This document shows positions 1 through 44,053 of a stretch of 44,053 nt of DNA, piece by piece. The DNA lies in contig JAGHYV010000038.1 of NCBI GenBank assembly GCA_017743475.1, forward strand, positions 1 through 44,053, written 5' to 3'. The notes beneath the pieces were generated by a model that saw only the letters and a program-made list of their open reading frames with translations, was not told the DNA's origin and ran no database searches. This DNA is from Roseiflexus sp. (GTDB lineage Bacteria > Chloroflexota > Chloroflexia > Chloroflexales > Roseiflexaceae). The number at the start of each line of letters is the position of its first letter. Position 1 is the first letter of the stretch. Both the position numbers and the translations under genes were made by a program.

Positions 1-140
1 ACGGATGGATATCAGTATAACGGAATATTTTTTCAAAGTCCATCAGCCCCACGGCTCGTGCGGTATAGCGGATTTAATTCTCAATCTCCATTAGCCCGAC
101 GGCAAGAGGCGCATACCGGATTAAATGCTCAATCTCCATG
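1..140. repeat. Left-edge copies of a ~48-bp intergenic repeat
   Basis: Two copies of a unit beginning CTCAATCTCCAT lie 48 bp apart (near 81 and 129), each followed or preceded by variants of TAGCCCGACGGC and GCATACCGGATT. The left part (44-60) is a more diverged copy with CAGCCCCACGGCTCG. The same units recur at 22.6-23.0 kb. No open frame of note is present. The family is not a CRISPR, because the units are joined without uniform spacers and diverge from each other. It is probably a dispersed non-coding repeat of this genome. Confidence 0.6.
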
Positions 141-159
141 ATTAGGAGTGGCGCTTTGG

Positions 160-837
160 GGATTGAGCCGACGAATCCATACACACGCCCCGCGTCGACA
201 GAGCGCGAAGGCGCGCACCGCGCCGACCGGTTCGTGCGCGCTGTGCGCTGCAAAGACTCTCCTCAATTCAGGGTTGTTCCCTGATAGACACTGCTCTGTC
301 AGCGTGGTAGACTCCACGTATCAGTGACGCTAGCCAGGAGCGGGGCGGCGCCCGATGGCGATGGCTTGCAACACGAAGCCAGCACACCACCAGGGTCGGG
401 GAATGCCCCAGACGATACCCGGCGCTCCCGTAGACCTGAAAGGAGAGCGATAATGATCGCCTTCCTGCTTGCAGGTTGCCAGGCAGTGCTGAGTAGCGCG
501 CTGCTGTTTGCCGCGTGTGCAAAGGCGCGTCAGCCTGACGTGCTGGCAGCGGTGTTGCGGGCCGGTGGTCATATGTATGGAGGTTGCTATGTACATTCCT
601 CTGTTCACAGATATTCCATATCGAGACATCCCCGGCACAATCATCGTCGAACTGCGGGAAGTTCCGCCCCACATGCGCGGTCACGGATTCACCCTGGCGA
701 AGCTGCGCGCGTGGCTTGGCGGCGATGAAGGGTACATCACCGACCCGTACCGCGGCGAGCGCCACCTGGTGTCGCTCAAGCCGTGGCTGCAAACGAACCC
801 GGATGTTGAACTGGCGCTCTTCTTTGATTTCATCTTC
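160..837 (+). repeat. Segmental duplication, copy 1
   Basis: This block is nearly identical to 3643-4320 at a constant offset of 3483 bases. The first ~35 bases are diverged (around GAGCCGACGAATC), the rest is almost perfect, and identity stops abruptly after TTTGATTTCATCTTC at 837. It carries a ~290-bp leader with no recognised gene, a short MauE-like N-terminal fragment and most of a small hypothetical gene. In this copy the hypothetical gene is cut and joined to unrelated sequence, so copy 1 is likely the derived, truncated copy. Confidence 0.9.
453..728 (+). pseudogene. MauE-like N-terminal remnant, copy 1
   Basis: A 91-codon frame starts at an ATG with a very good ribosome site (AAAGGAG, 8 bases upstream). 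Its first ~37 residues (MIAFLLAGCQAVLSSALLF, then AKARQPDVLAAVLR) look like the first membrane helix of MauE/DoxX-type proteins, which usually read LAxxFLxxGLAKLxD. After that the frame turns into arginine- and histidine-rich sequence with no membrane segments, and it overlaps the next gene in another frame. I read it as the preserved start of a membrane-protein gene whose body was deleted. It could instead be a short expressed leader peptide. The family assignment is tentative. Confidence 0.35.
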
Positions 838-927
838 TTAGCGGAACTAACGGAGTGGTATCAGGACGCCGTGTCCCTGTTCACGCTCATACGGGGCGCA
901 TGTGCGAGTCGTGGAGGTGCAAAATGA
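589..927 (+). CDS. Small hypothetical protein, truncated and re-fused copy
   Basis: The start ATG follows TGGAGG at good spacing and lies inside the MauE-like remnant in another frame. Residues 1-83 (MYIPLFTDIPYRD to FFDFIF) match the intact copy at 4072-4461, with an alanine for valine change near the end. The last ~29 residues are unrelated and come from sequence beyond the duplication end at 837. The stop codon overlaps the start of the downstream gene (ATGA at 924-927), so the hybrid could couple translation to it. The protein has no recognised domain and no membrane segment. It may be a non-functional hybrid retained because of that coupling. Confidence 0.5.
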   Translation: MYIPLFTDIPYRDIPGTIIVELREVPPHMRGHGFTLAKLRAWLGGDEGYITDPYRGERHLVSLKPWLQTNPDVELALFFDFIFLAELTEWYQDAVSLFTLIRGACASRGGAK

Positions 928-2342
928 AACGCATGTTAGGCATTGTAGGAAATTTGTTGAGCCTGCTGGCGCTCGTAGTCCTGGCAGGAGTGCTTGCCGC
1001 AACCTTTGGCGGGCTGCGAAGAGGAGCTCCACCAGGATCTCAAGCCTTTCTATCTCCTATTGAGACACCAACGCATCCCCCAAAGCCCATGCTGATGACA
1101 CCATCGCCTACTATCCTGCCAGAGCCGTTGCCACCTCTGGTGACCGTTACTTTACCACCTTACCCGCCACCTCAGACACCGACACCCCTGGGGACGCTAA
1201 CGTTTGTGCCCACACCACGGGTGACCGCCGCACCACCAGCGCCTGGTACACCCACGGCTGTACCCACGCCATCAGGGCCGCTGCCACCTGGTCTGAAGGT
1301 GGTGTATGGAGAAACAGATGGTCTTTCTGGGAAAACAACTATATGGCTGGCTAGTGCTGCGAATCTGACATTGCGGAGAGTGCTTGCTACCTTCGACCAC
1401 AAGGTAGGTTATGGTGTGCAAGGGGCCGTTTCTCCTGACGGGAACAAGATAGTTTGCCTCGTCATACCTTCTGATGCTGGCGAAAGAGCTGCACGAACTA
1501 CCGCAGGGGAACTGTGGGTTATCGACCTGGACGATGCGAGTCTTCATCATCTGGCAAATCAGGCAGGTTACCTGGCTATGTGGACACCTGACAGTCGCGC
1601 TCTGGTATTCGGTCGCCTGGTTGCCCTGGAGAGTCCCAAAAATCCCCAAGTGCCATTTCGGACAGAACTCTACCTGGTAACAGCCGATGGAGCAGAACAA
1701 AGGCTTCTTCTAGGCGATGAAACAGCCTACGGCCTCCAGCCACTCGGTTGGTCTGTGGATGGGCAGCAGTTCTATTATGCGATAGTAACTCTTCAGGGCC
1801 AATGGGAGCTTTGGACAGTAGATAGGACTGGTGGATTAACCCAGTTTCAGGCCTCCCTCCCTTCCCAGTACCTGATCCAGAGCGCTTCGCTTTCGCCAGA
1901 TGGAACCAAAGTGCTCCTTAAAGTGTTGGATAGAGGTCAGTATGCCCTTATTGTGCTCCGTGTTGATGGGCTAGAGCAAAAGACAATCGTGAGTGGAGCA
2001 ACAGGAGACCAGCCGATCAATCAGTACGCCGCAATCTGGTCTCCTGATGACCAGAGTATTTTCGCTCACATCCCTCCCCAGCCTGGACAGCCGGCCCACC
2101 TGGAGCGGATTGATCTACGAACGGGCCAGAGGCGCGTGATACCAACAGAGCCTATCGGTAGAGACGAATTCGTGATTCCTCAAGCATGGTCGCCGGATGG
2201 AAAGTGGCTGGTTGTCCTTAAATACCCTCGTCTCCAGTCCCTGGCTTATCTGATGCAAGCCACTGGGGGACCAATGGCGCAAATACCATTGACTCAACCT
2301 TCCAACTGGGTAAATCTGTTTGGGTGGACAGACCGAAGGTGA
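924..2342 (+). CDS. Membrane-anchored TolB/WD40-like beta-propeller protein
   Basis: The protein is 472 residues if started at ATG 924, which follows GTGGAGG; a longer frame upstream lacks a ribosome site and overlaps the preceding gene. Residues ~8-30 form one hydrophobic helix (signal anchor). They are followed by a ~90-residue linker rich in proline and threonine (PTPxPxP type), and from ~120 onward by repeated blade-like segments with SPDGxK, TPDSRALVF, SPDGTKVLL and SPDGKWLVV motifs typical of TolB/PD40 propellers. The role is probably extracytoplasmic binding rather than catalysis, and no catalytic residues are visible. The start overlaps the previous stop by four bases, and the lytic transglycosylase gene starts 49 bases after its stop, so the two may be co-transcribed. 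Confidence 0.8.
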   Translation: MKRMLGIVGNLLSLLALVVLAGVLAATFGGLRRGAPPGSQAFLSPIETPTHPPKPMLMTPSPTILPEPLPPLVTVTLPPYPPPQTPTPLGTLTFVPTPRVTAAPPAPGTPTAVPTPSGPLPPGLKVVYGETDGLSGKTTIWLASAANLTLRRVLATFDHKVGYGVQGAVSPDGNKIVCLVIPSDAGERAARTTAGELWVIDLDDASLHHLANQAGYLAMWTPDSRALVFGRLVALESPKNPQVPFRTELYLVTADGAEQRLLLGDETAYGLQPLGWSVDGQQFYYAIVTLQGQWELWTVDRTGGLTQFQASLPSQYLIQSASLSPDGTKVLLKVLDRGQYALIVLRVDGLEQKTIVSGATGDQPINQYAAIWSPDDQSIFAHIPPQPGQPAHLERIDLRTGQRRVIPTEPIGRDEFVIPQAWSPDGKWLVVLKYPRLQSLAYLMQATGGPMAQIPLTQPSNWVNLFGWTDRR

Positions 2343-2391
2343 TCAAGATGACTCTCGACTTTCTTGTTCCATAATGTGCAGGGAGAGAGCG

Positions 2392-3300
2392 ATGTCAATG
2401 CGTTATGCACACTTTCAACCTCTGTTCAGAGCCGGACGATTGTTACTGTGTATGGCCTCGCTCAGCTTTCTTCTCCTGGCCCAGACGAGTGACCCTTCGC
2501 GATGTGCAGCCCAGGGAAGCTGCCCTGTGCCTGCCGCTTATGGTCGACAGCCTTATCCTGGCGAGTTGATTAATGCTTTCGATCGTGCGGGCACTAACCG
2601 TTTAGGGAACGAGGGTCCGAGTCTGCCTCAGATCTGGAAGGGATATCCTTCCTCGCAGGCCAGGTTGGTCTCTCCCTACGTGCCTTGTATACTTCTCAAA
2701 GTCATTGGCTATACGGAAAGCGCTGGCTGGAAACAGTTTGCTGCCGATTATGGGCGTTATGGCTACACGGTAGTCAGCGCAGATTGTGGCTATGGCATTA
2801 TGCAAATCACTTCCGGTATGGGGGGTGGAGCAGGCTTTGAACCTGGCAGGGTAGCCGCCGAGCCCGCCTATAACATCGGTACCGGTGCACGCGTCCTGAT
2901 CCAGAAATGGAATAGTCTGAATGTTTATATTGGCAACAACAACCCTTACGTAGTCGAGGACTGGTACTACGCGGTCTGGGCCTATAATGGATGGGGATGG
3001 GTCAACAATCCGAATCGTAATTGCCCGGATAACAATCCAAATTGTGGATACGCTTTCAACCCTTTCCGTCCTTCCTTCAATGGATCACAACCGCGATCCT
3101 GGTATCCCTATCAAGAAATTATCTGGGGGTATGCCGGTCATCCTCCTAGCGCCGGGTTTTGGGAAGCGGTACCACTTACGCTGCCGTCCAGACGGTCTAT
3201 CACCAATCCGCCACCACCACACATCGTCACACCCCGGCCATCCCATGGCTCGTGCAGTGTAGTCTATCTACCGGCTATACTCAAGAATTATCCACGCTGA
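2392..3300 (+). CDS. Secreted lytic transglycosylase-like (SLT-fold) protein
   Basis: The protein is 302 residues from ATG 2392 (GGGAGAG upstream; a second ATG at 2398 is also possible). Residues ~15-40 form a signal peptide ending near SRCAAQ. The central part has the goose-lysozyme/SLT pattern: a glutamate in GYTESAGWKQF, then ADCGYGIMQITSGM, an AYNIGTGARVLIQKW helix and WYYAVWAYNGWG. This suggests cleavage of peptidoglycan glycan strands or a related wall function. The C-terminus ends VVYLPAILKNYPR, a short hydrophobic strand I associate with exported Chloroflexi proteins, after a proline-rich linker. The frame stays open past the TGA into a remnant of another domain (see 3301-3420), so this protein may be prematurely ended. 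Family call good, exact substrate unknown. Confidence 0.78.
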   Translation: MSMRYAHFQPLFRAGRLLLCMASLSFLLLAQTSDPSRCAAQGSCPVPAAYGRQPYPGELINAFDRAGTNRLGNEGPSLPQIWKGYPSSQARLVSPYVPCILLKVIGYTESAGWKQFAADYGRYGYTVVSADCGYGIMQITSGMGGGAGFEPGRVAAEPAYNIGTGARVLIQKWNSLNVYIGNNNPYVVEDWYYAVWAYNGWGWVNNPNRNCPDNNPNCGYAFNPFRPSFNGSQPRSWYPYQEIIWGYAGHPPSAGFWEAVPLTLPSRRSITNPPPPHIVTPRPSHGSCSVVYLPAILKNYPR

Positions 3301-3420
3301 GATCAGCCCGTCCAAAATGGTGACTTTGAAGCCGGGCCTGCCTATCAGAACCCTGGAGGAGCAACTGCCATCAGTGCTCTCACTCTTCATTCTGGCAGTT
3401 GCTCCGTCTGGATCAGGCGT
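3301..3420 (+). pseudogene. In-frame remnant of a carbohydrate-binding-like C-terminal domain
   Basis: Directly after the TGA of the lytic transglycosylase, the same reading frame continues with QPVQNGDFEAGPAY and, about 20 residues later, LHSGSCSVWI. NGDFExGP and HSGSYSxWxGG are the opening and middle strands of a jelly-roll carbohydrate-binding type domain often attached to YLPLxL-tailed Chloroflexi secreted proteins. The spacing between them is too short for a whole domain, and the frame then loses any resemblance. I infer that the original gene was longer and was cut by a nonsense mutation plus deletion. Confidence 0.45.
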
Positions 3421-3513
3421 CCCAGGCGCCGTTGGCGGACGCACGGGTGGCGGCAGCTCGCGCCTTCGGCTGCCCGCTGGTTCCCGATCAGGCGCCAGCG
3501 CACAGCCGTTCGT

Positions 3514-3592
3514 CCCTGCCGTGAAGCCTCCGTGTCGATATGTTGCCCGATCAGATATGGACACTGTCGGTTGAGATGTGATATAAGTGTGG
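3514..3592 (+). repeat. ~79-bp direct repeat, copy A
   Basis: The segment opens with CCCTGCCGTGAAGCCTCCGT and shares GTTGCCCGATCAG, ATGGACACT and TGATAT with copy B at 5429-5507, in the same orientation, at roughly 80% identity by eye. In one minus-strand frame both copies read SISDRAT..HGGFTAG, which could mean shared coding ancestry. The two copies bracket duplication copy 2 and the LGFP-like gene. Confidence 0.65.
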
Positions 3593-3642
3593 CTTACCGT
3601 TCGCTTCTTTCTCTGGATGTCCCCAGCACTTGCTCGCACCAG

Positions 3643-4320
3643 GGTTGAGCCGACGAATCTGCGCCCAACGTCCCGCTTCGACGGAGCGCGAAGGCGCGCA
3701 CCGCGCCGACCGGTTCGTGCGCGCTGTGCGCTGCAAAGACTCTCCTCAATTCAGGGTTGTTCCCTGATAGACACTGCTCTGTCAGCGTGGTAGACTCCAC
3801 GTATCAGTGACGCTAGCCAGGAGCGGGGCGGCGCCCGATGGCGATGGCTTGCAACACGAAGCCAGCACACCACCAGGGTCGGGGAATGCCCCAGACGATA
3901 CCCGGCGCTCCCGTAGACCTGAAAGGAGAGCGATAATGATCGCCTTCCTGCTTGCAGGTTGCCAGGCAGTGCTGAGTAGCGCGCTGCTGTTTGCCGCGTG
4001 TGCAAAGGCGCGTCAGCCTGACGTGCTGGCAGCGGTGTTGCGGGCCGGTGGTCATATGTATGGAGGTTGCTATGTACATTCCTCTGTTCACAGATATTCC
4101 ATATCGAGACATCCCCGGCACAATCATCGTCGAACTGCGGGAAGTTCCGCCCCACATGCGCGGTCACGGATTCACCCTGGCGAAGCTGCGCGCGTGGCTT
4201 GGCGGCGATGAAGGGTACATCACCGACCCGTACCGCGGCGAGCGCCACCTGGTGTCGCTCAAGCCGTGGCTGCAAACGAACCCGGATGTTGAATTGGTGC
4301 TCTTCTTTGATTTCATCTTC
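3643..4320 (+). repeat. Segmental duplication, copy 2
   Basis: This is the partner of 160-837. Identity is lost at 4320, where this copy continues into an intact C-terminus of the small hypothetical gene, so it is probably closer to the ancestral arrangement. It includes the MauE-like remnant with its strong ribosome site. Confidence 0.9.
3936..4211 (+). pseudogene. MauE-like N-terminal remnant, copy 2
   Basis: This is the same 91-codon frame as at 453-728, with the same AAAGGAG ribosome site and the same hydrophobic first ~37 residues. Its presence in both copies shows that the truncation predates the duplication. The assignment to MauE/DoxX-type membrane proteins is tentative. Confidence 0.35.
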
Positions 4321-4461
4321 GATCCAGACTATGTTCGCCAGCACCCCGAACTGTTTCCACCGCCTCCCGCGCGCGCCCCGGCATTCATCAGAGACACCCG
4401 CCGCAAGGAAGACGATATTATCTTGATCGATAGAAAGCATTCCTGCCAGGGCAACCTATAG
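4072..4461 (+). CDS. Small hypothetical protein, intact copy
   Basis: The protein is 129 residues from an ATG preceded by TGGAGG. It opens MYIPLFTDIPYRDIPGTI, has a central acidic and aromatic segment (GGDEGYITDPYRGERH) and near the end a proline run (FPPPPARAP) followed by a charged tail. It has no signal peptide, membrane helix or known catalytic motif, and I do not recognise the family. The length, good ribosome site and conservation of its first 83 residues in the duplicate support a real gene. The following 180 bases hold no clear gene, only a 25-codon frame at 4472-4549 that may be another remnant. Confidence 0.55.
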   Translation: MYIPLFTDIPYRDIPGTIIVELREVPPHMRGHGFTLAKLRAWLGGDEGYITDPYRGERHLVSLKPWLQTNPDVELVLFFDFIFDPDYVRQHPELFPPPPARAPAFIRDTRRKEDDIILIDRKHSCQGNL

Positions 4462-4644
4462 TCGTGCCGGGATGTTCCTGGCGCGCTGGAACGGCACGCA
4501 TCGCTACACCGCTTGGGTGCGTGGTCGTCGCGCCCGCACGCAGCTGTAAGCCTTACGTACCTCAAGATGCGCAGCTACGTCGGGCGACGGCCCTCGATTT
4601 GTTGCTGCTTGGAGCGCCATTCTACAAAACGAAGGAGGACACAG

Positions 4645-5307
4645 ATGATACAGCGCATGATAGTTATACTTGCTATGCTCACGGCGGCAGCAACTCCCTC
4701 CGCACACGCTCAGTACGGACCGGAACCGCTCTGCTTCCCTGAAACAGGCTATTGTCTCGAAGGACAGTTCATCACGTATTGGCAAACGCACGGCGGTCTT
4801 ATGATCTTTGGCTATCCCATTGACTATATGCAACCAGAACGTAGCCTGAGCGGCACCATGACTCAATGGTTGGAGCGCGCTCGCTTTGAGCATCATCCTG
4901 ATAATCCTCCACCATACCATGTCTTACTCGGACGGCTGGGTGATGAACGGCTGCGACAACTCGGCATTGAGTGGGAGAAACTGCCAAGAGAGCGTGGTCC
5001 CAAGCCGGGTTGTCTTTGGTTCGCTGAGACAGGTCATAATGTCTGCGACCAGGAACGAGGAAGGGGACTCAAAACCTTTTGGCAAACGCACGGATTGCGT
5101 GCGCCTGGCCTTACTTCGTATCAACGTAGCCTGGCGTTGTTTGGCTTCCCTCTGACCGAAGCTCGTCTCGAAACGAATAGCAGTGGTGATACTGTGCTGA
5201 CACAGTGGTTTGAGCGAGCGCGATTCGAGTGGCATCCGAATAATCCGGCCGGATATAGGGTACTGCTCGGTCATCTTGGCCGGGAAGTCTATGCTCATCG
5301 TTCATGA
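4645..5307 (+). CDS. Secreted protein with two LGFP-like repeats
   Basis: The protein is 220 residues from ATG 4645, chosen because GGAGG lies 7 bases upstream and a signal peptide (MIQRMIVILAMLTAAATPSA) follows at once. After it come two similar ~95-residue halves. Each has FxETGxxxxGxFxxxWQTHG, then FGYPI/FGFPL, then TQWxERARFExHPxNPP/NPA, and ends VLLGxLG. This is the exported repeat family widespread in Chloroflexi that resembles LGFP repeats, thought to bind cell-envelope carbohydrate; binding here is inferred. It stands alone, flanked by a direct repeat and a hairpin, with no co-transcribed partner visible. Confidence 0.8.
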   Translation: MIQRMIVILAMLTAAATPSAHAQYGPEPLCFPETGYCLEGQFITYWQTHGGLMIFGYPIDYMQPERSLSGTMTQWLERARFEHHPDNPPPYHVLLGRLGDERLRQLGIEWEKLPRERGPKPGCLWFAETGHNVCDQERGRGLKTFWQTHGLRAPGLTSYQRSLALFGFPLTEARLETNSSGDTVLTQWFERARFEWHPNNPAGYRVLLGHLGREVYAHRS

Positions 5308-5428
5308 CAGAGCCTCGTATGCTGGCGTCACAATTATGTATGGTATGCGCTCCAACCATCACATGTGCGCCACCCTCGAGGAGGTGCGAGGTTCCGTGAA
5401 CAATTGACAGGGGCAGTTCGTGAACCGC

Positions 5429-5507
5429 CCCTGCCGTGAAGCCTCCGTGCCAAATCGTTGCCCGATCAGAAATGGACACTATCTATCGAGATTTGATATG
5501 AGTGTGA
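5429..5507 (+). repeat. ~79-bp direct repeat, copy B
   Basis: This is the second copy of the 3514-3592 element in the same orientation, downstream of the LGFP-like gene. The remainder of 5308-5619 shows no gene. Confidence 0.65.
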
Positions 5508-5540
5508 TGATGTTTGTGGCAGAAGAGGCGCGGGGATGAT

Positions 5541-5564
5541 CAGGACGCGGAATCCCGCGTCCTG
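5541..5564. terminator. Hairpin between convergent genes
   Basis: A perfect 10-bp stem (CAGGACGCGG / CCGCGTCCTG) has a 4-base loop AATC. It sits between the LGFP-like gene (plus) and the lyase gene (minus), where a bidirectional terminator is expected. Neither side carries a strong T-run, so intrinsic termination is plausible but not certain. Confidence 0.5.
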
Positions 5565-5619
5565 GTTCTTCCGGTTGGTCACCAACGATGATCGTTGCGT
5601 CTGCCGTGGCGATGCATTG

Positions 5620-9107
<3,488 letters not shown>

Positions 9108-9119
9108 AGCGCCACCATA

Positions 9120-11003
9120 TTACGACGTGTGCAACCGGATGACAAACAGGGTTACTCCCTGCTGCGATGCGGATCGACCGTTCATTTCGAGTGGAACGGC
9201 AGGTGTAGCGCTCCAGCCGATCAGATACACACCCTGCGCATCCAGCGGTGATCTGATAGACGGAAGCATAGAGGTATTATTGAAGAGTTGGGTCAGGATC
9301 TGACGTCGATTGAACATCCGATCGTCACTGATAGTCACGCCAGAAGGGAAGCTGCCACGCGACCCGCCGAAATCGAAGCGAGCGCTGGCGCCGGGCATAA
9401 GATTGCCAAGTTGCTGAAACATCCCCTTGTGGACGACAATAGCCTCTTCAATCATAACCCGCCCGACATTCCGCACCTCACCCGCAGGATTGCTCCCATC
9501 GAAGCGAATAGCGCTCTCGACCTGAACCGGCATCTCAACTGTCGTCTCGGCAATCAGCGTTCGGATCGAGGCGACATCGACCAGCAGGTCTGGAACTTCG
9601 ACTCTGGTATCATCGGCAGTTGCGATCAGTGGGCGTGCGGTGAAGTCGTCGAAACTGCGCGTTTCGCTCAGCAAACTGCCGGACGGCGCGCGCAGGGCGT
9701 AAGAGCTGCGTAATGGCGAGAACAGCGCCAGATGCGCCGTAGCGATGCCACGGGTCTCACGTTCTGTTCCCTGAATGATGGACACCTGATAGAGTTGCGC
9801 CTGCCCGCCACGAAGCACAAACCCGACCACAAACACCCCACCGGCAAACAGCGCTACAGTGAGGGGAATCGTCCACCATCCCCATTCGAGGCGTCCGATC
9901 CAGCGGAGCGCCAGGTAATTCACTGGACCCACCATGAGGATGTACGCCAGCAGAAATGCCGCCAGCGCTGACGCTGGCGGCAACCCTGCCGCCCGGATCT
10001 GCAGCACGTTCTGCATCAGACTAATCTGATACACCCGCCCCTCGAACGCCGGAACGAAGAGCGGAATCGGTTGCAACACGCGCGACCAGAGTTGTGGCTC
10101 TGACGCCCAACCCCGCAGCAGCGCCAGATCGAATGTACTGAAGATCACCACGCCGTTACCAACATGTCTGCGGTAGATTAGCGAATGACCTGCCGGTAGC
10201 GCTTCCGCGCCAGGACGTGGCAAGACCGTGAGCAGCGGACCGGTCGATGGTTGCGGATCACTCCCGCCAAACTGCGCGAGTGGCGTCAGATCGCCCTGGT
10301 TGAGCGTGCGGGTGACTTCAACCGGTAGCAGGTCGGCAAGACCGGCCGCCGCACGTTCGCCATTGATCCCGCCACCCACCACAAGTTGCCCGCCGATCAT
10401 AACCCAGTCCCGGAGCGCGGTGCGTTGATCGAGCGAAAGAGCAGCAGTATCAACATCATGGATAAAGATAGCGTTGACGCCGCGCAACACGAGCGCGTGC
10501 AGAGGAAGGTCTTCCGGCGGGATATGGCGCACCGTCACTCCACTCACGCCGCTGATCGACATTGCGCTCAGGCTTGTCAGGAGCGCCGGATCGGAGCCAA
10601 CAATAAGGATCAGGAACCGATCATGTTCAACGGCTTCGATACCGACGTTCTGCTCGAACAGCACATTCCCATTTTCAATCAGACGCAGCGTGCCATTGCG
10701 CGCGAATCCAATAGCAAACGCCTCCAGCATCACGCGCTTCCGCGAACCGCGCGGCAGATCGATAGTGCGGCGGAACACTGGTTGGTTTTGCCATCCCGGA
10801 AAACTCCACTCCAGCACACCCTGAATGTCGCGCCCCTTGTTCGTAACGTCAACCGTAATCGGAAACCATTCGTCCAATCGATACGCACCGGCATAACCGG
10901 GGCGCAACGTCAGGGTCAGTCCCGACACCTGTTCCTGCGCCGCAATCGGCATGACTGGCAATATGCACAGCAGGGCAATCAGGACAGCGCGCAGATACGG
11001 CAT
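9120..11003 (-). CDS. Large exported membrane protein with GATase-like domain, function unknown
   Basis: The protein is 627 residues from ATG 11003, which follows AAGGAAG and starts a signal peptide (MPYLRAVLIALLCILPVMPI). A longer frame upstream would overlap the preceding gene without reason. Residues ~25-130 look like an extracytoplasmic beta-sandwich (VTNKGRDIQGVLEWSFPGW). Residues ~130-330 resemble the flavodoxin/class I amidotransferase-like domain of such proteins (IFIHDVDTAALSLDQRTALR, VMIGGQLVVGGG) without a catalytic Cys-His pair. Two membrane helices follow (ASALAAFLLAYILMVGPVNY and WWTIPLTVALFAGGVFVVGF), then a C-terminal beta-rich domain. It sits between the PH-domain protein and tilS on the same strand. 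Confidence 0.7.
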   Translation of the reverse strand: MPYLRAVLIALLCILPVMPIAAQEQVSGLTLTLRPGYAGAYRLDEWFPITVDVTNKGRDIQGVLEWSFPGWQNQPVFRRTIDLPRGSRKRVMLEAFAIGFARNGTLRLIENGNVLFEQNVGIEAVEHDRFLILIVGSDPALLTSLSAMSISGVSGVTVRHIPPEDLPLHALVLRGVNAIFIHDVDTAALSLDQRTALRDWVMIGGQLVVGGGINGERAAAGLADLLPVEVTRTLNQGDLTPLAQFGGSDPQPSTGPLLTVLPRPGAEALPAGHSLIYRRHVGNGVVIFSTFDLALLRGWASEPQLWSRVLQPIPLFVPAFEGRVYQISLMQNVLQIRAAGLPPASALAAFLLAYILMVGPVNYLALRWIGRLEWGWWTIPLTVALFAGGVFVVGFVLRGGQAQLYQVSIIQGTERETRGIATAHLALFSPLRSSYALRAPSGSLLSETRSFDDFTARPLIATADDTRVEVPDLLVDVASIRTLIAETTVEMPVQVESAIRFDGSNPAGEVRNVGRVMIEEAIVVHKGMFQQLGNLMPGASARFDFGGSRGSFPSGVTISDDRMFNRRQILTQLFNNTSMLPSIRSPLDAQGVYLIGWSATPAVPLEMNGRSASQQGVTLFVIRLHTS

Positions 11004-11022
11004 GATCTTCCTTCTTGGAGGA

Positions 11023-12684
11023 TTACGAGGGTTGTTCGCTATTGCGACGGCGCATCCGTTCGTGCAGCATGCGGATCGCTGCGCGGCGACGCGCACTGCG
11101 CGCCACACGACGCAGATGAGCATCGATCTGCGTCGCCACAGCGCCGTTGATTGTGTCGGCGGTCGCTTCGTTCGTTGGTCGATTGTTGAGCGAGCGCCTG
11201 ATCAGTTCCTCAACTGCCTTCTCGAAGCTCTCGCGATCCATTTTTTCGCCATGCTCGCGCTGAACCTGATCGTACTCCTTTAGCAGCGCAAGCGCATCCT
11301 GCAACTGACGTTCCTTCTCGTGCTTGCGGAAATCGGTCAGGTAATCGTTGATGGTTGCCTGGACGCCGCGTGGATCGGGCACGTGGTCGAAGGTGAACTT
11401 TCCGCCAGCCGCGCCGCCCGTCTCAATAACTACGGTGCCCAGCCCCAGAAGGCGCTCGACGAAACTGACGTCAAACGAGATATTTTGAATGGCGGAAAGT
11501 TGTGCGCGACGAGTGTTTTCAGGTCCCAACGGGCGTCGATCAACATCGATAATGTCGGTGCGGGTCAGGATGTAGGTGTCGTTGATCAGCGACTCGCGGA
11601 TCCACCACCCCCATACGCCAAACACCAGCAGGGCAATCAGAACGACCAGGCTGACAGCCACACCGTCGAGCAACCCAAACTGAACCAGAACAGCCGCCAC
11701 GAACATCGTCAGGGCAAATCCGGTCAATGGGCGAAACAGTTGCAACAAGACATACACCCACGACGGGCGCCAAATGATACGATCATTATGGATTTCGGGA
11801 TTGGGCGGGTAGATCGCCGGGATGGGGAATCGTTGCGTGCGGGCTTGCAGCGCAGGCCCTGACTGTGGCGGTATCTTGTTGCCGTACACCTGGTCTTCAA
11901 TCAGCGCGCGCAGCAGGTCAGGTTGCTGACGACGGCGCAGATTACGCACCTGATCCATAATCGCCTTTTCGATCTCGCGCGGCTTCGCGGCGAAGTCGAA
12001 TTCAAGCGTGCGCGGGCTGAACGACCGAATAATGATTTTGCCGTACCCAAACAGCGTCGCTTGGTAGGTGTCTGCACGCACATTGACCTGCTGAATATCA
12101 TCGATCAGGATTTGCTGCCGCACGTGGCGGATGAACATGGTCTCTTCGTCATAAATGACGCGCTTGTTGGTGACAATCAGCACGTCATTGCGCCAGTCGT
12201 TGTAGAGATAGGCCACTGCCAGCAGCATGAACATCGTAATCAGACTCAGCACGATATTGATCGCATCGCCAGCGCGTGCGTACACCGGGTCAATAACGAT
12301 CAGTTCACCGCCGATCGACCGGAACCAGATCGCCAACCCGAGCGCAAGGATCGCCAGCAGGTAGAGAATGTCCGGGTTACGCCAGGGTGTATCCTTGCGG
12401 CGGTTCTTCTTGGCCTCACCGCGCGCCCAAAGCGCCACAAGGATGATGGTCAGCGTCAGGAGCGCAACGTTGATCGGATCGGTCAAGGGGCGCGAAACGC
12501 CCTCTCGCATGATCAGCAACGTTCCGCCAGCCGCGCGAAACAGCGCCACCGCCGCAGCGATAAAGCCAATGACCAGAAAGACCAGACTGGATTGCAATAG
12601 CTCGATCCAGTGACGTTTGCCGACCAGAATAACCTGCTCGTCACTATCAAGTTCCAGAGGGATCGGAAGTTTCGACTCGGTCAT
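11023..12684 (-). CDS. Membrane protein with two bacterial PH domains
   Basis: The protein is 553 residues from ATG 12684 (MTESKLPIPLELDSDEQVI). This start lies inside the 3' end of cmk, a 38-bp overlap, and its ribosome site is weak, which suggests translational coupling. Two pairs of membrane helices occur before the first PH-like domain (NDVLIVTNKRVIYDEET to GYGKIIIRSF). A further pair (GFALTMFVAAVLVQFGLL, VSLVVLIALLVFGVWGWWI) precedes the second (NDTYILTRTDIIDVDRRPL to LGLGTVVIETGG). The repeat of helices plus bPH_2 domain matches YdbS/YdbT-type envelope proteins of unknown biochemistry. The C-terminus (~450-553) is highly charged and helical, ending in an arginine-rich tail, probably cytoplasmic. 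Confidence 0.75.
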   Translation of the reverse strand: MTESKLPIPLELDSDEQVILVGKRHWIELLQSSLVFLVIGFIAAAVALFRAAGGTLLIMREGVSRPLTDPINVALLTLTIILVALWARGEAKKNRRKDTPWRNPDILYLLAILALGLAIWFRSIGGELIVIDPVYARAGDAINIVLSLITMFMLLAVAYLYNDWRNDVLIVTNKRVIYDEETMFIRHVRQQILIDDIQQVNVRADTYQATLFGYGKIIIRSFSPRTLEFDFAAKPREIEKAIMDQVRNLRRRQQPDLLRALIEDQVYGNKIPPQSGPALQARTQRFPIPAIYPPNPEIHNDRIIWRPSWVYVLLQLFRPLTGFALTMFVAAVLVQFGLLDGVAVSLVVLIALLVFGVWGWWIRESLINDTYILTRTDIIDVDRRPLGPENTRRAQLSAIQNISFDVSFVERLLGLGTVVIETGGAAGGKFTFDHVPDPRGVQATINDYLTDFRKHEKERQLQDALALLKEYDQVQREHGEKMDRESFEKAVEELIRRSLNNRPTNEATADTINGAVATQIDAHLRRVARSARRRAAIRMLHERMRRRNSEQPS

Positions 12685-13381
12685 ATACGCGCGTATCCTG
12701 CGAGTCGCCCGATTCGCAATCAATGCGGGAGACAACAAGATCAACCACCTGATCCGGTGACAGCCCGTCACTGACAATAATGCATGCATCGGCTGCCGGC
12801 GCGCTCACGTGACGGTCCAGGCTATCACGACGGATGATTTCATTGCGGATGTGCTGGAGATCGGCGTTACCGCCACGCTGCCGGATCTCATTGGTGCGCC
12901 GACGGGCGCGTTCATCGACCGATGCGTCCAGATAGATCTTGAGCGGTGCATCGGGCATTACAATACTGCCGATATCGCGCCCGACCATCACCACGCGCCC
13001 GCGCTGACCAATGGCGCGCTGCTGGTCGCGCAAAACAGCACGCACCGCTGGGTGTCGCGCTGCGATCGAAACAATACGCTCGACTTCGGGATGCCGTAAT
13101 TCCCAGGTGACGTCGACGCCATCGACTAGCACTGTATACAGTCGTCCATCAGTCGCATCACCGGGTGGATGCACTTGAATATCGAGACGCTGCGCCAGCG
13201 CTGCAACTGCTTCGTCGTCCTCGGGATTGATTGAATGTCGCAAAACTGCCCATGCCAGCGCACGATACATCACCCCAGTGTCGAAGAAGAGGTATCCCAA
13301 GCGCCTGGCGAGCAACTCGCCAAGCGTACTCTTTCCGGCACCGGCAGGACCATCAATCGTGATAATCGACGGAGCAGACAT
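12647..13381 (-). CDS. cmk: Cytidylate kinase
   Basis: The 244-residue protein phosphorylates CMP and dCMP with ATP in pyrimidine nucleotide metabolism. The P-loop is DGPAGAGKSTLGELLARRLG at residues ~10-29. Substrate-site blocks follow: FFDTGVMYRALAW, GRVVMVGRDIGSIVMPDA, KIYLDASVDERARRR and RDSLDRHVSAPAADA. The length is slightly above the usual 220-230 because of a charged C-terminal tail that overlaps the next gene. It is the first gene of the minus-strand block reaching to the lyase, and a candidate promoter lies just upstream. Confidence 0.93.
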   Translation of the reverse strand: MSAPSIITIDGPAGAGKSTLGELLARRLGYLFFDTGVMYRALAWAVLRHSINPEDDEAVAALAQRLDIQVHPPGDATDGRLYTVLVDGVDVTWELRHPEVERIVSIAARHPAVRAVLRDQQRAIGQRGRVVMVGRDIGSIVMPDAPLKIYLDASVDERARRRTNEIRQRGGNADLQHIRNEIIRRDSLDRHVSAPAADACIIVSDGLSPDQVVDLVVSRIDCESGDSQDTRVYDRVETSDPSGT

Positions 13382-13416
13382 GCAAAAAAGAGCGTATCAT
13401 GGCTACACTGCCTGGT

Positions 13417-13446
13417 ATTGTAGCACGCGATGCTCACGATATGCAA
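13417..13446 (-). promoter_or_regulatory. Candidate sigma-70 promoter for the cmk operon
   Basis: On the minus strand a good -10 (TACAAT, 13417-13422) lies 18 bases from a partial -35 (TTGCAT, 13441-13446), about 36 bases upstream of the cmk ATG. The 94-bp divergent gap to the TlpA-like gene must also hold the promoter for that gene, which I could not place with confidence. Confidence 0.45.
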
Positions 13447-13475
13447 GCAATGCGGAAGGAATACGGAGTCTTTTG

Positions 13476-14045
13476 ATGGTATTCTCTCAGCGTATATGGG
13501 ATCTGCTGCTGGTTGCAACATTGCTGACTGGCGGTGCATTCATCTGGGCAACACGCGTCACTCCGGGCGTTCCTGCAGCGGCACCAGCGCCAGAACCCGC
13601 AGCAACGCAGCCTGCGCCGCTCGTCGGGCATCCCGCACCCGGATTTACCCTGAGCTCCATCGATGGATCGCAGGTTGCACTCGACGATCTGCGTGGTCAG
13701 GTGGTGCTCATTAATCTCTGGGCGACGTGGTGCCCGCCATGTCGCGCCGAAATGCCCGCAATCCAGCAGGCTTACGAGCGCTTCCGCGATCAGGGTTTTG
13801 TTGTGCTGGCAGTGAATCAACAGGAAGACGCAACAAAAGTCGTGGCGTATGTGAACGATCAACGCCTGACGTTTCCGGCGTTGCTCGATAGCGACGCGCG
13901 GGTTGGCGCTGTGTATCAGGCGCGCGTGCTGCCTTCCAGTTTCTTCATTGATCGCAGAGGTATTATTCGCGCTGTGTATCGCGGACCGATGTCGCGTGGT
14001 ATGATTGAGGCTACCATCGAGCAGTTGATTGCTGAGACACCATAA
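13476..14045 (+). CDS. TlpA/ResA-like membrane-anchored thioredoxin
   Basis: The protein is 189 residues from ATG 13476, preceded by GGAG. One N-terminal helix (LLLVATLLTGGAFIWATRV, residues 10-28) anchors it outside the membrane, followed by an Ala/Pro linker. The thioredoxin domain begins at ~48 (PLVGHPAPGFTLSSIDG). The redox motif is WCPPC (C86, C89) in LINLWATWCPPCRAEMPAI, and the cis-proline segment is VLPSSFFIDRRG. Members reduce or oxidise extracytoplasmic disulfides, for example in cytochrome c maturation; the partner here is unknown. The next gene starts 1 base after its stop, so the three following genes form an operon. Confidence 0.88.
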   Translation: MVFSQRIWDLLLVATLLTGGAFIWATRVTPGVPAAAPAPEPAATQPAPLVGHPAPGFTLSSIDGSQVALDDLRGQVVLINLWATWCPPCRAEMPAIQQAYERFRDQGFVVLAVNQQEDATKVVAYVNDQRLTFPALLDSDARVGAVYQARVLPSSFFIDRRGIIRAVYRGPMSRGMIEATIEQLIAETP

Positions 14046-14046
14046 C

Positions 14047-14787
14047 GTGTACCCGATTATTGAACTCGGACCGCTGAATCTTGGCAGTGGCGCATTGCTG
14101 CTGGTGATTGCCGTTTTCATCGGTCATATGCAGTTTGAACGAATAGCGCGTAAATGTGGTGGCGATGAACTTGAGCAGCATGCTTGTCGTTGTGCGCCAT
14201 TCGCTCTGCTGGGTGCGGCCATTGGTGCGCGTTTGTGGTACGGTCTGTTCAACTGGGATATGTACAGTCAATCACCCGGTTTATTTCTGGCGCTTCGTTT
14301 GGGTGATCTGGCATGGCCCGGCGCGTTGATTGGCGGTGCACTCGCCGGGTATGCGTACCTGCGGTTGCGACGCCTGGACGCCGCAACTGCGCCGCTGGCG
14401 GATGCCGCTGCGCTGGCGCTCCCCTCCGCGCAGGCAGTCGCGGCGCTGGGCTTGCTGCTCAGCGGCGAAGCTCTTGGTGCACCCACCAATGTGCCATGGG
14501 CGCTGCCATTGTTCGGCGTACCGCGCCATCCCGTACCGCTCTACTATCTTCTGGCAGCGCTGGCCACCTGGGGCATGCTGGTATGGTTCGCGCCGCGCAT
14601 GACCCGACCTGGATCGCTTGCGATGATTTATCTCGCACTGCAGGGCAGCGTGATGCTACTGCTGGAAGCAGTGCGCGTCGATTCGCTGGTGACTGTGGGC
14701 GGCATCCGCGTAGCACAGATTGTCGGTCTGGCGATGTTGCTGATTGCTCTCTGGCAGAAACGAGCGCAGACGGAACGAACGCTATGA
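14047..14787 (+). CDS. Lgt-like membrane protein lacking the usual catalytic residues
   Basis: The protein is 246 residues from GTG 14047, directly after the TlpA-like stop (VYPIIELGPLNLGSG, the typical Lgt opening). About seven hydrophobic helices are present. The family usually transfers diacylglycerol from phosphatidylglycerol to lipoprotein cysteines. Here the HGGLIG motif reads WPGALIGG, so the histidine is replaced, and the GRxxNFxxGExxG motif reads ALGLLLSGEALGA, without the arginine and asparagine; RHPxxLY is kept as RHPVPLYYL. I infer an Lgt-fold protein with changed or no transferase activity, and a canonical lgt should exist elsewhere in the genome. Its stop overlaps the next start (ATGA). 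Confidence 0.7.
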   Translation: MYPIIELGPLNLGSGALLLVIAVFIGHMQFERIARKCGGDELEQHACRCAPFALLGAAIGARLWYGLFNWDMYSQSPGLFLALRLGDLAWPGALIGGALAGYAYLRLRRLDAATAPLADAAALALPSAQAVAALGLLLSGEALGAPTNVPWALPLFGVPRHPVPLYYLLAALATWGMLVWFAPRMTRPGSLAMIYLALQGSVMLLLEAVRVDSLVTVGGIRVAQIVGLAMLLIALWQKRAQTERTL

Positions 14788-15542
14788 ATATTATAAACGT
14801 GCAGGAGAGGGGAGTGGCGCTGATCCGCATCCACGGCGACCTGAACGATTTTCTGCCGCCTAGTCGACGTGAAACGTGGTTCGAACGTCCATGCAAAGGG
14901 TACGAGACTATCAAGAACCTGATTGAGACGTGTGGCGTGCCCCATCCCGAGATCGGCGCCCTGATCGTTGGCGGTCATCCAGTTAATTTCGACTACCCGG
15001 TGCAACCAGGCGACATGATCGAGGTCTTCCCGATCACGATGGCACCAGCATCGTCAGTCACACTGCGCCCTCCGCTTGATGAACCGCGCTTCGTACTCGA
15101 TACGCACCTGGGGCGACTGGCGGCATACCTGCGGATGCTGGGCTACGATAGCCTGTACTGGAACAATGCGCACGATGCCGAACTGGCACGTCTGGCAGGC
15201 GAGGAACGCCGGATCTTGCTCACACGCGACCGGGAATTACTCAAACGAAGCATTGTTGTCTATGGCTCATTTGTGCGCGAAGTTATTCCAGTGCGTCAGA
15301 TTGTCGAAGTTATGCGGCGGTTTAATCTCACGCCGACGTCAACCGTTTTCCAGCGTTGTATGCGTTGCAACAGTCTGACAACAGTGGTCGAGAAAGCCGA
15401 TATTGAGCATCTTCTCGAACCCAGGACGCGATTGTACTTCGATACCTTTCGGCGTTGCATTGCCTGTGGCAAGATCTACTGGCAGGGTTCGCATTACACC
15501 CGCATGGCGACGCTGCTGGAGCGTGCGATCCGGTTAAAGTAG
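14784..15542 (+). CDS. Mut7-C RNase-like protein with N-terminal ubiquitin-like domain
   Basis: The protein is 252 residues from ATG 14784. A GTG at 14814 has a better ribosome site (AGGAG, 7 bases upstream) and may be the true start. Residues ~10-90 are the ubiquitin/MoaD-like Mut7-C-associated domain (HGDLNDFLPP, TIKNLIETCGVPHPEIGAL, GDMIEVFPI). The C-terminal ~150 residues are the Mut7-C domain, a PIN-like fold, with FVLDTHLGRLAAYLRMLGYD and RILLTRDRELLKR. Two CxxC pairs (RCMRCN, RCIACGK) probably bind zinc. A nuclease role is suggested by the family but is not proven. It is the last gene of the TlpA-Lgt-Mut7-C operon. Confidence 0.82.
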   Translation: MNIINVQERGVALIRIHGDLNDFLPPSRRETWFERPCKGYETIKNLIETCGVPHPEIGALIVGGHPVNFDYPVQPGDMIEVFPITMAPASSVTLRPPLDEPRFVLDTHLGRLAAYLRMLGYDSLYWNNAHDAELARLAGEERRILLTRDRELLKRSIVVYGSFVREVIPVRQIVEVMRRFNLTPTSTVFQRCMRCNSLTTVVEKADIEHLLEPRTRLYFDTFRRCIACGKIYWQGSHYTRMATLLERAIRLK

Positions 15543-15582
15543 GGGCGCAGCGCCGCTGCGTCCCTGGGTGCCGCTGCGCCCC
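15542..15582 (+). terminator. Stem-loop after the Mut7-C gene
   Basis: An 11-bp perfect inverted repeat (GGGGCGCAGCG / CGCTGCGCCCC) with a 19-base loop starts at the last base of the Mut7-C stop codon. A short CTGCTTT follows rather than a long T-run. It is a probable end of the operon, although part of it may be a dispersed GC-rich repeat. Confidence 0.5.
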
Positions 15583-15610
15583 TGCTTTACACGAAAGGAG
15601 GCAATGACCT

Positions 15611-16558
15611 GTGCGTATCGCGGTTGTTGGTGTTGGAGGGGTGGGCAGCTACTTTGGCGGACGGTTAGCACAGGCTGGCGCGGATGTGCTCTTCATCGCG
15701 CGCGGCGACAATCTGGTTGCACTGCGCGAGCGAGGATTACGAATCGAGAGCATTTGGTAACACCCATGTCCTATTCAGGCAACTGATGATCCATCGCATG
15801 CAGGTCCTGTCGACATGGTGCTGGTCGCCACCAAAACCCGGCAACTCGGTGAAGCGATGGATCACATACGTCCACTCATCGGACCGGAGACCGACGTTGT
15901 CCCGCTGCTCAACGGCGTTGGGGCTTCTGATCGTCTGGCAGCAGCGCTGAGCGAGTCTCACGCATTGAATGGCATCTGTTACATCTTCGCTGCCCGCGTT
16001 GCGCCGGGTGTAGTGCGACACTTAGGGATCCATCCGCTGATCATCTTTGGCGAACGTGATAACCGTCGCACAGCGCGTGTCGAAGCATTGCGCGACTGGC
16101 TGGAACGCGCCGGGGTACAGGTAACGATTCCGCCGGACATTGACGCCGGGGTCTGGCGCAAATTCGTCTTTGGAGCAACAACTAGCGGATTGGGAGCGGT
16201 CACACGCGCGCTCGCGCCCATGGGACTACTACGTGAACTTCTAGAGAGGCGCCTGCTACTCATCTAGGGGATGCGCGAAATCGTTGCAGTCGCACAGGCG
16301 TGCGGCATCACTCTTGGCGAAGATGCCGTCGCCGCAGCACTAGCGCAACTTGATGCGCTACCCTACGAAACGACCACATCCATGCAACGCGACATCATAG
16401 CCAGTCGTCCATCAGAACTGGATGCACAGAACGGCACTGTTGCGCGTTTGGGTGCAGCAGCTGGCATTCTAACACCGCTGCACACATTCATCTACTCCAC
16501 CCTGCTGCCGCAGGAACGGATGGTGCGCAACTGGCGACTGGACGAACAATCGCAGTGA
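15611..16558 (+). pseudogene. panE: 2-dehydropantoate 2-reductase (ketopantoate reductase), two in-frame stops
   Basis: The start is GTG 15611, after AAAGGAGG. The frame encodes 315 residues, the normal PanE length, with the NADPH-binding VRIAVVGVGGVGSYFGGRLA at the N-terminus, VLVATKTRQL, VPLLNGVGA, GVWRKFVFGATTSGL and a C-terminal SMQRDI/DAQNGTVARLG segment. It is broken by TAA at 15758-15760 and TAG at 16265-16267, with the frame unchanged either side. Around the first stop the +2 frame reads FGNTHV, which resembles the expected family sequence, so two compensating small indels may lie there. Around the second stop the residues before TAG (ERRLLLI) look out of place. PanE supplies pantoate for coenzyme A; another enzyme may replace it. 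Confidence 0.85.
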
Positions 16559-16605
16559 AATACAGCAGGATGGTCGCATCTACAGTACGACCACCCTGTT
16601 GTGTC

Positions 16606-16947
16606 CTATCGTCGTTCAACCAGCAGGCGGATTGCTGTGCGCTCTTCATCATCGATGGAGACATCAATGAACGAAGGGGTGCAAACGATGTCAATGCCTT
16701 CTTCACTAAGATAACTGCGCGCAATTGCCACTGCTTTGATCGCCTGGTTGGTTGCACCTGCACCGATCGACTGCACTTCCGCCACGCCACTATCGCGAAT
16801 GACGCCAGCAATTGCACCGGCAACTGCGCTGGGACGTGAGCGTGTAGAAACCTTAAGAACCTCAGCGCTCTGCCGCTCGACAGCATTGGCGCCACTTGCG
16901 CCGATGGCGCGAGTGGCGGGTGTGGAGTGCGAAAGATTGCTTGCCAT
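16606..16947 (-). CDS. spoVS: SpoVS-family protein
   Basis: The protein is 113 residues from ATG 16947, which follows GGAGGAGG; an upstream TTG is less likely. After a ~28-residue Ser/Ala-rich extension comes the compact SpoVS core: VLKVSTRSRPSAVAGAIAGV, EVQSIGAGATNQAIKAVAIA, SYLSEEGIDIVCTPSFIDVS and DDEERTAIRLLVERR. SpoVS proteins have an Alba-like fold and probably bind nucleic acid. In sporulating Firmicutes they affect septation and spore maturation, but this organism is not expected to form spores. The gene lies downstream of rny on the same strand, a neighbourhood also known in Bacillus (rny-ymdB-spoVS), so a role linked to RNA turnover or cell division is plausible. Confidence 0.9.
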   Translation of the reverse strand: MASNLSHSTPATRAIGASGANAVERQSAEVLKVSTRSRPSAVAGAIAGVIRDSGVAEVQSIGAGATNQAIKAVAIARSYLSEEGIDIVCTPSFIDVSIDDEERTAIRLLVERR

Positions 16948-17136
16948 ATGTGCCTCCTCCAAACTGGGTTGGGCGCCGGCCGATGCGCCGGCTGGTAACT
17001 TGCGATAGAATGACCAGAGTTGTTGCCATAACGGGGAAGGAACCCCGCATCGGCCACCGAGAGATTGTGCGGCGCGGTCGGCGTTGAGGCCGTCCTGTGC
17101 CGTGAAGCGTTCCGTCGCTTCAGGTGCTGTCCCAAA

Positions 17137-18669
17137 TCAACGTGCATAGTCCACTGCTCGCGTCTCGCGGATGACTGTCACCTTGATCTGGCCAGGATAC
17201 TGAAGACTCTCCTCAATCTTCCGGGCAACATCACGGGCAAGGTGAATACTGCCGAGGTCATCAATAGCATCCGGTTGCACCATCACGCGAACCTCGCGCC
17301 CGGCTTGAACAGCAAAGGCGCGTTGAACGCCTGTAAATGACGTTGCAACCGTTTCAAGCGCCTCGAGGCGCTTGATATACAGGTCGAGCGTTTCGCGGCG
17401 CGCTCCGGGGCGCCCGCCGGAGATGGCGTCGACAGCCTGCACCAACCAGGCTTCGACCGTTTGTGGTTCTTCATCGTTATGATGGGCGGCAATCGCATGC
17501 ACGATCGCCGGCGATTTTCCAAGGCGACGCGCAATCTCGGCACCGATCAATGCGTGCGGTCCCTGCACTTCGTGGTCGACTGCTTTCCCAATGTCATGCA
17601 GTAACGCAGCAGTTTTCGCCACATTGATGTTTGCACCTATCTCGGCAGCAATATGCGCTGCGAGCAGAGCGCACTCCAGCGAGTGCTGAAGTACATTCTG
17701 CCCATAACTCGTGCGATATTTCAGACGTCCCAGCAGTTTAATCAGGTCGGGGTGCAACCCCTGAACGTTCGCTTCATAGGCGACTCGTTCGCCCTCTTCG
17801 CGCATGATCTGTTCGACTTCCTGCTGGGTCTTGCTGACAACTTCTTCAATCCGCGTCGGATGGATGCGCCCATCCTTGAGCAACTTGATCAACGCCAGAC
17901 GCGCCACTTCCCGTCGCACCGGATCGTGACACGAGAGGGTCACTGCTTCCGGCGTGTCATCGACAATAATATCAACGCCGGTAATTTGCTCGAAGGCGCG
18001 AATGTTGCGCCCTTCACGCCCGATGATTCGTCCTTTCAACTCCTCACTCGGGAGCGCGACGGTGGAGACAGTCACTTCAGCGACATACTCCGAAGCGCAC
18101 CGCTGGATGGCCATACTGATCACTTTGCGTGCCAGTTTATCCGCCTCTTCGCGAACGTTCTTTTCGATTTCACGAATACGGCGCGCTGCCTCGTCGCGCG
18201 TTTCATCCTCGACGCGTTTCAGGATAATTGCGCGGGCTTCTTCTTGGCTCAACGCGGAGATCCGCTCGAGTTCCGCACGTTGCTGCTGACGCAGTTGTTC
18301 AGCCTCCTGATGAAGCTGCTCCATCTGGCGCTCGCGCTGCTGGAGTTGACGTTCACGCCGTTCAAGACCCTCGATTTTGCGGTCAAGATTTTCCTCTTTC
18401 CGTTGCAGTCGTTCCTCCTGCTTCGCCAGCGCTGCACGCGCCTCGCGTATTTGCGCCTCGGCCTCAGCACGGAGTCGAAGCGCCTCATCGGTCGCGCGCA
18501 AAATGAGATCTTTCTGCTCAGATCGCGTCGCTTCCAGTTGCAGTCGGGCTTCCGCCTCGATCTGTCGAATCTGGCTCTGTACGCTCTTTCTGTAGATAAG
18601 AATGCCTATACCTGCGCCAATGGCAATTCCGATTATCAGGGCAGGCAAGGCCCATATGAGCCATTGCAC
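17137..18669 (-). CDS. rny: Ribonuclease Y
   Basis: The protein is 510 residues from GTG 18669, chosen because AGGAGG lies 5 bases upstream and the membrane helix ([20 protein letters not shown]) then begins at residue ~6, as usual. It is an endoribonuclease that starts mRNA decay at the membrane. The order is helix, long coiled coil (~30-200, rich in Glu, Gln and Arg), KH domain ([20 protein letters not shown]) and HD domain ([40 protein letters not shown]). All catalytic metal ligands appear present. It diverges from smc, and spoVS follows ~190 bases downstream. Confidence 0.94.
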
Positions 18670-18827
18670 AACATCCTCCTGCTCAATTGTAAAGGTGCAG
18701 CATGCTACAGCCCATTGCCAGGCTGTGGCTACGGGCTCAAACATGCGCTAACGTGTGGGTGGATACATGCTATATTACTCTGCGAATACATCTTCTGTCA
18801 AGATGAACAGATTGTCAAGAGTGTTGA

Positions 18828-18836
18828 TGGTATAAT
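18828..18836 (+). promoter_or_regulatory. Candidate extended -10 promoter for smc
   Basis: TGG-TATAAT (18828-18836) is a perfect -10 hexamer with the TGn extension, 31 bases before the smc ATG. A matching -35 is not obvious, as expected for extended -10 promoters. The gap between rny and smc is otherwise free of genes. Confidence 0.5.
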
Positions 18837-18867
18837 ATCACGCCATCTGGCGTGGACATTAAGACCG

Positions 18868-21800
18868 ATGTATCTGCGTCGTCTCGAAATCCAGGGATTT
18901 AAGACATTTGCCGGGCATACCCTGTTCGAGTTTCAGCCTGGCATTACTGCAGTGGTTGGTCCGAACGGCAGCGGGAAGTCGAATCTCGTCGACGCCATCC
19001 GCTGGGTACTTGGTGAACAGCATCCAGGTATACTGCGCTGTAAACGCACTGAAGACCTGATCTTCAGCGGCAGCGGACGGCGGGCGCCTGCCAGTTTCGC
19101 AGAAGTCTCGCTGACAATCGATAACAGTGATCGCCTGTTGCCAGCGCCATATAGCGAAGTGACGATTACCCGCCGCGCAACACGCTCCGGCGATCAGGAG
19201 TACTTCATCAATCGTCAGCGGGTCCGGTTGCGCGATGTGCAGGAGATTGCTGCGCCGATCAATGGCGCCTATGCGATTGTCAATCAGGGTCTGGTCGATG
19301 CTGTGCTCAATCTGCGTCCCCTGGAGCGGCGGCGACTCTTTGAGGATGCTGCGGTGATCAGCGTTTACGAGCAGCGCCGCACTGACGCTGAACGTCGTCT
19401 GCGCGAGACACAGTCAAACGTTGCGCGTTGTGCCGATATTCTCGCGGAACTCGAGCCACGATTGCGCTCACTGAAGCGTCAGGCGGCGCTTGCCCGATCC
19501 CATCGTGATCTGACGGCTGAGCTTAGGGAGTTGTTGCGAGCGTACTATGTCCATCTTTGGTTGGCAGCGCAGACAGAGTGTGCTGCCGCCGAACAAACAG
19601 CGCAGACGCTGGCAGCGACCCTCGCTGTGCGCCAGGCGGAGATGACCGCTGCCTCAACCGATCTTCTCCGTCTCCGGGAGCACATCCGCGCCATCCGCGA
19701 CCGGATTGAATCGCTCCATGCGGAGAGCAGCGCCCTGCACGCGCGCGCTGAGTCGGTGCAACGTGCACTGGCAGTTGGTCAGGAACGACTCGCAGCGTTG
19801 TCGCGCCAGATTGAGGATCAGGAGAGTGCACTGCGTGATTTGGATCACCAGCGCGCTGACCGGCGCACGGAACAGGAAACGATCGCTGCCCAACTTTCCA
19901 GCGCTGAGCAACGCCTGGATCAGGCGCGGCAGGAGTACGCTGCGCATGAAGCGCGTCGCACCGAACGGATCGCTAATCGCGCTGTGTTTCACTACGCGCT
20001 CGATGCTGCTCGTCGCAATCTGGTAGAGATTAGCGCTGCTCTGGGTGTGGTACGATGTCAGATCGCGCAGATGAATGACCAGCGCGATCGTCTGATCCGC
20101 GAACGTGCAATTGCCGGGGAAGCGCTGACAGCCGCCCGCGACAAACTGATGGCGCACCGCACTGCTAGCGTTCAGGCGGATGCGTACGTGACGGCCCTGG
20201 AACAGGAACTGAACGATGCGGCATGTCGCGTTGAACTGGCAATGAGTGCCGTCGAACAGCGCCGCCGACAACGCACCGCTGCCGCTGAGACGCTTGAAGC
20301 GCTGCGTCGGCAGCAGGCAGATCTGGAAGCGCGGTTGGAAACGCTGCGCCGTCTTCACCGTAGTTATGCCGGAACGTTTGCCGGGGTGCGGGCAGCCATG
20401 CAGTGGGCCGAGTTGCAGAACCGATCCGGATTTGCCCTGGTGGCGACCGTAGTGCGTGTGCCAGCAGAACTCGAAACGGCCATCGAAGTGGCGCTTGGTT
20501 CACGCCTGCACAATATCGTCGTCAATTGCTGGGAAGATGCGGAAGATGCTATCGAAGCGCTCAAACGCAGCGGCGAGGGACGCGCAACCTTTCTGCCACT
20601 GGACACGATCCGCTCATGTAGTGCTGACAGGGTACGCCTGCGATCGCTCACTGGTTCGGACGATGGCGTTCTGGGGGTTGCTGCCGATCTTATCGACGTT
20701 GACGAACGCTACCAACCAGTGGCGGAATTACTTCTTGGTCGCACGCTAGTTGTTCGCACGCTGGCAGTCGCCCGGCGCGAGCTGCAGCACATCGGCAGCG
20801 GATGGACGATTGTCACGCTGGCGGGAGAGCAGGTAAGCGCAGGAGGCGCAGTCACAGGAGGGGCAGCAGCGAAGGAGAGTGGCACACTGCGGCGTGAGCG
20901 AGAATTACGCGAACTCCCCAAACGCCTGGAAGCCGTTTCACGTGAGACAGAAGAGGCGCACGTGCGCTATATCGCCGCAAACGAAGCATATGCCGCCGCC
21001 GAACAGTCAGCGCGCGATGCCGAACGTCACCAGCGTCAGATCCAGCGACAACTCGACCAGGCGCGTGTTACTGCGGTGCAGACGCAGCGCGCCGTTGATC
21101 GTGCCGAAGCGGAATATCTCATGTGTCAACAGCGTATCGAGCAGATTGATGCCGAGATGGCTACACTTCTCGATCGCCTGCAATCGGCAATCGCCGAGCA
21201 GGAAGAGTTGATGCAGCGGGAAGATGCAGCGCGCACGCAGGTCGAGCTTCTCCAGGCTGAAGAAGCGGCGCAGCGCACTGCAGATGCTGCCGACGACGAG
21301 ATCCTGGCGCATCTGCGCGCGCCTCGCCGATGCCGAGGGTGATGTGCGTATGGCTCGCGCTATCCTGCACACGGCTCATCAGGCGCTGGCACGTATTGAC
21401 GAGCAGCGTGCGTCACTGGCAGAGCGCATCGAGCACCTGCGCCGTGAACGTGCTGCCCTTATCGATACACTGACGCAAATCGCTGCCGAACATCAGGCAC
21501 TGCTGGCGCAGATCGACGCCCTGCGTGCGCAGATTGAGCCATCGGAGGCGGAGTTAGGCGCGCTGGAACGGCAGCGCGAAGCACACGAAGTGCGCGTGCA
21601 GACGCTCACCGCTGCATTGATCGACGCCGAAGCGGCATATAACCGCGCAATGGTCGATGCCCAGCGTGCGCGTGATCGCCTGGAGACGCTGCAGGAACGC
21701 GCCTTAGGCGATGCCATCGATGTTGAATCCGCTGCTCAATCTTGTGCAGCCCCATCGCCAGATGCTAATGTTGAGGACATGCAGCGACGTATTGATGATC

Positions 21801-22468
21801 TAAAGAGCCGTATCGCTCGCCCGGGGATCATCAATCCGCTGGCGCTGGAGGAGTATGATGAAGCAGCAGCGCGTTATGAGTTCCTGAGCGCCCAAATGAA
21901 CGATCTCCGTGCAGCATCGACAACCCTTAACGAGTTGATTGCCGAACTGGACAAAGCTATTCGCACCCGCTTTGAAACGACGTTTCGTATTGTCGCTGCA
22001 GAGTTCGAGCGCAGTTTTACGAATCTGTTCGGCGGTGGCGAAGCACGCCTGGTACTGATCAATGACAACGGTGACGATGCCGCCGAACAGAACGGTGGCA
22101 AACCTCCCGGCATCGCCACGCTCGGCGTGGAGATTATCGCCCGTCCACCTGGGAAGCGTCAGCAGCATCTGGCGCTACTTTCGGGCGGTGAGCGTGCGCT
22201 GACTGCTGCGGCGCTGCTCTTCGCCATTCTGAAAGCCAACCCGACCCCCTTCTGTGTCCTCGACGAAGTCGATGCTGCCCTGGACGAAACAAATGTCGGG
22301 CGTTTCCGCGAGGCGCTTGCCGGGCTGAGCGAAAAAACACAGTTTATCGTTGTTACCCACAATCGGGGAACAATTGAGGTTGCCGATACCATCTACGGCA
22401 TCACAATGGGTGACGATGGTGCATCGCGGGTGCTCTCACTCAGGTTAGAAGGGGTCGGTGAGAGGTGA
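18868..22468 (+). pseudogene. smc: Chromosome segregation protein SMC, one frameshift
   Basis: The start is ATG 18868 (MYLRRLEIQGFKTFAGHTLF). The full-length product would be ~1200 residues, normal for bacterial SMC. The N-terminal ATPase half has GPNGSGKSNLVDAIRWVLGE; coiled coil, then hinge (~500-650; FALVATVVRVPAELETAIEV, GGAVTGGAA), coiled coil, then the C-terminal half with LALLSGGERALTAAALLFAI and the Walker B CVLDEVDAALDET. The first frame stops at 21342 and the second carries on to 22468. The two join at a short GC run near 21315-21322 (CTGCGCGCGCCTC), where loss of two bases would change ...LRARLADAEGD to ...LRAPRRCRG-stop. Everything else is intact. A real slippage mutation, ribosomal frameshifting or a sequencing error are all possible; SMC is usually needed for chromosome organisation. 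Confidence 0.9.
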
Positions 22469-22599
22469 CGTTCGCAACTATCCGATTGTGCATACAAACA
22501 ATATCTCATTCGCATCCGTCCAAGGTGCTCAATTGCACAGGCGTCAGGGCTTATGGTTGTTCGGTATAGCCTGTGCAGGTGGGCTTCGCCTTGCACGCC

Positions 22600-23025
22600 G
22601 GGGCTTTAGCCCCACAGCTAGTCCGGTATGGCGGCTCTCAATATATATTAGCCCGACGGCTTGAGGCGTATACCGGATTGAGTTCTCAATCTCCATTAAG
22701 CCCAACGGCAAAAGACGCATACTCATTGGTCCACGGCGCGAGATGTATACCGACATTACATTCTCAATTTCTATGAGCTCCATAGGGGTACCGGATGTTG
22801 AGTAGTTCTTACAGAGGTTGAACCTGTTGGACAAGGTTGAACGCTCCTCGGACAGCTGCAATCACCATCGCGCTCTTCGTGCGGCGACCAAAATGAATGT
22901 CGGTCTACACTCTCTACACTCTGCCAAAAGCGGACGTCTCGAGCCACGCGGCAGACCTGGACTAAGGATCAACATATTCGAGAACTGAATTCTCAATCTT
23001 CATCAGCCCCACAGCCAGAACGTTC
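22600..23025. repeat. Copies of the ~48-bp intergenic repeat, with GC-rich hairpin
   Basis: Units starting TCTCAAT occur near 22636, 22685 (49 bp apart), 22763 and 22991. They are accompanied by TTAGCCCGACGGC and GTATACCGGATT variants, the same family as at 1-140. The 22763 unit is separated by a ~30-bp insertion. A GGGGCTTTAGCCCC palindrome precedes the array. Unit divergence and lack of uniform spacers exclude a CRISPR. Confidence 0.6.
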
Positions 23026-23163
23026 GATGTTCGGATCAGACGCCGGGCTACCGGGCGAATACTGGATCTTTAGCCAGTGGACTCTCGCACCACAGGGCAA
23101 GCATCATCGATAGACCGGGTGTTAGTGGATATGGTCGATGCAGCACGAGAAAGTGCCTTGAGT

Positions 23164-23194
23164 GCGCTCCACAAATCAGACATTTGTGGAGCGC
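23164..23194. terminator. Perfect 13-bp stem-loop
   Basis: GCGCTCCACAAAT and its exact complement ATTTGTGGAGCGC flank a 5-base loop CAGAC. It lies alone in the non-coding region ~180 bases before the HAD gene. No T-run follows on either strand. It could be a terminator remnant, an operator for a dimeric regulator or part of a mobile element end. Confidence 0.45.
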
Positions 23195-23374
23195 TCCCTT
23201 GAACACGAAAGAACACACGTCTGGCGAGAGCCGAAAGAAGAGCGCGGCAAACAGGAAATCAACAGCGTGGCATAGACTGTCGTATGAACGGAGCGCGACA
23301 GATGTTCAAGGAAAATTGTCAGAGACGATGAAGTCTATTGAACTATGCAATTCATCAATAAGGAGTATATCACG

Positions 23375-24043
23375 ATGATTACGTTTGGAGCTGCAATCTT
23401 TGATATGGACGGCACTCTGCTCGACAATATGCCACTCTATTTTCGGGCGTTCCGGGTTTTCATTGAGCGACATGGGTTGCAACCACCCCCGCCGTCCGAA
23501 GCGGCACGGTTGATTGGCAGGCGACAGAGCGATATCTTTCCAGCACTGTTCGGGCGGCCGTTGACTCCGGAAGAAATCGCACGCTATAGTGAAGAAGCAG
23601 CGCAGATCTACCGAGACATGCTGACTGGAGTTACCCCATTGCCGGGACTGATGCGATTTCTCGATCTTCTTGAACAGCGTCGAACAAAGATCGGTCTGGC
23701 AACCTCTGCGCCGCAGGCAACTGTCGCACCGACTCTGGCAGCGCTAGGCATCACCGGACGGTTTGCTGCCATCACTCTTGGCGATGAGGTGCCGCGCGGC
23801 AAACCGGCGCCCGACATTTTCCTCGAAACCGCACGTCGCCTCGATCAACCTCCTGATCGCTGTGTGGTCTTCGAGGATTCGCTTGCAGGAATTGCCGCGG
23901 CGCGCGCTGCCGGTATGCGTTGCATTGCGCTCGCTACGACCCACTCTGTTGCCGATCTGCGCGCTGCTGCACCCGACCTCGTTGTTGCCGACTACAACGA
24001 ACTGCTCCGCGCGATGCCGGAACTTATAGTCGAGGAAGGCTAA
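23375..24043 (+). CDS. HAD-family phosphatase, beta-phosphoglucomutase-like
   Basis: The protein is 222 residues from ATG 23375, preceded by AAGGAG; a further ATG in frame at 23345 lacks a ribosome site. HAD motif I is FDMDGTLLDN (D10 nucleophile, D12 acid/base), motif II is GLATSAP, motif III is the lysine in PRGKPAPDIF, and motif IV is VVFEDSLAGIAAARAAGM. A helical cap (residues ~18-85) places it in the subfamily of small sugar-phosphate and phosphoglycolate phosphatases and mutases. The exact substrate cannot be told. It appears monocistronic. Confidence 0.88.
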   Translation: MITFGAAIFDMDGTLLDNMPLYFRAFRVFIERHGLQPPPPSEAARLIGRRQSDIFPALFGRPLTPEEIARYSEEAAQIYRDMLTGVTPLPGLMRFLDLLEQRRTKIGLATSAPQATVAPTLAALGITGRFAAITLGDEVPRGKPAPDIFLETARRLDQPPDRCVVFEDSLAGIAAARAAGMRCIALATTHSVADLRAAAPDLVVADYNELLRAMPELIVEEG

Positions 24044-24371
24044 ACATCGAAGAAAGAGGGTGTCACACCGGCGCTGCCTGCTCAGATGGACGCCGGGGAT
24101 TTATCTACCTGGACGGTCAAAGGGACAACTTGCGAGGTTGCGTGCAGTAAGATGGCTTATCAAGTGCGAAAGGGCAACCTTGAGAGCTGCATGTGACGGG
24201 CACAGCCGATGTTGCGCGTGGAGAGGAAGAAGAGAGTGTATATTTATCGCCGACTGGCAGCGTACCTTATTCCGGGTATAGATGAAAACTTGACATATTC
24301 ACTCCACCGGGTGGAACGGAGTCAACGCCTTCACTCACCTGAAATCCTGTCCTGGCAAAGGATGACACGCC
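24044..24371. other. Intergenic gap, nothing recognised
   Basis: This is ~330 bp between the HAD gene (plus) and the small helical gene (minus), both of which end here. I see no gene, strong hairpin or repeat. Confidence 0.4.
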
Positions 24372-24824
24372 TTACATCAGTACTTCTTTCTTCAACTCTT
24401 CCAGGTTCTTCAGTGCCCGGTCAGCGTTGCGACGCAGCAGTTCATACGTTTCGAGCGATGTGTCGTCTCTGAGTTGTCCCTGGACGATCATATCCGCTGC
24501 CAGTACCAGTACCGTGAGGCACTGAATGAGTTCCGTCGCCGCCGGTGATCTGGTGAGTTGATACTCACGCAAACGGCGCAGCGCCTCTTCGGCCTGACGG
24601 GCGTTCGGTTGCAGCCAGATCAAGAGCGACTGCGATACGGTACCATCCCTGTGTCCCTTGGCAAGCATATCGGCTGTGCTCGCCAGTATGGTGAGCGATT
24701 TATTGAGCTGGCGCATGATCGCCTGGAGTGCTGTACGCATGTGGAGATTGGTGCGCAGATCTGCGGGCGCCGCCTGTGCATGATTGGTCGGCACAACAGG
24801 TAGCACTGGATATGGCTCAATCAT
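24372..24824 (-). CDS. Small helical protein with internal duplication, HisKA-like
   Basis: The protein is 150 residues from ATG 24824 (AGGAG 7 bases upstream). After a ~30-residue proline-rich start, two similar all-helical halves follow: LNKSLTILASTADMLAKGHR with ARQAEEALRRLREY, and LIQCLTVLVLAADMIVQGQ with ADRALKNLEELKKE. The pattern of a helical hairpin with hydrophobic heptads resembles histidine-kinase dimerisation domains, but the phosphoacceptor histidine (HE/HD-L-R-T/N-P) is missing and there is no ATPase domain. It may be a scaffold or partner for a two-component pathway. No operon neighbour is visible. The family name is unknown to me. Confidence 0.55.
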   Translation of the reverse strand: MIEPYPVLPVVPTNHAQAAPADLRTNLHMRTALQAIMRQLNKSLTILASTADMLAKGHRDGTVSQSLLIWLQPNARQAEEALRRLREYQLTRSPAATELIQCLTVLVLAADMIVQGQLRDDTSLETYELLRRNADRALKNLEELKKEVLM

Positions 24825-25157
24825 AATGCTGCTCCTGTCGTGACTGTAAGGGACAGGACTTGTCTTGTCAGCATCATGTTGCGGATGTTCTCCAGTCATA
24901 GTGCGGACACTCTAAGATGAACATTCTGTCATTTTCATTAGTTAGGTAGTATATCGTTTGATCAAGGGCTTGAGCAACATGCCATGAGTCCTGATGTTGA
25001 ACAGTACTTGCACTGGTCCATAGCAAGTTAAGATAGTCTGATCTCTGTTACAATCGTCGTTGACGGTTGCGTGAATTGTTGAAGGATGCAGATAGCGAAG
25101 CAGAACACTGCGAGCAACGCGCGTGTATCCTAAGAACGTCGCGTTGCTCGTGATGCT
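24825..25157. other. Intergenic gap with an 11-bp inverted repeat
   Basis: This is ~330 bp upstream of the small helical gene and the glycosyltransferase remnant. CGAGCAACGCG (25111-25121) and CGCGTTGCTCG (25140-25150) form a perfect 11-bp stem with an 18-base loop, close to the remnant. No gene is seen. Confidence 0.45.
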
Positions 25158-26400
25158 TTGAAGTTGCCAGTCATCGTGCTGATGCTTGGCATGCTTGCGC
25201 TTGCACCGCGCATCATCGGGCTTGCCGATTTTCTCACTACCGACGGAGCGTACCACTGGATCCGTTTTACCGAACGGTTCGATGCAGCAATTTCCGAGGG
25301 TCACTGGGCTGATACCATTTTCGTTGGGCATCCTGCCATCACGATGTTCTGGTTAGGGCGCGCGGGATTGGTGCTCGAACGCACCTTACGCGATATGGGC
25401 TGGATAGGCGCTTCCTCGATGATCGAGCATCTGGCCTGGCTGCGACTGCCAGGGACTTTCCTGCAGGTGGTGTTCGGGGTAACCACCTGGATGTTGAATG
25501 CTGCGCGGGTGTGGTGCGTCCAGCGTGCGATTGTATTGCGACGGGGCAGCGACGTTCTCAAAGGCGCACCTCTGGCGGGATTGCTAATAATGGTCGCAAT
25601 AGAGATCGGTCAGGTCGTCTGGTACCATACTATCTGAGTTACTACAAGTTCGGCAGCGGTGCAGCAGCGCAGCGCATGTTTCTGATCGGATGGGGGGAGG
25701 GCATGGATCAGGTCGGCGCATGCATGGTTGAGTTCACGCCCTGATATCAGGTATGGACCGGTCATCTCAGCGCTCAGACCGACGTTGCAACCGTTTGTTC
25801 CGGTCGATGTTCGTGACATTACCGATCTGGGGAAACTACCGATCAACTATGCTGTTGTCTATCTGGAGTCGATTCAGCGCGGCGCGCATCCTGATATCTA
25901 TCGCCAGTTCGAGCCGATGACTCCCATCCATACAATCACCATATCATGGCATCGCATATGCAAAGATCTACCAGTTGCCGCGCCCGTACCGGCAGCCGAT
26001 CGGCGCGCGCTCCGGCGATGCGATCATGCTCCACGGAGTCTCAGTCGAATATGATCAGAACCATTTGACGGTCACGCCTTCGTAGGGGACGCTGGCGCCT
26101 CCGCAGGGCGATTACGTCGTATTCCTTCAGGTGATCGATGCACAGGGACAGCGGGTTGCCGGTGTGGACGTACCGCCATCTGGCGTTGGCGGGATGCCGA
26201 CTAGCGCCTGGCTGCCGGGGCAGCAGGCGGCTGTGCCACTGCCGCTGTCGCTGCCGCCCGATCTTCCGGCAGGCGAGTACGAGGTTATTCTGGGATTGTA
26301 CGATGCCGATAGCGGCGAACGGTTGCCCGTCAGCGGCAACTTCGATCTGGCGTCCACCGCAATGCGCGCCATCCGGGTGACCACGTTAACGTATCCGTAA
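25158..26400 (+). pseudogene. Decayed membrane glycosyltransferase (PMT/ArnT-like)
   Basis: Fragments in different frames can be joined into one protein. The first, 25158-25637, has a membrane helix, FLTTDGAYHWIRFTERF and GHPAITMFWLG, the first extracytoplasmic loop of PMT/GT-C type dolichyl- or undecaprenyl-phosphate sugar transferases. Fragments around 25635-25930 read LSYYKFGSG, FLIGWGEGMDQVG and ALRPTLQPFVPVDVRDITDL, the usual C-terminal soluble part. The last, 26110-26400, reads GDYVVFLQVIDAQGQRV to YEVILGLYDADSGERL. Most of the membrane region between the first and second fragments is gone, and at least three frame changes are needed. It is clearly non-functional. Confidence 0.8.
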
Positions 26401-26413
26401 AGGAGGACCGGTT

Positions 26414-27547
26414 ATGAAAAAGGCGCTTGTCCTTTCCGGCGGCGGCGGTCGTGGTGCCTACCACGTCGGTGTGATCGAAGCGCTTGTCGAACGAGGCTGG
26501 ATGCAGGATGGCATCGGACCGGACATCATTGCTGGGACCTCGATCGGCGCGATCAATGCTGCAGCGCTCGCATCTAGTTTGACCGTCGCGCAGCTGAAAG
26601 CGCGCTGGCTCGACATGCACACCGAGGATGTGCATCGACTATCGGGCGATCTGCCAGCGGTCAGTCGGCCGCTCGTCCGTTTTTTGATGCGCAGCGTCTT
26701 AACCTCAGAAGTGCACGGTGGCGCAAGTGTCGTTCTGTCGCCCGAAGAGCGTACCATGGATGCGCAGGGATTCCTTGAGCGCATTGGTCAGATGTTCCGT
26801 ACGCGCCCATTTCGCAGTCTGCTCGATACTTCTCCCTGGCGTCACACCCTGAGTCGCTGGATGGACTTTGACCGGATCAACGCGCCGGATGCGCCTGCCC
26901 TGCTGCTGACTGCGACCGATCTCCAGACCGGCGATCTCCGGGTGTTTTGCAATCGACCGCTGCGCGACCACCCGGCTGACCGGATCACTCTTGACCATCT
27001 CATGGCGTCGTCGAGCATTCCAACCGTCTATCCCTGGACTGAGATCGATGGTCGCAAGTATTGGGATGGGGCGGTGCTGGCGAATACTCCGTTAGGACCG
27101 GTGATCGATCTTGCGGTAGGCGATGATGTCGAGATTGTAGTCGTTATGATGACGCCATGGGATGTCGCGCCGGAGGCGATGCGTCAGCAGTTGCAAAGCG
27201 TGCCGGAAGACCTGGTGCAGGCATTATCGTTGACGCTGGATTGGGCGCTGCTGGCATCGTATCGCGCGGCGATCAAGATGCTGCGCGCGTATAACCGACT
27301 GGCAGAGGCGGCGCGAAAACTTGAGCGTGCTGCGCAGCAAACCGGCGACCCGGCTCTGACTCTGGAAGGAAGCATTCCCCGCATCATCGCCGAGCCGCTG
27401 GTCATTGCGCCACAGCAGTTGATGCCGCTGGAATGGATTATCGATTACGAAGAGCGCAATCATCTGGCATTGTTCGAGATGGGGCGGAATGACGCCCTGC
27501 GCGCACTTGACAGGCGCTTGCTCAGTCGGTTGCCTGGCCAGCTGTGA
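26414..27547 (+). CDS. Patatin-like phospholipase
   Basis: The protein is 377 residues from an ATG with AAAGGAGG upstream. It has the patatin Ser-Asp dyad: oxyanion loop SGGGGRGAYHVG (8-19), nucleophile S43 in AGTSIGAINAAAL and D218 in YWDGAVLANTPL. It probably hydrolyses acyl esters of lipids inside the cell, as no signal peptide is present. The C-terminal ~120 residues are helical and unlike RssA-type short members. The PHP remnant begins with a GTGA overlap at its stop, so the two formed an operon. Confidence 0.88.
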   Translation: MKKALVLSGGGGRGAYHVGVIEALVERGWMQDGIGPDIIAGTSIGAINAAALASSLTVAQLKARWLDMHTEDVHRLSGDLPAVSRPLVRFLMRSVLTSEVHGGASVVLSPEERTMDAQGFLERIGQMFRTRPFRSLLDTSPWRHTLSRWMDFDRINAPDAPALLLTATDLQTGDLRVFCNRPLRDHPADRITLDHLMASSSIPTVYPWTEIDGRKYWDGAVLANTPLGPVIDLAVGDDVEIVVVMMTPWDVAPEAMRQQLQSVPEDLVQALSLTLDWALLASYRAAIKMLRAYNRLAEAARKLERAAQQTGDPALTLEGSIPRIIAEPLVIAPQQLMPLEWIIDYEERNHLALFEMGRNDALRALDRRLLSRLPGQL

Positions 27548-28399
27548 TCGACCTGCATATCCACACCAGCGCAACGCCGCACCATGCGACCTGGACGCCA
27601 GACACACTGATGGCAGCAGCAGCACGCGCCGGATTGCAGGCGATCGCTGTTACCGAACACCACGGCAGGCGTTCGGGCAGTGCAGGAAGCGGGTGTGCAC
27701 ACAGGCATCCGCGTCATCTCAGGCGTGGAGATCGATGCCGGTTTTCCCGCGGGGCGGCGTGATGATCGGCTGCCGTTCAAACTCTGGCATCTACTCATTT
27801 ACGGTGCTGATCCGGAACATCCCTCCCTCTGGCGTTGTGTCGTTCCGTTAATGAGCGCAACCTGGCAGATGCAGACGTGTTGCGGCGATACCTGATTGCA
27901 GCAGGTTTTCGACTGCCCGGCATCGACGCGCTTGAACGTCCGCCACATATAGCCGACATTGGCGCGGCGCTTGGACGTGCGAACGATCTTCCTGATCGCG
28001 CGCCAGAGGATGACGATGAGAGTGCCGGGATGCGCTATATTCTGACCCGCCTGCCAGGTATGTATCGACCCCCAGGTGTAGAGGAGATCGTCGTCGTTGC
28101 CCATGAGATTCGGTGGTGTGGCGGTGCTGGCGCACCCTGGTCGCTCAAAGGGCGTTTACGCGATCCCGGCGACTGCTGAAGATATCGCCATAATGGCGGA
28201 GGTCGGACTGGATGGCATCGAAGTCTACTACCCGGCCCATCGACCGGAACAGATAGCGATGTACCATCATCTGGCGCAGCAGCACCGATTACTCATAACC
28301 GGCGGGTCGGACTCGCACCATCCGCACCAACTGCTCGCCCGGTGGCCCGCTGCGTGGTGCCAGGCATTTCTTGAGCGTGTAGGAGCGGTTAGAGGATAA
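27544..28399 (+). pseudogene. PHP-domain phosphoesterase, at least three frameshifts
   Basis: The start is GTG 27544, overlapping the patatin stop by four bases. PHP metal motifs survive in separate frames: IDLHIHTSATPHHATWTPDT and VTEHH at the start, VISGVEIDAGF and LLIYGADPEHPSL in the second frame, LRRYLIAAGFRLPGIDALER in the third, and VAVLAHPGRSKG and ITGGSDSHHPHQLL in the last. Frame changes lie near 27657, 27838 and 28100. The intact protein would be ~285 residues, similar to the TrpH/YciV family that acts on 3',5'-nucleoside phosphates or RNA ends. The reading frame is too broken to give an active product. Confidence 0.85.
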
Positions 28400-28755
28400 G
28401 AATTGAGCGTCCTGGCAATATTATGCAGGAACCCAGCGCATTAGACGGCAGAGTACAGCGTTAGCAGTGTGGCAGCGACTGGCAATTATACGTGAAGAGT
28501 CCTGGAAGTGTCAGGCACCTTATGTTACAAACTGATTACGATTGGCGCTGTGTTGCTGGAAAAGGGTTAAGATATGGTAGAATAGGGGTATCATTAGTGT
28601 GACCTCCGGCGTTTTCGTATATGAGGTGTGGTGACCCTTCAGGAAGCCAGACTTCGGACGGAGACAGATCTTTCCATCTTGATCATACGTCTCTACGGTC
28701 AATCAGGATGGTCGCCAACGGCTCCATGATATGCAGAGCATATGGAGGGGAATGT
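28400..28755. other. Intergenic region before the response regulators
   Basis: This is ~350 bp with no gene. An AT-richer part around 28570-28595 (GGTAGAATAGGGG) may contain a -10, but no convincing -35 at proper spacing is present. Confidence 0.35.
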
Positions 28756-29175
28756 ATGTCTATGACGACAGAACGGTCGCATAACGGCCACAATGCTGAT
28801 ACAGTGCTGATCGTCGAGGATGACGCAGCAACCCGGCGTCTGTACAAGTTCCTGCTGTCGAACGGCGGATATGTCGTTCTGGAAGCCGAAGATGGCGTAG
28901 CGGCAGTCGAAGTGTTACAGCGTCATCGTTGCGACCTGGTGATCACCGACATGAACATGCCGCGGATGGATGGGCTGGATCTGATCCGAACCATTCGGCG
29001 AGATTTTGGTGATATTTATGTTATTCTGATTACCGCATTCGGCACCCCCGATACCCAAAAGCAGGCAATTCGCCTCGGCGCCAACGACTATCTCGCCAAG
29101 CCCTTCGATTTTGAAGAACTCGAGCGACGAGTGCACACTTATTTTCAGAACCGTTCTCGCCCCTCCGCTCCTTAG
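28756..29175 (+). CDS. Stand-alone response regulator receiver protein
   Basis: The protein is 139 residues from ATG 28756 (TGGAGGGG upstream; longer frames lack a ribosome site). A single CheY-like receiver domain has acidic pair D22-D23 in LIVEDDAATR, phospho-acceptor D65 in LVITDMNMPRMDG, threonine in ILITAFGT and lysine in YLAKPFDFEEL. There is no output domain, so it must act by protein contact or in a phosphorelay. A strong terminator follows. The next gene is another receiver protein with HD-GYP output, and the cognate kinase is not in the window. Confidence 0.9.
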   Translation: MSMTTERSHNGHNADTVLIVEDDAATRRLYKFLLSNGGYVVLEAEDGVAAVEVLQRHRCDLVITDMNMPRMDGLDLIRTIRRDFGDIYVILITAFGTPDTQKQAIRLGANDYLAKPFDFEELERRVHTYFQNRSRPSAP

Positions 29176-29201
29176 CATCGCGCTTCCAGGCGATCTGGTT
29201 C

Positions 29202-29237
29202 GACCGCGCAGCAGTCTGCTGACGCGGTCTTTTCTTT
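29202..29237 (+). terminator. Rho-independent terminator of the receiver gene
   Basis: GACCGCG-CAGC, loop, GCTG-A-CGCGGTC form an 11-bp stem with one bulged base, followed at once by TTTTCTTT. It lies 27 bases after the response regulator stop. Confidence 0.8.
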
Positions 29238-29412
29238 CCGATGCGCAATACCATCAGTCCAATCGACGAGCTCAATGCAGGCGCCTCGCAGTCGCTTGAC
29301 TCTGCTGGAGCCAGGGCCATGCGCGCCGATAAAACTGGTATGCTCAAAGAAATGCCTGCGCGCTATAATGGCGACTTGAAAGATATGGCATCCACTGACA
29401 AGTGAGGCGGTG

Positions 29413-30954
29413 ATGAGTCAGTCCCTGTCGACGAGTACCGATCCGGTTTCGATCCTGGTCGTTGAAGACGATCCGATGGTCAATAGTTTCTGCGCACGGT
29501 TGTTGCACATGAAAGGGTACAGTGTCAAGACCGTGTTCAATGGGCGAGAAGCGTTGACCATGCTCCAGGCGAACCGCTTCGATCTAGTGTTGACCGATCT
29601 TCAGATGCCTGAGATGGGCGGCATGGAATTGCTGCGGGAGATGCGTGAACGGTATCCTGATATTGATACCATCATGTTTACCGCATATGCAACCGTGGAG
29701 ACGGCACGTGAGGCGCTGAAGCTGGGCGCATTTGATTATCTGACAAAGCCATTCAGCGTCGACGAACTGGAGCAAACAGTGCGGCGCGCCATCGAGTGGC
29801 GGAGGGTGCGCCAGGAACGTCAGCGTCTCTCAGAAGTGGTGGCGCTGTACCAGATCAGCCAGGCGTTCACCAGCACCCTCGATACTGAAACTGCGGTGAA
29901 TGAGATCGTTGGTCTTCTGTGGCGGCGTTTTTCACCGGCAACGCTCTCGCTCTCGCTGGTGCATCCTGAGGATAACGAGCTGGAGCTTCTAGCGCTGCGA
30001 GGAACTGCGTCACGTGTTTCTGTTGGCACACGTATTCCGCTTCAATGCACACTGGGGAAAGAGAGTCTCTGCGAGGATCATATACGTCTTACTGGTGGTG
30101 CAGTATCCGTCCCTTCTTCGCACGCGGCGCGTTTCGTGTTGCGCAGCAACGACCGGATCGTCGGGGTGCTCGATCTAAGCCGGGCGCCTGATCAACCAGG
30201 GTTTGATCAGGATGACCGCACCCTGCTGACAATCTGCGCATCGCAGATTGCCGCATCGCTCGACAACAGCCGTCTCTATCGCCAGTTGAAACAGCAGAAT
30301 ATTGAGATGGTTGCGGCGCTGGCCGCTTCAATCGACGCGCGTGATCCGTACACCGCCGGGCATTCAATGCAGGTAATGCGCTACGCCGTGCGTCTTGGCG
30401 AAGTTATCGGTCTTGATGCTGCACGCATCGAGGCGCTGCGCTACGGCGGGCTGCTGCACGACATTGGCAAAATCGGTGTGCCCGACGCCATCTTGCTAAA
30501 ACCTGCCTCCCTATCACCAGAGGAGATGGAGATTATGCGTGCCCATGCGGTTATTGGCGTCGAGATCGTGCGTGGTGTGAAAGCGTTGCGCCCGGTGCTG
30601 CCGGTTATCCGGCATCATCACGAGCGAATTGATGGTACCGGCTACCCCGATGGACTGTCCGGCGATCAGATCCCACTCGAAGCCCGGATCATGGCGATAG
30701 CCGACGCCTACGATACCATGACCTCGGAGCGCGCCTACCGTCGCGCAATGACGCAGGACGAAGCAATTGCCGAACTGCGACGATGTCGCGGATCGCAATG
30801 GGACGCCGATCTGGTCGACCAATTCGTCAAGTTGCTGAAATCTGAGGCGCAGGCATTACGCCTGCAACCGCGTGTCGCGCAGGTATCGCTTGATCAGAAT
30901 GTGCTCCACGTCCCTCATCAGTTTGTGTCGGTGGGGGATCTGCGCGTTGACTAG
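29413..30954 (+). CDS. Response regulator with GAF and HD-GYP domains
   Basis: The protein is 513 residues from ATG 29413 (a GTG one codon earlier is possible). Residues ~12-130 are a receiver domain (D62 in LVLTDLQMPEMGG, FTAYAT, YLTKPFSVDEL). A coiled linker leads to a GAF domain (~145-295; VALYQISQAFTSTLDTETAV to GVLDLSRAPDQPGFDQDDR). HD-GYP follows (~300-480), with HSMQVMRYAVRLG, LLHDIGKIGVPDAIL, HHERIDGTGYPDGLSG and MAIADAYDTMTSERAYR. All HD-GYP metal ligands are kept, so cyclic-di-GMP hydrolysis under phosphorylation and GAF-ligand control is likely. A short tail of ~30 residues is of unknown use. Confidence 0.92.
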   Translation: MSQSLSTSTDPVSILVVEDDPMVNSFCARLLHMKGYSVKTVFNGREALTMLQANRFDLVLTDLQMPEMGGMELLREMRERYPDIDTIMFTAYATVETAREALKLGAFDYLTKPFSVDELEQTVRRAIEWRRVRQERQRLSEVVALYQISQAFTSTLDTETAVNEIVGLLWRRFSPATLSLSLVHPEDNELELLALRGTASRVSVGTRIPLQCTLGKESLCEDHIRLTGGAVSVPSSHAARFVLRSNDRIVGVLDLSRAPDQPGFDQDDRTLLTICASQIAASLDNSRLYRQLKQQNIEMVAALAASIDARDPYTAGHSMQVMRYAVRLGEVIGLDAARIEALRYGGLLHDIGKIGVPDAILLKPASLSPEEMEIMRAHAVIGVEIVRGVKALRPVLPVIRHHHERIDGTGYPDGLSGDQIPLEARIMAIADAYDTMTSERAYRRAMTQDEAIAELRRCRGSQWDADLVDQFVKLLKSEAQALRLQPRVAQVSLDQNVLHVPHQFVSVGDLRVD

Positions 30955-31335
30955 CGTCACCTGCTACACCCCTTCCACGCTCACAAAAGGTGTGCCAATT
31001 TCCGGAGACGGCGGCATCTCGCCTGCACGTCGCCGTGTTCTGTCAATCAGGCGCTTGTTTCAGCGTTTGCACAAGCCGTTCTGATGCCAATTGTTGATAC
31101 GATTGGGCAGCAATGCCGCCTCGTCGCTCTGGCGGCGGAATGTTGACGGGATGTCTTCCGCTTGACAAAAGCTTCACCTGTCGGTACCATAAAGACGAGC
31201 GCAGAATTTCCCAGAGCAGATTCCATGCGTCCTTCTCCGCAGGCGCTCTACATGTGTGCGTTGCACAACAAACAACGCTGATCCGCCAGATCGCCTAATA
31301 CCGAAGTCTTTAGCTGCAACGAAAGGATCGGTTCG
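30955..31335. other. Intergenic leader of the cox operon
   Basis: This is ~380 bp without a gene. It contains a candidate promoter at 31162-31190, implying a ~140-base untranslated leader before coxG. No riboswitch fold was recognised by eye. Confidence 0.45.
31162..31190 (+). promoter_or_regulatory. Candidate sigma-70 promoter of coxGSLM
   Basis: A perfect -35 (TTGACA, 31162-31167), a 17-base spacer and a partial -10 (TACCAT, 31185-31190) lie ~145 bases upstream of the coxG start. It is the best promoter match seen before this operon. Confidence 0.55.
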
Positions 31336-32052
31336 GTGAAGATCTCCGGTAGCTACACGATTGACGCGCCACGCGAAGTCGTGTGGGAGGCGCTGAACGA
31401 TATCGAGGTGCTGGCGCGGTGTGTTCCAGGTTGCGAGCGTCTGGAACAGGTCGGTGACAACGAGTACGAAGGAACAATTAAGATCGGCATCCAGGCAATC
31501 CGTGGTGTGTACAGTGGTCGCATCCGTATTGAAGACATCGATCCGCCGAACCACTACAAACTGATTGCCAGTGGGAAAAGCGCCAACGGTGTGGTTGATG
31601 GAGTCGGCACGGTCGATCTCGTAGCACAGGATGGGAAGACGTTGCTCATGTATGGCGGCGAGGCGCAGATCGGCGGCACGCTGGCGAGTGTCGGGCAGCG
31701 CCTGATTGAAGGTGCTTCGCGTCAGCTGATCAATCAGTCGCTCAAGGCGCTCGCCGAACAGATTGCTACCCGTGTTGCCACACCGGCGTCAGCGGTTGCG
31801 GAAGCACCCGCTGTTGCAGAAGTCCCTGCTGCGCCGGTGTCAGCAGTTGCGGAAACCGCAGCCACTCCTCCGCCACCAACACCTGAACGTCGCACGGTCG
31901 TGGTACCGCCCGAAGAACAGCTGCGTCCCGAGTCGGTCGTTTTCGGCATCATCAACGATTTCATCTCTGAGCGCCCGTGGGTGCCCTGGATTGTCGTCGC
32001 TTTCTTGCTTGGCTACATTCTCGGACGGTCGCGCAGCCGCCGGGAACGCTAG
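31336..32052 (+). CDS. coxG: CoxG-like protein (CO dehydrogenase subunit G family)
   Basis: The protein is 238 residues from GTG 31336 (AAAGGA upstream). Residues 1-~145 form the SRPBCC fold of CoxG ([60 protein letters not shown]). A ~50-residue Ala/Pro/Val linker leads to one C-terminal helix ([20 protein letters not shown]) that anchors the protein at the membrane. In carboxydotrophs CoxG recruits CO dehydrogenase to the membrane so that electrons reach quinones. It is the first gene of the coxG-S-L-M set, consistent with a membrane-linked hydroxylase. Confidence 0.88.
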
Positions 32053-32102
32053 CATATCCCCCCTGTTCCGTCTATTCGCTACTCAATGAGGAGGTGTCTA
32101 CA

Positions 32103-32585
32103 GTGGCAACAATTACGGTTACGGTCAATGGAAAATCGTACACCAGTGAGGTTGAGCCACGCACGTTGCTCGTTCATTACCTGCGTGAGCACCTGAACCT
32201 GACTGGTACGCATATTGGGTGCGATACCAGTCAGTGTGGCGCATGCGTGGTGCTGGTCGATGGCGTCAGTGTCAAGTCATGTACGATGCTGGCAGTCCAG
32301 GCGGATGGCGCTAATGTGCTGACCATCGAAGGTCTGGCGCAGAACGGTCAACTGCATCCGCTCCAGGAAGGGTTCTGGGAGTGTCACGGTTTGCAGTGTG
32401 GCTACTGCACGCCGGGCATGATCATGGCAGCATACGATCTGTTGCAGCAGAATCCCGAACCAACTGACGAGGAAGTGCGTCACGGATTGGAAGGGAACCT
32501 CTGCCGGTGCACTGGTTATCACAACATTGTGCGTGCCGTACAGTACGCTGCCGCGAAGATGCGCAGCGAAGAAGTTCCTGCGTAA
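32103..32585 (+). CDS. coxS: CO dehydrogenase-like small subunit, 2Fe-2S
   Basis: The protein is 160 residues from GTG 32103 (GAGGTG upstream). The N-terminal plant-type 2Fe-2S cluster is [16 protein letters not shown] with a further cysteine in VKSC. The second cluster is CGYCTPGMI and [12 protein letters not shown]. It passes electrons from the molybdenum centre to the FAD subunit of xanthine-oxidase family enzymes. The length and motifs are normal. Gene order S-L-M is that of form II (putative) CO dehydrogenases. Confidence 0.93.
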
Positions 32586-32661
32586 GTCGCTCCGGTTGAA
32601 GTGGATAATAACACCTGTCGTTTGACTTCTGGTTTCTCCGCACTAGAAGGGAAAAACAGCA

Positions 32662-35043
32662 ATGACGGCTGAAGCGATGTCGACGAAACTGGTGGGTCAG
32701 GCTATCAAGCGCCGTGAAGATCCGCGGTTGATTACGGGACAGGGTACATTCCTCGATGACATCAAACTCCCCGGTATGACGCATGCGTGCGTGCTGCGTA
32801 GCCCTTACGCTCACGCAAAGATCAAGTCGATTGATACAAGCAAAGCGAAAGCTCATCCGGGCGTCGTTGCCGTGTTTACCGGCGAAGACATGCTCGATCT
32901 GAATCCACTGCCGTGCGCTTGGCAGGCGGGGCGAGTGAAGAATAATGTCAATACTCCCCGCGTGCTGGCAGTCGGCGAGGTGCATTTCGCAGGCGATCCG
33001 GTGGCGCTGGTGATTGCCGAAGATCGCTACATTGCACGCGACGCTTGTGACCTGATCGAGGTGGAGTACGAACCGTTGCCAGTCGTGGTCGATGCAAAGA
33101 AAGCCACTGAGCCGGGTGCACCGCAACTCCATGAAAATGCGCCGAACAATATCGTGATGGAGTGGGAAGCAGGCGATAAGGCGAAAGCTGATGCCGCTAT
33201 TGCCGCTGCCGAAGTGGTGGTGCGCGAGCAGATCATTAACCAGCGCCTCCTTCCTACCCCGATGGAAACACGCGGTGCTATCGCGCGCTACGAGCCAGCG
33301 ACCGATGAGTTCACCCTCTGGACAACTTCTCAGGCGCCGCACGTCTTGCGCCTGCTGTTGACTGCCTTCGTGTTTGGGATACCAGAGACGAAACTGCGGG
33401 TTATCTCGCCAGACATTGGTGGTGGCTTCGGGCAGAAGATCTTTTGCTACAATGATGCTGCCTTCACAATGTGGGCAGCACGCAAGATCGGTCGCCCAGT
33501 GAAGTTCGTCGAGGATCGCAGCGAGAATTACAAGTATTCGACCCACGGGCGCGACCATATTACCGATGTTGAACTCGCTGGCAATCGCGATGGCACGATC
33601 ACCGGTCTGCGTGTCACAACTTACGCCAACCTGGGTGCGTATCTTAGTACAATTGCGCCTGGCATTCCGACGACACTCTACGGGCGGATCATTACCGGTG
33701 CCTACCGCATCCCGGCAGCGTATGTCAAAGTGTACGGCGTCTATACCAATACGGCGATGGTTGATGCCTATCGGGGCGCTGGTCGCCCGGAGGCGTCGTA
33801 TCTGATCGAGCGCATGGTTGATCGCTTCGCTGCCGAGATTGGGATGGACCCGGCGGAAGTGCGACGTAAGAACTTCATTCCTCCAGATGCCTTCCCCTAC
33901 GACAACGGTCTCGGTCTGCTGCCATACGACAGCGGTAACTATGAGGCGGCACTTAACAAGGCGCTTGAAATTGTCGGGTACGCCGATTTCCGCAAAGAGC
34001 AGGCGGAAGCACGTAAGCAGGGTCGCTACCTCGGCCTGGGTATTAGTTCGTATGTCGAAATCTGCGGGGTCGCGCCAAGTAAGTGGATCGGTCTGCCAGG
34101 TGAAGGATGGGGCGCCGGGTTGTGGGAAAGCGCCAACGTGCGCGTTCATCTGACCGGTAAGGTGGTTGTCACGACCGGGTCGCTGCCGCACGGTCAAGGC
34201 GTTGAAACCACATTCGCGCAAATCGTTGCTGACGAACTGGGCGTACCGTATGATGACGTCGTGATCGAGCACTCCGATACGCTGGGCACGCCGTTTGGCT
34301 ACGGTACCTACGGCTCGCGCTCGCTGGCAGTTGGCGGCACAGCAGTCTACCGCAGCGTGGCGAAGATTAAGGAAAAGGCAAAGAAGATCGCCGCGCACAT
34401 GCTCGAAGCCAACCCAGACGATATGGTCTACGAGAATGGTCGCGTCTACGTCAAAGGGTCGCCTGACCGCGCAAAGACGCTAGGTGAGATTGCGCTTCAG
34501 GCGTCGGTGGCGTATGACCTGCCAGAGGGCATGGAGCCATTCCTTGATGAAACGAGCTACTACGATCCGCCGAACTGCACCTTCCCCTTCGGCACGCACA
34601 TCGCAATTGTCGAGGTCGATCCGGACACCGGCATCGTCGATCTGAAACGTTATGTGGCTGTCGATGACTGTGGCAATGTCATTAACCCAATGATCGTCGA
34701 TGGTCAGATCCATGGCGGCATTGCACAGGGCATTGCTCAGGCGCTCTACGAGCGGGCAGTGTATGACGAGAACGGGCAACTGGTTACCGGTACCTTGATG
34801 GACTATGCTGTTCCTGCGGCACATATGCTACCGCCCTACGAGACGGCGCGCACTGTTACGCCCAGTCCAGTCAACCCGATGGGGGTGAAAGGTGCAGGTG
34901 AAGCTGGTACAATTGCCAGCGCCCAGGCGGTGATGAATGCAGTTATCGATGCGCTTGCACCGTTTGGCGTGAAGCATATGCAGATGCCAGCAACGCCTGA
35001 AAATGTGTGGAAAGCGATCCGCGCGGCTCAGTCGGCTTCCTGA
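32662..35043 (+). CDS. coxL: CO dehydrogenase-like large subunit, form II, molybdopterin-binding
   Basis: The 793-residue protein belongs to the xanthine oxidase/CO dehydrogenase large-subunit family. It contains IGGGFGQKI, GSLPHGQGVETTFAQIVADE, EHSDTLGTPFGYGTYGSRS and, near the C-terminus, GVKGAGEAGTIASAQAVMNA with the usual active-site glutamate. The diagnostic loop reads DAYRGAGRPEASYLIER. This AYRGAGR signature marks form II (BMS-type) CoxL; the true CO-oxidising form I has AYxCSFR. Slow CO oxidation has been reported for some form II enzymes, but another carbon or aldehyde substrate is as likely. The start is an ATG, and a second ATG six codons later may also serve. Confidence 0.92.
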   Translation: MTAEAMSTKLVGQAIKRREDPRLITGQGTFLDDIKLPGMTHACVLRSPYAHAKIKSIDTSKAKAHPGVVAVFTGEDMLDLNPLPCAWQAGRVKNNVNTPRVLAVGEVHFAGDPVALVIAEDRYIARDACDLIEVEYEPLPVVVDAKKATEPGAPQLHENAPNNIVMEWEAGDKAKADAAIAAAEVVVREQIINQRLLPTPMETRGAIARYEPATDEFTLWTTSQAPHVLRLLLTAFVFGIPETKLRVISPDIGGGFGQKIFCYNDAAFTMWAARKIGRPVKFVEDRSENYKYSTHGRDHITDVELAGNRDGTITGLRVTTYANLGAYLSTIAPGIPTTLYGRIITGAYRIPAAYVKVYGVYTNTAMVDAYRGAGRPEASYLIERMVDRFAAEIGMDPAEVRRKNFIPPDAFPYDNGLGLLPYDSGNYEAALNKALEIVGYADFRKEQAEARKQGRYLGLGISSYVEICGVAPSKWIGLPGEGWGAGLWESANVRVHLTGKVVVTTGSLPHGQGVETTFAQIVADELGVPYDDVVIEHSDTLGTPFGYGTYGSRSLAVGGTAVYRSVAKIKEKAKKIAAHMLEANPDDMVYENGRVYVKGSPDRAKTLGEIALQASVAYDLPEGMEPFLDETSYYDPPNCTFPFGTHIAIVEVDPDTGIVDLKRYVAVDDCGNVINPMIVDGQIHGGIAQGIAQALYERAVYDENGQLVTGTLMDYAVPAAHMLPPYETARTVTPSPVNPMGVKGAGEAGTIASAQAVMNAVIDALAPFGVKHMQMPATPENVWKAIRAAQSAS

Positions 35044-35056
35044 GAAGATTAGTAGT

Positions 35057-35090
35057 ATTGCGCGACCGGCAGCGATGTCGGTCGCGCAAT
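35057..35090 (+). other. Intra-operon 12-bp stem-loop between coxL and coxM
   Basis: ATTGCGCGACCG and CGGTCGCGCAAT pair perfectly around a 10-base loop in the 68-bp coxL-coxM gap. No T-run follows, so it is unlikely to end transcription. It may protect the upstream message or set the ratio of CoxM to CoxL. Confidence 0.55.
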
Positions 35091-35111
35091 CAGGCATAGA
35101 GGAGTGTCTCG

Positions 35112-35978
35112 ATGATACCGGCACCCTTTCAGTATTTCGCACCCAAGACGGTCAACGAAGCAATCGGGTTGCTCCAGCAGCACGGTGATGATGCCAAGTT
35201 GCTGGCAGGCGGTCACTCGCTACTTCCTGCACTGAAACTGCGTCTCGCACAACCCGCAGTCTTAATCGATATCAGTCGTGTGGCAGAGTTGAAGAGTATC
35301 ACCTCCGAGGGGGATCGTCTGGTAATCGGCGCTGGCGCAACCTACCGCGAGATTGCGACGAATGAGGCAGTACGTTCTGGTTGCCTGGTGCTTGCTGAGT
35401 GCGTCGGACAGATTGGTGATATTCAGGTGCGCAATCGTGGGACTATTGGTGGGTCGCTGGCGCATGCCGATCCAGCAGCTGATCTCCCGGCAGTCGTGCT
35501 GGCACTTGGTGCAACGATTAACGTGATGGGACCAAACGGCGCACGCAGCATCGCTGCCGATGATATGTTCGTGGCGATGATGACCACGGCAATCTCGCCG
35601 GGCGAAGTGATGACGTCGGTGACATTCCCTATTCTAGGCAAGGGCGAAGGTGCAGCATACGCCAAACTGCGCCAGCCAGCGTCGCGCTACGCTATTGTCG
35701 GTGTGGCGGCGTATGTCAAACTGGACGGCGGAACCGTTGCGGCGTGCCGCATTGGTGTCACTGGCGCTGGTGCTGTTGCAGTACGTCAGCCAGCTGCTGA
35801 GGCGGCACTGGTTGGCACTTCTGGAGATGACGCAGCAGTGGCGGCAGCAGCGAATGCCGCTGGCGACGGGATTGATTACCTAGGCGACATCCATGCGTCG
35901 GCGGAGTACCGCCAGGCGATGGTGAAGGTTTACACTCGGCGCGCGCTGACCGAAGCGCTCCGCCGCGCACGCGCGTGA
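35112..35978 (+). CDS. coxM: CO dehydrogenase-like medium subunit, FAD-binding
   Basis: The protein is 288 residues from ATG 35112 (GAGGAG upstream). FAD motifs are LLAGGHSLLPALKLR near residue 30 and NRGTIGGSLAHADPAADLPA near 105-125, followed by a CoxM-type C-terminal domain. It takes electrons from the 2Fe-2S clusters and hands them to the respiratory chain. It is the last gene of the operon, and a strong terminator lies ~30 bases downstream. Accessory genes such as coxD, coxE and coxF are not in the window. Confidence 0.93.
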   Translation: MIPAPFQYFAPKTVNEAIGLLQQHGDDAKLLAGGHSLLPALKLRLAQPAVLIDISRVAELKSITSEGDRLVIGAGATYREIATNEAVRSGCLVLAECVGQIGDIQVRNRGTIGGSLAHADPAADLPAVVLALGATINVMGPNGARSIAADDMFVAMMTTAISPGEVMTSVTFPILGKGEGAAYAKLRQPASRYAIVGVAAYVKLDGGTVAACRIGVTGAGAVAVRQPAAEAALVGTSGDDAAVAAAANAAGDGIDYLGDIHASAEYRQAMVKVYTRRALTEALRRARA

Positions 35979-36008
35979 ACAGTCGGGCAGAAGCGGCAGT
36001 TCATACGA

Positions 36009-36056
36009 AAACTCGCGCCGTCGGTTTGGCTAAGAACCGACGGCGCGAGTTTTTTG
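36009..36056 (+). terminator. Strong Rho-independent terminator of the cox operon
   Basis: AACTCGCGCCGTCGGTT (36011-36027) and its exact complement form a 17-bp stem with an 8-base loop. T's follow at 36051-36056, and A's precede the stem, so it could also act on the opposite strand. Confidence 0.92.
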
Positions 36057-36167
36057 CCATTCATCGGGTTATCGAGTCTTCACAAAACGTCTGCCGTCAC
36101 GGTACCACCTCTCACGTGCAATGCTCCCTGTTTTCAATACTCAGGCGCGTGTCGTGGAGTACTATAT

Positions 36168-36254
36168 GTGATCCGAATGCGCGCGGAAAAGAGCTGACAG
36201 CAACGGAATGGCATGTCTCAGCAATCCCGTGATCCGAATGCACGCGGAAAAGAG
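36168..36254 (+). repeat. Two 26-bp direct repeats before the TPR-like gene
   Basis: GTGATCCGAATGC, one variable base, CGCGGAAAAGAG occurs at 36168-36193 and again at 36229-36254, 61 bases apart, differing at one position. The second copy ends just before the start codon at 36262. They may mark a tandem duplication or a regulator-binding pair. Confidence 0.65.
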
Positions 36255-36261
36255 GATTCGT

Positions 36262-37317
36262 ATGACACATTGCCGCTGTCATGCGCGGATGCGGAACCGG
36301 ATCGATGACCTGATCAACACGCTTGCGGCAGAAGATCGCATGACCGATCTCAAACACAAACTCGACCAGGTGACGTTCTGGAAGTTACGCAGCAGCGAAC
36401 GTGAAACCTGGCACTACGCGCGAGGCATCGCTGCTTTTCGCCGCGGCGACTACGCCCAGGCAACGCAACGCTTCGAGAAGGGACGCGCCGCTGCGCCGCG
36501 ATCTGCACGGATCGCTTTTGCGCTGAGTCAGAGTACGAGCAGGTCGGGCGGGTCGCAGATATGCTGGCGGCATTCGACGCCTGTCCATTCCCGCGTGTGC
36601 TGTCCGCTTACGCGCTGATGCGGGCGCGTTTCGCCTACCTGCGAGACCACACGCAGAGAGCGCTCCAGTATGTGTTGCCAATTCTTGACACCTACGAAGC
36701 GCTCCAGATCGCCGACGATCATTTCCTGTTCATACGGGGGTTGCCCTTCTTTGGCGAAACGTGGTCGTATCTGGGAGCATTCCTGGAGTTGACCGGCGAT
36801 CTTACGACGTTGCGCGCGCTTACCGAACGCGCCCGCCAGCATCTCAAGGAGTACGCCTTTGATGGACAGGTATTGTGGCTCGAATGTCTGGAGCACGACG
36901 ATGTTACGCTGCTCATCGAAGCGCTCGAGCAAACCGTGCAGGAAGGCATAGCGCTTGGATGGCCCGTCGGGTACACGGCAATCTGCCTGGCAGTGCTGCA
37001 ATCGCAGCGCACCGATGATCTGCAGGAAGCCGAACACATCCTCGATGCTGTAACCCTGAGCGATGAAGACCCGCCGTTGCTGGACGATATCCGGCTTCTG
37101 GCGCAGTGTGCCATTTGCTCACCGGGCAGGCGACAACGAACGTGAATCTGTTTTGGTGCGACAGTTTCTGGAGCGTCAGCCGATGCTCCTCGAACCGTCA
37201 CGCGCGTTCGATGTGCGCCTGCTTCGGTATCAGGAGCGGTTGAAGCCGCTCTATTGGGAGGGAAAACGGCACACTGGCGTTTCTGGATGGCCCGACAGAG
37301 TACGGATTATGGTCTGA
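36262..37317 (+). pseudogene. TPR-like helical protein, two frameshifts and probable C-terminal loss
   Basis: The start ATG 36262 follows AAGAGGAT. The first frame (to ~36530) has KLRSSERETWHYARGIAAFR and YAQATQRFEKGRAAAPRSAR, a TPR pair. The second (36531-~37110) continues with EYEQVGRVADMLAAFDACPF, RARFAYLRDHTQRALQYVLP and LECLEHDDVTLLIEALEQTV. The third (37110-37317) reads AGDNERESVLVRQFLERQPM and YQERLKPLYW. Together they give one ~350-residue helical repeat protein. The end runs straight into the 3' end of the FtsK-like gene on the other strand (11-bp overlap), so the tail may have been lost when that module arrived. Confidence 0.7.
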
Positions 37318-40300
37318 TCCGCGTCACGTATTGCCTGATCTCATCGGCGCGGATAAAGAAGCCCTGGAGGCGCTCGGTTGTTGTCGGATGTACAAAGAGC
37401 ATATCACCACGCCCCAGCAGGTTCTCTGCACCGGCGCGATCCAGGATCGTCATCGAGTCGTGGTGTGATGGTAGACGGAAGGCAATACGCGCTGGCAGGT
37501 TAGCCTTAAGGTTGCTGGTAACGGTATCGGCGCTGGGACGCTGCGTGGCAATCACCAGATGAATACCGACATTGCGCGCCCGTTGTGCGAGACGTACTAA
37601 CTGCCGCTCAAACTCCTGGCGCTCCGGTTTGTCCAGCACCTGCGTCAGATCAGCGTATTCGTCGATAATCACTACGAGCGGCGCCAGCGGTGTTTCAGGG
37701 TTTTGAACGTTGTAGTCGTGAATGTCGCGGCAGCGCGCTGCGCGCAACTGCTGCGAGCGTACTTCCAGCGTCTCGGCTGTCAGTTGATTCAGCTGGTCGA
37801 TCGCGGCTTTGGCGTCGATAACCACCTGCCCGCCAAGCAGATGCGGCAGCTCCTCAAAGTAGACAAAATCGGTTTGTTTTGGGTCAATCAGCAGCAAGGT
37901 AAGGGACTCCGGTCCGTGCCGGTGGATCAGACTGAGCAACAGGCTGTACAGGAAGATGGTTTTGCCGGAGCCGGTGCTGCCAGCGACAAGCAAGTGCGGC
38001 AGATCGGCCAGATCAGCCGTAATGATCTGGCCGGCAGTCGTCTTGCCTACTAAGAACGGCAGCCGTCCCACCGATGCTGGGGGCAATGTGTCCAGAGCGG
38101 GGATTAGAGGCAGAGTCTCCGGTTGTGGATGCGGCAGGTCAATGCCCACAAAGGTAGTACCGCGCACGTTGTCAATCAGGGGGTGAGACGTCAGGGCCAG
38201 TTCGCGCTGCAGGTCGGCAGCAATAGCCTGCAGGCGACTCAGCTTCTCACCCGGCCGCAACCGTACTTTGAAGCGCACCACGCTGGAACCGATATCGGCT
38301 TCATCTGGATTGATGGGATAGACCTGGATGTTGTAGTTGCGCAGGGCGCGGTCCAGGTTGCTGGCCTGCTGTGCGCGCCATTCGGTCAGCGGCGTGGGCG
38401 GCGGGACACGTTCGGCTTCAACAGGCTGGACCGGCGGCGATGGTTGCTCCGGCGCCATCGGTTCAGTGACCGGCGGCGATACCGGCCGTTCCGGCGCGGG
38501 CGGCAGGGACGGCGCATCGTAGGTCGCAGCCCAGGTTTCAGCAGGAGCAGGCAGTTTCCATGCTTCTACCAATCCGCGCAACAGGCGGCGCAGTCCTGTG
38601 CGTCCAAAGTGGTGGTAGCGATGAGGCACCTGCCGTGCGTCCGGTGCAACGATGGCCGCCTCTCCTTCGTCACTCAGGTCGGCGATGCCCAGCGAACTGT
38701 CGTGGCAAAAGATCCAGGTGTGGCCGCTCATCTCCAGGGTAAAGTCGCCCTGCGGTAGACGGCGGCGGAAGGCGTCCCATAGCCGCATCTGGTCACGCTC
38801 CAGTGCCAGGTTGCCCACTACGGCACGATAGAGTTGGTCGTACCAATACGGTGCGTCCAGGTGCTTCGCGCCCGGCGCCAAGGCTTGCGCCAGACGGTTG
38901 ATGCCCTGCGCGACCTGCTTTTGCGCATCGGTGGCCTCAAGGACAAAGTTGGATTCGCCCACACATTTGGTCTCCAACAACTCCACATGTAACGGCAACT
39001 CGCCATTGGCTTCCGGCGGGATCGCAACAAAGAGCAGGTCGGGAATGCGGCCGTCAAACCAGTGGGCAAAGTCGTCCAGATAAATCCAGGCAGTCAGCGC
39101 ACCGGGATGCTGCTCCAGGTAGCGCCGCTCGGTCTCGTGCTTGGCGATGACCATCCCGATCAACTCGTTGAGATAGGCGCCGGGGCCAGCGGCGCGCAGC
39201 ACAATGTCGCCGGAGACCTGCTTGGCTTCTGCCAACAGACGCTGAGCGATCTTACGGCGAAACTCGTGCGGCGTGCCGGGCAGCAGCGCCTCCAGGTTAG
39301 CCGTCAGGCGACTGACCACAATGTCCTGCGCGCGGTAGGACGACGAAACGGTGAGGTTGTGGCGACGCTTGGCGCCCAGGCCCAGCGAGTAGCGGATGAC
39401 CTCTATCGTCTTAGGGAAGGTGGCTTCCAGCAGGAAGCGGTCTACGGTAGTGTCGTAGCAAACCACCCAGTTGAAGCGACGGTGCAGTTCAGTCAGCGGT
39501 TGCTCCCAATCCAACAGGGAAACGCGCTGAAAAAAGCACGGCGTCTGGTCGGCGGGCAGTGGCTTGCGTTCCTTTGCGGCCCACTGGATACGATAAAAGT
39601 GTTGCAACAGTGTGGGTTGAGGCGGTGGCGTGAGCAGGAGCGTGCGGTTAACTTCGCCGTGCTCGAAAGGAGCCTGCTGGGCACGATAAAGTGGCCATTC
39701 ATCTTTATCGGATATCGGCGTTGCAAGGTGCATCTCCGCTTCCACAGCCTGGCCTTTTTCGGCCAGGACATCGGGCAGGATGACCAGGTCGGTATCGCGC
39801 ATCTGGCGGAAGAGATCCTCATACTCACATTCCAGCACTCGTAACGCCACCGGCGGAAAGTAGCCGCCATCGGATCGCGCGACAAATGCTTCGTGCGCTC
39901 TGAGCCATTCGGTGACGCGCCGATAGAGGGGCGCGCCGCGATCCGTGCTATGGACGACGACAGTCAGACGTAGTCCCCACTGCCGACGGCGGGCCAGTTT
40001 GTCCAGCCGCTCCACCAGCAGGCCGGGCAGCGCCCCGTTGCGACACTGCACCAGGTAGATTTCCAGACCGTCGCGGGCAAAGGGATAGGTCTCAATGTAA
40101 TCCTGCACCACTCGGGTCAGTTCAACCGACGCGACCTCCGCCGCCTGTTCGCTCTCATCTTCCGAAACCAGGTCGGGGTCCAGGCCGTAGGCTAATCCAG
40201 CCAGCCCCTCCTGGTGGAAAAGTTCGTAGCCGTGCATCTCGTGGACGGGCAAAAAGTAGGTTGGGCGACGGTCCTTGCCCGGCAGGGCGACCAGTGCCGG

Positions 40301-42431
40301 ATAGCCCGCCGAACTGTAGGTAAAGGTCAACTCCTGCCGGAAGCGGCGCACGTCCACAACAGGCGCCGGTTCGGTGTCCGAAAGGAGCGCATTCAAGAAA
40401 CCAGCGAAGCGCCGGGCGCGGGCGCGATGCCAGTACAGTTTGAGCGGATGCAGGAGCGGCATCACGGCCCACTCGTCAAAGGTCTCTGGGCCGACCATCC
40501 ACGCCTGGACCAGCCAGCGGAAGCCGTGCAGGACCTCCTGTCCTTGCTGAAGACGCTCGGCAGTGGCGGCCAGCAAGGCGTTATACGCGGTAAGGAGAAC
40601 GTCCAGGTCGGCAGCCAGCAGGCCGCGCTCGTTGGTCATCTGGACAAAAGCAGCCCAGGCTTCTTCCAGGCGCGTCAGAGCGGCGTCTATGGCGGTGAGG
40701 GTCGTTGGACGCGCCACACGCTGGAGCGCCTCGCGTAGCCTGTCCCCCAAGTCCGTTGCTTCCCGATACCACGCGCCCATGCTGGAGAGGGGCCGACTGA
40801 GGTCCAGGTCACTCACCTCGTTGGGCGCGGGGCAGGTGTTGTAAATGGGGATGCGCAGACGGGGTGTGACCATCTGGAAAAGCGGGCCGCCTCCCTGCTC
40901 CCCGGCAAGACGTTGCGCCTCAGCCTGCAGATGGGCCAGGGTCGCCGCTGCCGGACTATCGGAGCGATAGTGCCAGATGAGGTCGGCACTGGCCAGCGTC
41001 TGCCCTTTGCTATCTGTCAGGGTTACCCGGAAAGGCAGGTTGACCTTGATGACCTTTTCCTGTTCGCCTTCCGCCTCTTCTTCCACCTGCTCCGGCACGG
41101 CCTGTTGCGCCTGTCTCCACAGGTCGTCCAACTCCCAGCGGATACCCGGCATCGCCGTTTCAATCCCGCCGTAGAGGGTGTGGAAGGCCAGCAGCGCCTC
41201 GGCCTCTCTGGCCCCTGCCTGGCGTCCCATCCATCGCACGGTCAGCGTTGCGCCTGATGACAGTTCATCGCGGGCGGCGGTCAGGAATTCCACCCCCAGG
41301 TAGGTCACGCCGGCGATCAAGTCGGTGGTCTGGTGCTTTTTGACGCTCCGCAGGCGCCGCAGTTGATTCTGGACCGCGCGGGGCAGGCTATCGCCGTAGT
41401 CGGCCAGGAAGCGGTCAACGGCCTCCTCTTCTGGCTCCTTCCCGGCGGCCAGGTCCTGAAGCATATCTTGTGCGGCTTCGGGGAGCGTATCGGGCACAAT
41501 GCGCTGGGCATCCAGGGCCTCCTGCAGCGCCGTGGCGAGCGCCTGCATCTGCTCTGGCCTGCTCTTGCGGCGGCTCTTGTGCAGTACCGGCGCCACTTCG
41601 CGCCAGTCCAGGCGCAGAATGGCGAGCAACTCGGTGCGGTCGGTGACGACCTCGGTGAGGAAGCGGCGCAGCAAGGCGCTCTTTGCCTCCGCCGTCAGGC
41701 CCCCGTAAGCGGAGTCATCGTCAAACTCGGCCTCGGCCAGCCGGGCCAGGTACTCGTCACGCTCCCGGTCGTCCAGCACTTCGCTGCCCAGCCGCGCGGC
41801 GCGCTGCACATTGCGCAGAAGCGCGTCCCCTTTGGCTGTGTTAAGCACATCGGCCAGTTCCCGGCAGCGAAAGAGTCCCAGCGCGGGCAGGGAGTCGGCG
41901 ATAGCCATCTCTATCGTCGCGCCGGGATGGGTGTGCAGGTAAACGTCCAGATCGCACAGGAATTCGGCCAGGTCGCGCAGTTGCGGGGCCGGGCGCAGGC
42001 AGGCCAGGAACGCGCGCAACACCTCTACCTGCTCCGGCGAGGGCTGATAGGCAACAAAGGCGGCGCGGATGAGGTGTTCCAGTCCCTCGCTGGCCAGCAA
42101 ACTTTCGGTGACGGGATAGACGTCCTTGAGGCTCTGGGCGTCGGAGGTGGGCTGGTTGAAGATAAGCACCAGCGCGTGAGCGGGTGGGACATGGTTGCGG
42201 TACCAGGTAGCGGATTTGTCCGCCTCCAGCGCGTAGGCCTCGTAGCCGGGGAGCGGCGCGGTGGTGCGCACCCAGAGGGGGTGCCCGGCCAGCCAGTTGC
42301 CATCAGCCTGCAGGCGCGCCAGAAGCGCGGCGTAGACGGCATCGTCAAACCCGTCCAGGCGGAAGAAGCGGCGAGCCGATCCGCCGGCCTGGGCAGTGAG
42401 GAAGGCGTGAAGAGCGGTGGAAATCAACGTT

Positions 42432-42451
<20 letters not shown>
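37307..42451 (-). CDS. Giant FtsK/HerA-type ATPase with possible nuclease domain, DptH-like, putative defence protein
   Basis: The protein is 1714 residues from ATG 42451 (GGAG upstream, inside the 3' end of the TPR gene). The C-terminal ~350 residues are an FtsK/SpoIIIE-like DNA motor: Walker A GSTGSGKT (1491-1498), LLLIDPKQTDFVYFEELPHL, Walker B VVIIDEYADL with D1597/E1598 and IHLVIATQRPSADTVTSNLK. Before it lies a proline-rich linker (~1280-1340). Near 1138-1162, IPDLLFVAI...LHVELLETKC gives D1138, E1160 and K1162, the spacing of a PD-(D/E)xK nuclease core; Gln residues follow (AQKQVAQGINRL). The N-terminal ~1000 residues match no domain I know. Size and motor position resemble DptH of phosphorothioate-dependent restriction, but no dptF, dptG or dnd genes are seen here. 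Confidence 0.7.

Positions 42452-44053
<1,602 letters not shown>

Follow-up and report, generated by a model that had tools for sequence, protein, structure and literature searches.

A duplicated helical-hairpin protein of Roseiflexus and its family, a candidate single-chain DHp-like protein without a phospho-histidine

We analyzed a 44,053-nucleotide contig of Roseiflexus sp. (this whole stretch is called the window throughout) and found that a gene at 24372-24824, on the minus strand, encodes a small protein that arose by duplication of one hairpin of ~59 residues. Our preferred reading, which we put forward tentatively, is that of a pseudo-DHp in a single chain, which docks a receiver and either blocks or dephosphorylates it. 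The duplication is stated here as a result; the functional reading depends on a suggested kinship with the HisKA domain, on a conserved face in one half of the protein and on the company that the gene keeps, and is qualified accordingly below.

The duplicated-hairpin gene consists of 150 codons plus a stop. The earlier note on this DNA had placed a 150-residue protein at this position, and the ORF is indeed present; the strand, which that note left unstated, is the minus strand. A ribosome-binding site (AGGAG, 24832..24836, minus strand) lies 7 bases ahead of the ATG at 24824, and CAGGAG was found ahead of the start codon in all seven sequences compared, the window among them. An alternative start at the ATG at 24899, which gives 175 residues, was rejected because it has no ribosome-binding site in front of it. 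The dN/dS ratios against six relatives ranged from 0.10 to 0.21, which fits a translated gene under purifying selection; five of the six pairs had a dS above 1, close to saturation. The gene is single-copy in its own genome.

Residues ~34-90 of the protein are repeated without gaps at residues 93-149, at an offset of 59 over 57 columns. The first half (residues 34-90) is encoded at 24555..24725 and the second half (residues 93-149) at 24378..24548, both on the minus strand. When the 12-member alignment of the family was cut into profiles of residues 31-92 and 93-149, hhalign aligned the two halves with a probability of 95.7, an E-value of 4e-9 and a score of 49.0. The best of 200 column shuffles scored 13.0 (0/200 reached 49.0) and the reversed control scored 6.1. 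With the window sequence alone, the observed repeat score was reached by 1 of 2000 full shuffles and by 2 of 2000 shuffles that kept the hydrophobic pattern. The offset of 59 was the top ungapped offset in 9 of the 12 members, and another offset won in L010, L012 and L013. The internal duplication exceeds chance. Two pairs of motifs had been named earlier as shared by the halves. LTILASTADM (residues 44-53) and LTVLVLAADM (residues 103-112) are both present and stand 59 residues apart. ALRRLREY (81-88) and ALKNLEEL (137-144) are also both present, but they are 56 residues apart, three residues off the 59-residue register, in which ALKNLEEL stands opposite residues 78-85.

AlphaFold2 predicted four helices in the window protein, at residues 21-60 and 65-87 for the first half and at residues 94-114 and 120-149 for the second, with a pLDDT of 81.2 and a pTM of 0.72. 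Four helices were obtained again when the prediction was repeated with the divergent member L012 in the lead (pLDDT 88.5, pTM 0.83). The structure prediction that the earlier note proposed as a check thus returned four helices, the sequence shows an internal repeat, and the hhalign E-value of 4e-9 together with the four predicted helices bears out its description of two homologous helical hairpins in tandem in one chain. Fold searches gave nothing clearly above the helical-bundle background; the matches were sensor domains, talin, designed bundles and an HPt domain, with no winner among them, in a chain-wise fold library where two-chain DHp dimers cannot surface. The HPt fold 1tqg matched with a Z of 11.6 (rmsd 2.4, 105 aligned) and, in a further comparison, with a Z of 11.2 (rmsd 2.8, 104 aligned), values that sit among those of unrelated bundles at Z of about 10-14. 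HPt domains (PF01627, for example CheA P1, 1tqg) are monomeric four-helix bundles, as is predicted here, but the 12 members gave no Hpt match in Pfam and have no invariant histidine column.

Relatives of the duplicated-hairpin protein were present in 12 of the 26 genomes of the bacterial family to which the window belongs. A profile built from the 12 members yielded no additional one at E 0.001 when run against 158 genomes of the class; run against 400 genomes drawn from the phylum, it gave six extra matches at E 0.001-0.01, which were stretches of unlike proteins or non-coding frames. In the searches made here, no member turned up outside that bacterial family. Twelve loci outside the 12-member family (L014, L015 and L034-L043; E 0.001-0.1) were set down to chance once the matching frame had been inspected in all 12; in L035 the matching frame has 78 codons and runs opposite a topoisomerase-like gene, and that of L042 is full of stops. 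By resemblance, we take the rejected loci to include a GAF-histidine kinase (with the match in its GAF part), a sigma factor, a TatB-like protein, GyrA and a threonine-synthase-like protein. Phage and plasmid sequences gave no match to the protein at E 0.01. The window protein had no Pfam match whatsoever. Weak matches of one or two members each were rejected, namely PEP_mutase, MCH, FliX and HisKA_3 (E 1.2) in Pfam, DotM, holA and others in NCBIfam, and HEC-02B and PDC-M02A in PADLOC. Sequence matches in the PDB to RecA fusions (E 0.0012), designed proteins, GyrA and a HAMP domain were likewise set aside.

The halves had been described in the earlier note as HisKA-like and without the phospho-histidine. 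The second part of that description holds, since the position aligned with the histidine is R in 7 of 12 members in the first half and T in 12 of 12 in the second. Position 38, which is R in the window protein, is variable in the family (R in seven, L in two, others in the rest; n=12). Histidine stood at the H-box position in all 30 HisKA domains examined from the same genome, in which 41 were found. As for the first part, the register and part of the chemistry fit, while the statistics are weak and a coiled-coil window scores as high. The HisKA (PF00512) gathering score of 26.9 bits was passed by none of the 12 full proteins and by no half. HMMER reported a HisKA match in one of the 24 halves, the second half of L012 (E 0.16, 12.4 bits); this match begins with E on HisKA model position 12, in a register identical to that of hhalign, and model position 11 would then be the histidine position.

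When all 24 halves were compared by hhalign with the 30 HisKA domains of the window's own genome, the score was 15.7 over all 62 columns, with a probability of 3%. Decoys in this comparison peaked at 10.0 (132 windows from neighbouring proteins, mostly not picked for helices) and at 11.4 (53 SMC windows); reversed HisKA gave 5.5. The added helical SMC windows weakened the HisKA claim. Against the HisKA profile the best three of the 53 SMC windows scored 17.9, 14.5 and 13.2, and the 15.7 of the family is therefore not specific. When HisKA itself was set against its relatives, the HisKA_3 domains, in an equivalent way, the score was only 10.5, which leaves the test with little power in either direction. 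Taken separately, the first half scored 7.4 against HisKA (reversed control 6.7; 7/200 shuffles as high) and the second half 14.3 (1/200 shuffles as high). Mean pairwise scores of the second half were 34.4 with HisKA, 28.2 with reversed HisKA and 25.7 with random fragments (maximum 47), and those of the first half were 34.2, 31.8 and 27.8 (maximum 57), respectively. The pairwise signal is modest for the second half, and for the first half there is almost none over the reversed control.

Residue by residue, the second half carries E/D, L, L, T, D, M and G at H+1, +2, +6, +7, +14, +15 and +19, where the commonest residues in the HisKA domains of the same genome are E, L, L, T, E/D, L and G (the sixth at +15/16). 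The acidic residue at H+1 is E in 11 members and D in one (L010), and the first half has Q there in 12/12. Each half thus resembles HisKA in being a two-helix hairpin of ~60 residues, and the second half further resembles it in the acid at H+1, L at H+2 and H+6 and T at H+7. Unlike HisKA, the window protein has two hairpins per chain, falls below the Pfam cut-off and lacks the histidine and other hallmarks. The proline at H+5 (29/30 HisKA domains) is replaced by S, A or T in the first half and by C or S in the second, and where HisKA has G at H+11 (24/30) and Y/F at H+12 (22/30) the second half has L and A/V. There is no HATPase_c domain, as the ORF ends right after the second half.

The alternative that is hardest to set aside is that the protein is an unrelated helical-bundle adaptor, whose resemblance to HisKA is a convergence of amphipathic hairpins and whose partner lies outside two-component signalling. 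We regard it as possible, though rather doubtful. It would accommodate the sub-threshold HisKA statistics, the SMC window that beats the family against HisKA, the generic fold matches and the missing P, G and Y/F hallmarks; it sits less well with the finding that two programs give one register over ~60 columns, with the E/D at H+1, and with a conserved face that lies on the side of the histidine position. The hydrophobic directions measured from that position also agree (189 degrees for the first half, 200 for the second and 181 for HisKA) and speak against convergence, an agreement that is partly built in by the alignment. The sequence comparisons taken together are suggestive of kinship with HisKA, which we consider somewhat the likelier account, unproven as it is.

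The conserved face belongs to the second half. In helix 1 of this half the mean entropy was 0.36 on the outward side and 0.74 on the inward side, as against 2.10 and 1.27 in the first half and 1.72 and 1.39 in HisKA; each half is represented by seven sequences from as many genera and HisKA by 30, so that the values are to be compared inside each pair, and the faces were set by the hydrophobic moment of each helix. The second half is alone in having a helix 1 that is better conserved on its outward face than in its core, and this pattern suggests a binding or catalytic site; the face of the first half is variable. The outward face of the second half contains T97, Q101, T104, V105, L108, D111 and M112, each found in 12/12 members, and also takes in the more variable positions 93 and 94. 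The segment T97-E98-L99-I100-Q101 (24522..24536, minus strand) has T at the aligned phospho-histidine position, E/D at H+1 and Q at H+4. T97 and Q101 are present in all 12 members and E98 in 11 (D in L010). By hydrophobic moment Q101 faces outward, and E98 points sideways and is outside the outward set. This asymmetry between the halves suggests that there may be one binding site. Helix 2 of the first half had a mean identity of 0.48 over seven genera, versus 0.40 for helix 2 of the second half, with A75, R76, L85 and R86 invariant and E79 nearly so, and the first half is therefore not simply relaxed. If the bundle runs up-down-up-down, helix 2 of the first half would neighbour the conserved face of the second.

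A receiver protein at 28756-29175 had been proposed as the target for an interaction test. The gene there (28756..29175, plus strand) does encode a genuine stand-alone receiver of 139 residues (Response_reg PF00072, E 9.9e-34), ~4 kb from the duplicated-hairpin gene, and the receiver is a candidate partner. Adjoining it at 29410..30954 (plus strand), and given here as context only, is a response regulator with a receiver, a weak GAF and HD_5/HD domains, presumably of the HD-GYP type. With presence defined as a match at E 1e-50 or better, the stand-alone receiver was found in 12 of the 26 family genomes. Both genes were present in 11 of the 26 and neither in 13, with one genome each way: G008 (71% complete) has the receiver without the duplicated-hairpin gene and G010 (82% complete) has the gene without a receiver match. 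When only the 17 genomes with a completeness of 90% or more and a contamination of 5% or less were counted, the receiver set and the gene set, eight genomes each, were identical. A first look counted 8-24 receiver candidates in the genomes with neither gene versus 66-141 in the others, and the co-occurrence may therefore be clade history. In five genomes from five other genera (G001, G004, G006, G007 and G014) the two genes were on different contigs, which speaks against the partnership, although most of these contigs are short; those of G001 and G014 are long (59 to 496 kb).

We inspected six off-contig receiver loci, five from these genomes and one from G008. In L087, L088 and L089 the receiver has the receiver-HD gene as its immediate neighbour, and in L086 and L091 the two lie within about 3 kb of each other; no receiver-HD gene was seen at the receiver locus of L090. 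At L088 (4155-9815) the receiver orthologue stands in a run with receiver-HD and with SpoIIE, TPR, an RsbW-like ATPase and STAS, these four by Pfam. An equivalent run occurs at L089 (148-5705), with SpoIIE identified by Pfam and the others by eye (7 ORFs scanned). These runs possibly represent a partner-switching and c-di-GMP module, which makes a partner-switching or c-di-GMP output a reasonable downstream guess and no more.

In the window and in L016 the gene order is SMC-like (an identity that we assume from resemblance of sequence), HAD, the duplicated-hairpin gene on the opposite strand, a PMT-type membrane protein, patatin, PHP, receiver and receiver-HD. This order is kept in part by other members of the genus and by g5. 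The loci L018 and L021 open at the duplicated-hairpin gene and continue with PMT, patatin, PHP, receiver and receiver-HD. L020 keeps the window order, but no PHP gene was found in its genome; L019 has no PMT match, and L017 has three other ORFs between HAD and the duplicated-hairpin gene and ends at patatin. Of the remaining loci, L022 retains HAD and SMC-like beside the gene, and L025 lies in a different neighbourhood. Several genes in the window are split. The PMT-type gene (24933-26220, plus strand) is broken: at 25496/25497 nothing corresponds to residues 195-460 of the 703-residue L016 ORF, and there is a change of frame near 25943. The SMC-like (18862-22471, plus strand) and PHP (27544-28390, plus strand) genes are split between frames and are open in L016. 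The adjacent ORFs 15815-16267 and 16271-16558 (plus strand) both match one L016 ORF (1024-1971) and are a split gene as well. These splits may be assembly errors or real decay.

The search for neighbouring kinases that had been recommended earlier found them in L024 (6002-9564) and L026 (1791-5399), which belong to two genera. In both, the duplicated-hairpin gene is beside PHP, and the gene after PHP encodes a CHASE3-PAS-GAF-HisKA-HATPase kinase; in the window's genus this place is taken by the receiver and receiver-HD genes. The H boxes of these kinases are ordinary (SHELRTPL and SHELKTPL). Descent of the hairpins from these kinases was considered and rejected, their HisKA domains scoring no better than the average HisKA. 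A second alternative takes such a kinase as the partner, so that the pseudo-DHp would pair with or cap the kinase DHp bundle and control autophosphorylation. The conserved outward face would suit any partner, this one included, but it would be the receiver-docking side rather than the core through which DHp dimers pair, and none of the six neighbours of the window's genus run through Pfam is a kinase; we think this alternative unlikely. Sda is a small helical-hairpin regulator of two-component signalling, a single hairpin that binds kinase, and it reportedly pairs with or caps the DHp bundle of KinA. The window protein would be like it as a small helical-hairpin regulator, and differs in that Sda has a single hairpin. 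A housekeeping or structural role tied to the PHP, patatin, HAD and SMC-like neighbours, with no signalling function, is highly improbable: although the gene adjoins PHP in L024 and L026 and HAD and SMC-like in L022, PHP, which also served as a control for the co-occurrence, is found in 21 of the 26 family genomes, 9/12 with the gene and 12/14 without, and is therefore not tied to it, and the gene runs on the strand opposite to its neighbours in the window.

The reading that we prefer, a single-chain pseudo-DHp that docks a receiver, would work as follows. The protein would descend from or mimic a HisKA-type DHp hairpin, and one chain would form the bundle that histidine kinases build as a dimer. 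As the phospho-histidine is absent in both halves (R38 and T97), no phosphate relay by histidine is expected. Helix 1 of the first half would have relaxed, and helix 1 of the second half would have kept one nearly invariant outward face, on the side that a HisKA hairpin would offer to its response regulator; R76, E79 and R86 from helix 2 of the first half may line the docking groove. The first candidate for the partner would be the stand-alone receiver of the window, whose output would be lowered by occupancy. E98-x-x-Q101 might in addition position a water molecule for hydrolysis of the aspartyl phosphate. Of the two steps, docking is the likelier and dephosphorylation the less certain. Receiver phosphatases of the acid-plus-amide kind (CheX, CheZ, HisKA_3 type) carry a conserved acid and amide on one helix, spaced by three or four residues; such a pair is found in the whole family (E/D98 12/12, Q101 12/12), and as a motif E98-x-x-Q101 appears compatible with phosphatase chemistry. 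The most specific version of the proposal is that of a lineage-specific single-chain pseudo-dimer that came from a duplicated DHp hairpin, lost both phospho-histidines and is now a dedicated response-regulator phosphatase through the E-x-x-Q of one half, with the stand-alone receiver of the SpoIIE/RsbW-like/STAS/HD-GYP runs as its target; we hold it to be improbable in that full form.

Known phosphatases use comparable residues. In the passages of PMC3510030 drawn on here, CheX uses ExxN, CheZ DxxxQ and RapH a single Gln (Q47), acid-plus-amide or single-amide chemistries to which the window protein is alike by its motif; its family has no match to such families in Pfam and NCBIfam. The same passages state that in HisKA kinases the Thr/Asn at H+4 is needed only for phosphatase activity and the acid at H+1 only for kinase activity (PMC3510030), and because of this the retention of the H+1 acid is odd for a phosphatase. 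DivL, as portrayed in the parts of PMC4211667 used here, carries Tyr where the histidine would be, with a conserved patch nearby, and it binds DivK~P. The window protein similarly has the histidine replaced and a patch near the site; receiver binding has been shown for DivL and would apply here by analogy. DivL differs in having PAS and CA domains and in that its DHp-CA is a dimer of two chains (PMC4211667). ChpT, a DHp bundle outside a kinase, forms with Spo0B another point of comparison in the sections of PMC3433190 that we cite: both build a DHp-type four-helix bundle from two hairpins outside a kinase, but from two subunits rather than one chain, and ChpT keeps His33 and a C-terminal ATPase-like domain. 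In ChpT the N-termini are adjacent and the two histidines lie on opposite faces (PMC3433190). Among the matches listed for the open-licence PMC literature, there was no tandem, single-chain or pseudo-dimeric DHp protein.

If the preferred reading is true, the docking domain of a kinase would have been cut free, duplicated into one chain and disarmed, with one docking face left that is visible from its conservation. The protein would then be a DHp in a minimal, monomeric form that occurs in nature; with it, receiver docking could be studied apart from catalysis, and it would let one ask whether phosphatase chemistry survives without the histidine. It would also provide a pattern for finding other overlooked two-component regulators.
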